The position numbers and the translations under genes were made by a program. From Pedobacter montanisoli (lineage in GTDB: Bacteria > Bacteroidota > Bacteroidia > Sphingobacteriales > Sphingobacteriaceae): DNA of 64,000 nt. The stretch is taken from contig NZ_JALGBH010000002.1 in the NCBI RefSeq assembly GCF_022809115.1, positions 747,543 through 811,542 on the forward strand. Reading direction: 5' to 3'. This document shows, piece by piece, positions 1 through 64,000 of this stretch (within the stretch, counting starts at the first letter, position 1; every line of letters starts with the position of its first letter). The notes below the pieces were generated by a model. It ran no database searches and was not told where the DNA came from. It was given only the letters and a program-made list of their open reading frames with translations.

Positions 1-227
1 ATTCTGGCCTGACTGCTGGCCTGAATACCCAAATTATGCAGCCAGGCAATAAAATCGCGAAGGGTTTTTAAAGTGATCTGATTAATGTTTCCATCAAAAC
101 CACTGATTTCTAAGTATTGAAACAACTTATTTACATCATTTAGATACGCTTCAATACTGTGTTTAGATAATGAACGCTCTAATTTTAAATAGATGCCAAA
201 TCCTTTTAAATAAGATTGGGTGTTCAT
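1..227 (-). CDS. xerD: Site-specific tyrosine recombinase XerD, N-terminal part only
   Basis: Read on the minus strand from an ATG at 227; the frame stays open to the window edge, so only about the first 75 residues are present. The protein begins MNTQSYLKGFGIYLKLERSL and continues with a helix of the SAM-like core-binding domain (SKHSIEAYLNDVNKLFQYL), typical of the N-terminus of XerC/XerD recombinases that resolve chromosome dimers at dif. The catalytic Arg/His/Tyr domain lies outside the window. It is divergent from aroQ with 80 bp between them, an arrangement known in related genomes. XerC or another tyrosine recombinase cannot be excluded from the N-terminus alone. Confidence 0.8.
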   Translation of the reverse strand, partial: MNTQSYLKGFGIYLKLERSLSKHSIEAYLNDVNKLFQYLEISGFDGNINQITLKTLRDFIAWLHNLGIQASSQAR

Positions 228-307
228 TTTTTGCGATTTTTTTATAACATTGCAATAATACGAAATAAAAATATAGGACACTATTAACCCCTCAGCAGAA
301 ATAAATT

Positions 308-730
308 ATGAGAATACAGATTATAAACGGCCCAAACTTAAATTTATTAGGTTTACGTGAGCCTACTATATATGGAGCTGAAAGTTTTGATGCATATCTG
401 GAGAAACTAAGAACACTCTACAGTATCATAGAAATTGATTATTTTCAAAGTAATGTAGAAGGAGAGCTGATTAACAAGATACATGAAACAGGTTTTAGCT
501 ATGATGGAATTATTTTAAACGGAGGAGCTTATACACATACATCAGTAGCTATTGCAGATGCAATTGCAGGTATTCAAACACCTGTTGTAGAAGTGCATAT
601 ATCAAATATTTACGCCCGTGAAGAATATAGACATGTTTCTTTAACCGGAAAAAATTGTAAAGGCGTATTAACAGGATTTGGCTTAGATGGATATCGTCTG
701 GCTATAGAGAGCTTTTTAAACCAAAACTAA
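308..730 (+). CDS. aroQ: 3-dehydroquinate dehydratase, type II
   Basis: Third step of the shikimate pathway: dehydration of 3-dehydroquinate to 3-dehydroshikimate, cytoplasmic. The 140-residue length is normal for the small dodecameric type II enzyme. The N-terminal strand MRIQIINGPNLNLLG is followed by the lid loop with the catalytic Tyr22 (REPTIYG). Substrate-binding Asn71 and His77 lie in NGGAYTH, the catalytic His97 in EVHISN, and Arg108 closes the site. The gene is divergent from xerD. A thioredoxin-like gene starts 4 bp downstream, so the two are probably co-transcribed. Confidence 0.95.
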   Translation: MRIQIINGPNLNLLGLREPTIYGAESFDAYLEKLRTLYSIIEIDYFQSNVEGELINKIHETGFSYDGIILNGGAYTHTSVAIADAIAGIQTPVVEVHISNIYAREEYRHVSLTGKNCKGVLTGFGLDGYRLAIESFLNQN

Positions 731-734
731 AAAT

Positions 735-1466
735 ATGAAAAAACTAATTATCGTTCTTATACTCTTTGTAGTATTGAAATCATACGGTCAAACTATTCCT
801 AAATTAGACCAGAATACAGTTGTAAAAGACAGCACAGGGATGATTTATCCTTATGTGATCTGGAAAAAGATGACGGAAAAGGGAGAATATTCCCTTAAAG
901 GCCTTAAAAATAAAGAAAGCGACCAGTTTGAATTTTTTATTTATAAAACTACAGATGAAGAAAAGCTGGCTCGTAAAAAACGTTCGGATGAAAGAGCGGC
1001 TACTTTACCTAAACCAAGAACAGCAGAGATTTTTAAAGAAGGAAGCAAATTCAGTACTGAAAAATTTAGAGACCTGAATGGGACTAGATTTGATATGAAG
1101 AAAGAAACCGGAAAAGTTTACGTGTTAAATTTCTGGTTTATCAATTGCCCGCCATGTAAGGCAGAAATCCCTGATTTGAATGAGCTTGTAGATAAATATA
1201 AAGAAAACAAAGATGTAGTATTTTTGGCTATTGCATTAGATGATGCCACAAGCCTTAAAAGCTTTTTAAAGCAAAATCCTTTTAAATACAACATTATAGA
1301 CGATGGTCGTTATTATTCAGAGAAATACGGTGTTAGAAGTTACCCTACGCATGTAATTATAGGAAAAGATGGTTTAATCAAATTCAGTACTTATGGTTTG
1401 GCTTCAAATACTATTTATTGGGTAGATAAAACCATAAAAGAGCAAATAGAAACAGAAGCTAAATAG
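735..1466 (+). CDS. TlpA-family thiol-disulfide oxidoreductase
   Basis: The 243-residue protein has an N-terminal signal peptide (about residues 1-19, ending SYGQ), a charged N-terminal region of about 90 residues without a recognised domain, and a C-terminal thioredoxin fold. The redox motif CPPC is at residues 138-141 and the cis-proline at about 204 (SYPTHVI). This architecture is that of TlpA/ResA-like proteins which act in the periplasm on cytochrome c maturation or other disulfides. The CPPC rather than CEPC/CGPC pair is common in Bacteroidota members. It starts 4 bp after aroQ and converges with a glycosyltransferase gene that ends 2 bp away. The substrate cannot be read from the sequence. 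Confidence 0.85.
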   Translation: MKKLIIVLILFVVLKSYGQTIPKLDQNTVVKDSTGMIYPYVIWKKMTEKGEYSLKGLKNKESDQFEFFIYKTTDEEKLARKKRSDERAATLPKPRTAEIFKEGSKFSTEKFRDLNGTRFDMKKETGKVYVLNFWFINCPPCKAEIPDLNELVDKYKENKDVVFLAIALDDATSLKSFLKQNPFKYNIIDDGRYYSEKYGVRSYPTHVIIGKDGLIKFSTYGLASNTIYWVDKTIKEQIETEAK

Positions 1467-1468
1467 AT

Positions 1469-2482
1469 TTAAAAAATCAAATCACTGAACTTCTTCTTTT
1501 TATTGACAAAGTACGCCCATACAATACTTTTAGGATAAGTTCCCGCATGCTTTTTAAAACTGGTTTGGTTGCTGCGTTTAGCAGAAGTTCTAAAAAAAAC
1601 CGTAAAGAAATGTAAATGTGCTTTATTGATAGAAAAGGCAAATTTGAAATTGCCCTTTAATAAAAACTGAAACCAGGCGGCCAAATCTATCCAAAGGCGT
1701 ATGAAAATTTTAGTAAATGCCTCTCCAAAAGGGAGGTTTTTTTGCATGATAATGAGATTGTTCCTGAAATTAAGATAATTTTTAAAAGGACTTGAAGTAT
1801 TTAGCGTTCCGCCACCTAAGTGATAAACTTCTGCATCGGCACAATAATAAATTTTCTTGCCCATGTTCTTTAAACGCCAGCATAAATCAATTTCTTCCAT
1901 ATGGGCAAACAGATCAGGATCTAAGCCATTAGCAAGTTTCCAGTCTGCACTTCGGATAAAGAAAGCGGCACCACTTGCCCAAAAGACCTCTTCATTGTTA
2001 TTGTATTGGTTATGATCTTTCTCTACTTCGTCAAAAATACGGCCTTTACAAAACGGAAAAGCGTAATTGTCTAGATAACCGCCAGCAGCACCAGCATATT
2101 CAAACAGTTCCTTTTGCTTTAACCATTTGATTTTGGGTTGCGCAACAGCTATCTGCTTATTGCTTTCCATTAATTCAATTACCGGGCTTACCCAGTTTTC
2201 GCTAACCTCAACATCAGAGTTCAGTAATACAAAATAATCTGCTTCAACCTGCTTAAGTGCTTCATTATAGCCTTGAGCAAAACCATAATTCTGAGTATTG
2301 ATAATAAGCCTTATTTGTTGGTAATTTTCTTTTACAAAAGCAACAGAGTTATCTGTAGAAGCATTGTCTGCTACAATGAGCTGCAAGTTTTCGTAGCTGG
2401 TTTTTACCACAGAAGGTAAAAACTGCTCTAATAAAAGCTTACCGTTCCAGTTTAAGATCACAACTGCTACGCTTGGTTTCAT
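1469..2482 (-). CDS. Glycosyltransferase family 2, rhamnosyltransferase-like
   Basis: A GT-A fold glycosyltransferase of 337 residues. The nucleotide-binding start (VAVVILNWNG, residues 5-14), the ADNASTDNS loop (38-46), a DXD-like acidic site in LLNSDVEV (around residue 90) and the MEEIDLCWRL motif that carries the catalytic acidic residue are all visible. The family (WbbL-like) transfers sugars such as rhamnose to surface polysaccharides or lipid carriers at the cytoplasmic face of the inner membrane. The C-terminal part has a hydrophobic, possibly membrane-associated stretch (FIRLWIDLAAWFQFLL). It begins 1 bp after the stop of the LpxL-like gene and is probably in one operon with it, which suggests a role in lipid A or cell-envelope glycolipid assembly. 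Donor and acceptor are unknown. Confidence 0.9.
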   Translation of the reverse strand: MKPSVAVVILNWNGKLLLEQFLPSVVKTSYENLQLIVADNASTDNSVAFVKENYQQIRLIINTQNYGFAQGYNEALKQVEADYFVLLNSDVEVSENWVSPVIELMESNKQIAVAQPKIKWLKQKELFEYAGAAGGYLDNYAFPFCKGRIFDEVEKDHNQYNNNEEVFWASGAAFFIRSADWKLANGLDPDLFAHMEEIDLCWRLKNMGKKIYYCADAEVYHLGGGTLNTSSPFKNYLNFRNNLIIMQKNLPFGEAFTKIFIRLWIDLAAWFQFLLKGNFKFAFSINKAHLHFFTVFFRTSAKRSNQTSFKKHAGTYPKSIVWAYFVNKKKKFSDLIF

Positions 2483-2483
2483 A

Positions 2484-3353
2484 TTAATGATTTAATTTCC
2501 ACCGATTATGGCTCCATAACCAATATTCGGGTTGTTTGTTAATGGTTTGCTCCAGATGTTTAAAAAACAGATCTGTAATTTCATGCATTTCGGTTTGCTT
2601 TGGATCAAGACATAAAGGCATAGTTATAATATCATAATAACCTCGTTTTACCCGGTCAAACTCAAAATAAAAAACAGGCCTGTTGGTTTGTTTAGCTATT
2701 TTTTCTAAACCCATCAGCACAGCCGTAGGTTGATTTAAGAAGTTTAAAGTGTATTGCACTTCGCTACGTACTGGGCTTTGGTCGCTGGCAAAACAAAACA
2801 TGGTGGTTTCGTTTTTAGTAGTTATAACTTGTCTTGGCGTTTGTCTCATAGCTACTAAGGTATTGCCAAAACGGCTGCGTAACCGGTTAAACCAACCTTC
2901 AAAGACTTTGTTATTGATAGGTTTATAAATTACATTGCAATCGGCATAAAACTCAATACCGGCAACAACCATGCACATTTCCCAGTTACCATAATGTCCC
3001 GTACAAGATAGGGTACTTTCGCCACGTTTTAAATAGGTTTGAACTTGTTCGTGATCTTTCATTTTAACTCTGCGTAAGAGCTCCGCTTTGCTTATTGAGC
3101 TCAGCTTTACAATCTCGAACATCAGGTCTGTAAGATAGCGGTAATGCTTTTTTTCAATCTGTATGATCTCGGCAAGTTCTTTATCCGGAAAAGCATTCAC
3201 CAGATTTTTACGCACTACTTGTCGTCTGTATCTTATCAGGTAATATACTGGATAATATAAAAGGTCTGATAGCGCATATAAAAACCAAAAAGGAAGAAAT
3301 GACAATAAGTGCAAAAAGTAAATACCGATGTAAGAAAAACCTTTTTTAATCAT
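2484..3353 (-). CDS. Lysophospholipid acyltransferase, LpxL/HtrB family
   Basis: The chosen start, an ATG at 3353, gives 289 residues and puts the membrane anchor (IYFLHLLSFLPFWFLYAL) at the N-terminus, as in LpxL. An upstream in-frame start at 3395 would overlap the divergent gene that begins at 3390 and is less likely. The catalytic H(X4)E motif HYGNWE is at residues 120-125, preceded by the polybasic region RYRRQVVRKNLVNAFPD, a family hallmark. Family members add secondary acyl chains to Kdo-lipid A at the inner membrane; some Bacteroidota homologues instead make other acylated lipids. It is first in a two-gene operon with the family 2 glycosyltransferase. Confidence 0.87.
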   Translation of the reverse strand: MIKKGFSYIGIYFLHLLSFLPFWFLYALSDLLYYPVYYLIRYRRQVVRKNLVNAFPDKELAEIIQIEKKHYRYLTDLMFEIVKLSSISKAELLRRVKMKDHEQVQTYLKRGESTLSCTGHYGNWEMCMVVAGIEFYADCNVIYKPINNKVFEGWFNRLRSRFGNTLVAMRQTPRQVITTKNETTMFCFASDQSPVRSEVQYTLNFLNQPTAVLMGLEKIAKQTNRPVFYFEFDRVKRGYYDIITMPLCLDPKQTEMHEITDLFFKHLEQTINKQPEYWLWSHNRWKLNH

Positions 3354-3389
3354 TAATTTGGCAACTGTAATGCAAACATAAAATATCAG

Positions 3390-3998
3390 ATGCAAAAAAC
3401 AGCCATATTTCCACTTTTTTACCTTCCACCTATAAACTACTTTACTTTGCTAAAGGCTCATGACTATAATGTTATACTGGAGAAATTTGAGCATTTTCCT
3501 AAGCAGACTTACAGAAACAGGGCAACTATAGCATCACCAAATGGTGGTTTAGATTTAACGGTTCCTGTTGCAAAAGGCTCTAAGATACACACTCCTTTTA
3601 AAGATGTTAAGATTAGTTACGATGTAAAATGGCAGCGTTTGCAATGGTTGAGTTTACAGGCTTGTTACCGTAGTTCGGCCTATTTTGAATTTTATGAAGA
3701 CAGCCTGGCCCCATTTTATGAAAAGCAATATACTTTTCTTTTCGATTACAATCAGGAACTATTGAACTGGGTTTTAAAACAGCTCAAGACAGATCATAAC
3801 TTTACGTTTACAGATACTTACCAGCAAGATATAGATGCAGCTGATGATTACCGAATGACTTTTACAAAAAAGAACGTACCTCTGATAGAGGTGAAACCTT
3901 ATTTTCAGGTATTTAGTGATAGAAATGAATTTATATCGAACCTTAGTATTGTAGATTTGTTATTTAACAAAGGACCACAGGCTAAATCATACCTTTAA
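3390..3998 (+). CDS. WbqC-family protein
   Basis: A 202-residue cytoplasmic protein with the WbqC-like N-terminus: FPLFYLPPINYFTLLKAHD, then the conserved FPKQTYRNRATIASPNGGLDL stretch and VAYD-like motifs (VKISYDVKWQRLQWLSLQACYRSSAYFEFY). WbqC proteins are found in O-antigen loci and are thought to act in N-acyl amino-sugar transfer, but the reaction is not established. It is divergent from the LpxL-like gene with 36 bp between likely starts. It is followed 10 bp later by corA. No signal peptide or membrane segment is visible. Confidence 0.85.
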   Translation: MQKTAIFPLFYLPPINYFTLLKAHDYNVILEKFEHFPKQTYRNRATIASPNGGLDLTVPVAKGSKIHTPFKDVKISYDVKWQRLQWLSLQACYRSSAYFEFYEDSLAPFYEKQYTFLFDYNQELLNWVLKQLKTDHNFTFTDTYQQDIDAADDYRMTFTKKNVPLIEVKPYFQVFSDRNEFISNLSIVDLLFNKGPQAKSYL

Positions 3999-4007
3999 TC
4001 AAATTGC

Positions 4008-5126
4008 ATGGCTAAATCCAAATATCATTCACGTAAAAGGAAGCAATATGCCATACCTGAACCGGGAACCACGCCAGGCTATGTGTATATTGACGAGAAA
4101 TCATTAACTCCAAAAATTACCCTGCATATTTATAATCAGGATACTTATGAAGAAATAATACTTGATAACCTGGATGGGATCAAAGAGAAGATTTCGGATA
4201 AGAAATACACTTACTGGATAGATATCAAAGGATTTAAATCGGCCAGAATGTTTGAGGTACTGAATAATGATTTTAATGTACACAGGCTGGTTTTAGAAGA
4301 TATTACGAGGAGCTATCATCGTCCAAAATTTGAGGAATATGACGGCTATGCCTTTGCGATTAGCCGGATGTTGCGCTTAGATCCTGATGAAAGCCTTTGG
4401 AACGAACAACTTTCATTTATCCTTACCAAAAATACACTGATTACCTTGCAGGAAAATTACGATGATTGTTTAGGAGCTGTACGAAAAAGACTGAGTGTAG
4501 GTAAGGGAAATATCAGGATTGCAGGCTCTGGTTATTTACTCTATGCCTTAATGGACATGGTGGTAGATTCTTATTTTTCTATCTTGAATGTATGGAATGA
4601 ACGCCTAGATATGATAGAAGATCGTTTGCTGGATAAACCTGATAAAAGCGTGATGTTTGAAACGCAGATGATCAAAAGAGATTTGATTGCAATGAGAAGG
4701 GTTGTGTGGCCTGAGCGTGATAAAATGAATGATATTTTACGTAGCGATAGCAACCTCATTACCGAGCAAACAAAACTGTTTATTAAAGATGCTTATGATC
4801 ATTGTGTGCAGATTATTGATATGGTAGAATCTATAAAAGAGATTGCCGCTACCAATATTGATATGTATTTGTCTATTATAAGTAACAGAATGAATGAGAT
4901 CATGAAGGTGCTTACCATTATTTCTTCCATTTTTATTCCGCTTACTTTTATTGCGGGTATTTATGGAATGAATTTTTCAAAACAAGATCCTGTTACGGGT
5001 AAAATCATGCCACAAAATATGCCTGAGCTTTATCAGGAGCATGGTTATTTATATACGCTGATTATTATGGGAGCTATCGCAATTTTACAGATTATATATT
5101 TCTGGCGTAAAGGTTGGTTTAAATAA
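4008..5126 (+). CDS. corA: Magnesium/cobalt transporter CorA
   Basis: This 372-residue protein has the CorA layout: a large cytoplasmic alpha/beta N-terminal domain, a long helical stalk (about residues 190-290), and two C-terminal membrane helices. The signature YGMNF places the selectivity-filter GMN at residues 320-322 at the end of the first membrane helix (IISSIFIPLTFIAGIYGMN). The second helix is LYTLIIMGAIAILQIIYFW, followed by the basic tail RKGWFK. CorA is the pentameric inner-membrane Mg2+ channel. The gene lies 10 bp after wbqC and converges with the response-regulator gene that ends 2 bp beyond its stop. Confidence 0.95.
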   Translation: MAKSKYHSRKRKQYAIPEPGTTPGYVYIDEKSLTPKITLHIYNQDTYEEIILDNLDGIKEKISDKKYTYWIDIKGFKSARMFEVLNNDFNVHRLVLEDITRSYHRPKFEEYDGYAFAISRMLRLDPDESLWNEQLSFILTKNTLITLQENYDDCLGAVRKRLSVGKGNIRIAGSGYLLYALMDMVVDSYFSILNVWNERLDMIEDRLLDKPDKSVMFETQMIKRDLIAMRRVVWPERDKMNDILRSDSNLITEQTKLFIKDAYDHCVQIIDMVESIKEIAATNIDMYLSIISNRMNEIMKVLTIISSIFIPLTFIAGIYGMNFSKQDPVTGKIMPQNMPELYQEHGYLYTLIIMGAIAILQIIYFWRKGWFK

Positions 5127-5128
5127 GC

Positions 5129-5815
5129 TTAACACACCAGTTTATAGCCCATTCCTCTTATATTGAGAATTTCTATACTCTTATCTTTTTGCAGATGTTT
5201 ACGTAATCGGGTAATAAAAACATCCATAGTACGGGTATTGAAAAAGCTGTCATCACCCCAGATTAAGGTAAGTGCTGTTTTTCGTTCGGTAATGGCATTC
5301 TTATGTTTATAAAGCAGGAATAAGAGTTCAGTTTCACGATTAGACAATCTGATGAGTTCCTGATCATACCAAAGCTCCTGTTTTTCATACTTAAAGAGAT
5401 ACTTGCCAATATTGATCTGTTCGGGCATTTTATCAGGAACATTTTTATGCCGGTTAAGTAATTCGGCAACTCTTAAAAAAAGCTCATCTAAGCTAAATGG
5501 TTTGCGTAAATAATCATTACCACCACTTTCATAGCCTTTAATTACATCTTTGGTCTCCGTTTTTGCAGTTAAAAATAGCAGCGGTGTCTGTTTATTGATT
5601 AACCTGATTTGCTGTGCAAGTGTAAAGCCGTCGGTATGAGGTAGCATTACATCTAAGATCAATAAGTCAAAATACCCGTTAAGAAAAGTATTGTAAGCTT
5701 TTTTACCGTCTGTTGCAATTGTAACATTATAATTCTGCTGTGCAAGACTATCACTGATTACTCGGGCTAATGCGGGTTCATCTTCAATAAGGAGGATATG
5801 TATTTTGCTCATCAT
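5129..5815 (-). CDS. OmpR/PhoB-family response regulator
   Basis: A 228-residue two-component regulator. The receiver domain (about 1-120) shows the acidic pocket E11-D12, the phospho-acceptor D55 in LILDVMLP, T83 and K105. The C-terminal winged-helix DNA-binding domain (about 129-228) ends RTMDVFITRLRKHLQ...IRGMGYKLVC, typical of OmpR/PhoB proteins. Its ATG overlaps the stop of the upstream histidine kinase by one base (TAATG), so the two are translationally coupled. Most Bacteroidota regulators of this type resemble RprY of Bacteroides. Its likely target is the phased TTAAC array at 7330-7374 upstream of its own operon. Confidence 0.93.
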   Translation of the reverse strand: MMSKIHILLIEDEPALARVISDSLAQQNYNVTIATDGKKAYNTFLNGYFDLLILDVMLPHTDGFTLAQQIRLINKQTPLLFLTAKTETKDVIKGYESGGNDYLRKPFSLDELFLRVAELLNRHKNVPDKMPEQINIGKYLFKYEKQELWYDQELIRLSNRETELLFLLYKHKNAITERKTALTLIWGDDSFFNTRTMDVFITRLRKHLQKDKSIEILNIRGMGYKLVC

Positions 5816-7290
5816 TAAAACTCAATGGTAAATATACTGCCTTTAGAGCCGTTGTTGGTTACGGTAAGACTTGCTTTATGTAGATCCATGATTTTTTTAA
5901 CATAGCTTAAACCTAAACCATAACCTTTTACATCATGGTTATCAGTAGCATTTATTCTAAAAAAAGGTTCAAATATCTTCGTTCTGAATTCGGAAGGAAT
6001 ACCTATGCCATTATCTGATATTCGGATCTGATAATGGTTATTTTTATGGCTTAACACAATCCGTATTTCTTTCAGAGGACTGAAATTATACTTGTATGCA
6101 TTATCCAATAAATTACTTAAAGCATTCTTTAGATCGTTTCTGCTGCCTTTAATAATAGCAGCTTTAAGGTTTTGATGACTAAAAGATAAGTCTATGGCTG
6201 TTCTTTGTCCAAACTCTTCTGTTAACTCGTTAAGAAGACTTATCAGGTCAATGTCCTCTTGTATGGTAATGCCCAAAGTTTCCAGTTTGGCATTTTGTAA
6301 GATTTGAGCGGTTAAATTATTTAATTTCCCGGCTTGTTGTTTAATGATTTCTAGGTATTGTTTTTGCGTTTCAATGTCAAATGAAAATCTTTCAAGTGCT
6401 TCTGTTGTAACTTGTATGGATGAAAGAGGGGTGTGAAATTCATGTGTCATATTGCTAATGAACTGATCTTTGATCAGTACCAGTTTTTGCTGCCTGAGCA
6501 AAGTTTTTATAGTGTAGATAAAAGAAAAGATGGTAATCCCGATCAATAATAAAGAAGTGATGATGATCCATTTCATTTCTCTGAAATAAAACCGGTTAGG
6601 ATTTTCAAGCGTAAGCTGTACCCATTCTTTTTCAAAGGGTCTCCTTAAAGAAGCGTTTACTTTTTCACTTACAAAGTAGTTTTTAGCATCTTTAATTGCC
6701 TGAGCATTGATGGTGAAAGACGAATTGATCTCCTTTGTTTTTAATTCTTGTTTAAGGTACTTGTCTAACTGTTGTAGGTTTACTTTACTGGCATTCATCA
6801 TTACATTTATACTGTCACCCAAACCCTGGGTGTAATAGTATACAATCCCTTTTTTAATATCCTCTTTAAATACTATTTCGGCAAAATGATTGATGAAGAT
6901 TTCTTTAGCTTCAGGAGTGATTTTTCTAAGTTTTTTAGTGAATTTGGCTAAACCGATTTTGAAGAATTTAGTACGCCTGCTGGTATCTTCCAGAAACCGA
7001 GGATGCGTATCCTGTAAAGTAAATACCGTATTGCTGTCGCGGTTCTTGATATCACAATCAATGGTAAATAAAGAGGTGTCGGCAAGCCAGATTTTAACCT
7101 GTTTAACCATTTGGTTACGCCACCATTCCATTTCGCTGTTAACCGCATTGTTCAAAGCCTGATTTACCTCGGCCTTAAAATTTTTTGTAACGGTTTTATA
7201 GCTGCGGTAATTCCAGTACAACTGCAGGCAGACAATGCCCAATACACAGCAGCTCATAAGTACCACAACAAAGCGCATATTTTTTTGCAT
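5815..7290 (-). CDS. Two-component sensor histidine kinase
   Basis: Membrane-bound sensor of about 490 residues. TM1 is at about residues 5-26 and a periplasmic region of about 210 residues without a recognised domain follows. TM2 (IIITSLLLIGITIFSFIY) is at about 241-261. The kinase core comes next: H box with phospho-acceptor His in MTHEFHTPLSS (about 283), N box NLLDNAYKYN, G1 box DNGIGI and G2 box GYGLGL. No HAMP domain is evident between TM2 and the H box. Start codons at 7296, 7290 and 7278 are possible. A TATGTTTG box at 7294-7301 predicts transcription starting near 7288, which argues against 7296 and favours 7278 or a leaderless 7290. It probably autophosphorylates and signals to the coupled regulator. 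Confidence 0.92.
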   Translation of the reverse strand: MQKNMRFVVVLMSCCVLGIVCLQLYWNYRSYKTVTKNFKAEVNQALNNAVNSEMEWWRNQMVKQVKIWLADTSLFTIDCDIKNRDSNTVFTLQDTHPRFLEDTSRRTKFFKIGLAKFTKKLRKITPEAKEIFINHFAEIVFKEDIKKGIVYYYTQGLGDSINVMMNASKVNLQQLDKYLKQELKTKEINSSFTINAQAIKDAKNYFVSEKVNASLRRPFEKEWVQLTLENPNRFYFREMKWIIITSLLLIGITIFSFIYTIKTLLRQQKLVLIKDQFISNMTHEFHTPLSSIQVTTEALERFSFDIETQKQYLEIIKQQAGKLNNLTAQILQNAKLETLGITIQEDIDLISLLNELTEEFGQRTAIDLSFSHQNLKAAIIKGSRNDLKNALSNLLDNAYKYNFSPLKEIRIVLSHKNNHYQIRISDNGIGIPSEFRTKIFEPFFRINATDNHDVKGYGLGLSYVKKIMDLHKASLTVTNNGSKGSIFTIEF

Positions 7291-7293
7291 GCA

Positions 7294-7301
7294 CAAACAT
7301 A
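7294..7301 (-). promoter_or_regulatory. Candidate -7 promoter box for the histidine kinase operon
   Basis: On the minus strand the sequence reads TATGTTTG, a full match to the Bacteroidota -7 consensus TAnnTTTG. A GTTTTT stretch lies about 20 bp upstream as a weak -33 element. Using the 6-nt distance seen at rnpB in this window, transcription would start near 7288. Confidence 0.5.
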
Positions 7302-7329
7302 AGTTTATTGAGGTGTAAAAACTGATGAG

Positions 7330-7374
7330 TTAACACTAATTAACTTAGCTTAACTTTTGTTAACCTCACTTACG
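7330..7374. promoter_or_regulatory. Phased TTAAC direct-repeat array, likely response-regulator operator
   Basis: TTAAC occurs at 7330, 7340, 7350 and 7360, each exactly 10 bp apart, with a degenerate fifth copy (TTACG) at 7370. OmpR/PhoB-type regulators bind head-to-tail direct repeats spaced 10-11 bp on one face of the helix, and this array lies in the divergent promoter region between an OmpR/PhoB-type system and the thioredoxin-DUF3738 gene. It sits about 30-75 bp upstream of both predicted -7 regions, suitable for activation of both genes. Binding is inferred, not shown. Confidence 0.7.
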
Positions 7375-7410
7375 TTCATTTAGCAGCACTTTTGCCTAAA
7401 ACACAATGAT

Positions 7411-8574
7411 ATGAGAAGAATTATTCTATGTCTGTTGCTGATGACAGGCTTAAGCTATGCCCAACAAATAAAAATAGGAGAGAAAGTACCTGATTTTACG
7501 TTAGATACTGTTTTAAATGCATCTTCAAAGTCGTTCAAATCGGCAGATTTTAAAGACAAAATTATCTGGATTGAGTTTTGGGCTACCTGGTGCGGACCTT
7601 GCATATCGGCAATGCCACATTTAGAGCAGATGCAGGCAAAATATAAAGATAAATTACAGGTAATTACCGTAACCAACGAAAAAGAAGAACGTATTCGACA
7701 GTTTCTTAAAAATAAACCTTTTAAATTATGGTTTGCTATTGATGGGGCAGAACAGTTAAGAAAATACTTTCCTTTTGCAGTTATACCGCATAGCATTTTA
7801 ATAGATACAGAAGGAAACTTATTCGCAACCGCTGCTCCCGAAGAAATTACCGAAAAAATAATCGATAGTTTGTGGGCCAAGCAAAAACCTAAAATTAATG
7901 TAAAAACAGATAATCTTACCACAGATTATATACAAACCTATTTTAAAGTGCCTGATACAGTCAAGGAAAGGGTGTTATGGCAGCCCGAGATCAAGGGCGG
8001 ACCGGGAATGCTCCATACGTTTGCATTAGACAGTAATTTTAAAGGCAGAAGGTTAACTTTTATCAATGTAGGCCTAAATAATATGTATATGCGTGCTTTC
8101 GGAGATTTTCCTTACGGAAGAACTATAGATAAGGTCAAAGATAAGAACAGGTATTGCTTAGATATTATTGTAGAAAAACCTCAGGAGCTCATACCTGCTT
8201 TAAAGGCAGAGCTTGCTTCTAAATTTAATTTACATGCAAACATCACACCTTATGATAAAGAAGTTCTGCTTTTAAAAATTGAAGATCAAAACCTGTTTAA
8301 TAAAGTTACCCGGAACAGCAGTGGTAAAAGAACTTACTTTGCCCGACATGGTGAAATAGATCAGCAAGGTATAACTATGAACGATTTCGCAGATTTTTTA
8401 GAAATATTTGGCTATGGTAAGTTTGTTCTGGATGAAACGGGAAATCAGGAAAAATTTGACATCAAATTCAGTTTCGCACCCGAAGATCCGCAGAGCTTAA
8501 CCAAAATACTCAGTAATATGGGCTTGCGTTTAGAAAAAGCACATAGAAAAATAGATATGCTTACTATAGAATAG
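7411..8574 (+). CDS. Thioredoxin-like (TlpA) protein fused to a DUF3738 domain
   Basis: A 387-residue exported protein. It has a signal peptide (about 1-17, ending SYAQ) and a TlpA-like thioredoxin domain (about 20-160) with CGPC at 61-64 in FWATWCGPC and a cis-Pro near 132 (AVIPHSIL). A C-terminal region of about 200 residues ends in VLDETGNQEKFDIKFSF...LTKILSNMGLRLEK, matching the C-terminal signature of DUF3738 (also listed as a soil-bacteria family, TIGR03435). DUF3738 function is unknown. The gene is divergent from the two-component operon and shares the TTAAC array, so it is the prime candidate target of that system, possibly reporting or repairing periplasmic thiol state. Confidence 0.85.
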   Translation: MRRIILCLLLMTGLSYAQQIKIGEKVPDFTLDTVLNASSKSFKSADFKDKIIWIEFWATWCGPCISAMPHLEQMQAKYKDKLQVITVTNEKEERIRQFLKNKPFKLWFAIDGAEQLRKYFPFAVIPHSILIDTEGNLFATAAPEEITEKIIDSLWAKQKPKINVKTDNLTTDYIQTYFKVPDTVKERVLWQPEIKGGPGMLHTFALDSNFKGRRLTFINVGLNNMYMRAFGDFPYGRTIDKVKDKNRYCLDIIVEKPQELIPALKAELASKFNLHANITPYDKEVLLLKIEDQNLFNKVTRNSSGKRTYFARHGEIDQQGITMNDFADFLEIFGYGKFVLDETGNQEKFDIKFSFAPEDPQSLTKILSNMGLRLEKAHRKIDMLTIE

Positions 8575-8581
8575 CATTGCT

Positions 8582-8617
8582 TATGCTGCCTGATTGGCTA
8601 GAAATTCAGGCAGCATA
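8582..8617. terminator. Stem-loop between convergent genes
   Basis: A perfect 12-bp inverted repeat (TATGCTGCCTGA at 8582-8593, TCAGGCAGCATA at 8606-8617) with a 12-nt loop lies between two convergent genes. It lacks a clear T-run on either strand, so it may act as a weak bidirectional terminator or a 3' stabiliser. Confidence 0.55.
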
Positions 8618-8632
8618 CAGACCTTAAATGAT

Positions 8633-8851
8633 TTAATCCTTTTGTTTCTTACTTGAAATAAAAACGATTAAACCTACTAATAAGACTACGCCACCAACAT
8701 AAGGTGGCCAGCTTACATTTTTCTGCCTGTCGGTTGTAACTTCTATTGAACCCGCATCTATTACTTTTTCCTTTTGGGTATAAGTAAATCCGGTCCATAT
8801 AAAAAGGATTAAACCAATTACAATAAGAAGTATACCTAATGATCTGCCCAT
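8633..8851 (-). CDS. Small two-span membrane protein, DUF3185-like
   Basis: A 72-residue protein: an N-terminal transmembrane helix (SLGILLIVIGLILFIWTGFTY), a short polar loop (about residues 25-48) and a second helix (YVGGVVLLVGLIVFI) ending in the basic tail SSKKQKD. The layout resembles the small DUF3185 family, often stress related, but assignment by eye is tentative. It has an unusually good ribosome binding site (AAAGGAGA, 5 nt before the ATG) for this phylum. A 7-bp inverted repeat (ATGTTAT at 8874-8880, ATAACAT at 8886-8892) lies just upstream and could be an operator or leader hairpin. It stands alone, convergent with the thioredoxin-DUF3738 gene. Confidence 0.65.
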   Translation of the reverse strand: MGRSLGILLIVIGLILFIWTGFTYTQKEKVIDAGSIEVTTDRQKNVSWPPYVGGVVLLVGLIVFISSKKQKD

Positions 8852-8856
8852 AAATT

Positions 8857-8864
8857 TCTCCTTT
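8857..8864 (-). promoter_or_regulatory. Strong Shine-Dalgarno sequence of the small membrane protein
   Basis: On the minus strand AAAGGAGA ends 5 nt before the ATG at 8851. Most genes in this window lack such a motif, as usual for Bacteroidota, so this one stands out and supports the chosen start. Confidence 0.6.
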
Positions 8865-9073
8865 CTACCTTAAATGTTATTGAATATAACATCAGATTAT
8901 TATTAAGGTTTGTATAATTCTAAAATGGAGAGAAAGAAAGAACCAGAAGTATTGTCTTTCATCCTGCGTGTTTCAGATTCTTAAAACAAGTATAATATTG
9001 AATTATTTATCAATTTTTTACGAATACTATGTACTTTATAATTACATTTAAGTAACCTAAACCATTCTTAAAC

Positions 9074-10714
9074 GTGAAACGCAGAAATTTTATTTATTTA
9101 ACAGGGATTGGGGCTGCTGCGGCAATGCTTCCTGCAATTCCTGTATTTGGGAGAGAAATTTCTCCAGAGCGGGCATTAGAATATATTGACCCTGCTGCCA
9201 AAAAAATAATGTCGGATGTGGCTTTAAATGCTGCTCGCTCAAAAGGAGCAACCTACACAGATGTACGTGTAGGACGATATCTCAATCAATATGTAGTAAC
9301 AAGAGAGGATAAAGTACAGAATATAGTAAATACCGAATCGTATGGCATTGGTATTCGTGTAATTGCTAATGGAAGCTGGGGCTTTGCGGCAACAGATAAA
9401 TTGGATAAAGACAGCATTGCTCAAGCAGCAGAACTGGCTGTAGCCATTGCTAAAGAAAACTCACGTTTGTTAACTGAACCTGTACAATTGGCGCCTCAAA
9501 AAGGGTATGGAGAAGTGAGCTGGAAGGCCCCTATAGAAAAAAATGCTTTTGAAGTTCCCATTAAAGAAAAGGTAGATCTGCTTTTATCTGTAAATGATGC
9601 CGCCATGAAAGGTGGTGCAGATTATGTTAATTCTATTTTATTTATGGTGAACGAACAGAAATATTTTGCTTCTTCAGACGGTTCTTATATTGATCAGGAC
9701 ATTCATCGGATTTGGCCTACGTTCTTCATCACAAAAATTGATAAAGTAACAGGTAAATTTGAAACCCGAAATGCATTAAGTGCACCTACGGGTAAAGGTT
9801 ATGAATATCTGAATGCCAGACCAGAAGATAAAATACACAGCCCAATCGGCACACTTTATAAAGGCCGTTACGATATGCTTGAGGATGCCAAACAGGCTGC
9901 CGTACAAGTAGGTGAAAAAATGACCGCAAAATCAGTAGATCCTGGTAAATATGATCTGGTATTAGACCCATCGCACTTATGGTTAACTATTCATGAATCG
10001 TGCGGACACCCTACAGAGCTTGACCGGGTATTAGGTTACGAAGCTAATTTTGCCGGAACCAGTTTCCTTACTTTGGATAAATGGGAATCTAAGAAATTTA
10101 ACTACGGTAGTAAAGAAGTAAACATTACAGCTGATAAAACAGAAGTAGGCTCTTTAGGTGCAGTCGGTTATGACGATGAAGGTGTAAAATGCGGAAAATG
10201 GGATATTATTAAAGATGGCATATTGGTAAATTATCAGGCTATCCGGGATCAAGCACATATTGTAGGGCTGGATCATTCTCAAGGTTGCTGTTATGCCGAT
10301 AACTGGAGCAGTGTTCAATTTCAGCGTATGGCTAACATTTCTTTGCAACCCGGTAAAAAGCCATTAACTATTGCAGATCAGATTAAGAATGTAGAAAAAG
10401 GTATTTATATCGTTGGCGATGGCTCTTTCTCTATTGATCAGCAACGCTATAATTTTCAATTTGGTGGACAGCTCTATTATGAAATCAAAAACGGTAAAAT
10501 TGCAGGGATGCTCAAAGACGTAGCCTACCAAGCCAATACACAAGAATTTTGGAACTCGTGCGTGGCCATTTGTGATCAGAGCGATTATCGTTTAGGAGGA
10601 TCTTTTTTTGATGGAAAGGGACAACCTATGCAGTCAAGTGCTGTATCTCACGGATCGGCAACTGCACGTTTCAATAAAGTTAACGTAATTAATACAGCTA
10701 GAAAAATCGGATAG
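9074..10714 (+). CDS. TldD-like metalloprotease with a twin-arginine signal
   Basis: A 546-residue member of the TldD/PmbA (U62) family. The GTG start gives MKRRNFIYLTGIGAAAAMLP, a Tat-type signal with the RR pair at residues 3-4, a hydrophobic stretch and a likely cleavage site near PVFG. The zinc-binding HExxxH motif (HESCGH) is at residues 307-312; a conserved Cys region (CCYADNW, about 410) follows, as in TldD. E. coli TldD/TldE form a cytoplasmic heterodimer that degrades unfolded peptides (microcin maturation, CcdA turnover); here the Tat signal implies export of the folded protein. It is followed 5 bp later by the TldE-like partner. The preceding 220 bp hold no gene. Confidence 0.9.
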   Translation: MKRRNFIYLTGIGAAAAMLPAIPVFGREISPERALEYIDPAAKKIMSDVALNAARSKGATYTDVRVGRYLNQYVVTREDKVQNIVNTESYGIGIRVIANGSWGFAATDKLDKDSIAQAAELAVAIAKENSRLLTEPVQLAPQKGYGEVSWKAPIEKNAFEVPIKEKVDLLLSVNDAAMKGGADYVNSILFMVNEQKYFASSDGSYIDQDIHRIWPTFFITKIDKVTGKFETRNALSAPTGKGYEYLNARPEDKIHSPIGTLYKGRYDMLEDAKQAAVQVGEKMTAKSVDPGKYDLVLDPSHLWLTIHESCGHPTELDRVLGYEANFAGTSFLTLDKWESKKFNYGSKEVNITADKTEVGSLGAVGYDDEGVKCGKWDIIKDGILVNYQAIRDQAHIVGLDHSQGCCYADNWSSVQFQRMANISLQPGKKPLTIADQIKNVEKGIYIVGDGSFSIDQQRYNFQFGGQLYYEIKNGKIAGMLKDVAYQANTQEFWNSCVAICDQSDYRLGGSFFDGKGQPMQSSAVSHGSATARFNKVNVINTARKIG

Positions 10715-10719
10715 AAATC

Positions 10720-12057
10720 ATGCCAATATTAACGAAAGAACAAGCTAAAGCTCTTTTGACTAAAGCGCTTAGTTACTCAAAAGCAGAACAATGCGAAATA
10801 AATCTATATGGGTCTGATAGTGGTAATATCAGGTATGCCAAAAATTCCGTATCTACAAGTGGCGGGATCAGTTCTAACGGAATGGTGGTCACTTCTGCAT
10901 TTGGAAAAAAATCAGGAACAGCTACCATTAATGAGTTTGATGATGCTTCTTTAGAAAAAGTAGTGCGTCGTTCTGAGGAATTGGCCCAACTTGCACCTGA
11001 AAATCCAGAATTTATGCCTTTTCTTGGTCCGCAACAATATGGCCCTGAAACGCCTACATTTTCTGAATCTACAGCTGCTGTATCGCCAAAAGAAAGAGCA
11101 GATGCTGTACAGGCAAGTTTAACCCAAGCCAAAGAAAATAAATTGACTGCTGCTGGTTTTCTATCAAATAGCATGGGCTACTCGGCAATGATGAACAGCA
11201 AAGGTTTATTTGCCTATAACAAATCTACGGATGTAGCATTTAACATTACGGTAAGAACAGAAGATGGTAAAGGTTCTGGCTATGCCACCAAAGGTTATAA
11301 TGACTTTACAAAATTGAATGCTAAAGCAGATACCGCCATTGCAGCCAAGAAAGCATTATCATCTGTAGCCGCTAAAGCAATAGAACCGGGAAAATATACC
11401 GTTATTCTGGAACCGACTGCTGTTGCAGTAATGCTCGAAAATTTGTTTTCTGGCTTAGATGCCAGACAAGCCGATGAAGGCCGTAGTTTTATGAGCAAAC
11501 CGGGAGGCAAAACAAAAGTAGGGGAACAGTTGGTAGATGAACGTGTTAATATCTATTCAGATCCATGGAACACGGAATTGCCAACCTCAAATTGGTCGGG
11601 TGATGGCAGACCTCAGGAAAAAGTAAACTGGATTGAAAAGGGAGTGGTTAAAAATCTATATAGTTCTAGATATTGGGCACAGAAAACAGGGATTAAAGCA
11701 ATTCCTTCGCCAGATGGTATGATTATGCAGGGTGGCTCTAAAACCTTAGAAGAATTGATCAAAGGCACCGAAAAAGGGATATTGGTTACTCGTTTGTGGT
11801 ATATCCGTTCGGTTGATCCTCAAACGTTATTGTTAACGGGATTAACACGAGATGGTACTTTTTACATTGAAAATGGAGAAATCAAATTTCCGGTTAAAAA
11901 CTTCCGTTTCAATGAAAGTCCTATTATCATGTTAAACAATCTAGACGAGTTGGGTAAAACAGAAAGAACAGTTAGTGGAGAAAGTAATGCCAATTACCTG
12001 TTACCTCCATTAAAAATAAGAGACTTTACGTTTACCTCTCTATCAGATGCGATTTGA
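10720..12057 (+). CDS. TldE/PmbA-like metalloprotease partner subunit
   Basis: A 445-residue TldD/PmbA family member without the HExxxH motif, as expected for the TldE-type partner that completes the active heterodimer. Family features include the N-terminal domain with NSVSTSGGISSNGMVVTS and the C-terminal GLTRDGTFYIENGEIKFPVKNFRFNES stretch. The C-terminal domain begins near PGKYTVILEPTAVAVMLENL. It has no signal peptide and starts MPILTKEQAKALL. Because the TldD-like neighbour carries a Tat signal and Tat moves folded complexes, this subunit could be exported by riding on its partner. The operon ends in a strong palindromic terminator at 12075. Confidence 0.88.
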   Translation: MPILTKEQAKALLTKALSYSKAEQCEINLYGSDSGNIRYAKNSVSTSGGISSNGMVVTSAFGKKSGTATINEFDDASLEKVVRRSEELAQLAPENPEFMPFLGPQQYGPETPTFSESTAAVSPKERADAVQASLTQAKENKLTAAGFLSNSMGYSAMMNSKGLFAYNKSTDVAFNITVRTEDGKGSGYATKGYNDFTKLNAKADTAIAAKKALSSVAAKAIEPGKYTVILEPTAVAVMLENLFSGLDARQADEGRSFMSKPGGKTKVGEQLVDERVNIYSDPWNTELPTSNWSGDGRPQEKVNWIEKGVVKNLYSSRYWAQKTGIKAIPSPDGMIMQGGSKTLEELIKGTEKGILVTRLWYIRSVDPQTLLLTGLTRDGTFYIENGEIKFPVKNFRFNESPIIMLNNLDELGKTERTVSGESNANYLLPPLKIRDFTFTSLSDAI

Positions 12058-12074
12058 GATAATTCTCTTATAAG

Positions 12075-12110
12075 AAAACCCGCTTTGATTTATAAATCAA
12101 AGCGGGTTTT
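12075..12110. terminator. Perfect palindromic terminator after tldD/tldE
   Basis: A 36-bp perfect palindrome: AAAACCCGCTTTGATTTA followed by its reverse complement. The GC-rich CCCGC/GCGGG base and flanking A and T runs make it a bidirectional intrinsic terminator 17 bp after the stop codon. Confidence 0.9.
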
Positions 12111-12140
12111 ATGTAGTATTTATTTTACCTGATTTCTGTT

Positions 12141-12235
12141 CGTCATGCTGAACTTGCTTCAGCATCTTATCTAAAGAAATATGGACTCTGAAATAAATTC
12201 AGAGTGACGTTCAATGTACGGTTTAGAATGACGTG
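12141..12235. repeat. REP-like intergenic palindromic element
   Basis: Two hairpins in tandem: ATGCTGA/TCAGCAT around ACTTGCT (12144-12164) and ACTCTGAA/TTCAGAGT around ATAAA (12184-12204). CGTCA on the left and TGACG on the right can also close the outer stem, and a further degenerate GAATGACG follows at 12227-12234. Elements of the form CGTCATGCTGAACTTG...TTCAGCATCT are dispersed intergenic repeats in many Bacteroidota chromosomes. Its place between a terminator and the 3' end of a gene fits that class. Only one clear copy is seen in this window. Confidence 0.6.
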
Positions 12236-12269
12236 ACCTAAAACTAAACACCCTCTTTATAGGATATAT

Positions 12270-12656
12270 CTAAAACTCCTCTTCAAAAAAGTCTACTAAA
12301 CCTCCTAAATAATATTCTTGTATGCCTTCTGTAAAATCATTATAATCTTCATCAGGAATATTGGTTTGAACAAACTCAAGAGAGGTGCCTTTTTTATCGG
12401 GATGCAATTTGATAGTTACGATAGAAACTTCATTATCTTCGCCAAAATACCATTGCTGCACTATTTTCTTATTTTCTTCAAACAATAGGTTCTTGCCTAC
12501 AATATCACCATCCCATAAAGAGAATTCCTGATCCGCTTCGGCAACAAAATCTACTTCTGATCCTGTCCAAAGTTGAATGCTCTGAGCTTTGGTTAGCGCC
12601 AGATAAACTTCATCGGGAGGAGCGGGAAGGGTTATATATTTTTTAAATGTTTTCAT
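12270..12656 (-). CDS. SRPBCC/AHSA1-like lipid-binding fold protein
   Basis: A 128-residue single-domain protein. Its start MKTFKKYITLPAPPDEVYLALT is the typical N-terminal strand and helix of the START/Bet v1-like (AHSA1) family. It continues LWTGSEVDFVAEADQEFSLWDGDIVGKNL, with the usual W-D-G-I turn, and ends in a C-terminal helix (IQEYYLGGLVDFFEEEF). Family members bind hydrophobic ligands or act as Hsp90 co-chaperones; the ligand here is unknown. The ATG at 12656 was chosen over an upstream start at 12710 because homology begins there. It overlaps the end of the DUF3857 gene by 14 bp, suggesting coupling. The C-terminus is strongly acidic. Confidence 0.8.
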   Translation of the reverse strand: MKTFKKYITLPAPPDEVYLALTKAQSIQLWTGSEVDFVAEADQEFSLWDGDIVGKNLLFEENKKIVQQWYFGEDNEVSIVTIKLHPDKKGTSLEFVQTNIPDEDYNDFTEGIQEYYLGGLVDFFEEEF

Positions 12657-15318
12657 TGTTTTCTGTATTAGTTTTATCAGGCATAATGTGAGACTGATTT
12701 TCACTTTCAAACCTAATTAAATTTTCCTTTAAATTAATTTCGGCCAATTCATAAGCCCAATTACTTTTGGGATAAGTGAATACAAATGTCTCTTTTACTC
12801 TAGACGACTTTATGAAATAGATAATCCATATACAAGAAAAAATAGTACTACGGATTATTGCTGAAATATCACCTGTAAAATCTATCAGTTTAAACTCCAA
12901 TTTTGCTTGTTCATAAATCAGATAGATAAAAAATACATCCAAAATAGGTGCAATTATAACAGCAATTCTGAAAATGATGAAGTGCTTAGGTAGTATATCT
13001 CTACGATTAAAGAATAAAAATATCAGGAATACGCTGTAAACAATTAATAAAGAATTAAATAAAATCTCTCCCGAAAGCATTAGTTTAAATAGAAACTGTG
13101 TAATATCATCAAATCTTGAGAAATTTGACCAGGTACTATTCTCAAAATGCCCCATTTTAAAAAAAGAGAACATTAATGTGAATGGGCTTATTACAACTAT
13201 AATTGCAGCCAATATTAACCAGCCATTAATTGATCTTGCGAATTTTATTTTTTCTATATCATGATCTCCTTTTCTTGTATATAAATAGTAGGAGATAAAT
13301 CCCCCTATTAAAAGCGAAAATAAAAAGATTACTACCGCCCAACTATTAATTCCGGATGTAACTTGTTTTTCAATTTTTTTATTCCAGAATATCTCATAAC
13401 TAACGTTTTCAAGTATCGCATTTTTATCTTTAACATACTGATTGGTTTCTCCGGCTGTTAATTCAGGTTTAAAATTTTGATACTTATAGTCGAGAGTTAA
13501 CGTGTCTGAAGCGTATTTAATACTATAATCAAACTGATAGGCATTTCGCTTATAACTTTCTTTTTCATCTTTAATTGTCCATTCTGGCAATACAATTTTA
13601 AAGATTTGATGAATGTTTGATGGATATTTAAGTGCAAAAGGAACGTTTCTGGCTTTATTGAGTTCTCTAAGCTCGCCCTCTATCATATCTGCATAAAACT
13701 TTACAGCTATTCTGTTTTTTAGGGAGTCGGTCTGCCAAATATCTTCTATTTCGTAGTATTCTGTTAAAGAAATGATATTATTCTGCCTGTTGTCTGTAAT
13801 TTCTAGATCTTTGCTTATGGTAATTCCCGGATATGTTTTGGCATAATAATCTAAATAAGCTTTAGATAACTTACTTATTCCTGTGCTATTAATTTCGTTT
13901 CTTAAAGATTCGGCATAATTATCAGAATAAACAGATTTAATGATTAATTTTGTTTTACTGCCAGCTATAGTGTCTGCTACATGGAAAACAGATTCTATCT
14001 TTAATTGACCTTTTGGGTTTTCTGTAACCAAATCTAATTTATCATTACCTGGTTTAATTACCAATACATTTGCACTGTAAGGGAAATAATTTTCAAGTAT
14101 AGAGCCTCCCTGATCGGTAACGGTGGCATCTATCCATATTTTTTTACCTGATAGTTCAACCAAGGTTATTTGATGGTTAAATACACTTGGCGAAGGAAGA
14201 AGCTCATTTAATTTAATACCATTATAAGTATTTATAAAAACGGGGTAAGCGGTTATCCCATTAGCCTTTAATAGCGCTACGAGTAGCAATGATTTATCCT
14301 TGCAATCTCCATAACGCTGCTTTAAAACTCGTTCTGGTGAATTTGGTCTGTGTGAATATTCGCCGATTTCTACCCCCATATACCTGATTTCATCCTGCAC
14401 AAATCTGGTGGCTAAGGTGAGGTATTGTATGAGGTCTCCGTTTGCTTTCTTCTTAAGATCAGCAATTTTTGTATTTAGTATGGGAGATTTGGAAATATTG
14501 TACTCATGTAGTTTTAAGGCCCAATCTACTACCTCTTTCCAGGTATTAAATTCACTGATTTGTGTTCTCCCATATGGATTATACCAGGATGGTTCAAAAT
14601 CATTTGCTTTAATGGTTTGCGTTAGATCCTGTTTCCATTCATATATCTTTAAATTATTGGCTTCTCTTGTTATGAGATTGGGTACTTTATTAAAATTCTT
14701 GAGGTTAATTTTTCTTTGTTTGTTAAAGATGACGTTATAATAGAGATTGGAAAGCTGGCTATTGCCTTCAAAATAAATAACTGTTGAAAAAGCTTTGCCA
14801 AAAACAGGGTTATGTCCTTTTATGGTATATGAATATTCTATCTTGTCATTCTTTCTTATATCATCTAAGATGATATATGCATCAAAAGTTCCGCTATAAA
14901 TAAATTTGGCTAATTCTTTTTCGTTCTTTACTACCTTAAAGTTGTTGTGAACCAGCTTATTTATAGGCTTGTTATTACGCCAGACTATAATTTTATGAAA
15001 AACTAATTCTTGATAAGAAGGATCAAATGTTACCGAAATTTCGGATGCGTTTTGCACACCATTATCAGAAACAATATTCCTTATTGTTCTTTGATATTGT
15101 TCCTGAGTTTCTAAATTTTGTTGATTTTCGTAAGCAGAAAGATAATATCCGTCTTGGATATCCTTCTCTGCCGGTTTAATATCTTTTACAATTTGTTTCT
15201 GAAGCCAGTTGGGTTCAGAGGCTGATATTGAAAAATTCTTATGCTGTCCTTTAACAGGTAAAAAGCAGCATAAGAATAAAATGATTAAGATAAACTTCTC
15301 GTTTTTTGCTGTGAGCAT
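12643..15318 (-). CDS. DUF3857-transglutaminase-like exported protein with C-terminal DUF2569-like membrane domain
   Basis: A large protein of about 891 residues. Signal peptide at 1-25 (FILIILFLCCFLPVKGQ); DUF3857 beta domain (about 40-270); transglutaminase-like core with Cys near 339 (RYGDCKDKS), His near 381 (FNHQITLVEL) and Asp near 395 (WIDATVTD), an intact triad. A beta-rich domain follows. The C-terminus carries one helix near SWAVVIFLFSLLIGGFISYYL, then four helices beginning RSINGWLILAAIIVVISPF, resembling DUF2569. Such proteins are thought to act in the periplasm as peptidases or crosslinking enzymes, substrate unknown. The ATG at 15318 fits the signal peptide better than one at 15366, which would overlap the upstream acyl-CoA dehydrogenase gene. 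Confidence 0.82.
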   Translation of the reverse strand: MLTAKNEKFILIILFLCCFLPVKGQHKNFSISASEPNWLQKQIVKDIKPAEKDIQDGYYLSAYENQQNLETQEQYQRTIRNIVSDNGVQNASEISVTFDPSYQELVFHKIIVWRNNKPINKLVHNNFKVVKNEKELAKFIYSGTFDAYIILDDIRKNDKIEYSYTIKGHNPVFGKAFSTVIYFEGNSQLSNLYYNVIFNKQRKINLKNFNKVPNLITREANNLKIYEWKQDLTQTIKANDFEPSWYNPYGRTQISEFNTWKEVVDWALKLHEYNISKSPILNTKIADLKKKANGDLIQYLTLATRFVQDEIRYMGVEIGEYSHRPNSPERVLKQRYGDCKDKSLLLVALLKANGITAYPVFINTYNGIKLNELLPSPSVFNHQITLVELSGKKIWIDATVTDQGGSILENYFPYSANVLVIKPGNDKLDLVTENPKGQLKIESVFHVADTIAGSKTKLIIKSVYSDNYAESLRNEINSTGISKLSKAYLDYYAKTYPGITISKDLEITDNRQNNIISLTEYYEIEDIWQTDSLKNRIAVKFYADMIEGELRELNKARNVPFALKYPSNIHQIFKIVLPEWTIKDEKESYKRNAYQFDYSIKYASDTLTLDYKYQNFKPELTAGETNQYVKDKNAILENVSYEIFWNKKIEKQVTSGINSWAVVIFLFSLLIGGFISYYLYTRKGDHDIEKIKFARSINGWLILAAIIVVISPFTLMFSFFKMGHFENSTWSNFSRFDDITQFLFKLMLSGEILFNSLLIVYSVFLIFLFFNRRDILPKHFIIFRIAVIIAPILDVFFIYLIYEQAKLEFKLIDFTGDISAIIRSTIFSCIWIIYFIKSSRVKETFVFTYPKSNWAYELAEINLKENLIRFESENQSHIMPDKTNTENNENI

Positions 15319-15352
15319 TAAAATGATATTTAAATATTTGAGAAGTTTTTGA

Positions 15353-16543
15353 TTATTTAAATGCATTTAAGCCGGTTACGTCCATACCGGTGATTAATAG
15401 ATGAACATCATGTGTACCTTCATAAGTAACTACAGATTCCAGGTTCATCATATGGCGCATAATAGGGTATTCTCCGGTAATTCCCATTCCGCCTAACATT
15501 TGGCGTGCATTACGGGCAATATCTAATGCAATCTCAACACTGTTTCGTTTAGCCATAGATATTTGTTCAGGAGTAGCTCTGTTTTCACTTTTTAATTTAC
15601 CTAAGCGCCAAACTAAAAGTTGTCCTTTGGTAATTTCAGTGATCATTTCGGCCAGTTTTTTTTGTTGTAACTGGAAACCGCCAATTGGTCTGCCAAATTG
15701 CTCACGCTCTTTGCTGTATCTTAAAGCAGTATCATAACAATCCATTGCAGCACCTAAAGCTCCCCATGCTATACCATAACGAGCCTGGTTTAAGCATCCC
15801 AATGGACCTTTTAAACCTCTTATATCAGGAAATACATTTTCTTTAGGAACTTTAACATTATCAAAAACAAGTTCACCGGTAGCAGAAGCTCTTAAGCTCC
15901 ATTTGTTATGTGTTTCAGGTGTGCTGAAACCTTCCCAGCCACGTTCTACAACCATACCTCTGATTTTGCCTTCTTCATCTTTTGCCCAAACTACAGCAAT
16001 ATCAGCAAAAGGTGCATTCGAGATCCACATTTTAGCACCATTTAATAGGAAATGATCGCCTTTATCTTTAATATTGGTTACCATGCCTCCGGGGTTAGAG
16101 CCAAAATCAGGTTCAGTTAAACCAAAACAGCCCATTAACTCGCCGGTAGCTAATTTAGGAAGATATTTTTTTCTCATTTCTTCGCTACCATAAGCATAAA
16201 TAGGATACATAACTAAAGAGCCTTGTACCGATGCAGTAGAGCGGATGCCTGAATCGCCACGCTCAATTTCCTGCATAATAATTCCGTAAGCGGTATAATC
16301 TAAACCAGCTCCGCCATATTCAACAGGAATAGTAGGGCCAAAGGCACCAATCTCGCCAAGGCCTTTAAGCAAATGTTTAGGAAATTCGGCTCTTTGTGCG
16401 TAATCTTCAATAATAGGACTTACTTCTTTTTTAACCCAGTCTCTAACTGTTGCGCGTATTAAAAGGTGTTCTTCAGATAATAATTCGTCAATTAAGTAAT
16501 AATCAGGTGCTTCGTATAAGTCTTTTTTTGCTGATTTGCTCAT
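15353..16543 (-). CDS. Acyl-CoA dehydrogenase, glutaryl-CoA dehydrogenase-like
   Basis: A FAD-dependent acyl-CoA dehydrogenase of 396 residues from the ATG at 16543. The FAD/substrate signatures MGCFGLTEPDFGSNPGGM and WISNAPFADIAVVWAK are intact, as is RQMLGGMGITGEYPIMRHMMNLE. The catalytic base Glu is near residue 375 in VTYEGTHDVH, which with ITGMDVTGLNAF matches the glutaryl-CoA dehydrogenase subgroup (lysine/tryptophan catabolism) rather than short-chain enzymes. An upstream start at 16579 is less likely because a minus-strand -7-like box (TAACTTTG, 16577-16584) overlaps it. The real substrate cannot be proven from sequence. A kynureninase lies elsewhere in the window, which would fit a tryptophan degradation route. 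Confidence 0.9.
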   Translation of the reverse strand: MSKSAKKDLYEAPDYYLIDELLSEEHLLIRATVRDWVKKEVSPIIEDYAQRAEFPKHLLKGLGEIGAFGPTIPVEYGGAGLDYTAYGIIMQEIERGDSGIRSTASVQGSLVMYPIYAYGSEEMRKKYLPKLATGELMGCFGLTEPDFGSNPGGMVTNIKDKGDHFLLNGAKMWISNAPFADIAVVWAKDEEGKIRGMVVERGWEGFSTPETHNKWSLRASATGELVFDNVKVPKENVFPDIRGLKGPLGCLNQARYGIAWGALGAAMDCYDTALRYSKEREQFGRPIGGFQLQQKKLAEMITEITKGQLLVWRLGKLKSENRATPEQISMAKRNSVEIALDIARNARQMLGGMGITGEYPIMRHMMNLESVVTYEGTHDVHLLITGMDVTGLNAFK

Positions 16544-16641
16544 GTTTGTATTAGATTTAAAATTGTTGGTTGGAACCAAAGTTAATAATTTAAAGCAAGG
16601 GCAGATAAAAACGCGACCTAATTTTTATTTTAATTAATATT

Positions 16642-17028
16642 GTGGCACAGAATAATTACAAATCATTTATGTTTACACAAACCGTAGCCCTAAAAGATGT
16701 TAAATTTTACGCATTTCATGGCTTTTATCCTGAGGAGCAGTTAACCGGAAACTATTTTATAGTGGATGCAGAAGTGACTTTTGAACCTAAAGGAGATACA
16801 GAAGATTTGGAGCGTACAGTAAACTACGAGGTATTAAATCAGATACTAATAGAAGAAATGCGCAATACGCAAAAACTGCTGGAAACAGTAGTGAAAAATA
16901 TAATAGATAAGATCTCGTCTGCTTATGCATTTGTTGATACCATAACTATAGGCATCAGGAAAATAAATCCACCTATGCCTGGTCAGATTGGGCATTCTTT
17001 TGTTCAATTGAAATACCAGCGTAATTAA
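16642..17028 (+). CDS. folB: Dihydroneopterin aldolase
   Basis: Folate pathway enzyme that cleaves 7,8-dihydroneopterin to 6-hydroxymethyl-dihydropterin and glycolaldehyde. The 128-residue protein shows the FolB pattern: LKDVKFYAFHGFYPEEQLTGN near the N-terminus (with the pterin-pocket YAFHG), the VDAEVTF strand, DLERTVNYEVL and the conserved Lys of IRKINPPMPG near the C-terminus. A second ATG at codon 10 (16669) begins MFTQTVALKDVKF and could be the real start, since the family usually begins close to this point. The 3' end overlaps the convergent thioesterase gene by 4 bp. Confidence 0.9.
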   Translation: MAQNNYKSFMFTQTVALKDVKFYAFHGFYPEEQLTGNYFIVDAEVTFEPKGDTEDLERTVNYEVLNQILIEEMRNTQKLLETVVKNIIDKISSAYAFVDTITIGIRKINPPMPGQIGHSFVQLKYQRN

Positions 17029-17444
17029 TGTAATTGCTCAAATTCAATCATTCTGCGGCGTTCAGTTTCGGGGATAGGTGTAGAAGTCTTAGATTTCAAA
17101 TCTATGGCAACACAAGTTGTTTTGGCTATAGAACATAATATTTCTCCTTCTTTTTCTCTCTTTACAATTTTGTATTCAATATCAAAACTGCTGTTGCCAA
17201 TTTTAGAGGTGCGAACGTAAATAAAAATCTTATCGCCCCACACTATAGGCTTTATGTAACTGATATTAACTTCTCTGATTACTATACCGGTTTTCTTCCA
17301 GTTCCATTTAATGACCTGTTTCCAGTATTTGGTTCTTGCAACCTCTACATAAGTTAAGTAAGTAGCGTTGTTTACATGCCCGAAAGCATCTAAGTCTGCA
17401 AACCTAATTTCTACTGTTGTTTTGTATTTATAATTGTCATACAT
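17025..17444 (-). CDS. Acyl-CoA thioesterase, 4-hydroxybenzoyl-CoA/YbgC type
   Basis: A 139-residue single hot-dog domain. The signature VEIRFADLDAFGHVNNATYLTYVEVAR contains the catalytic Asp (D19) and the helix that follows it. The strands VREVNISYIKPIVWGDKIFIYVRTSKIGNSSFDIEYKI are typical of the YbgC/FadM family. These cytoplasmic enzymes hydrolyse acyl-CoA or acyl-ACP thioesters; chain-length preference is not readable. It converges with folB (4 bp overlap) and is divergent from hsp20, sharing a 140-bp promoter region that holds two GACTTTTTGTC repeats. Confidence 0.88.
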   Translation of the reverse strand: MYDNYKYKTTVEIRFADLDAFGHVNNATYLTYVEVARTKYWKQVIKWNWKKTGIVIREVNISYIKPIVWGDKIFIYVRTSKIGNSSFDIEYKIVKREKEGEILCSIAKTTCVAIDLKSKTSTPIPETERRRMIEFEQLH

Positions 17445-17454
17445 AATTTAAAAG

Positions 17455-17499
17455 TGACTTTTTGTCTTATTTTGAGTTTTTATTATGACTTTTTGTCTT
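17455..17499. promoter_or_regulatory. Two copies of TGACTTTTTGTCTT upstream of hsp20
   Basis: The 14-mer TGACTTTTTGTCTT occurs exactly at 17455-17468 and 17486-17499, 31 bp apart (three helical turns). Each contains the small inverted repeat GAC-TTTTT-GTC. The position upstream of a heat-shock gene and between divergent genes suggests an operator for a dimeric regulator binding both sites on one helix face. No regulator can be named. Confidence 0.5.
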
Positions 17500-17522
17500 G
17501 TTTTTAATTGAATTTAGACTTG

Positions 17523-17537
17523 GAACAAGCTTTGTTC
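17523..17537. promoter_or_regulatory. Inverted repeat GAACAA-GCT-TTGTTC in the hsp20 leader
   Basis: A 6-bp perfect inverted repeat with a 3-bp centre, about 47 bp before the hsp20 ATG. It could be a second operator or a leader hairpin; in the RNA it might work as a temperature-sensitive stem, but it does not cover the ribosome binding site. Confidence 0.35.
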
Positions 17538-17569
17538 ATATGGGATAACAGAAAATAAAAATAATTATT

Positions 17570-17574
17570 GGAGG
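17570..17574 (+). promoter_or_regulatory. Shine-Dalgarno sequence of hsp20
   Basis: GGAGG with a 9-nt spacer to the ATG at 17584. Such a consensus site is rare in this window and suggests strong or stress-specific translation of the small heat-shock protein. Confidence 0.6.
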
Positions 17575-17583
17575 TAATATAAA

Positions 17584-18018
17584 ATGAACTTAGTAAAATT
17601 TAACAACAGAACGAGAAATAACACGCCTTATTTTAACAATGTATTTGATAGTTTGTTTAACGAGGCATTCAACAAAAATTATGGTATGCATAAAATGCCT
17701 GCAGTAAATATTATTGAAAAAGAAAACGAGTATAAAATTGAGCTAGCTGCTCCGGGTTTGGTTAAAGAAGATTTTAAAATAGATTTAAAAGAAAATGATT
17801 TAACCATTCAGGTTGAGAAGAAAACAGAGGTGAATGACGAGCAACAAGGTTATACCCGTAAAGAGTTTGGATATACTTCGTTTAACAGATCTTTCTTGTT
17901 GCCTGATCATGTAAATCAGGATAAAATCAATGCCGAATATGTGAATGGTGTTTTAACCATTAGCATTGCTAAACAAGATGAACCTAAACTGCAACATAGG
18001 GAAATAAAAATTTCATAA
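17584..18018 (+). CDS. Small heat-shock protein, Hsp20/alpha-crystallin family
   Basis: A 144-residue ATP-independent chaperone. A short N-terminal arm (MNLVKFNNRTRNNTPYFNNVFDSLFNEAF) is followed by the alpha-crystallin domain (about 38-130) with PAVNIIEKENEYKIELAAPGLVKEDFKIDL. The hallmark A-x(n)-GVL strand is present as INAEYVNGVLTISI. The C-terminal tail EIKIS carries the I-x-I-type motif used in oligomer assembly. It is monocistronic, with repeats and an inverted repeat upstream, a good ribosome binding site and a GC-rich terminator 23 bp after the stop. Confidence 0.95.
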   Translation: MNLVKFNNRTRNNTPYFNNVFDSLFNEAFNKNYGMHKMPAVNIIEKENEYKIELAAPGLVKEDFKIDLKENDLTIQVEKKTEVNDEQQGYTRKEFGYTSFNRSFLLPDHVNQDKINAEYVNGVLTISIAKQDEPKLQHREIKIS

Positions 18019-18040
18019 TTCATAGTTAGTTTGTTTGTTT

Positions 18041-18069
18041 AAAAGGGTCTGCCAAAAGCGGCCCTTTTT
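18041..18069 (+). terminator. Intrinsic terminator after hsp20
   Basis: AAAAGGG and CCCTTTTT pair around an inner CTGC/GCGG stem with a CAAAA loop, ending in a T-run. It lies 22 bp downstream of the hsp20 stop. Confidence 0.75.
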
Positions 18070-18140
18070 CATTTATTAATCTTCTCTTTTCAGAAATGTT
18101 CCAAATTACGGATGCAGTTTTAAAACCCGCTCAATTTGTA

Positions 18141-18148
18141 TAATTTTG
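18141..18148 (+). promoter_or_regulatory. -7 promoter box directly before the ATG at 18153
   Basis: TAATTTTG matches TAnnTTTG; a GTTTT stretch lies 19 bp upstream. Only 4 nt separate the box from the ATG, so with the 6-nt distance seen at rnpB transcription would start at the ATG itself, predicting a leaderless message. Confidence 0.5.
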
Positions 18149-18152
18149 TGCT

Positions 18153-19466
18153 ATGCAACGTGAAATACTCGATACCAAGCGTAAAGCTTTAAATATAAAT
18201 TTAGACCCAAAGATTTATGGTACTTTTGCCGAAATAGGTGCAGGACAGGAAGTATCCAGGGCGTTTTTCAATGCTGGCGCTGCTTCTGGAACAGTTGCCA
18301 AAACCATGTCGGCCTATGATATGACCTTTAGCGATTCTATTTATGGCGCCGAAGATTCGGGGAGGTATGTGAGCCAGAACCGTTTAACCAAAATGCTGGA
18401 TCATGAATATTCGCTATTGGTTGAGCGTTTGCACGGAGAGAAATACCAGAATAAAACCTTTTTCGCTTTTGCCAATACAGTTACAACCTTAAACTATACA
18501 AAAACAAATGATCCTCACGGATGGATTGGCTTACGTTTTCAAACCGAGCCGGGAGGAGAGGCGAGCGAGATCTATTTTCACGTTCGCTTATTGGATACCG
18601 ATGTATTGAACCAACAATGGTCTTTAGGTGTTATAGGTGTGAACCTTATTTACGCTGCTTTTTATTACATCAACGATCCTAAAACCATGATAGAATCATT
18701 GGTAGATAATTTAAATGTAGGTTCGGTAGAAATAGATCTGATTTCGGTTAATGGGCCGGCATTTAAAAATGTAAACAATTTACTGCTGAACCTATATCTC
18801 GTTGTTAAAGATTTTTCGGCCGCTTCAATTTTTGATCCTGAAGCACAACCACGTCAGGCAAAAGATTTGCTTTATAAAAAAGATGTAATGATTTTGCGTA
18901 CCAAATATGGGCAAAAATCTAATCCTAACTTTAGCTTATTTAATAAAGCAATTGATCAGTTTAAACGGGTTAACCACGTGGCAGATGAAAATCTGCGAGT
19001 GTTGATTGAGGTTTTGATTACCAATGTATTAACCGATGGTACCGAAGCACAGGATGATGTTGATCTGGAAGCAGTGGCAAAACGTGCCGAAGAAATGTGT
19101 AAAACAGGTAATTATGTAATTGTATCTAACTTTGCTCGTAAAAACCGTCTGGCTAAATATTTAGATAGATGTAAACCAAATAGCGTGGGCATGTCAACCA
19201 ATATTAACAACCTTAAATTTGTATTTAATTCTACCAATTTTGGTGAGAATTATACTGGTCATTTGCTGAGCTATGTAAATGATATGTTTAGCAGAAATAT
19301 CAGACTGTTTGCTTATCCTTTCTTAGATAAGAAAACCAATACGGTAATTACTACGCAGAATATGCCTGTATCACCAGAAGCTAAACCTTTGTTTGATTTC
19401 TTATTGCTGAACGGATATATTACCGATATCAAAGATTACAACGAAGGAGAGGTGAAAACGGTATAG
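18153..19466 (+). CDS. Conserved protein of unknown function (437 residues)
   Basis: The protein starts MQREILDTKRKALNINLDPK and shows no signal peptide, membrane segment or familiar nucleotide-binding or catalytic motif, so it is likely cytoplasmic. Similar proteins beginning with this sequence and IYGTFAEIGAGQEVSRAFF are, as I remember them, widespread in Bacteroidota and some cyanobacteria. They carry misleading automatic names (for example TonB-dependent receptor or nicotinate-nucleotide adenylyltransferase) that this sequence does not support. Notable conserved-looking stretches: SGTVAKTMSAYDMTFSDSIYG, FFAFANTVTTLNYT, DPHGWIGLRFQ and VSNFARKNRLAKYLDR. It is monocistronic, possibly leaderless, and ends before an AT-rich hairpin at 19473-19491. 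Confidence 0.75.
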   Translation: MQREILDTKRKALNINLDPKIYGTFAEIGAGQEVSRAFFNAGAASGTVAKTMSAYDMTFSDSIYGAEDSGRYVSQNRLTKMLDHEYSLLVERLHGEKYQNKTFFAFANTVTTLNYTKTNDPHGWIGLRFQTEPGGEASEIYFHVRLLDTDVLNQQWSLGVIGVNLIYAAFYYINDPKTMIESLVDNLNVGSVEIDLISVNGPAFKNVNNLLLNLYLVVKDFSAASIFDPEAQPRQAKDLLYKKDVMILRTKYGQKSNPNFSLFNKAIDQFKRVNHVADENLRVLIEVLITNVLTDGTEAQDDVDLEAVAKRAEEMCKTGNYVIVSNFARKNRLAKYLDRCKPNSVGMSTNINNLKFVFNSTNFGENYTGHLLSYVNDMFSRNIRLFAYPFLDKKTNTVITTQNMPVSPEAKPLFDFLLLNGYITDIKDYNEGEVKTV

Positions 19467-19512
19467 AACAAAAGAATTTCAGGTAAATTCTGTTATTAAA
19501 ATTAGAAGCTAG

Positions 19513-19959
19513 TTAATCGTTTGGTTGGCTGTACAAATCTTTAAAGACAATACCCATATGCCTCTCAGGGTTTTCTATGGGCTTAAAACCAAACTGTTCA
19601 TATAAGCCATGGGCATCTAAGGTAGCCAAATGATAGCGACGTAACCCTTGCAAATCTGGATGAAACAGCATGAGTGACATGAGCTTTTTTGATAAGCCTA
19701 GGCCTCTATAAGTTTCTTCTACATAAACATCGCATAAATAAGCAAAAGTGGCCTTATCAGTAATCCAACGGGCAAAACCTACCTGTTGCTGATCTTTATA
19801 AATACCAAAACAGAGGGAGTTTTCTATAGATCTTTTTACAATATCAAACGGGATATTTTTTGCCCAATAAGATTGTGTGCTTAAGTAATGATGCACAGCT
19901 TTAACATCAACTAAATTACGGTCATCCGAAAAAATAAAGCCATTTTCTATAATTTCCAT
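19513..19959 (-). CDS. GNAT-family N-acetyltransferase
   Basis: A 148-residue GCN5-related acetyltransferase. The acetyl-CoA binding motif A is visible as CDVYVEETYRGLGLSKKLMSLML (the R-G-L-G-L loop). The preceding strand is FARWITDKATFAYL, and the C-terminal DAHGLYEQFGFKPIE is the usual motif B end. The acetyl acceptor is unknown; the compact single-domain type acts on small molecules or protein N-termini. It lies just upstream of yajQ in the opposite order (yajQ is transcribed towards it, 36 bp apart), so they may share a transcript. Confidence 0.88.
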   Translation of the reverse strand: MEIIENGFIFSDDRNLVDVKAVHHYLSTQSYWAKNIPFDIVKRSIENSLCFGIYKDQQQVGFARWITDKATFAYLCDVYVEETYRGLGLSKKLMSLMLFHPDLQGLRRYHLATLDAHGLYEQFGFKPIENPERHMGIVFKDLYSQPND

Positions 19960-19994
19960 AAATAATTAAACAGTTAATCCATTGAGCAATGAAC

Positions 19995-20486
19995 TTAGTT
20001 TCTCATGTTGATAAACTGTAAAGGCTGACCAAAATCTTCGCCGCGGCATAAAGCAATTACCTTTTGCAGATCGTCTATATTTTTGCCTTGTACCCGAACC
20101 TGATCGTCCATCATAGAAGCCTGTACTTTCAACTTGCTATCTTTAATTTTTGCAACGATTTTTTTAGCAGTTTCTTTATCAATACCCTCTTTAACCTTAA
20201 CCTGTTTTCTGATCATGTTTCCAGAAGCAATGGTTTCTTTGCCAAAATCCAAACTTTTAGGATCTAAGTGTTGTTTCATCATTCGAGAAATGATAGAATC
20301 TGTTATGGCTTTTAAACGCATATCATCTTCTGTAAGGATTTCAATCGAGTTTGTTTTTTTATCTAACTCAATAGAGCTCTTAGAGGTATGAAAATCGTAT
20401 CTGTTCAGGATTTCTTTTTTAGCGTTATTAATAGCATTATCTAATAGCTGACCATCAATCTTGCTAACAATATCAAAACTTGGCAT
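19995..20486 (-). CDS. yajQ: YajQ-family cyclic-di-GMP/nucleotide-binding protein
   Basis: The 163-residue protein matches the UPF0234/YajQ family along its whole length. It starts MPSFDIVSKIDGQLLDNAINNAKKEILNRYDF, continues IELDKKTNSIEILTEDDMRLKAITDSIISRM and ends QVRVQGKNIDDLQKVIALCRGEDFGQPLQFINMRN. The two ferredoxin-like domains bind nucleotides, and in Xanthomonas a homologue binds cyclic di-GMP and interacts with a transcription factor. Whether that role holds here is not known. It is divergent from the histone-like gene that opens the polyphosphate cluster. Confidence 0.93.
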   Translation of the reverse strand: MPSFDIVSKIDGQLLDNAINNAKKEILNRYDFHTSKSSIELDKKTNSIEILTEDDMRLKAITDSIISRMMKQHLDPKSLDFGKETIASGNMIRKQVKVKEGIDKETAKKIVAKIKDSKLKVQASMMDDQVRVQGKNIDDLQKVIALCRGEDFGQPLQFINMRN

Positions 20487-20551
20487 GTGTTCTTGCTTAA
20501 ATTAAAAAAGAAAATGTTAAATTTAATTACCTACAAATAAAACAAAAAAAT

Positions 20552-21235
20552 ATGAAAACCGCTAAAAGCAAGTCTTCAAAAAAGACCTCGGCAAAGAAAG
20601 CTGCCAAAAAAAATATAGAAAAAACGTTGAGCCAAAAATTTATGGAAGCGTTAAAAGACCTTGGGCATAATGCTGAGAGTTTGGGTAATGAAATAGCAGC
20701 AGCCAGCAAAGCCATGGCAAAAAAGCTTTCTAAAAAGGTTAAAAAAGTAAAAGGTAAAGTAGCTCATAAAATAGAAGCGATTAAAGCTAAAGAACCTGAA
20801 ATAGAGAAAAGGGTAGAAACAGCTAAAAAAGATGCGAAAAAGCTGGTGAAACAGATAGATAAAAAAATAAGCAGAGCCACAAAGCCGGTAGTAAGTAGTG
20901 TAAAAGTTGCCGCAGTAAATACAGAAGAAAAGGTAGCTAATGCCATTAAAAAAGTTGCTGCTCAAACAGATAAAAAAGTAACAGCTGTAAAGAACGAAAT
21001 AAAGAGTAATACCAGACCTGCAAAAACTGAAGTAAAAAAAGCAGCAACACCTACTAAAAGCCCGGCAACAGTTAAAGCTAAAAGCACTACTAAGCCCGCT
21101 CCGGCTAAAGTTGCACCTAAAACAGCAAAATCAATAGCTCCAAAAACGCCGGTAACAGCTGAAAATAAAGTAGATACTACTAACAAAGCGGTATCTAAAG
21201 CAGCATCAGATGCTAAAAATATTATAAATGCCTGA
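20552..21235 (+). CDS. Lys/Ala-rich histone H1-like protein
   Basis: A 227-residue, highly basic, low-complexity protein dominated by Lys, Ala, Pro and Thr (MKTAKSKSSKKTSAKKAAKKN at the start, many KPA/AKS/KTA units after residue 145). The middle part (about 30-130) is amphipathic and probably helical (KFMEALKDLGHNAESLGNEIAAASKAMAKKL). Composition is like eukaryotic H1 and Pseudomonas AlgP, and DNA or polyphosphate binding is plausible. It stands 95 bp upstream of ppk1 in the same direction, separated by a terminator-like hairpin. Because composition drives the similarity, homology to true histones is not claimed. Confidence 0.75.
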   Translation: MKTAKSKSSKKTSAKKAAKKNIEKTLSQKFMEALKDLGHNAESLGNEIAAASKAMAKKLSKKVKKVKGKVAHKIEAIKAKEPEIEKRVETAKKDAKKLVKQIDKKISRATKPVVSSVKVAAVNTEEKVANAIKKVAAQTDKKVTAVKNEIKSNTRPAKTEVKKAATPTKSPATVKAKSTTKPAPAKVAPKTAKSIAPKTPVTAENKVDTTNKAVSKAASDAKNIINA

Positions 21236-21301
21236 TCTATTTAATGAGCTATCTTAACAATTAATAATAACTTAACATTAATTTACAGAGATTTGAAAAA
21301 G

Positions 21302-21321
21302 TCCCCATTTGGGGATTTTTT
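21302..21321 (+). terminator. Terminator-like hairpin immediately before ppk1
   Basis: TCCCCA-TT-TGGGGA followed by six Ts, ending 8 bp before the ppk1 ATG. It would terminate transcripts from the histone-like gene. No promoter fits between it and ppk1, so ppk1 transcripts must cross it, which makes it a possible attenuator or a translational hairpin. Confidence 0.6.
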
Positions 21322-21329
21322 GTTAAATT

Positions 21330-23390
21330 ATGGCAAAACAGAAGCTTCCGTTTTTAAACAGAGAAATTAGCTGGCTTTATTTTAATGAACGTGTATTGCA
21401 GGAAGCTGCCGATGAAACCGTTCCATTGATTGAGCGGATTAGGTTTTTGGCTATTTTTTCTTCCAATCTCGAAGAATTTTATCGGGTAAGAGTAGCTACA
21501 TTAAGCCGTTTGGTAAATTTAAATGATAAGGCTAAAGCACTTTTAGGTTTTAATCCCAAAAAAGTGCTTAATGAAATTAAAAATATTGTTGTTAAGCATG
21601 AGCGTAAATTTGAGCATCTTTTTCAAGCTACTTTAATGACTGAGCTTGCCCAGAATAAAATATTTATACTGAATAATACCCAGTTGAATGTTACAAGAGG
21701 CGAATTTGTTCGTAGTCATTTCAGGGATAAGATATTATCTAATCTGGTACCATTAATGCTCGATCTAAATAAACCATTGCCAGAACTCAAAGACAGAAGT
21801 TTGTACTTTTTTGTGCGTTTAGGCAAAGATTACCAGAAAAAGCATGAAAAATTTGCATTGATTGAACTTCCTGATAGTTTACCCCGTTTTTTAGTGCTGC
21901 CAGAAACCAATGAATTGAAATTTCTTATTTTGTTAGAAGATATTATCAAGTATTGCCTTGATGATATTTTCTATGTGTTTAATTACGATCAATTAGAAGC
22001 ATTTTCTATACAGCTTACCCGCGATGCTGAACTGGATTTTGATAAAAATGTAAGCGATAAATTTATTGATGAGCTAAAAGCCAGTTTAGATAAGCGTAAA
22101 AAAGGAAAGCCCATGCGTTTGCTATATGATAGCGAAATGCCTTTTGAAATGCTGAGCGTGCTAGTAAGCAAACTCAAGATAGAATCAGAGGGATTGATAC
22201 CAGGTAACAAATACCATCGTTTTGGAGATTTTATCAACTTTCCTAATGTAGGTGGTAAAGCATTGGAATATCCTCCTACAGAACCTCTAAAGATTAATGG
22301 ATTGCACCGCACAGAAAGTATTTTTAAGAAAATTACTGAACGTGATTATGTGGTGCATTTACCTTATGAATCTTACGATTACATTATCTTATTTCTTCGC
22401 GAAGCAGCCATAGATCCTAAAGTTACTGAGATTAACATTACGCTTTACCGTTTGGCAGAAAATTCTAAAGTGATTAATGCCCTAATCAATGCAGCTAAAA
22501 ATGGTAAAAAGGTGAATTGCCTGGTAGAGCTCAAGGCCCGTTTTGATGAGAATGCAAATATATTCTGGACCAACAAGCTTTTAGAAGAAGGCGTAAATGT
22601 AAATTATGGCTTAACAGATTATAAGGTGCACTCAAAAATATGTCTTGTAAAGCGCATAGAAAAAGGAAAAGTTAATTATTACGCTAATCTGGCAACTGGA
22701 AATTTTAACGAGAAAACAGCAAGAATTTATTGTGATCATAGTGTTTTTACTTCTAAAAAAGAGATCACTGCCGATCTGGTTAAACTATTTACCGCTTTAA
22801 ATAAGCGAGTGGTAACCAAAGATTTTAAACATTTAATTGTATCACCCTTAGAATCGAGAAATAAGATATATTCATTAATTGATCGGGAAATTAAATACGC
22901 TAAAGCAGGAAAAAATGCTTATCTGGTCTTTAAGGTTAATAGCCTAGCAGATGAAGGGATAGTGGCCAAGCTTTATGAGGCCAGTAATGCAGGCGTATTA
23001 ATTAAACTAATTGTAAGAGGGATTTGCTGTCTTGTACCCGGAGTAAAAGGATTTAGTGAAAATATTACCGTAATTAGTATTATTGATAAATTTTTAGAAC
23101 ATGCCCGTGTGTTTATTTATGGAAATAATGGAAAAGAAGAGATGTATCTCTCATCTGCAGATTTGATGACCAGAAATTTTGAACATAGGGTAGAAGTAGG
23201 GTTTCCGGTATTAGACCCAGATGTGAAACAAGAGATAAGAGATATTATAGAATTTCAGCTACAGGATAATGTCAAAGCCCGAGATATTAACCAGAAAAAT
23301 GATAACAGGTACCATAAAAACAGGCTGGCTACAAAAATCAGGGCACAGGTGCAAGCCTATAATTATTTAAAAACAAAACACCAGATATAA
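21330..23390 (+). CDS. ppk1: Polyphosphate kinase 1
   Basis: Reversible transfer of the ATP gamma-phosphate to polyphosphate. The 686-residue length is normal. The N-domain signature PFLNREISWLYFNERVLQEA opens the protein. The two phospholipase D-like catalytic domains contain the autophosphorylated His434 (DYKVHSKICLV) and the second conserved His near 619 (RNFEHRVEVGFPV). The NLATGNFNEKTARIYCDHSVFT stretch is also typical. Its stop codon overlaps the start of ppx (TAATG), and a PPK2 gene follows, so all three polyphosphate enzymes are made together. The upstream region has two TTAAC-containing repeats 18 bp apart (21254 and 21272). Confidence 0.96.
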   Translation: MAKQKLPFLNREISWLYFNERVLQEAADETVPLIERIRFLAIFSSNLEEFYRVRVATLSRLVNLNDKAKALLGFNPKKVLNEIKNIVVKHERKFEHLFQATLMTELAQNKIFILNNTQLNVTRGEFVRSHFRDKILSNLVPLMLDLNKPLPELKDRSLYFFVRLGKDYQKKHEKFALIELPDSLPRFLVLPETNELKFLILLEDIIKYCLDDIFYVFNYDQLEAFSIQLTRDAELDFDKNVSDKFIDELKASLDKRKKGKPMRLLYDSEMPFEMLSVLVSKLKIESEGLIPGNKYHRFGDFINFPNVGGKALEYPPTEPLKINGLHRTESIFKKITERDYVVHLPYESYDYIILFLREAAIDPKVTEINITLYRLAENSKVINALINAAKNGKKVNCLVELKARFDENANIFWTNKLLEEGVNVNYGLTDYKVHSKICLVKRIEKGKVNYYANLATGNFNEKTARIYCDHSVFTSKKEITADLVKLFTALNKRVVTKDFKHLIVSPLESRNKIYSLIDREIKYAKAGKNAYLVFKVNSLADEGIVAKLYEASNAGVLIKLIVRGICCLVPGVKGFSENITVISIIDKFLEHARVFIYGNNGKEEMYLSSADLMTRNFEHRVEVGFPVLDPDVKQEIRDIIEFQLQDNVKARDINQKNDNRYHKNRLATKIRAQVQAYNYLKTKHQI

Positions 23391-24277
23391 TGCTAAGATA
23401 CGCAGCTATAGATATTGGTTCTAATGCAGTAAGATTATTAATTGCAGATATTTCAAAAAACGAAAAAGGGGTGTACACTTATCGTAAAAACACATTGGTA
23501 AGAGTACCTTTACGCTTGGGAGATGATGCATTTCTGGATCAAAAAATCTCAGCGAAAAAAACAGAAGAACTGGTAAAAACATTGGTTGCCTTTAAGAATC
23601 TAATGGATGTTTATCACGTATCGGCGTATCTGGCATGTGCCACATCGGCCATGCGTGAAGCTCAAAATGGAAGCCAGATTATAAAGAAGGTAAAAAAAGA
23701 AGCAGATATAGATCTTGAAATCATTGAGGGACAGCGAGAAGCAAATATTATTTACGCCAATCATATAGAGCAAAATTTAGATACCAAAAAGAATTATCTT
23801 TATATAGATGTTGGTGGAGGAAGTACAGAATTGTCAATATTTGTTAATAAGCAGTTGTATGCATCAAAATCATTTAATATAGGTACCATACGTATATTAG
23901 ATAATCAGGATAAAGAAGAAATCTGGACAGAGATGAAAAACTGGGTAAAATCTTATACTAAAGACCTTAAAAATTTGGCAGGTATTGGTACAGGAGGAAA
24001 TATCAACAAGCTTTTTCGTATTTCAGGAGAGAAAGATGATATGCCACTTTCTTTCTTAAAGCTCAAAGCAATTTACAATGAGTTGATAGGTTATTCTTTA
24101 AAAGAACGGATCTCTGTTCTTAAGCTTAACCCTGATAGAGCTGATGTAATTGTTCCAGCATGTGAAATTTACCTTACCATTATGAAATGGACAGGGGTTA
24201 AGCAAATATTCGTGCCTAGAGTAGGTATGGTAGATGGCATTATTAACTTACTGATAGAAGAAAATCTAGAAAAATAA
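23390..24277 (+). CDS. ppx: Exopolyphosphatase / pppGpp phosphatase family (Ppx/GppA)
   Basis: A 295-residue member of the actin-like ASKHA fold: phosphate 1 loop AAIDIGSNAVRLLIAD (residues 5-20), CATSAMREAQNG, phosphate 2 loop LYIDVGGGSTELSIF and adenosine-type loop GIGTGGNINKLFR. It degrades polyphosphate from the ends or hydrolyses pppGpp. It is shorter than E. coli Ppx (513) and keeps only the two N-terminal lobes, the usual compact form. Start and ppk1 stop overlap by one base, giving translational coupling of synthesis and degradation. Confidence 0.92.
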   Translation: MLRYAAIDIGSNAVRLLIADISKNEKGVYTYRKNTLVRVPLRLGDDAFLDQKISAKKTEELVKTLVAFKNLMDVYHVSAYLACATSAMREAQNGSQIIKKVKKEADIDLEIIEGQREANIIYANHIEQNLDTKKNYLYIDVGGGSTELSIFVNKQLYASKSFNIGTIRILDNQDKEEIWTEMKNWVKSYTKDLKNLAGIGTGGNINKLFRISGEKDDMPLSFLKLKAIYNELIGYSLKERISVLKLNPDRADVIVPACEIYLTIMKWTGVKQIFVPRVGMVDGIINLLIEENLEK

Positions 24278-24330
24278 ACTGTACAAAACAAGAAACCTGT
24301 TTTGAGTTATACCAATATAAATTAAAATTT

Positions 24331-25212
24331 ATGAGTACAAATACTACTAAATATCTTGCACCAACCAACGGCAAGTTTAAACTTAAAAATTTTGATACCG
24401 ATTATAAAGGACATTTAGATAAAAATACTGTCAAGGAAGATCTCGCAGAGGTTAAAGCTGAATTATCCAAATTACAGGAAGTGCTGTATGCATCGGGTAC
24501 CTATTCAATTCTGGTTATTTTACAGGCTATGGACGCTGCAGGTAAAGACAGTGCCATTGAACATGTAATGTCGGGCGTAAATCCGCAAGGATGTCAGGTT
24601 TATAGTTTTAAAACTCCGAGCAGTGAAGAATACAGACATGATTTTTTATGGAGACATTACAAATCTTTACCTGAAAGAGGAAAGATAGGCATTCATAACC
24701 GTTCACATTATGAAAATGTTTTGGTATGTAAAGTACATCCTGAGTATATTTTAAGTGAAAATATTGGCGGAGTCAGTAATGTTAAGCAAATAGACCAGGA
24801 TTTTTGGAAAAACCGTTATGAAAGTATCCGTTCTTTTGAAAAGCATCTTACAGATAATGGAACTATTGTACTTAAATTCTTTCTTTATGTTTCTAAAGAC
24901 GAACAAAAGAAACGTTTCTTAGAGCGCATAGATGATGAAACGAAAAACTGGAAATTTTCTGCAGGTGATTTAAAAGAACGCGCTTTATGGGATAAATATA
25001 TGGATGCCTATGAAGAAGCGATAAAAGAAACTTCTACTGAAAATGCACCTTGGTACGTTATTCCTGCAGATGAAAAATGGTATAGCCGATTAGCAGTAAG
25101 TCAGATTCTGAAAGATACCTTGAAAAGTTTGAATCTCCAGTATCCTCAATTGCCCGAAGAGGAAAAGGAACAGTTAAAAAGCCTGAAAAAACAGCTGTTA
25201 GATGAGAAATAA
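24331..25212 (+). CDS. ppk2: Polyphosphate kinase 2 family, class III-like
   Basis: A 293-residue polyphosphate:nucleotide phosphotransferase. Walker A is ILQAMDAAGKDSAIEHVM (D68, K72, D73), and the lid region follows (FLWRHYKSLPERGKIGIHNRSHYENVLV). The NRSHYE(N/D)VLV form, rather than the NRSWYN form, is typical of the class III enzymes that can phosphorylate both AMP and ADP with polyphosphate, so this enzyme could regenerate ATP from AMP. It is third in the ppk1-ppx-ppk2 cluster, 54 bp after ppx; the gap holds only a weak AT-rich hairpin. Confidence 0.9.
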   Translation: MSTNTTKYLAPTNGKFKLKNFDTDYKGHLDKNTVKEDLAEVKAELSKLQEVLYASGTYSILVILQAMDAAGKDSAIEHVMSGVNPQGCQVYSFKTPSSEEYRHDFLWRHYKSLPERGKIGIHNRSHYENVLVCKVHPEYILSENIGGVSNVKQIDQDFWKNRYESIRSFEKHLTDNGTIVLKFFLYVSKDEQKKRFLERIDDETKNWKFSAGDLKERALWDKYMDAYEEAIKETSTENAPWYVIPADEKWYSRLAVSQILKDTLKSLNLQYPQLPEEEKEQLKSLKKQLLDEK

Positions 25213-25230
25213 ACATTCTTATCGCTTTCT

Positions 25231-25261
25231 TTTGATGTTAATGTAGTTTATCTTAGATTTG
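25231..25261 (+). promoter_or_regulatory. Promoter of the cobalamin riboswitch transcript
   Basis: TTTG at 25231-25234, a 19-bp spacer and TAGATTTG at 25254-25261: a full match to both elements of the Bacteroidota promoter with the preferred spacing. Transcription would begin near 25267, just before the riboswitch. Confidence 0.8.
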
Positions 25262-25267
25262 CTGCCG

Positions 25268-25432
25268 CTTTTGGGTTTCCGGTAATACCGGAATTAAAAG
25301 GGAATATGGTGTAAATCCATAACTGTCCCGCAGCTGTAAGCTCTGTAACGATTTTTGATTCAACGTCACTTTAACTTTGTTAAGGGAAGACCAGAAATCG
25401 GGAGTAAGTCAGAAGACCTGCCTAAAGGTTTT
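25268..25432 (+). ncRNA. Cobalamin riboswitch
   Basis: The leader shows the conserved adenosylcobalamin aptamer elements in order: a hairpin TCCGGTAATACCGGA, then GGGAAT, GGTGTAAATCCATAACTGTCCCGCAGCTGTAAG (about 25299-25341) and the B12 box AAGTCAGAAGACCTGCC (25406-25422). Together with the TonB-dependent receptor that begins about 107 bp downstream, this predicts repression of the outer-membrane importer when cobalamin is plentiful. The region between 25212 and 25539 holds this element, its promoter and the downstream expression platform; I see no gene in it. Confidence 0.93.
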
Positions 25433-25538
25433 ATTATTCATAGCTTTCGGGGATTGAAGCTAGGAATGAGCCTTACATCAAACGTATTACTCATTTCTTT
25501 TCTTTTTGCTGTTGCTGTGTGTGAAAAACTCACATTCA

Positions 25539-27410
25539 ATGAACAAAAAAATTAAATTAGGTGCAGCAGGTCTAGGACTTGTACAGCTAACCCTGTTATG
25601 GGGAAATCAGGCTATTGCTCAAGAAGCCAAATCTTTAAATGAAGTAGTGGTTACTACCACAAAAAATGATCAGAAACAATCGCAAACAGGTAAAGTGGTT
25701 ACTGTTATTGACAGTGTAGAGTTATCTCGTAGTGCGGGACGTAATCTTTCTGAATTACTAAATCAACAAGCTGCTATTAATGTTGTGGGCGCCGGAAGCA
25801 ATATTGGTAAGGACAAAGGTGTGTTTTTTAGAGGAGCGGCAGCAGCTTATACATTAATAATGATAGATGGTGTGCCTGTAAACGATGCTTCGGGGGCAAT
25901 TACCACTTTTGATTTAAGATTGTTTCCTGTTGATCAAGTAGAGCGAATAGAGATCATTAGAGGCGGGCAATCTACATTTCATGGTTCAGATGCCGTTGCT
26001 GGTGTTATCAATATTATAACCAAGAAAAAAGCAACTAAGGGTAATAATGTTTATGGCGTGGCAACAGGTGGAAGTTACAATACTTATAAAGGTACAATTG
26101 GTTTGAATAGCAGAGTTGATAATTTTACTTATAATGTGAGCTATTCTCATTTAAAAACCGATGGTATTTCTGAAGCAGCTTTACCCGAGGGCAGCACTGC
26201 TATTTTTGATAAAGATGGAGCAAAACAGGATGCTGTGAACGCTAATTTTGGTATTCAGTTAGATCCTAAATTTAATATAAATCCTTTTATTCGTTATAAC
26301 CAAAGTACATTTGATTATGATGATGGGGCTTTTGCTGATTCAAAGAATACTTCTTTATACCGTTTTTTAAATGTAGGCACCAATGCTGTTTATGATTTAG
26401 GTGAAACCAAGTTTACATTAAATTACAGCCATCAGAATGCATTCAGAGAATACTTTGGCTCATATGCTGGTAAATATCAGGGAACTATTGATCTGGTAGA
26501 TTTTTACTATAATCAGAAAATCGGTAAAAAATTAAATTTGTTATTAGGAATTGACAATAGAGCTACCGATGTAACTTATTATAATGCTTCTGGTACCTCA
26601 AAACCTTCAATTAATCTGTTTAGTGCTTACGGATCATTGTTTTTGCATGACCTAAGTGTATTTAATTTAGAAGTAGGTGGGCGTTATAATAAACACAGTA
26701 AATATGGAGAAAATTATACTTATGCAATTACACCAAGTATAAATGTTATAGAACAAGTACGTTTGTTCGGTACAATTTCATCTGCTTTCAGAGCACCTAC
26801 ATTAGATATGTTATTTGGCAGATGGGGCGCAAATCTAGACTTGAAGCCTGAAAAAGCTACCAATTACGAAGCAGGTTTTAATCTGAGCTTATTGAGTAAT
26901 AGAATTGGTTTACGTGTTGTAGGTTTTAAACGTAAATTAACAGATGCCATTGTTTATACTACAGGCTATATTAATCAGGATAAACAAGATGATAAAGGAT
27001 TTGAAATTGAGCCTAATTTTAAATTTGGAAAACTTACATTTAGTGGATACTATACATATTTTAAAGGAAAGCAGGTTTCAGGAAATACAAGTAGTGAGAT
27101 TTTATTACGTCGTCCTAAAGATATTTATGGAGCAAATTTAGGTGTTCAAGCTACTGATAACTTATTCTTCAGTGTAAATTACAAATATACCGGTTCAAGA
27201 ATTGACAGCGACTTTAGCACATGGCCTTCAACAAACGTTGCTTTAAAGTCTTATCAGCTGGTTGATTTCTATGCGGAATATGCATTAGTTAAAAAACACA
27301 TTAAACTATTTGCCGATCTGAAAAACATTACTAATGAAAAATATACCGAGATTATAGGCTATAATACAATGGGCTTTAATTTCAATGCAGGTATGAGTTT
27401 TAATTTTTAA
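25539..27410 (+). CDS. btuB: TonB-dependent outer-membrane receptor, BtuB-like cobalamin importer
   Basis: A 623-residue receptor from the ATG at 25539 (MNKKIKLGAAGLG...); an upstream start at 25506 would put extra residues before the signal peptide. It has a signal peptide (ending QAIAQ), a TonB-box region, and a plug domain with NLSELLNQQAAINVVG, IMIDGVPVND and VERIEIIRGGQSTFHGSDAVAGVINIITKK. A 22-strand barrel follows, ending in an aromatic residue (GMSFNF). The compact size and the cobalamin riboswitch in its leader identify the likely substrate as vitamin B12 or a related corrinoid. Monocistronic, with a bidirectional terminator 22 bp downstream. Confidence 0.92.
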   Translation: MNKKIKLGAAGLGLVQLTLLWGNQAIAQEAKSLNEVVVTTTKNDQKQSQTGKVVTVIDSVELSRSAGRNLSELLNQQAAINVVGAGSNIGKDKGVFFRGAAAAYTLIMIDGVPVNDASGAITTFDLRLFPVDQVERIEIIRGGQSTFHGSDAVAGVINIITKKKATKGNNVYGVATGGSYNTYKGTIGLNSRVDNFTYNVSYSHLKTDGISEAALPEGSTAIFDKDGAKQDAVNANFGIQLDPKFNINPFIRYNQSTFDYDDGAFADSKNTSLYRFLNVGTNAVYDLGETKFTLNYSHQNAFREYFGSYAGKYQGTIDLVDFYYNQKIGKKLNLLLGIDNRATDVTYYNASGTSKPSINLFSAYGSLFLHDLSVFNLEVGGRYNKHSKYGENYTYAITPSINVIEQVRLFGTISSAFRAPTLDMLFGRWGANLDLKPEKATNYEAGFNLSLLSNRIGLRVVGFKRKLTDAIVYTTGYINQDKQDDKGFEIEPNFKFGKLTFSGYYTYFKGKQVSGNTSSEILLRRPKDIYGANLGVQATDNLFFSVNYKYTGSRIDSDFSTWPSTNVALKSYQLVDFYAEYALVKKHIKLFADLKNITNEKYTEIIGYNTMGFNFNAGMSFNF

Positions 27411-27431
27411 TTATCATCAGTACCAAGCAAT

Positions 27432-27461
27432 AAAAAAGCACCGATTAATCGGTGCTTTTTT
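27432..27461. terminator. Bidirectional palindromic terminator
   Basis: AAAAAAGCACCGATT followed by its exact reverse complement, 30 bp, between the convergent btuB and serine-hydrolase genes; T-runs on both strands. Confidence 0.9.
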
Positions 27462-27468
27462 TGTAACA

Positions 27469-28719
27469 TTATTTGTAGTTCATAATATAACGACTTAAAT
27501 CAGGTAAATGTTCCTTCTTTCTGCTTAGTTCATACTCATAAATACTACGGCCCAGATTTTTCATGAAAGGATAGCATACTGTTTCATATTCGTATTTTCC
27601 ATCGTTATAAATGCCATCTTCATTGCTTTGTACTACAGCTGTAAGAAAAAATTCAACTTTGTTTTTAAAGTCAACGAAATAGGAGTTGTCTATAATGAAA
27701 CCATAACTATCGCCGTATTTATCAAATATCCTTATGTTGGGTTCAATCACAGCATTTTTTTCTCTTCCATAAAAAAGCATTTTAGCATAAGTAGGCCAAA
27801 ACTCTTTAGGGTCATATTTAGGGTAATCACTTTCTGTGGGAAGTTTACTCATATAAGTATAAATGAGTTTGTAATCATCAGTGGTGAGGTTAAACTGTTC
27901 TTTTCTTGAATAAGCTTCAGGCATCATTAAACGTTTCATTAACGATTGCTGATCCTTAACTGTAAAAACATTTTTGTTCTCAAAACTATAAGGCTTATTT
28001 ACCAACTGCTCGTTAGAATCCATATAACCTATACCTACAATAAGATTGGTTAATTTTAAAGGATAATCTTTAGGGTCATATTGCGGCGCCTGGCTATATA
28101 TTAACTGATCACCATTGTAAAAACGGATGGGATTGGTATTCTTTTCGCGTTCTCCACCATCGCCTATAGCTAACCTGTTTAGAATACGGCTTTCGGTCAT
28201 TCCATATTTTTTAAGTTTGGCATTGATCTCAGCTCTTCCAATAAATTCAAATAAGCGGTTATAAGCATCGTTATCGCTGGTTAATAAAACTTTTTTAATA
28301 TAATGAGCAATGGATGGCTTTCCGTTTGCAGCACTGAGGTCTTCTGTTACTTTGGTTTGTCCCTTAAAAGCCGTATCAGTAATCATAATGCTATTGGCTG
28401 TTAAACCAGGTACCTTTAACTCATTGATTTTCTCAAGGGCAAAAATTACAGCAGCAAGCTTAACTGTACTTGCAGGATAAAAATAATGTACAGGGTTAAA
28501 ATTATAGCTATATGTGGTGAAACTCGGCTTATTATTTTTATCGCGGTTTACCTGGGTATACATAATCTGAACCTCATTTTTGGTAGGATGATTAAGTATG
28601 CCTGAAAACAACTCCGGTTTACTTTCCATTAACTTCTTTAAGAAAACGGTATCTGTTTTTTGTGCCATGGCAGCGTTTGATAAGAGAAATAGTGTAAATA
28701 AGTAATATCGTTTAAGCAT
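27469..28719 (-). CDS. Class A beta-lactamase-like serine hydrolase
   Basis: A 416-residue exported protein from the ATG at 28719 (an upstream start at 28761 would spoil the signal peptide, MLKRYYLFTLFLLSNAAMAQ). The serine-hydrolase motifs are intact: S84-T-V-K87 (YPASTVKLAAVIFAL) and S148-D-N150 (LLTSDNDAYNRLF), the spacing and order of class A beta-lactamases and related DD-peptidase-like proteins. A clear KTG box is not obvious; the protein is longer than a standard class A enzyme (about 290) and has an insertion after SDN. It may be a peptidoglycan or peptide hydrolase rather than a resistance enzyme. Confidence 0.85.
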   Translation of the reverse strand: MLKRYYLFTLFLLSNAAMAQKTDTVFLKKLMESKPELFSGILNHPTKNEVQIMYTQVNRDKNNKPSFTTYSYNFNPVHYFYPASTVKLAAVIFALEKINELKVPGLTANSIMITDTAFKGQTKVTEDLSAANGKPSIAHYIKKVLLTSDNDAYNRLFEFIGRAEINAKLKKYGMTESRILNRLAIGDGGEREKNTNPIRFYNGDQLIYSQAPQYDPKDYPLKLTNLIVGIGYMDSNEQLVNKPYSFENKNVFTVKDQQSLMKRLMMPEAYSRKEQFNLTTDDYKLIYTYMSKLPTESDYPKYDPKEFWPTYAKMLFYGREKNAVIEPNIRIFDKYGDSYGFIIDNSYFVDFKNKVEFFLTAVVQSNEDGIYNDGKYEYETVCYPFMKNLGRSIYEYELSRKKEHLPDLSRYIMNYK

Positions 28720-28819
28720 GATCAGCAATTTGTTTAATTTTAAAGATAGGCAAAAACCCATATGTAGAGATAAAAATGCTTTATTAGTTTAAAAAATATA
28801 TTTTTATAACATATTTAGC

Positions 28820-28827
28820 TATTTTTG
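28820..28827 (+). promoter_or_regulatory. -7 promoter box upstream of the DUF6580 gene
   Basis: TATTTTTG matches TAnnTTTG. The predicted start of transcription, near 28833, lies after the in-frame upstream codon at 28825, so translation should start at the ATG at 28849 or 28852. Confidence 0.5.
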
Positions 28828-28848
28828 TTAAGTAATAAGATAAGATTA

Positions 28849-29433
28849 ATGATGGAAAATAAATCTAATTTAAGAACAGCAATTATATGGGCTTTTATAG
28901 CTTTAGTTGTTGTTTTAAGAGTAATAGCACCGATAATGCCCGGAACAGAGTTTTTGGCTAATCTTTCTGGTATCGGAGCAGTAGCGCTTTTTAGTGGGGC
29001 ATATTATAAAAAAAGCTGGTTAGCTGTATTAATAGCTCTATCTACACTTTTGGTAAGTGACTTATTACTTGCCTTTGTTAAAGGATTTGATTATGGTTTT
29101 TATCAAGGTTGGTATTATACTTACTTAGCTTTATTTGCTATGATAATGACCGGACATGTAATGCTTAAAAAGGTAAATATTGTAAATGCAACAGGAGCTA
29201 CTTTAGTAGCTGTATTTTTGCATTGGATTATTTCTGATTTTGGTGTTTGGTACGGTTCAACATTTTATTCACAAACCTTAGCCGGTTTTTGGACTTGTTT
29301 AGTTGCTGCTATACCTTTTGAACTAAGATTTTTATATGGTACATTAATTTATTCGGCCTTAATGTTTACTACTTTTGAATTACTAAAAGCTAAATATCCT
29401 TGGTTAGCTCTAACCAATAAAGCAAGTAACTAA
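28849..29433 (+). CDS. Multi-pass membrane protein, DUF6580-like putative transporter
   Basis: About 194 residues with five or six hydrophobic helices (AIIWAFIALVVVLRVIAPIM, FLANLSGIGAVALFSGAYY, WLAVLIALSTLLVSDLLLAF, TYLALFAMIMTGHVML, ATGATLVAVFLHWIISDFGVW, GFWTCLVAAIPFELRFLYGTLIYSALMFTTFELL). The pattern, including PGTEFLANLSGIGAVALFSGAYY and the HWIISDFGVW motif, fits the DUF6580 family, which is labelled a putative transport protein and whose overall size resembles ECF S-components. The nearby riboswitch-controlled B12 receptor makes corrinoid transport a possibility, but a serine hydrolase gene on the other strand separates them. Function is unproven. Confidence 0.7.
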   Translation: MMENKSNLRTAIIWAFIALVVVLRVIAPIMPGTEFLANLSGIGAVALFSGAYYKKSWLAVLIALSTLLVSDLLLAFVKGFDYGFYQGWYYTYLALFAMIMTGHVMLKKVNIVNATGATLVAVFLHWIISDFGVWYGSTFYSQTLAGFWTCLVAAIPFELRFLYGTLIYSALMFTTFELLKAKYPWLALTNKASN

Positions 29434-29453
29434 GAGCTTAGAAGAACTTTTTT

Positions 29454-29489
29454 AAAATACCCTTTTACTTAAATGTAAAAGGGTATTTT
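29454..29489. terminator. Terminator after the DUF6580 gene
   Basis: AAAATACCCTTTTAC (29454-29468) pairs perfectly with GTAAAAGGGTATTTT (29475-29489) across a 6-nt loop and is followed by more Ts. It separates the membrane protein gene from the sirtuin gene, which starts 16 bp later. Confidence 0.85.
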
Positions 29490-29504
29490 TTTTAAATTTA
29501 TAAG

Positions 29505-30197
29505 ATGAAAAAGAGATTGGTTGTATTAACAGGAGCAGGTATAAGTGCAGAAAGTGGTTTAAAAACATTTAGAGGTACAGATGGTTTGTGGGAAGGTTAT
29601 CAGGTAATGGATGTGGCTACACCTGAAGCATGGAGGCGTAATCCTGAACTGGTTCAGCGGTTTTATAATGAACGGCGTCAACAGATATTAAATGCCAAAC
29701 CCAATTTTGCACATGAAGCTTTAGCATTACTTGAAAATCAATTTGATGTTCATATTATTACTCAGAATATTGATGATCTGCATGAAAGAGCCGGGTCGCA
29801 GAACGTTACACACTTACATGGTCTCATTACTTATGCGCAATCGAGCATAGATTCAGATCTTATTTATCCTATAGAAGGAGATGAGCTTAAAATGGGAGAT
29901 CATTGCGAGTTAGGTTCGCAGTTGAGACCTCATGTGGTTTGGTTTGGAGAAGCCGTACCTAAAATAGAAGAAGCTTCAGAAATTTGCCAAACAGCAGATA
30001 TTTTCTTGCTAATAGGTACTTCTTTAGCTGTTTATCCTGCTGCTGGATTAGTAGATTACGTTCCTGATCATACGCTTAAATATGTTATCGATCCGGATAT
30101 TCCTAATGTTAAGCACTATAAAAACATTATACCGATACACAAAAAAGCAACAGAAGGTATGGCAGAGTTTCTATCTATGCTTAATGCGAATGTTTGA
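29505..30197 (+). CDS. NAD-dependent protein deacylase (sirtuin, CobB-like)
   Basis: A 230-residue Sir2-fold enzyme. NAD-binding GAGISAESGLKTFRG (residues 10-24), QNIDDLHERAG (87-97) and the catalytic His105 in THLHG are intact, as is LRPHVVWFGEAVP. The Y54-x-x-R57 pair (FYNERRQ) is the class III signature associated with desuccinylase/demalonylase activity. The four zinc-binding cysteines of CobB are missing: the segment after His105 reads ITYAQSSIDSDLIYP and only one Cys remains, in GDHCELGSQ. It removes acyl groups from lysines using NAD+. A toxin-antitoxin pair of the NAD-degrading RES type follows 72 bp later in the same direction. Confidence 0.92.
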   Translation: MKKRLVVLTGAGISAESGLKTFRGTDGLWEGYQVMDVATPEAWRRNPELVQRFYNERRQQILNAKPNFAHEALALLENQFDVHIITQNIDDLHERAGSQNVTHLHGLITYAQSSIDSDLIYPIEGDELKMGDHCELGSQLRPHVVWFGEAVPKIEEASEICQTADIFLLIGTSLAVYPAAGLVDYVPDHTLKYVIDPDIPNVKHYKNIIPIHKKATEGMAEFLSMLNANV

Positions 30198-30268
30198 ATT
30201 AATTGTGGGGGGAAATTTTTTAAAACAAGAAAAAAGTCATATATTGGTGTGACAAATTTCTTTTTTTT

Positions 30269-30697
30269 ATGAAAAACATAAAATATAAAATACAGGACTT
30301 ACCCGTACAAATTGCTTCAGAGCCTGAAATCTTATATACATCAGGTAAAAAATTAGATGAATATTCCATCACAAAATTTAATGCTCTTAATAAAAAGCTG
30401 CTTTTTAGTCAGGCAGAGTGGGCGGACATTCTTCATATAAGTGATAGAACCTTACAACGTTATCTAAAAGAACATAAACCTTTTGAAGGTTTGTTTGCAG
30501 AGCATTTATATCAGTTAGATAACATGGCAGATCTGGCTCTTGAGGTATTTGGCCATACAGATGCAGTTAAATTGTGGTTACATGAACCTAAAAATGTATT
30601 GGGTAAGATACTTGATTTTTCTGCTTTACAATCATTTTGGGGAGTGAAATTAATTAGCAATGAACTAGGGCGTATTCTTTATGGTGTTTATATATGA
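30269..30697 (+). CDS. RES-Xre system antitoxin (Xre/MbcA/ParS-like)
   Basis: A 142-residue protein with a helix-turn-helix (LLFSQAEWADILHISDRTLQRYL, about residues 50-72) and a C-terminal ParS/MbcA-type toxin-binding domain (LYQLDNMADLALEVFGHTDAVKLWLHEPKNVLGK...). The typical G..P hinge before the last helices is followed by a C-terminal end (ELGRILYGVYI) that inserts into the toxin active site in solved homologues. Such antitoxins neutralise RES toxins and repress their own operon. The stop codon overlaps the toxin start (4 bp), so both are co-translated. A GTCA/TGAC pair at 30236-30253 may belong to the operator. Confidence 0.9.
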   Translation: MKNIKYKIQDLPVQIASEPEILYTSGKKLDEYSITKFNALNKKLLFSQAEWADILHISDRTLQRYLKEHKPFEGLFAEHLYQLDNMADLALEVFGHTDAVKLWLHEPKNVLGKILDFSALQSFWGVKLISNELGRILYGVYI

Positions 30698-31158
30698 TTG
30701 TATATAGGATAGCCCATATAAAGTATATTGATGATAGAGAGGGAATGGGTGCGAAGTTATTTGGTGGAAGATGGAATGAAGTAAATAGCCCTTGCATCTA
30801 TACTAGTCAACAGGTATCCTTAGCTTTTTTGGAGAAGCTTGTTCATGCCAGGGCAAAGGAGCAAATGACAGATATAGCTTTATTAGAAATAGAGCTTCCT
30901 GATGAAAGTGAAATTATCTTAAATGTTGATGATAAAAAACTTACTAAGAATTGGGAGGATGATATCCATTATACCCAATGGATAGGAAGCCAGTTTTTAG
31001 AAGATCTGTCTATTCTTGCATTTTCTGTACCTTCAGTTCTTGTTCCTTTTGAAAGGAATTATGTAATCAATACCCGTTCTTCTTTTTTCAAAGAAATTAA
31101 ATTTAAAAGAACATTTAACCTCACTACCGACCTCAGGTTCCTGAGCAAATTACTTTAA
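30694..31158 (+). CDS. RES-domain toxin, NAD+-degrading type
   Basis: A 154-residue RES protein. The conserved Arg (R26 in FGGRWN), the Glu (E47 in SLAFLEKLVH) and the C-terminal Ser/Pro-rich stretch (FSVPSVLVPFERNYVINTRSS) give the family its name. Known members (for example from Pseudomonas putida, Photorhabdus and Mycobacterium MbcT) deplete NAD+ and stop growth until antitoxin is restored. The N-terminal IVYRIAHIKYIDDREGMGAKL matches the family's first strand. The pair follows a sirtuin gene that also uses NAD+, although a shared transcript cannot be shown. The region after it up to 31412 is AT-rich and holds a pair of direct repeats. Confidence 0.9.
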   Translation: MIVYRIAHIKYIDDREGMGAKLFGGRWNEVNSPCIYTSQQVSLAFLEKLVHARAKEQMTDIALLEIELPDESEIILNVDDKKLTKNWEDDIHYTQWIGSQFLEDLSILAFSVPSVLVPFERNYVINTRSSFFKEIKFKRTFNLTTDLRFLSKLL

Positions 31159-31226
31159 ATTTTTTATCGACTGATTTTATCTTATTTACACCTTACTTTG
31201 CATTTATTTGGTATAAATATAAGCCG

Positions 31227-31369
31227 AAATAATATTTTGTTTTATATTTTATATAATTGAAAATCAGATGTTTTAATTATTTTTATATGAATTTTTACTT
31301 TATTTTTAATTGTTTTTAAAGTCTACTTTTCTTTAAAAATTCAAAATAATATTCTGTTTAATATTTTAG
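31227..31369. repeat. AT-rich region with a 26-bp imperfect direct repeat
   Basis: AAATAATATTTTGTTTTATATTTTAT at 31227-31252 and AAATAATATTCTGTTTAATATTTTAG at 31344-31369 agree at 23 of 26 positions, 117 bp apart, in an intergenic stretch downstream of the RES toxin gene. No gene is seen in 31159-31411. The repeat may mark the edge of an acquired module or be chance in AT-rich DNA. Confidence 0.4.
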
Positions 31370-31411
31370 TGTTCTTATTTTCAGTTAGTTATGGGTTTTA
31401 TTTACTTGGGA

Positions 31412-31657
31412 TTAATGCCGTTGGTATGCGGCTTTAAAATCACTTCGCATGGTTTTAAATCGCTCTGCAACACTTAGCATAAACTCTTCATCTATAATCT
31501 GGAAAATTTCATTTACTCCTCCTCCGCTCAAATCTAATTCAGATATTTTAAAGCTTTGCTCCAGTTGGCCCTGCTCAAATTTGATGATATACTTTTGCCC
31601 CATTTGAAAAATGGTAATCTTACATTCGGGATGTGGTAATTCTGCTACTACTCTCAT
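31412..31657 (-). CDS. Small protein of unknown function (81 residues)
   Basis: MRVVAELPHPECKITIFQMGQKYIIKFEQGQLEQSFKIS followed by ELDLSGGGVNEIFQIIDEEFMLSVAERFKTMRSDFKAAYQRH. An N-terminal beta-strand part is followed by a helical, charged C-terminal part; no signal peptide or membrane helix. I recognise no family with confidence; short cytoplasmic proteins of this form occur in Sphingobacteriaceae. It lies downstream of the S46 peptidase gene in the same direction, separated by that gene's strong terminator, so it is probably transcribed from its own promoter or by read-through. Confidence 0.6.
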   Translation of the reverse strand: MRVVAELPHPECKITIFQMGQKYIIKFEQGQLEQSFKISELDLSGGGVNEIFQIIDEEFMLSVAERFKTMRSDFKAAYQRH

Positions 31658-31675
31658 ATTTGTGTTTCAAAAAAA

Positions 31676-31700
31676 ATCCCGGGTACTCAATACCCGGGAT
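31676..31700 (-). terminator. Terminator of the S46 peptidase gene
   Basis: ATCCCGGGTA (31676-31685) pairs perfectly with TACCCGGGAT (31691-31700) around CTCAA. On the minus strand it is followed by an unbroken run of Ts (31668-31675), placing it 12 bp after the peptidase stop. Confidence 0.9.
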
Positions 31701-31711
31701 GATATTATTTA

Positions 31712-33880
31712 TTAAAGGTTAACACCAATCTCTTTTAGAAGGAAATCGGCATGGTCAATTTTTGAAGCAGCCCAAAGTACGTATCTTATATCTACGCCTA
31801 TAGAACGGCTATAACTTTCATTCCATGCATAATCATTAATTGTTGCCCCATATGCTCTATCGAAATTAACACCAATAAGTTCACCATAAGCATTCATAAT
31901 AGGAGAGCCTGAATTACCACCTGTGGTATCCATGTCATATAAAAATGCTACAGGAACATCATTTAATTCTTTTTTCACAAAAGGGCCAAAGTCTTTTTTA
32001 TTCCACAGTTCCTTGATAATATTAGGATAATAAAAATCAGGGTTACCCGTAGCTCCTTTTTCTAAAATACCTTTGATGCTGGTGTAAGGAGACATGTAAG
32101 TGGCATCGGCAGGAGAGTAGCCTCTTACATAACCATAGGTTAATCTTAGAGTGCTATTGGCATCCGGTATAAAATTCTTATTCAGGAACTTTTCTTTAAC
32201 ATTTACATAATCACCCATTAATTTGTTTAAAAGTCCATCTCTTCGGTCTTTTTCAGGTTTTAACTCGGCAATTTGTTTAGCAATATCATTTTCAAAATTT
32301 AACAAAGCATCATTGTATCCAGAAAGGTTTTTAACAGATTTTAGAAGCGTATTGTACACATATTCCTGATCTTTTAATTTGGTTAAACCAAAAGTATCGT
32401 TGATGTATTCGTTGATACCTGCTTCGTTATTGGTTGTTCTTCCGGTAATCTTATCTACTGCGCTTACTTTTTGATTTGCTGTAAATGCTGATGCATCTGT
32501 AAGCATTTTTTTGAAGATACGTCTGTCTACATCGATATCATAAGCTTCGTAGATTGTATTAAGAGCTTGTTTTAAGCGTGCTATATTGTTATTGAAAAAA
32601 GTCTCTTTTTGTGTATTAGGTTGCTTGTTTAACTCATTTCTGAAAATATTGATATTTCTGGCGACGTTCAGTAGGCTGGTTGAAGTGTAAATTTGTCCAA
32701 ACCACAGATCTCTACTGGCATCGCTATTGATCAGTTTATAAAGATTATCAATATCAGATAAAAGATTGCCATATTGGTTTTTCATATCTGTGTTGTTATT
32801 GATAAAAGTAGCTAAGGCTGCGTCTTCCTGTTTTTTCTGTTCTATAAGGTCAATACCCTTGATACCTGCAATTTTACCCCTATAATTTTTCATTACGTTG
32901 GCATTTCGCTTAATCCTGGTTGCCAGTTTAATTTCTGTAGCCTTATCTTTTTTGCCAACGTTTTCCATGGTTGTATTCTGGAAATCGTATAAATCTGAAG
33001 TATAAGGAAGAACATACTTAGCCTGGTATTCTATAAATTGTGCCGGACGGTGACGATATGTTTTTCCGGGGTAACCTAAAATAAATACAAAATCTTCTTC
33101 GTTTGTGCCATGTGCATTAACTTTTAAGAATTTTTTAGGTGTATAAGGTACATTGTCTTTTGAGTATTTTGCTGGTTTGCCATCTTTGCTAACATAAGCT
33201 CTCATAAAAGAGTAATCGCCTGTATGTCTTGGCCATACCCAGTTATCTGTTTCACCTCCAAATTCGCCTATCTGGCGGTTAGGGACGTAAACCAATCTTA
33301 CGTCATGTATGGTTTTATACCTAAACAGTACATAGCTTTTACCGATAAACATTTCAGACACTTCTGCTTTAATGGTTGGATCTTTTTTTTCAGCCTCTAA
33401 AGCCAGGTTTTTCATCATATTGTTGATGATCTGTAAACGCGAAGCGGGATCCGTAACCTGTGCAACAGCGCCAAGAACTTTGTCTGAAACATCTTCATAA
33501 CTATCTGTAATACGGCAAGTAAGACCTTTGGCTTCAATTTCCTGTTCACGGGTACGGGCAACAAAACCCTTATTAAGGTAGTCATTTTCAGGTGTGCTGG
33601 CCAATTGTACTGCGCTAAATGCGCAATGGTGGTTGGTAATGATCAATCCTTCATTAGAAATAAAAGAACCGGTGCAACCACCTACATTTACCAAAGCATC
33701 TACCAAACTTATTCCGTTAGGATTGTAAACCTCATTCGGGTCTATTTTAAGACCTGCTTTTTTTAGGTCTACTTTGTGTATCTCGCTCAGTGGAAACATG
33801 CCCTCTTCACGTAATTTATAGCTGAATTGAAATAATCCGGCTACAATTAAAGCTCCTACAGCTAAAAACTTCTTATTCAT
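31712..33880 (-). CDS. dpp11: S46 dipeptidyl-peptidase, Asp/Glu-specific DPP11 type
   Basis: A 722-residue periplasmic exopeptidase that removes N-terminal dipeptides. Signal peptide (MNKKFLAVGALIVAGLFQFS), catalytic His in IITNHHCAF and nucleophile Ser657 in TTGGNSGSP. Eighteen residues later, at 675, Arg is found in VNFDR; this position is Gly in DPP7 and Arg in DPP11, the residue that gives preference for Asp or Glu. The ATG at 33880 was chosen because an earlier start at 33910 overlaps the -7 box. The enzyme feeds dipeptides to asaccharolytic or proteolytic metabolism. Confidence 0.88.
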   Translation of the reverse strand: MNKKFLAVGALIVAGLFQFSYKLREEGMFPLSEIHKVDLKKAGLKIDPNEVYNPNGISLVDALVNVGGCTGSFISNEGLIITNHHCAFSAVQLASTPENDYLNKGFVARTREQEIEAKGLTCRITDSYEDVSDKVLGAVAQVTDPASRLQIINNMMKNLALEAEKKDPTIKAEVSEMFIGKSYVLFRYKTIHDVRLVYVPNRQIGEFGGETDNWVWPRHTGDYSFMRAYVSKDGKPAKYSKDNVPYTPKKFLKVNAHGTNEEDFVFILGYPGKTYRHRPAQFIEYQAKYVLPYTSDLYDFQNTTMENVGKKDKATEIKLATRIKRNANVMKNYRGKIAGIKGIDLIEQKKQEDAALATFINNNTDMKNQYGNLLSDIDNLYKLINSDASRDLWFGQIYTSTSLLNVARNINIFRNELNKQPNTQKETFFNNNIARLKQALNTIYEAYDIDVDRRIFKKMLTDASAFTANQKVSAVDKITGRTTNNEAGINEYINDTFGLTKLKDQEYVYNTLLKSVKNLSGYNDALLNFENDIAKQIAELKPEKDRRDGLLNKLMGDYVNVKEKFLNKNFIPDANSTLRLTYGYVRGYSPADATYMSPYTSIKGILEKGATGNPDFYYPNIIKELWNKKDFGPFVKKELNDVPVAFLYDMDTTGGNSGSPIMNAYGELIGVNFDRAYGATINDYAWNESYSRSIGVDIRYVLWAASKIDHADFLLKEIGVNL

Positions 33881-33908
33881 TCTCCTGTATTTAAGTATTA
33901 AATCATGC

Positions 33909-33916
33909 AAAGCTAA
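33909..33916 (-). promoter_or_regulatory. -7 promoter box of the S46 peptidase gene
   Basis: TAGCTTTG on the minus strand, a full match to TAnnTTTG, with TTTG at 33933-33936 as a possible -33 element (16-bp spacer, slightly short). Predicted transcription start near 33903. Confidence 0.5.
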
Positions 33917-34010
33917 CTAAATTGTTGTTACCAAAGGTTTATTGTTGATTAGTTTTAGGTATGCTATGATTTTAAACGGGATTTGTAAAGTAGTTTAAAC
34001 CAAAGATGCT

Positions 34011-34018
34011 TACATTTG
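34011..34018 (+). promoter_or_regulatory. -7 box 4 nt before the msrC ATG
   Basis: TACATTTG matches TAnnTTTG and is followed by TGTT and then the ATG at 34023, the same geometry as at 18141-18153, predicting a leaderless message. Confidence 0.5.
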
Positions 34019-34022
34019 TGTT

Positions 34023-34499
34023 ATGGCCGAAGATTTATTGATCATTAAAGATGCTTCTAAAGAAGAGAAGTACAAATCTATTATTCCGCAAATTGAAGCT
34101 CTAGTAACTGGAGAGACTGATGGTATTGCCAATATGGCTAATGTGTGTGCAGCTTTAAAAGAGCAGTTTAACTGGTTTTGGGTAGGCTTTTATCTAGTTA
34201 AAAATGATGAACTGGTTTTAGGACCTTTTCAAGGCCCGGTGGCGTGCACAAGAATTAGAAAAGGTAAAGGTGTGTGCGGTACTTCATGGCAGAAAAAAGA
34301 AACGCTTGTAGTGCCCAATGTAGATGAATTTCCAGGGCATATAGCTTGTGCATCGGCTTCAAAATCAGAGATTGTATTGCCCTTGATTAAAAATAATGAG
34401 GTATGGGGAGTTTTGGATGTTGATAGTGAATATCTCGCTCATTTTGATGATATTGATGCCCTTTATCTCAATAAAATATTAGAATTTATACATGGCTAA
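34023..34499 (+). CDS. msrC: Free methionine-(R)-sulfoxide reductase (GAF domain)
   Basis: A 158-residue GAF-domain protein of the fRMsr family. The three cysteines lie at 75, 85 and 109 (GPVACTRI, GVCGTSW, HIACASASKSEIV); their spacing of 10 and 24 equals that of E. coli fRMsr (84/94/118), so the full catalytic and resolving set is present. The enzyme reduces free methionine-(R)-sulfoxide with thioredoxin. Its last 8 bp overlap the DNA glycosylase gene, so oxidised amino acid repair and DNA base repair are translationally linked. Confidence 0.93.
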   Translation: MAEDLLIIKDASKEEKYKSIIPQIEALVTGETDGIANMANVCAALKEQFNWFWVGFYLVKNDELVLGPFQGPVACTRIRKGKGVCGTSWQKKETLVVPNVDEFPGHIACASASKSEIVLPLIKNNEVWGVLDVDSEYLAHFDDIDALYLNKILEFIHG

Positions 34500-35100
34500 A
34501 CTTCCAGTTTCTTTTTATCAAGACCCTGATGTACTTTCTTTAGCTAAGCAATTATTAGGAAAGCAACTGTTTACATTGGTAGATGGAGAACTCACGGGCG
34601 GCATCATTACAGAAACAGAAGCTTACAGAGGCGTGGGCGATAAGGCCAGTCATGCATATGGAGGTAGATTTACAGCCCGTACGGAGGTAATGTATAAGGA
34701 AGGTGGTATCAGTTACGTTTACTTGTGTTATGGTATTCATCATTTGCTGAATGTAGTTACAGCTGGCGAAGGAACACCTCACGCAGTTTTGATAAGAGGA
34801 ATAGAACCGCAGGTAGGTATAGATATCATGCTGCACCGCCGGAATAAAATTAAGCTACAACCTCAGTTAACTGCAGGACCAGGAGCTTTAAGCCAAGCAT
34901 TAGCTGTAGATAGAACGTTAAATGGCAAAGCGCTTACCGGAAATGAAATATGGATTGAAGATAGCGATATCGTAATTCCCGATCAACAGATTGTAGCTTC
35001 AGAAAGAATAGGTGTAGCTTATGCGCAGGAACATGCAGAATTACCCTGGCGATTTTATATCAGAGGAAATCGTTTTGTGAGCAAACCCAACAAAGGTTAA
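34492..35100 (+). CDS. DNA-3-methyladenine glycosylase (AAG/Mpg family)
   Basis: A 202-residue base-excision repair enzyme. Family motifs: GGIITETEAYRGVGDKASHAYGGRFTART (with the catalytic Glu of TEAY), MYKEGGISYVYLCYGIHHLLNVVT and AVLIRGIEP, followed by LTAGPGALSQAL. It removes alkylated and deaminated purines (3-methyladenine, hypoxanthine, ethenoadenine) by flipping them out. It overlaps msrC by 8 bp in a different frame. The ATG at 34492 gives MAKLPVSFYQDPDVLSLAKQLLGK, the standard family start. Confidence 0.93.
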   Translation: MAKLPVSFYQDPDVLSLAKQLLGKQLFTLVDGELTGGIITETEAYRGVGDKASHAYGGRFTARTEVMYKEGGISYVYLCYGIHHLLNVVTAGEGTPHAVLIRGIEPQVGIDIMLHRRNKIKLQPQLTAGPGALSQALAVDRTLNGKALTGNEIWIEDSDIVIPDQQIVASERIGVAYAQEHAELPWRFYIRGNRFVSKPNKG

Positions 35101-35151
35101 GAATTTTTAACATTTTTACCATTGCTCGGGCTTTTTCATTAATATTGAAAC

Positions 35152-36435
35152 ATGATTTTTGAGAACAATATTGCTTTTGCCCGAAGCCTGGATGCTCAGG
35201 ATTCGCTTGCAGAAATGCGCAGCGAGTTTCTTTTTCCTGAACAAAACAATAAACCATTTATATATCTGTGTGGTAACTCTTTAGGTTTACAACCTAAAGT
35301 AGCTAAAGAAGTATTACAGCGACAGCTTGACAACTGGAAAAACCTTGCTGTTGAAGGTTGGTTTGATGGGCAAGAACCCTGGATGTTCTATCATAAAGAA
35401 CTTAAAAAGCTAATGGCTCCCATTGTAGGTGCATCACCTGCTGAAGTTTGTCCGATGAACACATTAACCGTTAACCTGCATTTGTTAATGGTGAGTTTTT
35501 ACCAGCCAAAAGGAAAAAAATATAAAATTATAATGGAGGCAGGAGCATTTCCTTCTGACCAATATGCCATTGAAAGTCAAGTTAGGTTTCATGGCTTCAA
35601 TGCCGATGATGCCATTATAGAAGTAAAACCCCGTGAAGGAGAATATATTTTAAGAACCGAAGATATTGTTAAGACTATTAAAGAGCATGGTAATGAGATT
35701 GCTTTGGTTCTTTTTGGTGGCATTAATTACTTTACTGGACAATGGTTTGATATGCAAGCTATAACTGTAGCAGGACATAGTATAGGTGCAAAAGTGGGTT
35801 TTGACCTAGCCCATGCGGCAGGAAATGTACCATTGAAGCTTCATGATTGGGATGTGGATTTTGCTTGCTGGTGTTCATATAAATACCAGAATTCAGGTCC
35901 GGGAGGGATTAGTGGAATCTTTGTTCATGAAAAGCATTTTTCAGATACAAATTTACATCGTTTTGCAGGCTGGTGGGGCTACAATGAATCAAAGCGTTTT
36001 AAAATGGAAAAGGGATTTATTCCCGAAGCAGGAGCAGACGGATGGCAGATCAGCTGTACGCAAGTTATGCCTATGGCATTGTATCATGAATCTCTAACTC
36101 TGTTTGAAAAAGCAGGTTTTATGGATGCACTCAGAAATAAAAGTAAAACTTTAACTTCTTATTTATTTTATATTATAAATGAGGCTAATAAAGAATTAGG
36201 AGAAGAACAATATAAAATCATTACTCCTCAAAATGAAGAGGACAGAGGTGCCCAGGTATCCATTATTGCAAAAGCAAATGGTAAAGTAATTTTTGATCAT
36301 TTGGTAGCTAATCATGTATTAGGCGACTGGCGTGAACCTAATGTGATCCGATTAAGTCCGGTGCCGATGTACAACAGCTTTGAAGATATTTACCGTACAG
36401 GAGAACTGTTGTTAGCTGTAGCCAGAAGTATTTAA
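35152..36435 (+). CDS. kynU: Kynureninase
   Basis: PLP-dependent hydrolase that splits kynurenine (or 3-hydroxykynurenine) into anthranilate (or 3-hydroxyanthranilate) and alanine. Full length (427 residues). PLP phosphate-binding region MNTLTVNLHLLMVSFY, the DLAHAAGN motif with the ring-stacking Asp and the Schiff-base Lys244 in WCSYKYQNSGPGG are present, and RFAGWWGYN is typical. It forms a probable operon with bestrophin and deacetylase genes (1 bp to the next start). No other kynurenine-pathway gene is in the window; a glutaryl-CoA dehydrogenase-like gene at 15353 could act further down tryptophan or lysine degradation. Confidence 0.95.
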   Translation: MIFENNIAFARSLDAQDSLAEMRSEFLFPEQNNKPFIYLCGNSLGLQPKVAKEVLQRQLDNWKNLAVEGWFDGQEPWMFYHKELKKLMAPIVGASPAEVCPMNTLTVNLHLLMVSFYQPKGKKYKIIMEAGAFPSDQYAIESQVRFHGFNADDAIIEVKPREGEYILRTEDIVKTIKEHGNEIALVLFGGINYFTGQWFDMQAITVAGHSIGAKVGFDLAHAAGNVPLKLHDWDVDFACWCSYKYQNSGPGGISGIFVHEKHFSDTNLHRFAGWWGYNESKRFKMEKGFIPEAGADGWQISCTQVMPMALYHESLTLFEKAGFMDALRNKSKTLTSYLFYIINEANKELGEEQYKIITPQNEEDRGAQVSIIAKANGKVIFDHLVANHVLGDWREPNVIRLSPVPMYNSFEDIYRTGELLLAVARSI

Positions 36436-36436
36436 A

Positions 36437-37300
36437 ATGATCAATTACAATCCTAAAGACTGGATCAGTTTTATTTTTCATATCCATAAGGCAGATACAT
36501 TTCATAAATTATGGAAACTGATGATCAGCGTGGCTATTTTTTCGACCCTGATTGCATATCTGGAGCTTAATCATTTAAAACTAGCAGAAACTACGTATAT
36601 CAAAAATATGGGAATGATGCATAACCTATTAGGTTTTGTCATTTCTCTTTTGCTGGTTTTCAGAACCAATACTTCTTATGACAGGTGGTGGGAAGGTCGA
36701 CGTAATTTGGGTACACTCGTTAATGTGTCCAGAAATTTTGCATTGCGCATTAATGCCTTAAATTTAGATGAAGAAGATAAGAAGTTCTTTGTTTATGCTA
36801 TACCTAAATATGCTTTTGCTTTAAAAGAACATTTGCGCGAAAAACAATATTTTGGAAAAGATGCCATACTGATTAAGATTGATGAAGGCAAACATATCCC
36901 CAATCAGGTTGCGGCAAGTATGGTGTCAAGGCTTTATGCATTACAACGTGAGGGAAAAATAACAGGAGAGCAATTGATTACACTGAACAATGATGCTTCG
37001 CAGTTTACAGAGGTTTGTGGAGCATGCGAAAGAATTAAAAATACACCCATACCTTATTCTTACAGCGCTTTCATTAAAAAATTCATCTTTATTTATGTAC
37101 TTACACTACCGGTAGGCTGGGTATTTAGCCTAGGATATTTTGTGGTACTGGTGGTGCCCTTTATTTTGTATGTATTGGCAAGTTTGGAACTGATTGCAGA
37201 GGAAATTGAAAATCCATTTGGTACCGATGCCAATGATCTTCCTGTTGACGAAATCTGCAATAACATAGAAAAACATGTAGAAGAAATTATCAGCTCATGA
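36437..37300 (+). CDS. Bestrophin-family anion channel
   Basis: A 287-residue membrane protein of the bestrophin/UPF0187 family. Signatures: LLVFRTNTSYDRWWEGRRNLGTLVN (the family RFxxxYxRWWEGR-like core), ACERIKNTPIPYSYSAFIKKFIFIYVLTLPVGWVFSLGY and the C-terminal IENPFGTDANDLPVDEIC. The NPFG...D-D-L motif is the hallmark of the Ca2+-clasp-derived region. Four transmembrane helices are predicted. Bacterial homologues form pentameric channels, some reported to conduct cations rather than chloride. It is second in the kynU operon and overlaps the deacetylase by 4 bp. Confidence 0.92.
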   Translation: MINYNPKDWISFIFHIHKADTFHKLWKLMISVAIFSTLIAYLELNHLKLAETTYIKNMGMMHNLLGFVISLLLVFRTNTSYDRWWEGRRNLGTLVNVSRNFALRINALNLDEEDKKFFVYAIPKYAFALKEHLREKQYFGKDAILIKIDEGKHIPNQVAASMVSRLYALQREGKITGEQLITLNNDASQFTEVCGACERIKNTPIPYSYSAFIKKFIFIYVLTLPVGWVFSLGYFVVLVVPFILYVLASLELIAEEIENPFGTDANDLPVDEICNNIEKHVEEIISS

Positions 37301-38199
37301 TAAAGATTGCTTATCATCCTATTTATGCGCATCCTCTGCCAGAAGGCCATCGTTTTCCAATGCTTAAATATGAATTGATTCCGCAACAGCTTTTGCATGA
37401 AGGAACCATTACAAAAGAGAATTTATTTGAACCTGAACCTACATCTAAAGAAAATATACTAGCTGTACACGATGCTGCATATTGGTTACAGCTCAAAGAT
37501 CTCCAATTACCAGCTAAAGAGCAACGTCGTATAGGTTTTCCATTGAACGCCCGTCTTGTTGAACGCGAAATTAGGATAGCACAGGGTACTATAGCAGGTG
37601 CTTTGTGGGCTAAAAAACATAAAATAGCTTTTAATGTTGCAGGAGGTACACACCATGCAGGCAGCTATTGGGGCGAAGGCTTTTGTTTGTTGAACGATCA
37701 GGCAATTGCGGCTCAATATTTACTCGATCATGGCATAGCAAAACGTATTCTTATTGTTGATCTGGATGTGCATCAAGGTAACGGTACTGCACAGATATTT
37801 GAAAATGAAGACCGTGTGTTTACATTTTCTATGCACGGAGAAAAGAATTTTCCTTTCAGAAAAGAAAAATCAAGCTTAGATATTGCTTTGGCCGATGGTG
37901 TAAGCGATCAAGAATACCTTCAAATCTTGAAGAAAACCCTGCCTGAACTTATTCAGGCACATCAGCCTGATTTTGTCTTTTACCTTTCTGGTGTAGATGT
38001 TTTAGCGAGTGATAAACTGGGTAAGCTGGCCTTGAGTATTGATGCTTGTAAAGAACGTGACCGGGTTGTATTTGAAAATTGTCAAAAACACCATCTTCCG
38101 GTACAGGTAAGTATGGGAGGAGGCTACTCTGAAGATATTAAAGTAATTGTAAATGCACATTGCAATACTTTCAGAACGGCCTTTGATTTGTTTACTTAA
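37297..38199 (+). CDS. Histone deacetylase-family amidohydrolase
   Basis: A 300-residue zinc hydrolase of the HDAC/acetoin utilisation (AcuC/AphA-like) superfamily. Zinc and catalytic residues lie in GGTHHAGSYWGEGFCLLND (the His-His pair), LIVDLDVHQGNGTAQIF (Asp and His metal ligands) and FYLSGVDVLASDKLGKLALS (third Asp). Bacterial members deacetylate polyamines, acetoin-related compounds or proteins. It ends the kynU-bestrophin operon. A coupled function with kynureninase is not obvious. Confidence 0.92.
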   Translation: MIKIAYHPIYAHPLPEGHRFPMLKYELIPQQLLHEGTITKENLFEPEPTSKENILAVHDAAYWLQLKDLQLPAKEQRRIGFPLNARLVEREIRIAQGTIAGALWAKKHKIAFNVAGGTHHAGSYWGEGFCLLNDQAIAAQYLLDHGIAKRILIVDLDVHQGNGTAQIFENEDRVFTFSMHGEKNFPFRKEKSSLDIALADGVSDQEYLQILKKTLPELIQAHQPDFVFYLSGVDVLASDKLGKLALSIDACKERDRVVFENCQKHHLPVQVSMGGGYSEDIKVIVNAHCNTFRTAFDLFT

Positions 38200-38305
38200 A
38201 AATTACCTGCTGCAAATCTTCCACTAATAGTTTCGTATCTGCTCTGTTTATAAATGATTTTCGGCTGAAATGGTGCCTATATAGTGTATTTTATACAATT
38301 TCTAT

Positions 38306-38340
38306 AAGCGTTTTGGAGCTTGTATGGCGCTTTTTTTTTT
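38306..38340 (+). terminator. Weak terminator after the kynU operon
   Basis: AAGCG and CGCTT pair across a 17-nt loop, followed by a run of ten Ts. The stem is short; it lies 28 bp before the scoA ATG. Confidence 0.35.
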
Positions 38341-38367
38341 GGTAATTTAGGCGCAAAACATACAATA

Positions 38368-39069
38368 ATGATAAATAAAGTTGTTGCAGATGCAGATGTA
38401 GCCATTGCCGATATTACAGATGGTAAAACCTTAATGTTAGGCGGATTTGGCCTTTGTGGAATCCCTGAAAATTGTATCAAATCGCTCGTAAAAAAAGGAG
38501 TTAAAGAGCTTACATGTATATCTAATAATGCCGGAGTTGATGATTTTGGCATTGGCCTGATGCTGCAAGGTAAACAGGTTAAAAAAATGGTTGCTTCTTA
38601 TGTAGGCGAAAATGCAGAATTTGAAAGACAATTGTTAAGCGGAGAGCTAGAAGTGGAGTTGATACCGCAAGGAACGCTTGCTACCCGTTGTTTAGCCGCA
38701 GGCTATGGCATGCCTGCTATTTTCACGCCGGCAGGTGTGGGTACAGAAGTAGCCGAAGGCAAAGAAGTACGTAACTTTAAGGGAAAAGATTATTTGATGG
38801 AATATGCTTTTGATGCAGATTTCGCTATTGTAAAAGCCTGGAAAGGCGATACAGCAGGAAACCTGATCTTTCGTTCAACCAGCAGAAACTTCAATCCGAT
38901 AATGGCTATGGCAGGAAAGATTACCATTGCCGAAGTTGAAGAATTGGTTGAGGTTGGTGAGTTAGACCCAGATCATATTCATACTCCCGGAATTTACGTA
39001 CATCGTATTTTTCAGGGTAAAGATTACGAAAAACGTATTGAACAACGAACTGTAAGAAGCAAAGCCTGA
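38368..39069 (+). CDS. scoA: 3-oxoacid CoA-transferase, subunit A
   Basis: A 233-residue alpha subunit of a succinyl-CoA:3-ketoacid (or acetoacetate) CoA-transferase. The start at 38368 (MINKVVADADVAIADITDGKTLMLGGFGLCGIPENCI) matches family length; the GGFGLCGIPE loop forms the oxyanion region, and LIPQGTLATRCLAAGYGMPAIFTPAGVGT is typical. It overlaps the following DUF4260 gene by one base (TGATG), an unusual insertion between the two subunit genes. Acts on ketone-body-type acids, moving CoA between succinate and acetoacetate. Confidence 0.93.
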   Translation: MINKVVADADVAIADITDGKTLMLGGFGLCGIPENCIKSLVKKGVKELTCISNNAGVDDFGIGLMLQGKQVKKMVASYVGENAEFERQLLSGELEVELIPQGTLATRCLAAGYGMPAIFTPAGVGTEVAEGKEVRNFKGKDYLMEYAFDADFAIVKAWKGDTAGNLIFRSTSRNFNPIMAMAGKITIAEVEELVEVGELDPDHIHTPGIYVHRIFQGKDYEKRIEQRTVRSKA

Positions 39070-39425
39070 TGAAACAGTTGATAAGTTTAGAAGAAGTGGC
39101 AATGTTTCTGCTTGCTGTTTTTGCTTTTTCTTATTTAAATTATAGCTGGTGGGTTTTTCCGGCACTGTTACTATTACCCGATTTAAGTATGTTGGGTTAC
39201 GCATTTAATGCTAAAATTGGAGCAATATTGTATAATATTTTTCATCATAAGGCATTGGCAGTGCTATTGTTTATCCTTGGTCTTTATTTTTCATGGCCAA
39301 TGGTTCAGCTTACAGGTATTATATTGTTTGCCCATTCCAGTATGGATAGGGCATTGGGTTACGGATTGAAATATTTTACAGGCTTTAATGATACCCATTT
39401 GGGTAAAATTGGTAAAAGAAATTAA
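39069..39425 (+). CDS. DUF4260-family small membrane protein
   Basis: A 118-residue protein with about four hydrophobic segments (MFLLAVFAFSYL, WWVFPALLLLPDLSMLGYAF, AVLLFILGLYF, VQLTGIILFAHSSMDRALGYGLKYF). The signature LLLPDLSMLGY, NIFHHKALAV and AHSSMDRALGYGLKY fits DUF4260; function is unknown. Its ATG overlaps the scoA stop and scoB begins 2 bp after its stop, so it is translated as part of the CoA-transferase operon. Its presence between subunits is an arrangement worth examining. Confidence 0.8.
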   Translation: MKQLISLEEVAMFLLAVFAFSYLNYSWWVFPALLLLPDLSMLGYAFNAKIGAILYNIFHHKALAVLLFILGLYFSWPMVQLTGIILFAHSSMDRALGYGLKYFTGFNDTHLGKIGKRN

Positions 39426-39427
39426 TT

Positions 39428-40090
39428 ATGGCATTATCAAAAGAAGGCATTGCACAACGCATTGCCAAAGAAATAAAAGACGGTTATTATGTAAACTTAG
39501 GAATAGGTATTCCTACGCTGGTAGCCAATTATATCCCTAGTGGTATTAACGTAGTATTGCAATCAGAAAATGGTTTATTGGGCATGGGGCCTTTTCCATA
39601 TGAAGGAGAGGAAGATGCAGATCTGATCAATGCCGGAAAACAGACCATTACAACTTTACCGGGCTCGGTAATCTTTGATTCGGCTATGAGCTTTGGTATG
39701 ATCAGAGCACAGAAAATAGACCTGACCATTTTAGGTGCTATGGAGGTTTCTGAAAACGGTGATATTGCCAATTGGAAAATTCCGGGCAAAATGGTGAAAG
39801 GCATGGGCGGGGCTATGGATCTGGTAGCATCTGCAAAAAACATTATCGTTGCCATGCAGCATGTAAATAAAGCAGGCGAAAGTAAACTATTACCAGAATG
39901 TAGCTTGCCTTTAACGGGCGTAAAATGCATCAAAAAAATTGTAACTGAACTGGCTGTTTTAGAGGTTCTGCCTGAGGGTGGATTTAAGCTTGTGGAGCGT
40001 GCACCTGGAGTAAGTGTAGATTTTATTAGAAATGCTACAGCAGGTAAGTTATACGCAGATGATAATGTGCCTGAAATGGTGATTGATTAA
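39428..40090 (+). CDS. scoB: 3-oxoacid CoA-transferase, subunit B
   Basis: A 220-residue beta subunit with the catalytic Glu47 in VVLQSENGLLGMGP, the residue that forms the glutamyl-CoA thioester. Other family stretches: GIGIPTLVANY, GSVIFDSAMSFGMIRAQKIDLTILGAMEVSENGDIANW and PGKMVKGMGGAMDLV. It pairs with the scoA product to form the active heterotetramer, and the C-terminal PEGGFKLVERAPGVSVDFI is complete. Confidence 0.95.
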   Translation: MALSKEGIAQRIAKEIKDGYYVNLGIGIPTLVANYIPSGINVVLQSENGLLGMGPFPYEGEEDADLINAGKQTITTLPGSVIFDSAMSFGMIRAQKIDLTILGAMEVSENGDIANWKIPGKMVKGMGGAMDLVASAKNIIVAMQHVNKAGESKLLPECSLPLTGVKCIKKIVTELAVLEVLPEGGFKLVERAPGVSVDFIRNATAGKLYADDNVPEMVID

Positions 40091-40160
40091 ATATTTTTCA
40101 AACAATTTTTTATGGATTTACGTTTATAAGGCATCTTGTAATGAAAAAAATACATACTAA

Positions 40161-40874
40161 ATGAGAAAAAATTTAATTAAAAGAAGCCTGTTATTAGGAG
40201 CATTATTCGCTCTGTTTGCTATTACTAATCTAAACGCTCAATCTAATGTTTTTAACCTGATCGTTAAAGAAGATCTGATGGATTGTGTAGGTGTAGCGCC
40301 TCAAAAATGCTATCAGGTAAAATATAGTAACAGTAAAGATTGGGAAGCATTTTATAGCCAGATTTCAGGTTTTAAATATGAGGAGGGGTATCGTTATACG
40401 TTAAAAGTAAGAAAAACACGTTTGCAAAATGTTCCTGCCGATGCTTCTTCTTATAATTACAAATTGGTAAGAGTTGTTAAAAAAGTAAAAATGAATGCTA
40501 ATCCTGCCAAAGGAAACAGCATGCTTACCTATATAACTGATCACACCTGGAAATTGATTAGACTGGATGGACGTGATCTTAAAGAAGTACAACCCACTAT
40601 TAATTTCGATTTTGATAAAAAAGGAATTTCAGGGCATGGGGGTTGTAACGGATTTTTTGGTAGCCTTGAACTTAAAAAAGATGAACTGACTTTTAGCAGG
40701 ATAGGAAGCACGTTAATGTACTGTGAAGGTGAGAAAAGTAAAGTTGAAGGCGAGTTTTTACATTCACTGGAAAAAGGACCATACAAGTTTGATGTTGCAG
40801 ACCAGACACTCAATTTTTATAAGGATAATAAATTGGTGATGATGTTTGCAAAGACAGAAAAGCAAAAGAAATAA
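40161..40874 (+). CDS. Exported DUF4377-META domain protein
   Basis: A 237-residue protein. Signal peptide (LLLGALFALFAITNLNAQ); N-terminal DUF4377-like region (FNLIVKEDLMDCVGVAPQKCYQVKY, GYRYTLKVRK); C-terminal META domain (about 125-230) with HTWKLIRLDG, ISGHGGCNGFFG and TLMYCEGEKSKVEGEFLHSLEKGPYKF. META domains occur in heat-shock protein HslJ and other secreted proteins; the role is structural or protective and unproven. Conserved Cys pairs in both domains suggest periplasmic disulfides. Monocistronic, followed by a repeat- and hairpin-rich spacer. Confidence 0.85.
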   Translation: MRKNLIKRSLLLGALFALFAITNLNAQSNVFNLIVKEDLMDCVGVAPQKCYQVKYSNSKDWEAFYSQISGFKYEEGYRYTLKVRKTRLQNVPADASSYNYKLVRVVKKVKMNANPAKGNSMLTYITDHTWKLIRLDGRDLKEVQPTINFDFDKKGISGHGGCNGFFGSLELKKDELTFSRIGSTLMYCEGEKSKVEGEFLHSLEKGPYKFDVADQTLNFYKDNKLVMMFAKTEKQKK

Positions 40875-40881
40875 ACCCAAG

Positions 40882-40990
40882 CTGCCTAAAGGTAGTAATG
40901 TTAATTGAGCTCATCGAAATAGGCATAAATTATAAAAAGAGTTTCGATAGGCTTTGCTTGAGATAGAATACTGCCTATATAGGCAGTTTT
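40882..40990 (+). terminator. Hairpin cluster ending in an intrinsic terminator
   Basis: The spacer after the META gene holds CTGCCTAAAGGTAG (40882-40895), a partial ATCGAAA/TTTCGAT pair (40913-40948), and the palindrome ACTGCCTATATAGGCAGT (40970-40987) followed by seven Ts. The last is a good terminator; the ATCGAAA/TTTCGAT part looks like a fragment of a dispersed palindromic element. Confidence 0.65.
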
Positions 40991-41095
40991 TTTATGCTTC
41001 TTATTTTATGATTAGAGGCTCGAATATAAATCTCAAAGAATTACATTTTAGGGTAATTTTGTAGCATTAAATAGATTAAAGCACAGTATTTCTCG

Positions 41096-41103
41096 TAGCT
41101 TTG
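41096..41103 (+). promoter_or_regulatory. -7 box upstream of the SCO1-like gene
   Basis: TAGCTTTG matches TAnnTTTG; predicted start near 41109, 15 nt before the ATG. A second match, TAATTTTG (41054-41061), lies further upstream. Confidence 0.45.
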
Positions 41104-41123
41104 CTCTATCAAAAGAAATTCAT

Positions 41124-41765
41124 ATGAAAAGAACTGTAATCTCATTATGGGCTTTGTGCTTTTTGTTCCTTTTTTCGTGCAGTAATGAAAAAAAACTGCC
41201 AATCTTTGGCGAGCGCAGTGTTAAAATTGTAAAAGGAACTGATGGAATTGATAGGATAGATACGGTTTACAAGACCGTTCCTGATTTTAAATTTCTTAAC
41301 CAAGACAGTGTTTACATTACACAGGATGATTTTAAAGGGAAGATCTATGTAACTGATTTCTTTTTTACTTCATGTTCAACTATTTGCCCAGTAATGCACC
41401 GTAACTTGAAAGAGGTTTATGAAAAATTTAAAAGCAATCCAGAGGTTATGTTCTTATCACATACAATTGATTTTAAATACGATAAACCTTCGGTACTGAA
41501 AAAATATGCTCAAAAGCTAGGTGTAGATACCAAGAAATGGGAATTTGTTTATGGCGATAAAGAAAGCGTTTACACGCTGGCAGAAAAAGATTATCTGGTT
41601 GCCGTAAAAGAAGATAGTTCTGCAACTGATGGCTATATACATCAAGGTTGGTTGGTTCTGGTGGATAAACATAGACGTTTAAGAGGTGCCTACGACGGAA
41701 CAAAAAGCGAAGAAGTAGCTAAATTAGAGAAAGATATCGCTATCTTATTGGCAGAAAAAGAATAA
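41124..41765 (+). CDS. SCO1/SenC-family lipoprotein
   Basis: A 213-residue lipoprotein (lipobox FLFSC19) with the copper/thiol motif C84-S-T-I-C88-P in FFTSCSTICPVMH and the third ligand His in GYIHQGWLVLVD, so the copper-binding set is complete. Thioredoxin-like fold; functions in copper delivery to the CuA centre of cytochrome c oxidase or as a thiol oxidoreductase. A cytochrome c gene follows 2 bp later, pointing to respiratory oxidase assembly. Confidence 0.93.
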   Translation: MKRTVISLWALCFLFLFSCSNEKKLPIFGERSVKIVKGTDGIDRIDTVYKTVPDFKFLNQDSVYITQDDFKGKIYVTDFFFTSCSTICPVMHRNLKEVYEKFKSNPEVMFLSHTIDFKYDKPSVLKKYAQKLGVDTKKWEFVYGDKESVYTLAEKDYLVAVKEDSSATDGYIHQGWLVLVDKHRRLRGAYDGTKSEEVAKLEKDIAILLAEKE

Positions 41766-41767
41766 AA

Positions 41768-42190
41768 ATGCGTAAATACATTTTAGCAATTGTTTTTTCC
41801 TTACTGATAGGCAGCATTATTTTATCCTGTCAGGATGAAGGACAGATTGAACAAGCCAAGTATTTAACGGGGGGAAAGGACCTTTACAAGCTGCATTGCC
41901 AGAATTGTCATGGCGAAAACGGGGAAGGTTTAGGAGAGCTTGCTCCGCCACTTACCGATAGCGTTTTTCTGGCTGAACATAAACAAAAACTGGCCTGCTA
42001 TATTAAAAACGGCTTAAGTGACACCATAACTGTTAATGACGTAAAGTATGATGGCAAAATGCCCGGGTTTAAACAATTGAATGATATAGATATAGCTAAG
42101 CTCATTGTTTATATTACCAATTCATTTGGCCATAAGCAGGGCATGTACAAATATGAGCAGGTAGCAGCCGATCTACAGAACTGCAAATGA
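41768..42190 (+). CDS. Class I cytochrome c lipoprotein
   Basis: A 140-residue protein with a lipoprotein signal (IGSIILSC21), the haem-binding C44-Q-N-C47-H48 motif in LHCQNCHGENGEG, and a distal Met98 in GKMPGFKQL. The C-terminal helix (DIDIAKLIVYITNSFG) packs on the haem. It is co-transcribed with the SCO1-like gene, supporting a role as an electron carrier to a terminal oxidase on the outer face of the inner membrane. Confidence 0.93.
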   Translation: MRKYILAIVFSLLIGSIILSCQDEGQIEQAKYLTGGKDLYKLHCQNCHGENGEGLGELAPPLTDSVFLAEHKQKLACYIKNGLSDTITVNDVKYDGKMPGFKQLNDIDIAKLIVYITNSFGHKQGMYKYEQVAADLQNCK

Positions 42191-42211
42191 TGATTACCGG
42201 CTAAAAATTAA

Positions 42212-42219
42212 TATTTTTG
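42212..42219 (+). promoter_or_regulatory. -7 box upstream of the pseudouridine synthase gene
   Basis: TATTTTTG matches TAnnTTTG; predicted transcription start near 42225, 15 nt before the TTG start codon. Confidence 0.45.
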
Positions 42220-42239
42220 CATTCTAATTTTCTTAAACA

Positions 42240-42965
42240 TTGAAATATCCGCATTTTAAAGACTTAATTTTATTTGAAAATCAAGATTATATTGTTGTAA
42301 ATAAACCACCTTTTGTAGCTTCTTTAGATGAAAGAGGGGCTTCGGGAGCTGGAGAAGTAAATATTTTACGTTTAGCCAAGCAATATATAGCAGATGCACA
42401 GATCTGTCACCGTTTAGATAAAGAAACTTCGGGCGCTATGGTCATCGCCAAAAATCCTGAGGCTTATCGCTCTTTATCTATACAATTTGAAAAACGTAGG
42501 GTAAATAAGACCTATCACGCTATTGTAGATGGTCAGTTCCAATTTGATAATCTGCTGGTAGATCTGCCTATTTTAAATGAAGGTAATAAAAATGTAACCA
42601 TTGACAGGGCGGAAGGTAAACGAGCCGAAACTTATTTCAATTCGCTTAAATACTATAAACACTATACATTGGTTGAGTGCAAACCTATAACGGGTCGTAT
42701 GCACCAGATCCGTATCCACCTCGCTACACAAAGAGCTGCCATTTGTGGCGATAGCATGTATAGAGGTAAACCTGTATATTTATCTAACATCAAAAGAGGT
42801 TATAAGCTTACAGATGAGGAAGAACAACCTATTATGAAGAGATTTGCTTTACATGCAAGAAGAATAGTCTTTAAAGGCTTGGATGGAAACGATATTGAAA
42901 TAGAAGCACCTTACCCTAAAGACTTTGCCACGCTCTTAAAATTGTTAGACAAATTCGATGCGTAA
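42240..42965 (+). CDS. RluA-family RNA pseudouridine synthase
   Basis: A 241-residue enzyme that isomerises uridine in rRNA or tRNA. Catalytic Asp60 in ICHRLDKETSGAMV, then KRRVNKTYHAIVDG, VECKPITGRMHQIRIHLA and FALHARRIVF are all family motifs. It lacks an S4 domain, so it resembles RluA/TruC types. The start codon is TTG at 42240 (giving MKYPHFKDLILFENQDYIVVNKP, the canonical beginning); no ATG fits. Target site unknown. Confidence 0.9.
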   Translation: MKYPHFKDLILFENQDYIVVNKPPFVASLDERGASGAGEVNILRLAKQYIADAQICHRLDKETSGAMVIAKNPEAYRSLSIQFEKRRVNKTYHAIVDGQFQFDNLLVDLPILNEGNKNVTIDRAEGKRAETYFNSLKYYKHYTLVECKPITGRMHQIRIHLATQRAAICGDSMYRGKPVYLSNIKRGYKLTDEEEQPIMKRFALHARRIVFKGLDGNDIEIEAPYPKDFATLLKLLDKFDA

Positions 42966-42979
42966 TCGGCTGAAATAAA

Positions 42980-42986
42980 AAGGAGA
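42980..42986 (+). promoter_or_regulatory. Shine-Dalgarno sequence of the ClC gene
   Basis: AAGGAGA ends 4 nt before the ATG at 42991, a clear motif in a genome that mostly lacks them. Confidence 0.55.
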
Positions 42987-42990
42987 ACAT

Positions 42991-44790
42991 ATGCAGACCA
43001 GGTTAGTAACTTTTTTAGATCATTTAAATAATTATAGGAAATCAAAGATCTCTAACCGCAATTTTCTTGTCGTTGTCTCTATTCTGGTTGGTATTATGGC
43101 GGGTTTGGCGGCTGCATTGCTCAAAACCCTTACCCATCATATAGAACATTTTCTGCAGAACGATTTGCATTGGCAATATAAATACTATTTATACTTCCTG
43201 TTTCCCGGTATTGGTATTTTCTTATCGGTATTGTACGTGCGTAAATTTATACGCAAAGGAAAATTTGAAACAGGCCTAACGCCTTTGTTATATACGATTT
43301 CAAAGAAATCAAGTAATGTAGAACCGCATAATAGTTATTCGCAGATTATAACGGCTGCATTAACCGTGGGTTTTGGTGGCTCAACCGGATTGGAAGCTCC
43401 TATTGTTACCAGCGGTGCTTCTATTGGCTCAACTCTTGGCCGTTATCTGGGCTTAAGTTACCGTGAAATTACCATGTTACTGGCCTGCGGTGCCGCTGCC
43501 GGTATTGCCGGAGCATTTAACAGCCCTGTAGCAGGAATAGTTTTTGCCATAGAAATCCTTTTACCTGAGTTTACTATTCCGGCCTTTATTCCTTTATTGC
43601 TTTCGGCAGCTACAGCATCTGTAGTAGCCCAGGTTTTTTATAAAGAACAATTGTTTTATCTGGTAACACAGGGTTGGGAAATGAAAGCGCTGCTTTTCTA
43701 TGTCTTACTTGCAGTGCTTATAGGTTTGTACTCTATTTATTTTGGTAAGGCCAATCATCTGGTTAAAGGTCTTTTTTATAAGATTAAAAACCCTTACCGG
43801 AAAGTTATGGTAGGGGGTATTGGTTTAGGTGTTCTGGTATTTTTGTTTCCTACTTTATATGGCGAAGGCTACCTAACCATTAAAGAACTATTAATGGGTA
43901 ATTACAATACAGTGGTATCTAACAGTATTTTTGCTGATTATGGCAATTTTCCTATTGTGATTATCCTTTTTACAGTAGCTACCATTTTTGCTAAATCTTT
44001 TGCTACCCTGTTTACGCTTGGCGCAGGAGGAAATGGTGGAATATTTGCCCCTAGTTTAATTATAGGAGGTTTAATAGGCTTTATAATGGCTTATACAATT
44101 AATCTGTCTGGTTTGGCCCAAGTGAATACTGCCAACTTTATCGTAGCAGGTATGGCTGCTGCTTTAGGATCTATAATGCATGCGCCTTTAACAGGTATAT
44201 TCCTGATAGCTGAAATAACCGGCGGTTATATATTAATGGTGCCCTTAATGATCACCACTGCTTTGGCTTACCTTATTAATCGTAGTGTAAACAAATATTC
44301 AATTTACACCAAACCTCTTGCAGAGAAAGGCGAATTATCTCACTATGAAGATAAAGATACTACAGTGCTCAATATGATCAAACTTAAGTATCTGGTGCAA
44401 AGAGAAGGTCTTACTTTAAATATTGATGAGTCTATAACCGATAAAATCTCGGATATGGTTGCTGCTAAACAAAGTGTGTTTGCTGTACTAAATGCCGAAG
44501 ATGAATTAATGGGACTGGTTTTTTTAAATGATGCGCTCAATGCCATGTTCAGTGCAGACGGAAAAGAAAATGAAAAACAGATCAGTGTTAAAAAATTACT
44601 GAATAAGCCCGAAGTAGTATTGAATGCAGAAACCGATTTGAAAAAGGTGTTAAATCAAATGGACATCTCAGGTTACAATAACCTGCCTGTGGTGGACGAA
44701 GGCAATAAATTTATGGGCTTTGTAGCTAAATCGCAGATTTTCAATAAATACAGAGCTTTACTTGCTCGTATGGCCGATTATATGAGTTAA
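42991..44790 (+). CDS. ClC-type chloride channel/transporter with CBS domains
   Basis: A 599-residue protein: the ClC membrane core (about 20-440) with filter segments GFGGSTGLEAPIVTSGASIGS, GIAGAFNSPVAGIVFAIEILL and LGAGGNGGIFAPSLIIGGLIGF, then a cytosolic CBS pair (about 470-590; SVFAVLNAEDELMGLVFLND and NNLPVVDEGNKFMGFVAKS). The gating Glu is present, as GLEAP rather than GREGP. It may be an H+/Cl- exchanger or a channel. It lies 25 bp after the pseudouridine synthase gene. The convergent NtrC-type regulator follows beyond a shared terminator. Confidence 0.93.
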   Translation: MQTRLVTFLDHLNNYRKSKISNRNFLVVVSILVGIMAGLAAALLKTLTHHIEHFLQNDLHWQYKYYLYFLFPGIGIFLSVLYVRKFIRKGKFETGLTPLLYTISKKSSNVEPHNSYSQIITAALTVGFGGSTGLEAPIVTSGASIGSTLGRYLGLSYREITMLLACGAAAGIAGAFNSPVAGIVFAIEILLPEFTIPAFIPLLLSAATASVVAQVFYKEQLFYLVTQGWEMKALLFYVLLAVLIGLYSIYFGKANHLVKGLFYKIKNPYRKVMVGGIGLGVLVFLFPTLYGEGYLTIKELLMGNYNTVVSNSIFADYGNFPIVIILFTVATIFAKSFATLFTLGAGGNGGIFAPSLIIGGLIGFIMAYTINLSGLAQVNTANFIVAGMAAALGSIMHAPLTGIFLIAEITGGYILMVPLMITTALAYLINRSVNKYSIYTKPLAEKGELSHYEDKDTTVLNMIKLKYLVQREGLTLNIDESITDKISDMVAAKQSVFAVLNAEDELMGLVFLNDALNAMFSADGKENEKQISVKKLLNKPEVVLNAETDLKKVLNQMDISGYNNLPVVDEGNKFMGFVAKSQIFNKYRALLARMADYMS

Positions 44791-44844
44791 AAAAGCCCTA
44801 CTTTTACAATCCTTAAGATAGAATCGACTTAGTAAGGCTTTTTT
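44789..44844. terminator. Bidirectional terminator between ClC and the NtrC-type regulator
   Basis: AAAAAAGCC-C-TACT and AGTA-A-GGCTTTTTT pair with one mismatch across a 28-nt loop; A and T runs at each edge serve both convergent genes. Confidence 0.55.
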
Positions 44845-44854
44845 CATTAATTGA

Positions 44855-46258
44855 TTAATCGTTTCTTTTCAGTCCAAATTTTTCTATTTTACTGTAAAGG
44901 TGACTTCTTTGAATATCAATCTCATCAGCTGTTTTAGATACATTCCAGTTGTTCTTTTCCAACTTAAATTTGATGAACTCTTTTTCTGCATGGTCTTTAT
45001 AGTCCTGAAAATTGGCAAAACTATCATAGTTTAAACCAACCGTTGCAGTATTGTTGCTTGATGTAGCCGAAGCATCAGAATTACTAGAATATGTTGTAGA
45101 AGATGGGTTGGCAAAAGCAACTACGTCATGTTCGGTAATTACTTTATCGCTTAAAATGATCAGTCTTTCGATCATGTTATGCAATTCTCTGATGTTACCT
45201 GTCCATGGTAATGCTTTTAAGGCATTCATACCGCCTTCGCTAATTTTCTTAACCGGCATGCCGTAATCTGCACAGATTTCGTCCAAGAAACTTTGTGCAA
45301 TTACAGGAATATCATCTACACGTTCGGTTAAATTAGGTACATGGATATTAATTACGTTTAAGCGATGGTAAAGATCCATCCTAAAATTGCCAGCTTCTAT
45401 TTCTTTAAGCAAATCTTTATTGGTAGCTGCCAATACTCTCACTTTAACTTCTATCTCTTTTTCGCCACCTACACGGGTAATTTTATTTTCCTGTAATGCT
45501 CTTAATACCTTAGCTTGGGCAGATAAGCTCATGTCGCCAATTTCATCTAAAAAGAGCGTACCACCGTTAGCCAGTTCAAACTTACCGATACGTTGTTTAA
45601 CCGCAGAAGTAAATGAACCTTTTTCATGTCCAAACAATTCACTTTCAATTAGTTCAGAAGGGATGGCCGCACAATTCACTTCAATCAACTGTCCATCGGC
45701 CCGGTTTGATTTTTCATGCAACCAGCGAGCTACCAGTTCTTTTCCGCTACCATTAGCACCTGTAATTAAAACACGGGCATCAGTAGGGGCTACGCGTTCA
45801 ATGGTTTCTTTGATACGGCTTATGGCATCAGAACCACCCAAAATTTCTCTGGTTTTGCTAACCTTACGCTTTAAAACTTTGGTTTCTGTAACTAAAGAGC
45901 CTCTGTCTAAACCATTTCTAACTGTAATTAAAAGACGGTTAAGATCAGGCGGTTTAGAAATGAAATCAAATGCACCTTTTTTACTGGCTTCAACAGCAGT
46001 TTCAACCGTTCCATGTCCGGAGATCATAATAAACGGCAGATCAGGTTTAATGGCCAAGGCTGTTTCCAGTACCTCAATACCATCCATTTTGTTCATTTTG
46101 ATGTCGCAAAGAACGAGGTCATAGTCATTCTTTTTAATCATTTCCAGGCCGTCTATGCCGTTATCGATGTCATCTACCTCGTAGTCTTCGTATTCTAAGA
46201 TCTCTCTCAGCGTGCTTCTAATAGCTCTTTCATCGTCAATTATAAGCAGTTTCGCCAT
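44855..46258 (-). CDS. Sigma-54-dependent response regulator, NtrC family
   Basis: A 467-residue three-domain regulator. Receiver domain (1-120) with D8-D9 and phospho-acceptor D52 (LVLCDIKM); AAA+ domain (about 140-380) with Walker A ITGANGSGKE, Walker B GGTLFLDEIGD and RVLAATNKDLL; Fis-type HTH at the C-terminus (NNWNVSKTADEIDIQRSHLYSKIEKFGL). The sigma-54 contact loop reads GSFTSA instead of the usual GAFTGA, keeping the key Phe-Thr. A Ser/Thr/Asn-rich linker (about 395-425) joins the last two domains. No cognate kinase gene is adjacent. No convincing sigma-54 promoter was found in the window. Confidence 0.93.
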   Translation of the reverse strand: MAKLLIIDDERAIRSTLREILEYEDYEVDDIDNGIDGLEMIKKNDYDLVLCDIKMNKMDGIEVLETALAIKPDLPFIMISGHGTVETAVEASKKGAFDFISKPPDLNRLLITVRNGLDRGSLVTETKVLKRKVSKTREILGGSDAISRIKETIERVAPTDARVLITGANGSGKELVARWLHEKSNRADGQLIEVNCAAIPSELIESELFGHEKGSFTSAVKQRIGKFELANGGTLFLDEIGDMSLSAQAKVLRALQENKITRVGGEKEIEVKVRVLAATNKDLLKEIEAGNFRMDLYHRLNVINIHVPNLTERVDDIPVIAQSFLDEICADYGMPVKKISEGGMNALKALPWTGNIRELHNMIERLIILSDKVITEHDVVAFANPSSTTYSSNSDASATSSNNTATVGLNYDSFANFQDYKDHAEKEFIKFKLEKNNWNVSKTADEIDIQRSHLYSKIEKFGLKRND

Positions 46259-46282
46259 ATGTATTAAACTTTAGTTCTATTG

Positions 46283-46290
46283 CGAATATA
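46283..46290 (-). promoter_or_regulatory. -7-like box of the NtrC-type regulator gene
   Basis: TATATTCG on the minus strand, one mismatch from TAnnTTTG; the same sequence occurs on the plus strand at 46870-46877 upstream of lgt. Confidence 0.4.
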
Positions 46291-46370
46291 TTACTTTTTG
46301 TTAAAATGTATATTTTTTTATACAATTTTAACTTGCTTCAAGAGAAGGGTTGGGATAATCAAAAGAAAAA

Positions 46371-46736
46371 TGCAAGCCTGTAAGCCGGGTTCTGTATTTC
46401 AGTATTGAAATTTCTATCATTAATCTAGTATAAATGTTGCCATTTACATCAAACGACCTACCCACTAACATCGAACGAGCAGCCCTACATGCGTTAGCCT
46501 ATTTGGTCTTTCAATTCCCGGGGTTTACCAAAACGTTAATCACTTAACGAGATCGTGAGCTCTTACCTCACGTTTTCACCCTTACCTCGGTAAACCGTGG
46601 CGGTATCATTTCTGTGGCACTTTCCATAATCCAGGTTTTCATTCCTGAACCTCTTCCCGTTAGGAAGCGAGATGCTCTGTATTGCCCGGACTTTCCTCTT
46701 TTCCGTAAAAACGGAACAGCGATAGAACGGCTTGCA
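46371..46736 (-). ncRNA. rnpB: RNase P RNA
   Basis: The minus strand shows the ribozyme from end to end: 5' TGCAAGCCGTTCTATCGC, the universal GAGGAAAGTCCGGGC (P4 5' strand and CR-I), GGAAAGTGCCACAGAAA, the GTGAAAACGTGAGGTAAGAGCTC region, and the 3' ACAGAACCCGGCTTACAGGCTTGCA (P4 3' strand). The terminal TGCAAGCC/GGCTTGCA pair forms helix P1, which fixes both ends; length is 366 nt, normal for type A. It cleaves 5' leaders from pre-tRNAs. A -7 box lies exactly 6 nt upstream. Confidence 0.96.
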
Positions 46737-46741
46737 TTGTA

Positions 46742-46749
46742 CAAAGTTA
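46742..46749 (-). promoter_or_regulatory. rnpB promoter -7 box
   Basis: TAACTTTG on the minus strand, a full TAnnTTTG match, ends 6 nt before the rnpB 5' end set by helix P1. It calibrates the box-to-start distance used elsewhere in this annotation. Confidence 0.65.
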
Positions 46750-46894
46750 AGGTTTATAATTTAAAACCCTACGATTTTGAATTGATCATGCTCATAATTT
46801 ATCATTCTGAAAGCCTCCCTCTGTTAATAAAAACAGGCAAATAAGTGATAAAAACTGCATAGAGTTTCCTATATTCGCTAAAACTTAATTAAGC

Positions 46895-48049
46895 ATGTTT
46901 CCAACCGTATCGCACTTTATTTCCTATCTGTTTGGTATAAATATTCCTTTGCCATTCAATACTTTCGGTGTATTTGTAGCTTTGGCTTTTGTTGCTGCCT
47001 ATTGGGCTTTTACACAAGAGTTAAAACGTAAAGAAGCACTGGGTATATTAAAACCACTCAAAAAAACAGTAACTATTGGTACACCTGTTTCAACTATGGA
47101 AATGGTTTCTAATGGTTTCTTTGGTTTTATTATAGGTTATAAACTTATTGATGCCCTGCTTAATTATAAACTGTTTGTTGCAGATACGCAATCCTTTATT
47201 TTATCGGGCAGGGGAAATCTTTTAGGCGGGATTGCTTTAGCAGCTCTTTTTGTGTACTGGGCTTATAAAGAAAAGGAAAAAACAAAATTAACCAAACCCA
47301 AAACCACAGAAGTTACCGTACATCCTTATGAAGTAATGAGCAGTATGGTGGTATGGGCTGCTGTTTTTGGTTTTTTAGGCGCTAAAGTATTTGATAATCT
47401 GGAACATTGGGACAGTTTTGTACAAGATCCTATAGGCGGATTACTTTCTTTTAGCGGTTTGACCTTTTATGGAGGTTTGATTTGTGGGGGTGCTGCCGTA
47501 TTATATATTGCCAATAAGTATGGTATAAAGCCTTTACATATGTTAGATGTGGGTGCACCGGGAATGATGTTGGCTTATAGCGTAGGGCGTATAGGTTGTC
47601 ATTTATCTGGTGATGGCGATTGGGGTATTGTCAATTTACATCCTAAACCTTTTTCGTGGTTACCAGATTGGGCATGGGCTTATACTTATCCAAATAACGT
47701 TGCTGGCGAGGGTGTTCCTATAGAGGGCTGTATAGGCAGATACTGTAATGTATTGCCTAATCCTGTTTACCCTACACCTTTATATGAGATTATTGCAGCT
47801 TTTATCATCTTTTTAATTCTTTGGAAATTAAGAAAACGTATTCAGATACCGGGTATCATGTTTGGTATTTACCTGATGTTTGCCGGAGTAGAACGTTTTT
47901 TCATAGAACTGATCAGGGTAAACTCTAAATACAGAATAGGCGATCTTTCATTTACACAGGCAGAATTGATTTCGGTTATTTTATTTATTGCCGGTTTATT
48001 GATGGTTTATTTCTCGGTAAGAAACAAAGAAAAACTGGCTAAATACTAA
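46895..48049 (+). CDS. lgt: Prolipoprotein diacylglyceryl transferase
   Basis: A 384-residue inner-membrane enzyme that adds diacylglycerol to the lipobox Cys of prolipoproteins. Lgt signatures: LTFYGGLICGGAAVLYI and MLAYSVGRIGCHLSGDGDWG (family GRxxCxxxGDxxG with the essential Arg), then PTPLYEIIAAFIIFLILW and GIYLMFAGVERFFIELIRVNSKY. It is longer than E. coli Lgt (291) through insertions, usual in Bacteroidota. A TATATTCG box lies at 46870. It begins 158 bp after rnpB and is followed 2 bp later by the monophosphatase gene. Several lipoproteins in the window (SCO1, cytochrome c) depend on it. Confidence 0.92.
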   Translation: MFPTVSHFISYLFGINIPLPFNTFGVFVALAFVAAYWAFTQELKRKEALGILKPLKKTVTIGTPVSTMEMVSNGFFGFIIGYKLIDALLNYKLFVADTQSFILSGRGNLLGGIALAALFVYWAYKEKEKTKLTKPKTTEVTVHPYEVMSSMVVWAAVFGFLGAKVFDNLEHWDSFVQDPIGGLLSFSGLTFYGGLICGGAAVLYIANKYGIKPLHMLDVGAPGMMLAYSVGRIGCHLSGDGDWGIVNLHPKPFSWLPDWAWAYTYPNNVAGEGVPIEGCIGRYCNVLPNPVYPTPLYEIIAAFIIFLILWKLRKRIQIPGIMFGIYLMFAGVERFFIELIRVNSKYRIGDLSFTQAELISVILFIAGLLMVYFSVRNKEKLAKY

Positions 48050-48051
48050 GC

Positions 48052-48846
48052 ATGGATTACGAACTGATTTGCAATAAGGTTATAGCTATAGCCCGTTTAA
48101 CCGGAAATTTCATTAGAAAGGAAGCCATGTCTTTTGATATGGCTGCTATAGAATATAAGGGTTTAAACGATCTGGTTTCGTATGTAGATAAAAATGCTGA
48201 GAAGCAACTGGTTAAAAACCTGAAAAAGATTTTACCGGGCGCAGGTTTTATTACAGAAGAAGATACAGAAAACATATATAATAAAAGTTACACCTGGATA
48301 ATAGATCCTTTAGATGGTACCACTAATTTTATACATGGCATACCTACTTATTCTATCAGTATTGCTTTGTATGAAGAAGACAGGCCTGTAGTAGGGGTTG
48401 TGTATGAAATTAACCGGGGAGAAATGTTCTACTCTTATAAAGGCGCTCCGGCTTACCTAAATAACAAGGAAATTAGTGTTTCTAAAAATGCCTTATTGTC
48501 GCAATCTTTACTGGCTACCGGTTTTCCTTATTACCAGTTTGATAAGCAGCCAGAATACATTCGTTTGTTTACAGAAATGATGCAGAAATGCCATGGATTA
48601 AGACGAATTGGCTCTGCAGCAGTTGATTTGGTTTATGTAGCTTGTGGTAGGTTTGACGGCTATTTTGAGTATAATCTAAATGCTTATGATGTGGCTGCAG
48701 GTGCTTTTATTGTGCAGCAGGCAGGCGGGGTGGTGACCAATTTTTCGGGCGGAAATGAAATATTTAATGCCAGAGAAGTTCTCGCTTCAAACGGATTGGT
48801 AACCGCCGAAATATTAGAAACCATAAAGAAACATTTCGGGTCATAA
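48052..48846 (+). CDS. Inositol monophosphatase-family phosphatase
   Basis: A 264-residue Mg2+-dependent phosphatase. Metal-binding motifs: GFITEEDTEN (Glu), WIIDPLDGTTNFIHGIPTYSISIA (the DPLDGT signature) and NAYDVAAGAFIVQQAGG (the C-terminal WDxAAG-like motif, here YDVAAG). Members hydrolyse inositol phosphate, 3'-phosphoadenosine phosphate or fructose 1,6-bisphosphate; the E. coli homologue SuhB also acts in rRNA transcription. Co-transcribed with lgt. Confidence 0.92.
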   Translation: MDYELICNKVIAIARLTGNFIRKEAMSFDMAAIEYKGLNDLVSYVDKNAEKQLVKNLKKILPGAGFITEEDTENIYNKSYTWIIDPLDGTTNFIHGIPTYSISIALYEEDRPVVGVVYEINRGEMFYSYKGAPAYLNNKEISVSKNALLSQSLLATGFPYYQFDKQPEYIRLFTEMMQKCHGLRRIGSAAVDLVYVACGRFDGYFEYNLNAYDVAAGAFIVQQAGGVVTNFSGGNEIFNAREVLASNGLVTAEILETIKKHFGS

Positions 48847-48848
48847 AA

Positions 48849-48879
48849 AAAGCTACCTGAAACTTATTCAAATAGCTTT
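48849..48879. terminator. Hairpin between convergent genes
   Basis: AAAGCTA (48849-48855) pairs with TAGCTTT (48873-48879) across a 17-nt loop, with an A-run on the left. Moderately stable; probably serves both convergent transcripts. Confidence 0.45.
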
Positions 48880-48903
48880 CTTATTGAAAATTAACCTAAT
48901 AAA

Positions 48904-49452
48904 TTACATTGCTTCAGAAACAACTTCCTTAACTTCAGGAATCATACGTTGTAAAAGATTTTGTATGCCCGATTTTAAGGTAATTGTACTTGACGGGCAT
49001 CCGCTACATGAACCTCTCAGTTCTACAGTAACTACACCTTCGTCAAAAGATTTATATGTAATGGCTCCGCCGTCCTGCTCAACTGCCGGACGTACATAAT
49101 CGTGTAAGATTTGCTGTATCTTAATTTCTGTTTCTGTTCCTTCAAAAGCAGGAGCTTCTTCAGAAACTTCTTTGATCTTTAATTCGCTTTCTACAGCACC
49201 TTTAACAAATTCCTTTAAAATTGCTTCTATATCGCTCCAATCTGCATCATCGGTTTTAGTAATGGTTACAAAATTGCTCGCAAAGAATACACCGTTAACA
49301 AAGTTAAATTTGAACAACTCTTTAGCAAAAGGTGATTTTTCTGCACTTTCTTTTGTAGCAAAATCCTCGCTTCCATTAATTAAAAGTTTATTTACCATAA
49401 ACTTCATGGTTGCAGGGTTAGGCGTTTGTTCTGTATATACGTTTATAGTCAT
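48904..49452 (-). CDS. NifU-family Fe-S scaffold/carrier protein
   Basis: A 182-residue protein with an N-terminal Nfu_N domain (YTEQTPNPATMKFMVNKLLI) and a C-terminal NifU domain carrying the Fe-S cysteines in ELRGSCSGCPSSTITLKSGIQNLLQRMIPEV. A very acidic linker (about 75-115) separates them. Such proteins carry [4Fe-4S] clusters from the scaffold to target enzymes. A TAAATTTG box on the minus strand (49473-49480) may be its promoter. Confidence 0.92.
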   Translation of the reverse strand: MTINVYTEQTPNPATMKFMVNKLLINGSEDFATKESAEKSPFAKELFKFNFVNGVFFASNFVTITKTDDADWSDIEAILKEFVKGAVESELKIKEVSEEAPAFEGTETEIKIQQILHDYVRPAVEQDGGAITYKSFDEGVVTVELRGSCSGCPSSTITLKSGIQNLLQRMIPEVKEVVSEAM

Positions 49453-49530
49453 TTCTTAAAAAATTAATGATACAAATTTATGTATTAATAACGCAAATTG
49501 CAGGTTATCTTGTCTGTATAAGGTCATTAA

Positions 49531-50877
49531 TTAAAAAATACCCGTATAATTAAAAGGCGTGATTTGTTTCAGTTCATTTTTAACGTTTTCATTCACATCA
49601 AGCTCATCAATAAAGCTGGCCATGGTTTGTGCAGTTATTTTTTGATTGGTACGGGTAAGCGCTTTCAAAGCTTCATAAGGATTTGGGTAAGCTTCTCTGC
49701 GCAATACAGTTTGAATGGCTTCTGCAACTACCGCCCAATTGTTTTCAAGATCAGCCTCAATGGCTTCTTCATTTAAAATAATCTTGTTCAATCCTCTTAA
49801 GGTAGAATTGATGGCAATTAGGGTATGGGCAAATGGAACACCGATGTTACGCAATACGGTAGAATCAGTTAAATCGCGTTGTAAACGAGATATAGGTAGT
49901 TTAGCCGCTAAAAATTCGAATACGGCATTGGCCATTCCTGCATTACCTTCTGCATTTTCAAAATCGATGGGGTTAACTTTATGTGGCATGGCAGATGAAC
50001 CTACTTCGCCTGCTTTAATTCTTTGCTTAAAGTAGTTTTTAGAAATATAGCTCCAGATATCGCGATCTAAGTCTATGATAATGTTATTGATGCGTTTTAA
50101 GGCATCGCACTGCGCAGCAAACTGATCGTAATGTTCAATTTGTGTGGTGTACTGTGCTCTGCTTAGGCCTAAAGTATTGTTTACAAAGTTGTTTGAAAAA
50201 TCTACCCAGTTTACCTGTGGGTAAGCAATATGGTGTGCATTGAAATTACCTGTAGCACCTCCAAATTTGGCGCCGTTAGGTATAGATTTCAATTGATTTA
50301 CCTGAATGCTTAAACGTTCTACAAAAACCATGAACTCTTTACCTAATTTGGTTGGAGATGCAGGCTGTCCGTGTGTATGGGCAAGCAAAGGAACATTTTT
50401 CCACTCGTTAGCCAGTTCAGTTAATTTATCAATCAGCTGTGTAACAGCAGGTAAATAACTTTCATTTAAAGCTAATTTAAAGGTATAAGGTATAGCCGTG
50501 TTGTTGATATCCTGCGAGGTTAAACCAAAGTGGATAAATTCTTTATAGGCTTGCAGGTTTAGCTCATCAAATTTGGCTTTTATAAAGTATTCTACAGCTT
50601 TTACATCGTGATTGGTTACACTTTCGGTTTCTTTTACCTGTTGCGCATCGGCATCGTTAAAGTTTTGGTAAATGGCTCTTAACTGAGCGTATGTCTGTTT
50701 ATCAAAATTTTCAAGTCCTGTAATTTTGGCCTCCACCAATGCAATAAAATATTCTATTTCTACAAAAACGCGGTATTTGATTAAAGCATATTCAGAAAAG
50801 TAATTTGCTAAAGATTCGGTTGTTTTACGGTAACGGCCATCAATAGGAGAAATAGCCTGAAGCGGAGATAATGACAT
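49531..50877 (-). CDS. purB: Adenylosuccinate lyase
   Basis: A 448-residue fumarase/aspartase superfamily enzyme that acts twice in purine synthesis (SAICAR to AICAR, adenylosuccinate to AMP). Full length. Signatures: SLSPLQAISPIDGRYRKTTE at the start, TSQDINNTAIP, the flexible signature loop GSSAMPHKVNPIDFENAEGN with the catalytic Ser, and the LAHTHGQPASPT motif with the catalytic His. It is divergent from the LD-carboxypeptidase gene. Confidence 0.96.
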   Translation of the reverse strand: MSLSPLQAISPIDGRYRKTTESLANYFSEYALIKYRVFVEIEYFIALVEAKITGLENFDKQTYAQLRAIYQNFNDADAQQVKETESVTNHDVKAVEYFIKAKFDELNLQAYKEFIHFGLTSQDINNTAIPYTFKLALNESYLPAVTQLIDKLTELANEWKNVPLLAHTHGQPASPTKLGKEFMVFVERLSIQVNQLKSIPNGAKFGGATGNFNAHHIAYPQVNWVDFSNNFVNNTLGLSRAQYTTQIEHYDQFAAQCDALKRINNIIIDLDRDIWSYISKNYFKQRIKAGEVGSSAMPHKVNPIDFENAEGNAGMANAVFEFLAAKLPISRLQRDLTDSTVLRNIGVPFAHTLIAINSTLRGLNKIILNEEAIEADLENNWAVVAEAIQTVLRREAYPNPYEALKALTRTNQKITAQTMASFIDELDVNENVKNELKQITPFNYTGIF

Positions 50878-50904
50878 ATTGTATTTGTTTTTTTACCAAA
50901 AACG

Positions 50905-50912
50905 CAAAGTTA
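50905..50912 (-). promoter_or_regulatory. -7 box of purB
   Basis: TAACTTTG on the minus strand, with TTG at 50931-50933 18 bp upstream as a -33 element. Predicted start near 50899. Confidence 0.55.
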
Positions 50913-50997
50913 ACATATCTTTTCTTTTTGCAATGGTTTGTTTTAAAACATAATTGCAATATTTTAGAGGCTACAATTTTAAGCCTTGTACAAATCC

Positions 50998-52029
50998 ATG
51001 AACCGCAAACATTTCTTATCTATTATTCCTGCAGGTGTTTTTTTAAGTGCATTTAACTTAAAGAGTTATGCCTCAAGTACAGAAAATACTGCTCAGCATT
51101 TTGTACCACGTGTACCTCCGTCTTTGTTAAAAGGCGATACAATTGGTATTACCTGTCCGGCAGGTTATATTACAAAAGAAGAAATTGAACCAGCGGTTAA
51201 GCAGATGGAAAGCTGGGGTTTTAATATCAGAATTGGGAAGACGGTAGGTGCAAGAGATTTTACTTTTGGCGGTACAGATCAGGAACGTTTAGAAGATCTA
51301 CAGGCTATGCTTGATGATCCGAGCGTGAATGCCATTATGTGCGCAAGAGGAGGTTATGGAGCCATCAGAATTGTAGATCAGCTTGATTTTTCACGTTTTA
51401 AAGCACAACCCAAATGGCTGATAGGTTTTAGCGATATAACAGTTTTGCATTGCCATATCAACAGTAATTACCACGTGGCTTCTATACATTCTAAAATGTG
51501 CAACAGTTTTCCTTCTAACTGGGATCTGGCAGAGCCTATACAGGTTGATACCATTAACTCTATACGACAGGCTTTAACCGGCGAAAAAATGAAATATACC
51601 GCTGTATATAATGCGAATAACAGAATAGGTATGGCAAAAGGAGAATTGATTGGTGGAAATTTACGTTGTATAGAGAATTTGGCTGGTAGTAAATCTGAAA
51701 TAGAAACCCGTAACAAGATATTGTTTGTAGAAGATACCGGAGAATACCTTTATTCTATTGATAGGATGTTCTACAATTTAAAGAGAAGTGGAAAATTAGA
51801 TAAACTAAAAGGCTTGATTATAGGTGGATTTAAGTTGAAGAAAGATGATGAGGGCGACGAATTTGGCAAAACGATTGTAGAAATTGTAATGGAAAAAGTT
51901 GCCGGATATGATTATCCCGTATGTTTTGATTTTCCGGTTGGCCATCAAAAAGCAAATTATGCATTAAAATGTGGGGTAAAGCATACGTTGGAAGTCACTG
52001 AAACGGGCACGGTTTTGCAAGAAATCTAG
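50998..52029 (+). CDS. LD-carboxypeptidase (S66 family)
   Basis: A 343-residue protein from the ATG at 50998, with an N-terminal signal-like region (MNRKHFLSIIPAGVFLSAFNLKSYASS). The S66 motifs are present: MCARGGYGAIRIVDQLDF, the nucleophile Ser in IGFSDITVLH, and GELIGGNLRCIENLAGS. Catalytic Glu is in LFVEDTGEYLYSIDRMF and His in PVGHQKANYAL. The enzyme trims the terminal D-Ala from murein tetrapeptides. The start at 50986 (TTG) is an alternative but adds only four residues. Its end overlaps the convergent metallo-hydrolase gene by 4 bp. Confidence 0.9.
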   Translation: MNRKHFLSIIPAGVFLSAFNLKSYASSTENTAQHFVPRVPPSLLKGDTIGITCPAGYITKEEIEPAVKQMESWGFNIRIGKTVGARDFTFGGTDQERLEDLQAMLDDPSVNAIMCARGGYGAIRIVDQLDFSRFKAQPKWLIGFSDITVLHCHINSNYHVASIHSKMCNSFPSNWDLAEPIQVDTINSIRQALTGEKMKYTAVYNANNRIGMAKGELIGGNLRCIENLAGSKSEIETRNKILFVEDTGEYLYSIDRMFYNLKRSGKLDKLKGLIIGGFKLKKDDEGDEFGKTIVEIVMEKVAGYDYPVCFDFPVGHQKANYALKCGVKHTLEVTETGTVLQEI

Positions 52030-52790
52030 TCTAAGCTAAAAACTGGAGTTTCTTCATGTCTTGAAGCTACAAATACTTCTGTTTGTAAAGCATGTGTTTT
52101 AAAAAGATTGTAAACCAAATCTGGGCAATTGTTATCCTTGCTCAAATGAGAAAGAAACAGGTAGCGTAATTTTTCAGACTGATGGTTTTTAAATAATTCC
52201 AATGCTTTTGTATTGGATAAGTGACCTCTGCCGCTGCTGATCCTGTGTTTAAGGTAATAAGGGTATCTGCCTTTTTCAAGCATCTCTTCATCGTAATTAG
52301 CTTCTAAAAATACGGCATCACAATCTTTAAAATGCAGGCTTACGTTTTCACATACATTTCCTATATCGGTAAAAACACCAATTTTCTTTTGTGCGTTATC
52401 AATTACAAAGCTATGGGGTTCTGCAGCATCATGAAATTTGGCAAAGGCTTTTACGTTCAGGTCTGCTATACTGATAACTTCATCGGTCTCAAAGAAATTA
52501 ACCAAATGTTCAGATAGGTTTAAACCACTATTTAACAGAGTTTTTAAAGTAATATATACGGGTATCTGGTATTTTTTTGAGATTACACTCAGTCCTTTTA
52601 TGTGGTCGCTGTGTTCATGGCTTATAAATATGGCTCTAACCTTTTCTATAGCCAGACCCAATCTGTTTAACCTAATCAGCGTTTCTTTACAGCTTAATCC
52701 GGCATCAATTAATACAGCATGTTCTTCATTTCCAATGTAAAAACAATTGCCATTGCTGCCCGTATTTAAAGATGCAAAGTATAAAGCCAT
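52026..52790 (-). CDS. Metallo-beta-lactamase-fold hydrolase (YycJ/WalJ-like)
   Basis: A 254-residue MBL-fold protein from the ATG at 52790 (MALYFASLNTGSNGNCFYIG); the longer frame from 52838 has a poor N-terminus. The zinc-binding motif is AIFISHEHSDHIKGLSVI (HxHxDH), followed by KFHDAAEPHSF, GVFTDIGNV and LLFLSHLSKDNNCPDLVYN. This is the WalJ/YycJ group, related to 5'-3' exonucleases acting in DNA repair or cell wall coordination; the substrate is not proven. It overlaps the LD-carboxypeptidase gene at the 3' end. Confidence 0.9.
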   Translation of the reverse strand: MALYFASLNTGSNGNCFYIGNEEHAVLIDAGLSCKETLIRLNRLGLAIEKVRAIFISHEHSDHIKGLSVISKKYQIPVYITLKTLLNSGLNLSEHLVNFFETDEVISIADLNVKAFAKFHDAAEPHSFVIDNAQKKIGVFTDIGNVCENVSLHFKDCDAVFLEANYDEEMLEKGRYPYYLKHRISSGRGHLSNTKALELFKNHQSEKLRYLFLSHLSKDNNCPDLVYNLFKTHALQTEVFVASRHEETPVFSLD

Positions 52791-52957
52791 ATTAATGCAA
52801 AAATGCTGATTTAAAATCTCTTTTTTATGAATGTGCATAAAAACACCTATACTTTTCTTTGCTGTTTTTGAAGAGCATATTTTGTTTTAAGAATTGATAA
52901 AATGTTGATTGTTGATAAAAAAAAAATAAAAAAAGTGCATTTAATCGAAAGAAGTGC

Positions 52958-52986
52958 TTGTTTTTTCCGTTTAAATGATATATTTG
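52958..52986 (+). promoter_or_regulatory. Promoter of the histone H1-like gene
   Basis: TTG at 52958-52960, an 18-bp spacer and TATATTTG at 52979-52986: a good match to the Bacteroidota promoter. Predicted transcription start near 52992, 16 nt before the ATG at 53008. Confidence 0.7.
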
Positions 52987-53007
52987 ACTAACAAAAAAAT
53001 TAAAACA

Positions 53008-53187
53008 ATGGAAAAATTTGCAAAAGTTAAAGAAGTAGTAGCTGCAATTGAGGCAGACGTTGAGAAATTTTATAACGCAGGTAATTCAGCTGCAGGAACA
53101 AGAGTACGTAAAGCTATGCAAGATTTAAAAGGCTTAGCTCAAGAAATCCGTACTGAAGTTACAGAAAAGAAAAATAGCGCAAAATAA
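53008..53187 (+). CDS. Histone H1-like small basic protein
   Basis: A 59-residue protein from the ATG at 53008: MEKFAKVKEVVAAIEADVEKF then YNAGNSAAGTRVRKAMQDLKGLAQEIRTEVTEKKNSAK. Predominantly helical, with the G-R-V-R-K-A-M-Q-D-L-K motif typical of the Hc1/H1-like family in Bacteroidota and chlamydiae, where related proteins bind DNA and help pack the nucleoid. An upstream in-frame ATG at 52975 precedes the -7 box and is excluded. It has its own promoter and terminator, a compact unit expected to be highly expressed. Confidence 0.85.
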   Translation: MEKFAKVKEVVAAIEADVEKFYNAGNSAAGTRVRKAMQDLKGLAQEIRTEVTEKKNSAK

Positions 53188-53212
53188 GAAAGACGCTCAA
53201 AGTAATTTAATA

Positions 53213-53248
53213 AAAACCCACTTTAATGTTTGTTAAAGTGGGTTTTTT
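53213..53248 (+). terminator. Terminator of the histone H1-like gene
   Basis: AAAACCCACTTTAA (53213-53226) pairs perfectly with TTAAAGTGGGTTTT (53233-53246) around TGTTTG, followed by more Ts. Confidence 0.9.
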
Positions 53249-53272
53249 ATTGTTGAAAATTTTATAAATAAA

Positions 53273-53302
53273 AAAATCCGGAAGTTCAAACTTCCGGATT
53301 TT
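53273..53302 (-). terminator. Terminator of the aminotransferase gene
   Basis: AAAATCCGGAAGTT and AACTTCCGGATTTT pair around a 2-nt CA loop; on the minus strand it ends in a T-run, 18 bp after the aminotransferase stop. Confidence 0.85.
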
Positions 53303-53319
53303 GTACCTCTTAGGGTTAA

Positions 53320-54516
53320 TTATTTTAGTTTGGATAAAGCTTCTTTTATTCGGCGAAGTGCTTCTTTCAGGCTATCATCAGAAGCAGCATAAGATAATCT
53401 GATGTAATTGTTATTGCCAAAACTGTCGCCACCAACAGTTGCCACGTGTGCAGCATTTAATAGGTATAAAGCCAAATCAGCAGAGTTTTCTATAACCTTA
53501 CCAGTTTCGTCCTGTTTACCAAAGAAAGAACTTATTTCAGGGAAGAAATAAAAAGCACCCTGTGGTAAATTGGTTTTAACACCCGGTATTTCATTTAGCA
53601 AATGGTAAACCAGCTCTCTGCGACGGGCAAAGGCTTCTTTCATTTCCATTACACTATCTAAACCATGTTCATAAGCTGCTATACCAGCACGTTGTGCAAT
53701 AGAACAGGTACCTGATGTGGTTTGCCCTTGCATTTTATCATTAGCAGCGGCCAGTTCTTTGCTTGCGGCAATATAACCCAATCTCCAGCCTGTCATTGCG
53801 TAGGCTTTAGAAAAACCATTTACAATAATTACACGTTCCTTAATCTCAGGAAATTGTGCAATAGACTCATGCTTGTCTATAAAGTTGATATGCTCATAAA
53901 TCTCATCTGAAATAATGAAGATATCAGGATGTTTCTCAAAAACTTTAGCCAGAGCAGCCAACTCAGCCTTGCTGTACACCGAACCCGTAGGGTTACATGG
54001 CGAAGAGAACATGAAAAGCTTGCTTTTAGGTGTAATTGCGGCTTCTAGTTGCTCAGGACTGATTTTAAAATCGCTCTCTATCGTAGTATCAATATAAACA
54101 GCTTTACCTTCTGCTAAGGTTACCATTTCAGAATAAGACACCCAGTACGGCGTAGGGATAATCACTTCATCGCCTGGATTGATCAGTGTTAAAATAACAT
54201 TAGACAGCGATTGCTTTGCACCTGTTGAAACCACAATCTGAGACATATCATAATCTAAATTGTTTTCTCTTTTTAATTTGTTGGCAATAGCTTGTCGCAA
54301 TTCAGGATAGCCCGGAACAGGAGAGTAGCGGGTATAGTTTTCATCTAATGCTTTTTTAGCTGCATCTTTAATATACTCAGGTGTATTAAAGTCTGGTTCG
54401 CCTACACTTAAATTGATAACGTTAATACCTTTAGCTGCTAGTTCGCGGCTTAGTTTGGTCATCTTAAGTGTTGCAGATTCTGATAGGCTGTTGATTCTGT
54501 CTGATAAAAATGTCAT
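53320..54516 (-). CDS. Aspartate aminotransferase (class I/II PLP)
   Basis: A 398-residue enzyme of aminotransferase subgroup I-gamma: SVGEPDFNTPEYIKDAAKKAL, RYSPVPGYPELRQAI, GAKQSLSNVILTLINPGDEVIIPTPYWVSY, SSPCNPTGSVYSKAEL and the PLP Lys in IIVNGFSKAYAMTGWRLGYIAA. It converts aspartate and 2-oxoglutarate to oxaloacetate and glutamate; relatives also act on prephenate. The ATG at 54516 follows a TATATTTG box (54535-54542, minus strand); the next start up, at 54537, would lie inside the box and is excluded. Confidence 0.93.
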   Translation of the reverse strand: MTFLSDRINSLSESATLKMTKLSRELAAKGINVINLSVGEPDFNTPEYIKDAAKKALDENYTRYSPVPGYPELRQAIANKLKRENNLDYDMSQIVVSTGAKQSLSNVILTLINPGDEVIIPTPYWVSYSEMVTLAEGKAVYIDTTIESDFKISPEQLEAAITPKSKLFMFSSPCNPTGSVYSKAELAALAKVFEKHPDIFIISDEIYEHINFIDKHESIAQFPEIKERVIIVNGFSKAYAMTGWRLGYIAASKELAAANDKMQGQTTSGTCSIAQRAGIAAYEHGLDSVMEMKEAFARRRELVYHLLNEIPGVKTNLPQGAFYFFPEISSFFGKQDETGKVIENSADLALYLLNAAHVATVGGDSFGNNNYIRLSYAASDDSLKEALRRIKEALSKLK

Positions 54517-54534
54517 GGTCGTAGTTGAGAAAAA

Positions 54535-54542
54535 CAAATATA
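54535..54542 (-). promoter_or_regulatory. -7 box of the aminotransferase gene
   Basis: TATATTTG on the minus strand; predicted transcription start near 54529, 13 nt before the ATG. Confidence 0.5.
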
Positions 54543-54577
54543 AAAACTATTTAATAAGGCGCTAAAAAAAGATTTTC

Positions 54578-54611
54578 TTTGCAAGAAATGGTGGTTTTAG
54601 TTGTATTTTTG
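54578..54611 (+). promoter_or_regulatory. Promoter of the CDF transporter gene
   Basis: TTTG at 54578-54581, a 22-bp spacer and TATTTTTG at 54604-54611; predicted start near 54617, about 12 nt before the ATG. Confidence 0.6.
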
Positions 54612-54628
54612 CCAACAAAATTTGGTCT

Positions 54629-55606
54629 ATGCATACAAATAAAAAAGCAATTTTGGTGTCGCTCTGTGTTGGAGTAATATTAATGGTTGCCAAGTTTGTG
54701 GCTTATGCCATAACTAACTCAAATGCAATACTTACCGATGCGGCAGAAAGCATTGTAAATATTGTAGCCAGCTCATTTGCTTTTTATAGTATTTACCTTT
54801 CTACACAGCCTAAAGATGAGAACCATCCTTATGGCCATGGAAAGGTAGAATTCTTTTCAGCCTTTATAGAAGGCGTTCTTATTGTAATTGCAGGCATTAT
54901 CATTGTTGCAAAGTCTGGGTTCGACTTGTTTTACCCTAAGCATATACAGCAGCTTTTTGAAGGTGCCATTATTATTGGTATAACAGGTCTGGTTAACCTT
55001 ATCATAGGTTTATATCTCATTAAAACGGGTAAGGCCAACAAATCACTTACTTTAGAGGCAGATGGAAAACATCTTTTAACCGATACGGTAACCAGCGCAG
55101 GTTTAATTGTAGGTATTCTTATTATTGAATTTACAGGAATCTATCGTTTAGATAGCATTATTTCTATTCTTGTTGGGTTTTATATTATTTTTTCGGGTTA
55201 TAAACTGATCAGAAAATCGGTGGGTGGATTAATGGACGAAAGTAATGTTGAACTGGTAGGCGAGGTGGTAAATATCTTACAGGAAAACAGGCATAACAGC
55301 TGGATTGACATTCATAATTTAAGAACACAGCAATACGGAGCTGATCTGCACATAGATTGCCATGTAACTTTACCTTATTATTATGATCTGAACAAAGTTC
55401 ATAAGGAAATCTCAGACATAGATCAATTGATCAATCATTCTACTACGCATAAAACAGAGTTTTTTATCCACGCAGATCCTTGCTTGCCTGCCTGTTGTCA
55501 TTATTGTAAGATGACCGATTGCCCGGTTAGAGCCGAAGCTTTTAAACGTGAAATTGCGTGGAATCTGGATAACGTAACAAAAAACCAGAAACATTTTAGT
55601 CTATGA
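54629..55606 (+). CDS. Cation diffusion facilitator (zinc/iron efflux) transporter
   Basis: A 325-residue CDF protein with six membrane helices. Metal-site elements: TDAAESIVN in TM2, HPYGHGKVEFFSAFIEG in the loop after TM3 and KHLLTDTVTS (HxxxD) in TM5. The C-terminal cytoplasmic domain has THKTEFFIHADPC and then a Cys-rich tail, DPCLPACCHYCKMTDCPVR, with six cysteines in 16 residues. Such a tail could bind metals (Zn, Cu or Fe) as a sensor. Exports divalent cations using the proton gradient. Overlaps the Nudix gene by 4 bp (ATGA). Confidence 0.9.
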   Translation: MHTNKKAILVSLCVGVILMVAKFVAYAITNSNAILTDAAESIVNIVASSFAFYSIYLSTQPKDENHPYGHGKVEFFSAFIEGVLIVIAGIIIVAKSGFDLFYPKHIQQLFEGAIIIGITGLVNLIIGLYLIKTGKANKSLTLEADGKHLLTDTVTSAGLIVGILIIEFTGIYRLDSIISILVGFYIIFSGYKLIRKSVGGLMDESNVELVGEVVNILQENRHNSWIDIHNLRTQQYGADLHIDCHVTLPYYYDLNKVHKEISDIDQLINHSTTHKTEFFIHADPCLPACCHYCKMTDCPVRAEAFKREIAWNLDNVTKNQKHFSL

Positions 55607-56037
55607 GTTATTTTAACGTAAGAGTTTACGGGCTGTTGCTTAATAAAAACAATGAAGTTTTATTGAGCGATGAGTTTGAGGTGGGCAGACACTTTACCAA
55701 ATTTCCGGGCGGAGGGCTTGAATTAGGCGAGGGACTGATAGATGCACTAAAACGCGAATTTATAGAAGAATGCCAGACAGAGATAGAAGTCGTTTCGCAT
55801 TTTTACACCACAGATTTCTACGAAAAATCATCATTCAATGATAGTCAGGTAATTAGTATCTACTATCTGGTTAAAGCAGTTTCTACTTTAAATATCATAC
55901 CTAAAGAAAAAGCATTTGATTTTGAGACAGGCTTGTTTCAAAGTTTCAGGTGGAAAAGCATTAGTACTCTCCAAACAGAAGATGTAACTTTTAAAACCGA
56001 TCAAGTTGTTGTAGAATTGTTAAAGCAGAAATTCTAA
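55603..56037 (+). CDS. Nudix hydrolase
   Basis: A 144-residue nucleoside-diphosphate-linked moiety hydrolase. The Nudix box reads GGGLELGEGLIDALKREFIEECQTEIEV and fits GX5EX7REUXEEXGU with Cys in place of the final Gly. The N-terminal strand FNVRVYGLLLNKNNEVLLSDEF and the FRWKSISTLQTEDVTF end are typical. Substrates may include oxidised nucleotides, NADH or sugar nucleotides and cannot be read. The gene overlaps the CDF transporter gene and is probably co-translated. Confidence 0.9.
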   Translation: MSYFNVRVYGLLLNKNNEVLLSDEFEVGRHFTKFPGGGLELGEGLIDALKREFIEECQTEIEVVSHFYTTDFYEKSSFNDSQVISIYYLVKAVSTLNIIPKEKAFDFETGLFQSFRWKSISTLQTEDVTFKTDQVVVELLKQKF

Positions 56038-56070
56038 GTTCTGCTATACTTTCTTTTCCGTTAATAAATG

Positions 56071-56078
56071 TAGTTTTG
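56071..56078 (+). promoter_or_regulatory. -7 box of bioA
   Basis: TAGTTTTG matches TAnnTTTG; transcription would start near 56084. This excludes a longer frame that opens at the TTG at 56076 and supports the ATG at 56106. Confidence 0.5.
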
Positions 56079-56105
56079 CGAAGTAAAACGGCAGATTCTT
56101 ATTTA

Positions 56106-57377
56106 ATGAGCAATTTAGAGGAAAGAGACAGAGCGGTAATCTGGCATCCATATACCCAGATGAAAAATGCCCTCACACATATACCCATAGTAAAAGGCGA
56201 AGGCGTTTATTTATTTACAGAAGATGGTAAGCAATATATTGATGCTGTATCATCATGGTGGGTAAATATACATGGGCACGGTAATGCTGCTATTGCAGAT
56301 GCTGTTGCCAAACAGGCCAGAGAACTGGAGCATGTGATCTTTGCCGGTTTTACACACGAACCTGCTATACAGCTGGCAGAAAGACTGTTGAATTTACTAC
56401 CTGGAGATCAGAAAAAGGTATTTTATAGCGATAATGGTTCAACGGCAGTAGAGGTAGCTTTAAAAATGTGCTTGCAATATTGGCACAATAAAGGTATTAC
56501 CAAGCGTAAAAAAATCCTTGCATTTAACAACTCTTATCACGGAGATACTTTTGGAGCTATGGCCGTTAGCGCCCGTAGCATTTTTACCCATCCTTTCAGT
56601 GATTTATTATTTGAGGTAGATTTTATTGATTTGCCCAATGCTTCGAACATTGATGTCATTAAAGAAAAAATTACCGCAATAGGAGATGAGGCCGCTTGTT
56701 TCATTTTTGAACCTTTGGTACTGGGGTCTGGAGGGATGCTGATGTATGAAGCAACTTATTTAGATGAGCTGATCACTTTATGTAAAACACAGGGTATTTT
56801 AACCATTGCAGATGAAGTGATGACCGGTTTTGGGCGTACAGGTACTTTTTTTGCCTCTGAGCAATTAAGCTCAAGGCCTGATATTTTCTGTTTAAGCAAA
56901 GGTTTAACCGGAGGTACCATGGCTATGGGAATAACCACCTGTAACCAACAGATATTTGATGCCTTTTATAGCGACGATAAACTGAAAACACTTTATCACG
57001 GACATTCTTTTACAGCCAATCCAATTGCATGCGCCGCGTCTCTGGCAAGTTTAGATCTGTTGTTAAAACATGAAACTCTGGTAAATATTAACCGTATTAA
57101 AAAGCAACATACCCAATTTGCAGAGCGGATAAAGCATCATCCTAAATTAAAAGAAGTAAGGCAGACGGGAACGATTTTAGCTTTGGAGTGGGCTACATCA
57201 AACGAAACATCTTATCTAAATACCTTGCGGGATAGTTTATACACCTACTTTTTAGAACATCATATTATATTAAGACCTTTGGGGAATATTATCTATATAT
57301 TGCCTCCTTATGTAATTTCAGAACAGGATTTAGATTACATTTACCAAACTATAACAGCAGCATTAGAAATACTTTAA
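56106..57377 (+). CDS. bioA: Adenosylmethionine-8-amino-7-oxononanoate aminotransferase
   Basis: Biotin pathway enzyme that makes 7,8-diaminononanoate using S-adenosylmethionine as amino donor. The 423-residue protein starts MSNLEERDRAVIWHPYTQMKN, a BioA hallmark (WHPYTQM). It shows AVSSWWVNIHGHGNAAI, YSDNGSTAVEVALKM, ADEVMTGFGRTGTFFASEQ and the PLP Lys in FCLSKGLTGGTMAMG. It is followed after 1 bp by a di-iron ferritin-like protein gene and then thioredoxin. No other biotin gene is in the window. Confidence 0.95.
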   Translation: MSNLEERDRAVIWHPYTQMKNALTHIPIVKGEGVYLFTEDGKQYIDAVSSWWVNIHGHGNAAIADAVAKQARELEHVIFAGFTHEPAIQLAERLLNLLPGDQKKVFYSDNGSTAVEVALKMCLQYWHNKGITKRKKILAFNNSYHGDTFGAMAVSARSIFTHPFSDLLFEVDFIDLPNASNIDVIKEKITAIGDEAACFIFEPLVLGSGGMLMYEATYLDELITLCKTQGILTIADEVMTGFGRTGTFFASEQLSSRPDIFCLSKGLTGGTMAMGITTCNQQIFDAFYSDDKLKTLYHGHSFTANPIACAASLASLDLLLKHETLVNINRIKKQHTQFAERIKHHPKLKEVRQTGTILALEWATSNETSYLNTLRDSLYTYFLEHHIILRPLGNIIYILPPYVISEQDLDYIYQTITAALEIL

Positions 57378-57378
57378 C

Positions 57379-57999
57379 ATGCAGATTACCCCTTTATTAC
57401 AACATATTGTAAAACATACAGCTATCCATAGTAAATGGCTTAACACTTTATCTTTCATGGAAAATGCAGGTGCAAAGAAAATATCTGCTTCAGAACATAA
57501 AGAACAGGTTACTCTGTTGGTGTTAAAACATGCTGCCGAAGAGCACCGTCATGCTTTTTATCTGAAAAAGCAGCTAGCCAAGCTGGATGAAAGTTTATGT
57601 AAAACTTATACTCAACAAGAGTTATTAGCTCCAAACCATACCAAATATTACCTCCACAATTTAGATGTTAAGGTATGCCGTTATCTTAAAAAACATTTTA
57701 ATCTTTCGGGTTACGACCTGAAATTTGCTGCCTACCTCTTTGTTACCTATGCTATAGAAGTAAGGGCAGATGAACTCTATCCGGTTTACCAACAGGTGTT
57801 GAGTGAAGCGCAGAGCAAAGTAACGGTAAAGTCTATCATTTTGGAAGAAGAAGGACATCTGGAAGAAATGATCAACCAGCTAAATGAGTTTTCGCCAGAC
57901 TGGAAACAACATGCAGATGAAATTGTTAAAATAGAAGATGAGATGTTCAAAATGTGGATGCAGGCATTGGCAAATGAACTTCAGGTAGTTGTAAATTAA
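57379..57999 (+). CDS. Predicted di-iron ferritin-like protein, unknown function
   Basis: A 206-residue all-alpha protein without signal peptide. It shows a four-helix di-iron ligand set: E28 (FMENAG), E55-x-x-H58 (AAEEHRH), E127 (YAIEVRADELYP) and E157-x-x-H160 (ILEEEGHLEEM), the canonical E, ExxH, E, ExxH order of ferritin-like oxidases and hydroxylases. The bioA stop is 1 bp before its ATG and trxA starts 18 bp after its stop, so it is probably translated with bioA. I do not recognise a named family. Oxygen-dependent chemistry on a biotin precursor, or oxygen/peroxide handling, is possible; both are inference. Confidence 0.72.
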   Translation: MQITPLLQHIVKHTAIHSKWLNTLSFMENAGAKKISASEHKEQVTLLVLKHAAEEHRHAFYLKKQLAKLDESLCKTYTQQELLAPNHTKYYLHNLDVKVCRYLKKHFNLSGYDLKFAAYLFVTYAIEVRADELYPVYQQVLSEAQSKVTVKSIILEEEGHLEEMINQLNEFSPDWKQHADEIVKIEDEMFKMWMQALANELQVVVN

Positions 58000-58017
58000 T
58001 TATTCAAAAAATAAGAT

Positions 58018-58314
58018 ATGTCTAAATTTTCTGAGTTAATTAACGGTGATCAGCCTGTTTTGGTTGATTTCTTTGCAGAGTGGTGTGGCCCCTGTAAAAT
58101 GATGGCTCCAATTTTAACAGAAGTTAAAGCTGAGCTTAAAGACCAGGTTACCATTATAAAGGTTGATGTAGATAAAAACAATGCCGCCGCAGCGGCATAT
58201 AGTGTTCAGGGTGTACCTACTTTTATTTTATTTAAGAATGGTAAGCAGTTATGGAGACAAAGTGGTGCCATACCTGCACAGCAATTGAAACAGGTAATCC
58301 AAAATCACCTGTAA
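58018..58314 (+). CDS. trxA: Thioredoxin
   Basis: A 98-residue classical thioredoxin: [20 protein letters not shown] with the WCGPC redox site, the conserved buried Asp (VDFFAEW), [28 protein letters not shown] with the cis-Pro of GVPTF, and a C-terminal helix. It lacks a signal peptide and works in the cytoplasm as electron donor. Its place after the di-iron protein suggests it may supply that enzyme's reductant. Confidence 0.93.
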
Positions 58315-58326
58315 AATTAGGCTGTT

Positions 58327-59055
58327 TTAACTGTTCTGTTTGCAAAGCGCATAAGCCTCTTCGTCTATAAACCAGTTTAATGGCGATCTTACCGGATTGA
58401 TTAACTGAGCAGGAAACGAAGCATAATCTTTTTGAGGTCCCAGTACATGATATAAAGCAGTTGCCTTATTTTTTCCAAATGTAAGGAAGGCAACATGATC
58501 CGCCATATTGATCAATGGAGCAGTAAAACTTACCCGATGTGTATTGAGCTTTTCTACAAAAACAGCTTGTACATCAGCTTCGGTAACAGCAGTTAAAGTG
58601 GTATGCGGAAAAATAGAAGCTGTATGCGCATCATCGCCCATTCCTAATAAAATAAGATCAAAAATGGGTTCTTTGCCTTCAAAATGCTTATCTATACTTT
58701 TTTTGTAAGCCGCCGCTGCATCTTGCGGTTGCAGAAAAGTGTTTACATAAAAGATATGATCGGCAGGTGTTTTTAAATGGTCAAAAAGTGTTTCTTTAGC
58801 CATTAAGCCGTTGTAATCTTTGTGAAAAGGCTCAACTGTTCTTTCATCGCCAAAGAAAAAGAATACTTTGCTCCAGTCTATATCCTGCTTGTACTTTGTA
58901 GAAAGTAATTCATAAACCCCTTTGGGCGAATTACCGCCCGTAAGTACAAAATTGAACCTGCCGTTAGTTACAATGGCTTGTCTTCCAACAGATATAATGT
59001 ACTGCGCTAAGGCTTCGTTTATAGCATTAACTTCTTCGTATATATGTAAATTCAT
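58327..59055 (-). CDS. pgl: 6-phosphogluconolactonase
   Basis: A 242-residue DevB/SOL-type lactonase that hydrolyses 6-phosphogluconolactone. Motifs: NFVLTGGNSPKGVYELL (phosphate binding), FFFGDERTVEPFHKDYNGLMAKETL and DLILLGMGDDAHTASIFPHT (the catalytic GxGxDxHxAS). It ends the gnd-zwf-pgl operon and overlaps zwf by 1 bp. Full length for the family. Confidence 0.95.
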   Translation of the reverse strand: MNLHIYEEVNAINEALAQYIISVGRQAIVTNGRFNFVLTGGNSPKGVYELLSTKYKQDIDWSKVFFFFGDERTVEPFHKDYNGLMAKETLFDHLKTPADHIFYVNTFLQPQDAAAAYKKSIDKHFEGKEPIFDLILLGMGDDAHTASIFPHTTLTAVTEADVQAVFVEKLNTHRVSFTAPLINMADHVAFLTFGKNKATALYHVLGPQKDYASFPAQLINPVRSPLNWFIDEEAYALCKQNS

Positions 59056-60566
59056 TATTCTTTAACAGGTAGCGTAAACCAATAAAATCCGTCTTTGGCG
59101 ATCAATGCCTCAGCTTCTTCAGGGCCCCAGCTATCAGCTGCGTAATTAGGGAAGTTCAATGATTTTTTATTTTCCCAAAGGTTAATGATAGGCATTACCA
59201 GTTCCCATGCTGTTTCAACTTGGTCGCCACGCATAAATAAAGTCTGGTCGCCGGTCATTACATCAAGGAGTAAGGTTTCATATGCTTCAGGAGTATTGTT
59301 ATCATAAGTGCCTTTGTAATTAAAAATCATATCTACCGGGTTTAAGATCATGTTTAAGCCAGGTCTTTTTGATTGTACCTGTAAGCGTATGCTCATTTCA
59401 GGCTGAATGCTGATGATCAAACGGTTCTGCTGCCAGCTTTCAATAGAACTGGTGGCAAATATATGGTGTGGTACATCTCTAAACTGTATGGTAATGGTAG
59501 AAGAAGTCTGGTTAAGGCGTTTGCCTGTACGCAAGTAAAAAGGCACGCCTTGCCAGCGCCAATTGTCTATAAAGAATTTGATAGCGGCAAAGGTTTCTGT
59601 ATTAGATTCTGGATCTACATCTTTCTCAGAACGGTAACCAGGTACTTCTTTACCTTCTATCCAGCCTTTTCCATATTGACCTCTTACGGCTTGTAAGCTT
59701 ACATTTTCAGGTTTAAACGGTCGCATGGCTTTTAAAACTTCTACTTTTCTATCCCTGATTTCATCGGCATTAAAAGAAATAGGCGCTTCCATACCTACCA
59801 GACAAAGCAATTGCAAAAGGTGGTTTTGGATCATGTCTCTCAAAGCACCTGCATCTTCATAATATCCACCACGTTCGCCTACACCTAATTGCTCGGTTAC
59901 CGAAATTTGAACATGTTCGATATAAGTTCTGTTCCACAAAGGTTCAAACAGAGAGTTGGCAAAACGGAAAGCCATCATATTCTGCACAGTTTCTTTACCC
60001 AGATAATGGTCTATACGGTAAATCTGTTTCTCAGTAAAAATGGCGCTTAATAAGCAGTTAAGTTTTTTAGCCGATTCTAAATCATGCCCGAAAGGTTTTT
60101 CAATTACGATACGGCATTTTTCTTCGTCAGAGGTAAGTTTATATTTGTGCAGACATTCAGCTATCAACGGAAAGAAATTAGGCGCTACTGCAAGGTAGAA
60201 GATGGTTTGTGTATCGGGGCCGAATTGTTCCTGCAAATTAACAATAGCCTCTTTCAGGTCTTCAAAAGTCTTTTGTTGTTCTATATCAACAGAGATATAG
60301 TGGATATTCTTTTCAAAAACATCCCAGCGCTCTTTTTGTACTTCTCCGTTTCTCGAAAACTCATTTACACTGTGCAGTATTTCTTCTCTGTACTGTGCAT
60401 TTGTATAAGTGGTACGGCCGGTGCCAATAATGGCAAATTTACCGGGCATGTAATTTTCGGTATATAAATTGTAAAGGGCAGGGGCCAGTTTCCTTTTATT
60501 AAGATCACCGGTGCCTCCAAATATGATAAATATAGTAGGTTTAAGATTGCTTTGTCGCTTTTTCAT
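59055..60566 (-). CDS. zwf: Glucose-6-phosphate 1-dehydrogenase
   Basis: A 503-residue entry enzyme of the oxidative pentose phosphate pathway. The cofactor site is IFIIFGGTGDLNKRKLAPALYNL, and the signature RIDHYLGKETVQNMMAFRFANSLFEPLWNR includes the substrate-binding IDHYLGK. VPFYLRTGKRL closes the active region. It makes NADPH from glucose-6-phosphate, passing its product to the lactonase coded next. The distance to gnd upstream is 27 bp, consistent with one operon. Confidence 0.96.
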   Translation of the reverse strand: MKKRQSNLKPTIFIIFGGTGDLNKRKLAPALYNLYTENYMPGKFAIIGTGRTTYTNAQYREEILHSVNEFSRNGEVQKERWDVFEKNIHYISVDIEQQKTFEDLKEAIVNLQEQFGPDTQTIFYLAVAPNFFPLIAECLHKYKLTSDEEKCRIVIEKPFGHDLESAKKLNCLLSAIFTEKQIYRIDHYLGKETVQNMMAFRFANSLFEPLWNRTYIEHVQISVTEQLGVGERGGYYEDAGALRDMIQNHLLQLLCLVGMEAPISFNADEIRDRKVEVLKAMRPFKPENVSLQAVRGQYGKGWIEGKEVPGYRSEKDVDPESNTETFAAIKFFIDNWRWQGVPFYLRTGKRLNQTSSTITIQFRDVPHHIFATSSIESWQQNRLIISIQPEMSIRLQVQSKRPGLNMILNPVDMIFNYKGTYDNNTPEAYETLLLDVMTGDQTLFMRGDQVETAWELVMPIINLWENKKSLNFPNYAADSWGPEEAEALIAKDGFYWFTLPVKE

Positions 60567-60593
60567 GAATAGCTAATTAAAAATTTACCTGCG

Positions 60594-62009
60594 TTAATTG
60601 CCAGAATTCCAGTCGTTATGAAAAATACCTTCTTCATCTGTACGCTCAAAAGTATGGGCTCCAAAATAATCGCGTTGTGCTTGTGTTAAGTTAGATGGCA
60701 TACGGCCTGTTTTCAGCATGTCAAAATAAGTTAAAGATGCTGCAAAAGCAGGTACACTAATGCCGTGGTTAAGTGCTTTGGTAATTATTTTACGGGTGCT
60801 GTCTAAACTATCTGATAATTGCTGTTGTATGTTTTCGTCCTTAAAAAGATGCCCTAACTCAGGATTGCGGCTGTAAGCCTGATAAATATCTGATAAGAAT
60901 GTTGCTCTTATGATACAACCACCACGCCATATTTTGGCAATCTCTGCCAGGTTTAAGTTATATTCATAAGTACGTGAAGCCTGTTGCAATAAATGCATTC
61001 CCTGAGCATAGGCACTAACCATAGCAAAGAAGAAAGCATTTTCTAAATGTATATCCATTTCAGGATCTACCTTTACAGGCGTAGATTTACCTAAATCATT
61101 TTCTAATGAAACCCTTAACTGCTTTAATTTTGAAAGGTTTCTCATGGCAACTGCCGAATCTATAGTAGGGATAGGAACCTCAAGATCCATTGCAATTTGC
61201 GAAGTCCATTTACCTGTACCTTTTGATTTGGCCTGATCGCGAATCATATCTACCAGCAAGTTTCCGGTCTGTTTGTCTTTAACCAAAAAGATATTAGCCG
61301 TAATTTCAATCAGAAATGATTTTAAACGACCTTCATTACATTTGGCAAAGAACTGTTGAATTTGCTCATTGCTGTAATTAAGACCATTTTTTAAGAATTC
61401 ATACATCTCGGCAATGAGCTGCATAATGGCATATTCGATACCATTGTGGGTCATTTTAACAAAATGTCCTGAGGCACCAGGGCCAATGTAAGTAACACAA
61501 GGTTCGTTATCTACTTTGGCAGAAACGGCTTCCAGCACATCTTTCATCATGGCATAAGCTTCTTTATCACCGCCTGGCATTAAACTTGGTCCAAAACGGG
61601 CACCTTCTTCGCCACCCGAAATACCCATACCAAAGAAATGAATACCCAAAGCTTTTAGCTCTTCATCTCTGCGGCTTGTATCGGCAAAATAAGAATTACC
61701 ACTATCTATAATGATATCTCCCTTATCTAAAAGCGGAATCAATTCATTGATCACGTTATCTACAATTGCACCTGCCGGAACCAATAAAATGATTTTGCGT
61801 GGTTTTTCAAGGCTGTTGATAAAATCCTTAACATCTGCAAAGCCGTTAAGATGGTGCGCTTTTCCTTCTTCTTTAAGCAATGCAATCATTTGCAGGTTTT
61901 TATCGTGACCGGTTACAGAAAAACCTTTATCGGCCATGTTAAGCAGCAGGTTGCGACCCATGGTACCGAGACCGATCATGCCAAACTTATAGTTATTGTG
62001 GGAGTTCAT
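60594..62009 (-). CDS. gnd: 6-phosphogluconate dehydrogenase, decarboxylating
   Basis: A 471-residue enzyme converting 6-phosphogluconate to ribulose-5-phosphate with NADPH and CO2 release. NADP site GMIGLGTMGRNLLLNMADKG; substrate-binding GMGISGGEEGARFGPSLMPGG; catalytic Lys in HFVKMTHNGIEYAIMQLIAE; C-terminal AQRDYFGAHTFERTDEEG. Length and motifs match the NADP-dependent long form. It is the first gene of the gnd-zwf-pgl operon. Confidence 0.96.
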   Translation of the reverse strand: MNSHNNYKFGMIGLGTMGRNLLLNMADKGFSVTGHDKNLQMIALLKEEGKAHHLNGFADVKDFINSLEKPRKIILLVPAGAIVDNVINELIPLLDKGDIIIDSGNSYFADTSRRDEELKALGIHFFGMGISGGEEGARFGPSLMPGGDKEAYAMMKDVLEAVSAKVDNEPCVTYIGPGASGHFVKMTHNGIEYAIMQLIAEMYEFLKNGLNYSNEQIQQFFAKCNEGRLKSFLIEITANIFLVKDKQTGNLLVDMIRDQAKSKGTGKWTSQIAMDLEVPIPTIDSAVAMRNLSKLKQLRVSLENDLGKSTPVKVDPEMDIHLENAFFFAMVSAYAQGMHLLQQASRTYEYNLNLAEIAKIWRGGCIIRATFLSDIYQAYSRNPELGHLFKDENIQQQLSDSLDSTRKIITKALNHGISVPAFAASLTYFDMLKTGRMPSNLTQAQRDYFGAHTFERTDEEGIFHNDWNSGN

Positions 62010-62092
62010 TTATATGTATAGATTAAAATTTTGCTGTATTCTAAATACAACCGCTAAGTTCAATTGTTTTTAACTGGAATGCAAAAAATATA

Positions 62093-64000
62093 TTATTCTA
62101 ATGACTTTTTATTGTAAATAAGATAGCCTATGTGAAATAGTACGCCATGTCTTTTCCGTTCATCATCGTAATAATTGTAGCTTAAACTTATAGGGCCTAA
62201 AGGCGATTGGTAAACCAATCCGGTTGTAGCTGCATAATATATTTTTTCGAAAGGCTGCTGATAAGCAACTTCTTGTAAGCCTATTTTAGCAAATGCTTTG
62301 TGTGGCATAAATACATAACCTTCTAGGCGCAGATCTAAATTGCGTTTTAAGGTAAATACGTTTTTTAGTCCGACTGATCCATAAGTATGCGCTTTAAAAT
62401 TCTCTAAAAAAATAGATCTGCTGTCTTGTAAAGGATAAAAAGTTGGCGCTTGCAATAAAGTAGCATAATAATTATTTGAAAGTTCCTGATTAGAAAGCAC
62501 AGCCTCGGCAAATGCGGCAAGGTTATAATTTTTTATTCTTAAGAAATAATTTTCGTAACTCAGTTTAACATTTACCCAGTTTTTATAATGATGCGTTAAA
62601 GGACTGGGAACCTGTAAAGGCAAAATGTGCTGAAATATATTACCTGGTGTATAATTTTCTCTACCGTGGTTTACATTAAAACTGGCATAAATATATTTAC
62701 CCGCAGTAGCATATTGTTTTCGGTTTAATGAATTTTTTTCAAAAGTTAAGCCTGTATTAAATCCGCTAAAAGAGGTTTTATCCAATATATCACCTACAGC
62801 AAAAGTATTATTAGGACTGTAGTAGTTTGAGTTATAGATAAAAGCCGAATTTAAAACCAGTCTGCTGTTCTTGTTTAAGGGAACTCCCAGTTTAAGATCT
62901 ATCTTACGATCTGTTTGTTCAATATATACAGGCTTGGGATTTTCGATAAAGATCTGGCTGGTGTTGTAATAATTCCAGTGGTTAAAAGTTATTTCAGAAG
63001 CTAAAAAGATGGGCAATTTACTCGGAAAATCTACACGACCGTTAAGTTGAGCCGCTTCATAAAATCTACCGGAATAGAAATTTGCACCAAAAGTATAGGC
63101 CTTTTTATTGATGTAATTGTATTGAATACCTAAAAATACGTTGCTAATGGGTCTGGTTGAAATATTGCCGCCAAAATCTATCTTAAAGCTTTTTTTAGGC
63201 CGGGCATAGATCTCAAAAATATAACTATCGCGAATATCATCATAAAAGATCTTGGGGTATACGGATTCAAAAGTTTCGTCGGCTACTAATTTATAGTAAC
63301 CACGTTTAATATCATCTAGGTTAAAATTAGGCTGGTCACTTTTAAATAAACGTTCTATATATTTTTTCTGTTGCGAGTTTACGCCATAAACTGCCACATC
63401 GCTAAAAATGAGATCAGATTTACGTTCATTAAATTCAATTCTTTTTTGCAGCAGTTCCTGTGGGTTAACACGTCGTTGAACGTGTTTTTTGATCTGCTCC
63501 ATATTGGCCATGGTAGCTTCGTAACCTTTTTGGATAATCTCTGCTACAGGCACAAAGTTGGTAGAGGAGTAATCGCTGAGATTGGGTTCTATGTATATGC
63601 CTTCTTTTCCTACCAGCGTAGAATCAGATTTTGCCAGAAACATATACATCAATAACCTGTTCATTAAACGATCGTCGTTTTTAGGGTATTCATTATAGGT
63701 TTTAGACGAAACATTTGCGCCGATGATAATATCAGGACTAAATTCTTTCTGCATCACATCGGCAGGGAAATTGTTATAGATACCACCATCAAAATACAGC
63801 TTATCGTTAATTCTGATGGGCCTGTAAATTAGAGGCACGGTCATACTGGCTCTCACCGCATCGGCCAAACTGCCTTTACTCATGGTAATGCTTTTTTGCG
63901 ACAACACATCAGAAACCATACAGCGATAGGGAACAAAAAGCTGGTTAAAGTTGTCTTTAGCAATGGCCGAAGCTTGCGAAAAAAGCTCCAAAAGCGCAAA
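62093..64000 (-). CDS. Patatin-like phospholipase fused to an Omp85/BamA-type barrel, 5' end missing
   Basis: Read on the minus strand and open to the window edge, so the N-terminus is missing. The visible part (about 635 residues) begins inside a patatin domain: its catalytic Asp lies in YFDGGIYNNFPADVM (the DGG motif), while the nucleophile GXSXG is beyond the window. It continues with a POTRA-like region (YGVNSQQKKYIERLF, FNLDDIKRGYYKLVADETFESVYPK) and a C-terminal beta barrel (GPISLSYNYYDDERKRHGVLFHIGYLIY). Outer-membrane proteins of this layout resemble Pseudomonas PlpD and may export their own patatin domain. It stands alone, 83 bp beyond gnd. Confidence 0.9.
   Translation of the reverse strand, partial: FALLELFSQASAIAKDNFNQLFVPYRCMVSDVLSQKSITMSKGSLADAVRASMTVPLIYRPIRINDKLYFDGGIYNNFPADVMQKEFSPDIIIGANVSSKTYNEYPKNDDRLMNRLLMYMFLAKSDSTLVGKEGIYIEPNLSDYSSTNFVPVAEIIQKGYEATMANMEQIKKHVQRRVNPQELLQKRIEFNERKSDLIFSDVAVYGVNSQQKKYIERLFKSDQPNFNLDDIKRGYYKLVADETFESVYPKIFYDDIRDSYIFEIYARPKKSFKIDFGGNISTRPISNVFLGIQYNYINKKAYTFGANFYSGRFYEAAQLNGRVDFPSKLPIFLASEITFNHWNYYNTSQIFIENPKPVYIEQTDRKIDLKLGVPLNKNSRLVLNSAFIYNSNYYSPNNTFAVGDILDKTSFSGFNTGLTFEKNSLNRKQYATAGKYIYASFNVNHGRENYTPGNIFQHILPLQVPSPLTHHYKNWVNVKLSYENYFLRIKNYNLAAFAEAVLSNQELSNNYYATLLQAPTFYPLQDSRSIFLENFKAHTYGSVGLKNVFTLKRNLDLRLEGYVFMPHKAFAKIGLQEVAYQQPFEKIYYAATTGLVYQSPLGPISLSYNYYDDERKRHGVLFHIGYLIYNKKSLE

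Follow-up and report, generated by a model that had tools for sequence, protein, structure and literature searches.

An array of TTAAC direct repeats is the putative operator of an RprY-like two-component system in Pedobacter montanisoli

Introduction

Direct-repeat operators of OmpR-type response regulators are already well known. The half-site of Escherichia coli ArcA, GTTAA, reads TTAAC on the opposite strand. ArcA was described to bind two to five direct repeats spaced 11 bp centre-to-centre, with the dimers side by side, repressing 74 operons and activating 11 (PMC3798270). In the E. coli PhoB box, direct repeats precede the -10 box by 10 bp, and the cyanobacterial SphR binds at least three direct repeats CTTAACCT of 8 bp with 3-bp linkers, i.e., with an 11-bp period (PMC1906773). 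In Bacteroidota, the only measured TTAAC/TTTAACA-type motif that we found in the open-access literature belongs to PhoP of Riemerella anatipestifer, an OmpR-type regulator of a two-component system. Its core TTTAACA was reported from DAP-seq, and the protein bound its own promoter in EMSA, its unphosphorylated form binding as well (PMC9603813). Promoters of the phylum have been described in Flavobacterium psychrophilum, where the sigma-A -7 box TAnnTTTG occupies positions -12 to -5 and only 5.5% of mRNAs are reported as leaderless (PMC9723704).

Here we describe an array of TTAAC repeats within a 64,000-nucleotide stretch of the Pedobacter montanisoli genome (further referred to as the window), its conservation and its occurrence in related genomes.

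Sequence of the array and the genes at the locus

The array is located between a minus-strand operon coding for a sensor histidine kinase (HK) and a response regulator (RR) and the plus-strand gene at 7411-8574 (Table 1). Plus-strand TTAAC copies at 7330-7334, 7340-7344, 7350-7354 and 7360-7364 follow each other in exact 10-bp register. Together with TTACG at 7370, they are positioned exactly as claimed in an earlier sequence-only reading of the window, and the head-to-tail, one-turn architecture proposed there is borne out by the sequence. An in-register TTAGC is present beyond TTACG, at 7380. The linkers between the half-sites are unequal (ACTAA, TTAGC, TTTTG and CTCAC), and with their flanks the half-sites read GTTAACA, ATTAACT, CTTAACT and GTTAACC, to be compared with the TTTAACA core of Riemerella PhoP.

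Table 1. Features of the array locus (window coordinates)
Feature	Position	Strand	Remarks
HK-proximal half-site pair TTAACACTAATTAAC	7330..7344	+	Predicted one-dimer site; all 15 bases invariant in 13/13 orthologs
Second half-site pair TTAACTTTTGTTAAC	7350..7364	+	Predicted second dimer; TTAACN5TTAAC in 13/13 orthologs
Degenerate fifth unit TTACG	7370..7374	+	In register; 12 bp ahead of the predicted -7 box of the divergent gene
Predicted sigma-A -7 box of the HK-RR operon, TATGTTTG	7294..7301	-	28 bp from the array
Predicted -7 box of the divergent gene, CACTTTTG	7387..7394	+	One mismatch to TAnnTTTG; 22 bp from the array
Sensor HK	5815..7290	-	HisKA + HATPase_c; ATG at 7290 or 7278; transcription start predicted at ~7289
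OmpR/PhoB-type RR, RprY-like; candidate array ligand	5129..5815	-	Response_reg (PF00072) + Trans_reg_C (PF00486)
Secreted TlpA/thioredoxin-like protein with DUF3738; candidate target	7411..8574	+	Redoxin, AhpC-TSA, DUF3738

The array is real, and its pattern goes far beyond chance. The longest chain of TTAAC at 10-bp steps was two in 20,000 dinucleotide-preserving shuffles of the intergenic region 7297-7410, and also two in 100 shuffles of the whole window. With two mismatches allowed, the three-copy pattern matched the window five times, every time at the array, while 100 window shuffles gave 0.67 matches on average and 3 at most. An iteron or minisatellite was rejected, as it requires near-identical whole units and here only five of the ten bases repeat and the linkers differ. 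A single-strand structure was rejected as well: the DNA fold of 7320-7400 has a z score of -1.69, and 13 of 200 shuffles folded equally well.

The adjacent regulator had been assigned to the OmpR type, and both the receiver and the DNA-binding domain of this type were indeed found in it. RprY of the RprY/RprX system of Bacteroidota (NF051850) is its best NCBIfam model, yet the score of 244.3 bits is under the cut-off of 370, so the window RR is RprY-like and not RprY by that test. The same model is the best one for six other RprY-like regulators, all seven scoring under the equivalog cut-off. The solved chains closest to the window RR by sequence include RpaA, RegX3, PrrA, and PhoP.

No open-access literature linking DUF3738 with thioredoxin was found. 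A second thioredoxin-like protein (AhpC-TSA/Redoxin) is encoded in the window at 735-1466. The region 9074-12057 contains a TldD/TldE (PmbA)-like ORF pair, the first with a signal-like N-terminus (both judged by eye only).

Conservation of the array in orthologous loci

A search of 148 relatives with the HK N-terminus matched 24 genomes at E 1e-5. The ortholog set comprises 13 genomes, all of the same genus and including that of P. montanisoli, with HK identities of 43-100%; the orthologs were picked by the HK protein alone, blind to DNA. All 13 contain TTAACACTAATTAAC-N5/6-TTAAC-N5-TTAAC inside spacers that have otherwise diverged, so the array passed the refutation test of the sequence-only reading, which had asked for its conservation in close relatives that keep the divergent genes. 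Of 39 matching stretches in a separate search of named genomes, four were relatives, one of them a close ortholog, that of Pedobacter sp. UBA1951.

The spacing within pairs is 10 bp in every ortholog, while the offset from pair to pair is 20 bp in six of them and 21 bp in seven, which implies that the pairs are units. We read them as two probable dimer sites whose separation can vary slightly. The ACTAA linker is invariant in all 13 orthologs. The fifth unit is not conserved: none of the other 12 orthologs has TTAAC in its place.

The divergent gene is of the thioredoxin-DUF3738 type in eight of the 13 orthologs (judged by similarity; two were scanned with Pfam). In the other five (L010, L013, L015, L016, and L020), a secreted protein of about 208 amino acids is encoded instead, and the array is unchanged; the one such protein scanned, from L010, had no Pfam match. 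The proposed control of the thioredoxin fusion is not fully supported: it is deduced only from the geometry described below, and a different secreted protein replaces the fusion in these five orthologs.

Predicted promoters of the two divergent genes

E. coli sigma-70 promoters were rejected as a guide (two matches versus 0.8 expected), and the Bacteroidota -7 box took their place. The array had been placed just upstream of both divergent promoters, which agrees with the predicted -7 boxes lying 28 and 22 bp from its ends. On the HK side, ten orthologs have an exact TAnnTTTG and three have TAnnTTTA; the distance to the array is 28 bp in 11 of the 13, 29 bp in one and 27 bp in one (hand-read), and L014 and L019 have equal or better box matches elsewhere on that side. 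A box-like match is located on the divergent side at 22 bp in 12 orthologs and at 21 bp in one. It is exact in one of the 13, has one mismatch in 11 and two mismatches in one, and five orthologs have an equally good match elsewhere on that side.

Transcription is predicted to start at 7289 for the HK and at 7399 for the divergent gene, which would place the array at about -41 to -75 relative to the former and -35 to -69 relative to the latter. At these positions, the array would most likely serve as a PhoB-like activating site for the thioredoxin gene, a direction suggested by analogy. Where the HK-side box is exact (ten orthologs), the ATG of the HK begins at the fourth to sixth base past it (7276-7301 in the window, minus strand). 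Since the ATG is so near to the -7 box, the HK mRNA may be leaderless.

Repeats in front of other histidine kinase operons

Eight full-length OmpR-type loci are present in the P. montanisoli genome. The nearest paralogous two-component system (44-45% identity) has a same-orientation TTAACN5TTAAC 46 nt ahead of its HK, and TTAACAATTTTTAAC is located upstream of the operon of the paralogous RprY-like regulator (C1:1213041). A scan of 6-kb stretches at the other six OmpR-type loci turned up a single repeat, an 11-bp pair ahead of L190, a PhoB-like orphan regulator.

A search by protein similarity detected RprX-like HKs in only five of 247 genomes of the phylum at E 1e-20, including that of P. montanisoli. 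All five have TTAACN5TTAAC upstream (read by eye), with linkers other than ACTAA, and their promoters contain TTTAACA-like units. In six further HK loci with 22-27% identity (group B, WTAAC arrays read by eye), a single exact TTAAC leads a series of WTAAC units, the first two of which keep the 10-bp spacing. The divergent gene is of the thioredoxin type in these loci too (DUF3738 tested with Pfam in one). Two or more TTAAC at 10 bp are also present in all eight loci found via weak HK similarity (L027-L034). Spacing in group D is 10-10-11, and the same pairing is not evident there.

The RRs encoded behind array-bearing HKs form one branch of 38 sequences with support of 99/97, and the window RR is inside it. 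Half of them (19, groups C and D) were chosen for having arrays and the other 19 were not; the tree lacks the RR of L024, for which no sequence was obtained, and the program flags long branches adjacent to the 38. The sampled HK operons of this RprY-like branch, as we define it here, have TTAAC or WTAAC repeats upstream, and the window RR shares both the branch and the repeats before its HK.

Occurrence of TTAAC repeats in the genome and in the class

In the 3.29-Mb genome, the exact three-copy pattern matches only the array (two overlapping matches) and C1:808683, while the reversed-pattern control gives no match. Allowing 11-bp spacing adds no three-copy place in the genome. Two TTAAC at 10 bp occur 50 times versus 19 for the reversed control, and with gaps of 1-25 pooled the counts are 780 versus 650. 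When the gaps were allowed to vary over 1-13, three copies showed no excess in the P. montanisoli genome (21 versus 24 in the control) and lay above or below the control in the other genomes, genome by genome. The other three-copy array at C1:808683 (L195) is located between genes for an aldehyde dehydrogenase and an FAD-dependent protein; the same 25 bases occur again in the nearest relative, G045.

Across the 148 related genomes, 130 three-copy matches were found versus 28 for the reversed pattern (overlapping matches counted), with at least one match in 66 genomes. The pair TTAACACTAATTAAC has 31 sites in 29 of the 89 genomes of the genus, and the control has two; 13 of these sites are at the studied locus and 18 are in 16 other genomes. 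Inspection by eye of five of the 18, three of which are the same orthologous site, found no recognisable HK downstream. TTAACACTAATTAAC as a private code of the window two-component system is ruled out by the 18 sites elsewhere in the genus. TTAAC had also been offered as a search pattern for the regulon in this lineage; as a regulator-specific pattern it is not supported, because TTAACN5TTAAC precedes the nearest paralogous HK-RR operon and other HK operons as well, so that TTAAC pairs serve several paralogous systems.

We examined 30 of the 50 two-copy sites of the P. montanisoli genome, of which 19 are intergenic. Their forward boxes are located at 22, 32, and 33 bp, but also at 26, 45, 54, and 62 bp, and their reverse boxes at 12, 26, 27 (three cases), and 37 bp. 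One of the two-copy sites of this genome (L085) and a three-copy site in a genome of another family (L042) both lie between dapF-like and HtrA/DegP-like genes (named by eye), hinting at an envelope-stress regulon. TTAACAGACGTTAAC is identical at three contig ends of the P. montanisoli assembly (C2:113, C2:1549056, and C3:1), which suggests a repeated element where the assembly breaks.

Position of the arrays relative to promoters

The related genomes contain 111 distinct three-copy arrays, of which we examined 90 (six at the studied locus and 15 others were excluded), with the surrounding ORFs called mechanically. For 87 of the 90, an outward gene lies within 400 nt on one side or both, and a single array is located inside an ORF. 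Clusters of neighbours include outer-membrane beta-barrel proteins (25) and TMEM260-like membrane proteins (19), both named from one Pfam-scanned member each, and HKs (17), recognised by likeness to the window HK. TTAAC points away from the adjacent HK in all 17 cases. For the 73 arrays where no adjacent HK was detected, a gene within 150 nt is present on the forward side only in 37 cases, on the reverse side only in 11, on both sides in 18 and on neither in seven.

Among the 69 forward promoters, 35 have an exact TAnnTTTG, with distances from the array of 12 (4), 19 (1), 22 (12), 32 (10), or 33 bp (8); forward sides without an outward gene have the box in six of 21 cases. Filtering for redundancy at 62% identity, which dropped the lone 19-bp box (L107), left 49 forward promoters; 23 of them have the exact box, all at 12, 22, 32, or 33 bp. 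On the reverse side of the filtered set, the box is exact in 14 of 33 cases, at 26-28 (8), 38 (2), 48-49 (2), 2 and 54 bp. For a period of 10.5 bp, the Rayleigh p values are 3e-10 (forward) and 0.0016 (reverse), although the redundancy filter does not amount to a phylogenetic correction; the phases, 1.1 and 6.2, are about half a turn apart. Decoy motifs gave 0-5 matches each, too few for a phase comparison. The distances of the window array itself, 22 and 28 bp, fall within the forward and reverse classes. In the open-access literature searched for TTAAC/TTTAACA regulators of Bacteroidota, no report of such a helical-phase rule was found.

Discussion

The array has the features of an OmpR/PhoB-type direct-repeat operator: four head-to-tail half-sites 10 bp apart in the window, the 10-(10/11)-10 spacing in all 13 orthologs, and an adjacent regulator with a receiver and a winged-helix domain. 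Among the closest known systems, Riemerella PhoP belongs to the same phylum and the OmpR type and has a TTTAACA core; its own site was reported at -156 to -121 of the operon, unlike the window array (PMC9603813). The ArcA repeats are spaced 11 bp centre-to-centre, whereas the window and ortholog arrays have 10 bp with one step of 10 or 11 (PMC3798270). The likeness to cyanobacterial Pho boxes noted from the sequence is fair, as the half-site of SphR, with its 3-bp linkers, is nearly the same, although the reported SphR targets are phosphate genes in a different phylum (PMC1906773). The window array is not an SphR Pho box: its period is 10 and not 11 bp, and the bases after TTAAC vary. The PhoB box has another half-site and an 11-bp period, while its reported 10-bp distance to the -10 box resembles the 12-bp class of TTAAC arrays (PMC1906773). 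Overall, it looks as if the window array works like the sites of ArcA, SphR, PhoB and Riemerella PhoP, to which it adds one more.

The operator reading is well supported by comparison, and we consider it very probable that the adjacent two-component system has its operator in the array. Two tandem dimers of the phosphorylated OmpR-type RR, arranged head to tail, would occupy one TTAACN5TTAAC pair each, and this single site would control both divergent promoters, providing autoregulation of the HK-RR operon and regulation of the neighbouring secreted-protein gene. Binding by the adjacent RR, the dimer stoichiometry, the direction of regulation and the start sites are what we infer from the arrangement of the sites and from the related systems. 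Replacement of the thioredoxin gene in five of the 13 orthologs and the divergent-side box being exact in only one of them count against this model.

The most serious competitor, although an unlikely one, is the paralogous RprY-like regulator encoded at C1:1213041, which might be the main ligand of the array as a shared global site in place of the adjacent RR. Both RRs belong to one branch, TTAACAATTTTTAAC precedes the operon of the paralog, and TTAAC arrays precede many genes without a detected adjacent HK; as this holds for 73 of the 90 arrays, another RprY-like regulator could bind the window array too. However, the ACTAA linker that never varies among the 13 orthologs is replaced in the five RprX-like HK promoters, and the four-copy array accompanies the window two-component system in every one of the 13 genomes, which argues for the adjacent RR.

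That a regulator of another family, encoded elsewhere, uses TTAAC half-sites by coincidence seems highly improbable: while the link of the site to the OmpR type within the genus comes from sequence comparison, the repeats associate with HK-RR operons of one OmpR-type branch, and the TTTAACA motif measured in the same phylum is that of an OmpR-type regulator (PMC9603813). We give practically no credence to a functionless product of chance or tandem duplication (minisatellite). The spacer is intergenic and AT-rich, which speaks for such an origin, but shuffles never produced more than two copies in register, the linkers are unequal, and the conservation in all 13 diverged spacers together with the rigid distances to both -7 boxes contradicts it.

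Beyond the locus, we tentatively propose, as a possibility that we rate below even, a cis-code of RprY-like regulators spread through the class, of which the TTAAC array is one instance. Half-sites would be 10-11 bp apart. Where TTAAC reads toward the gene, the -7 box would be phase-locked at 12 bp or at that distance increased by whole turns, whereas at the HK promoter it would be shifted by roughly half a turn (27-28 bp, again with whole turns added). The same occupied array would in that case be an activator of the forward gene and have another effect on the kinase promoter, e.g., autorepression, while paralogous systems would be kept apart by the linker and the copy number.

The analysis takes a single locus to an explicit rule, comprising the half-site, its spacing, its orientation and the distance to the -7 box, that is seen in many genomes of the class. 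Such a rule yields regulon predictions, and autoregulation versus activation of the divergent gene becomes directly testable.
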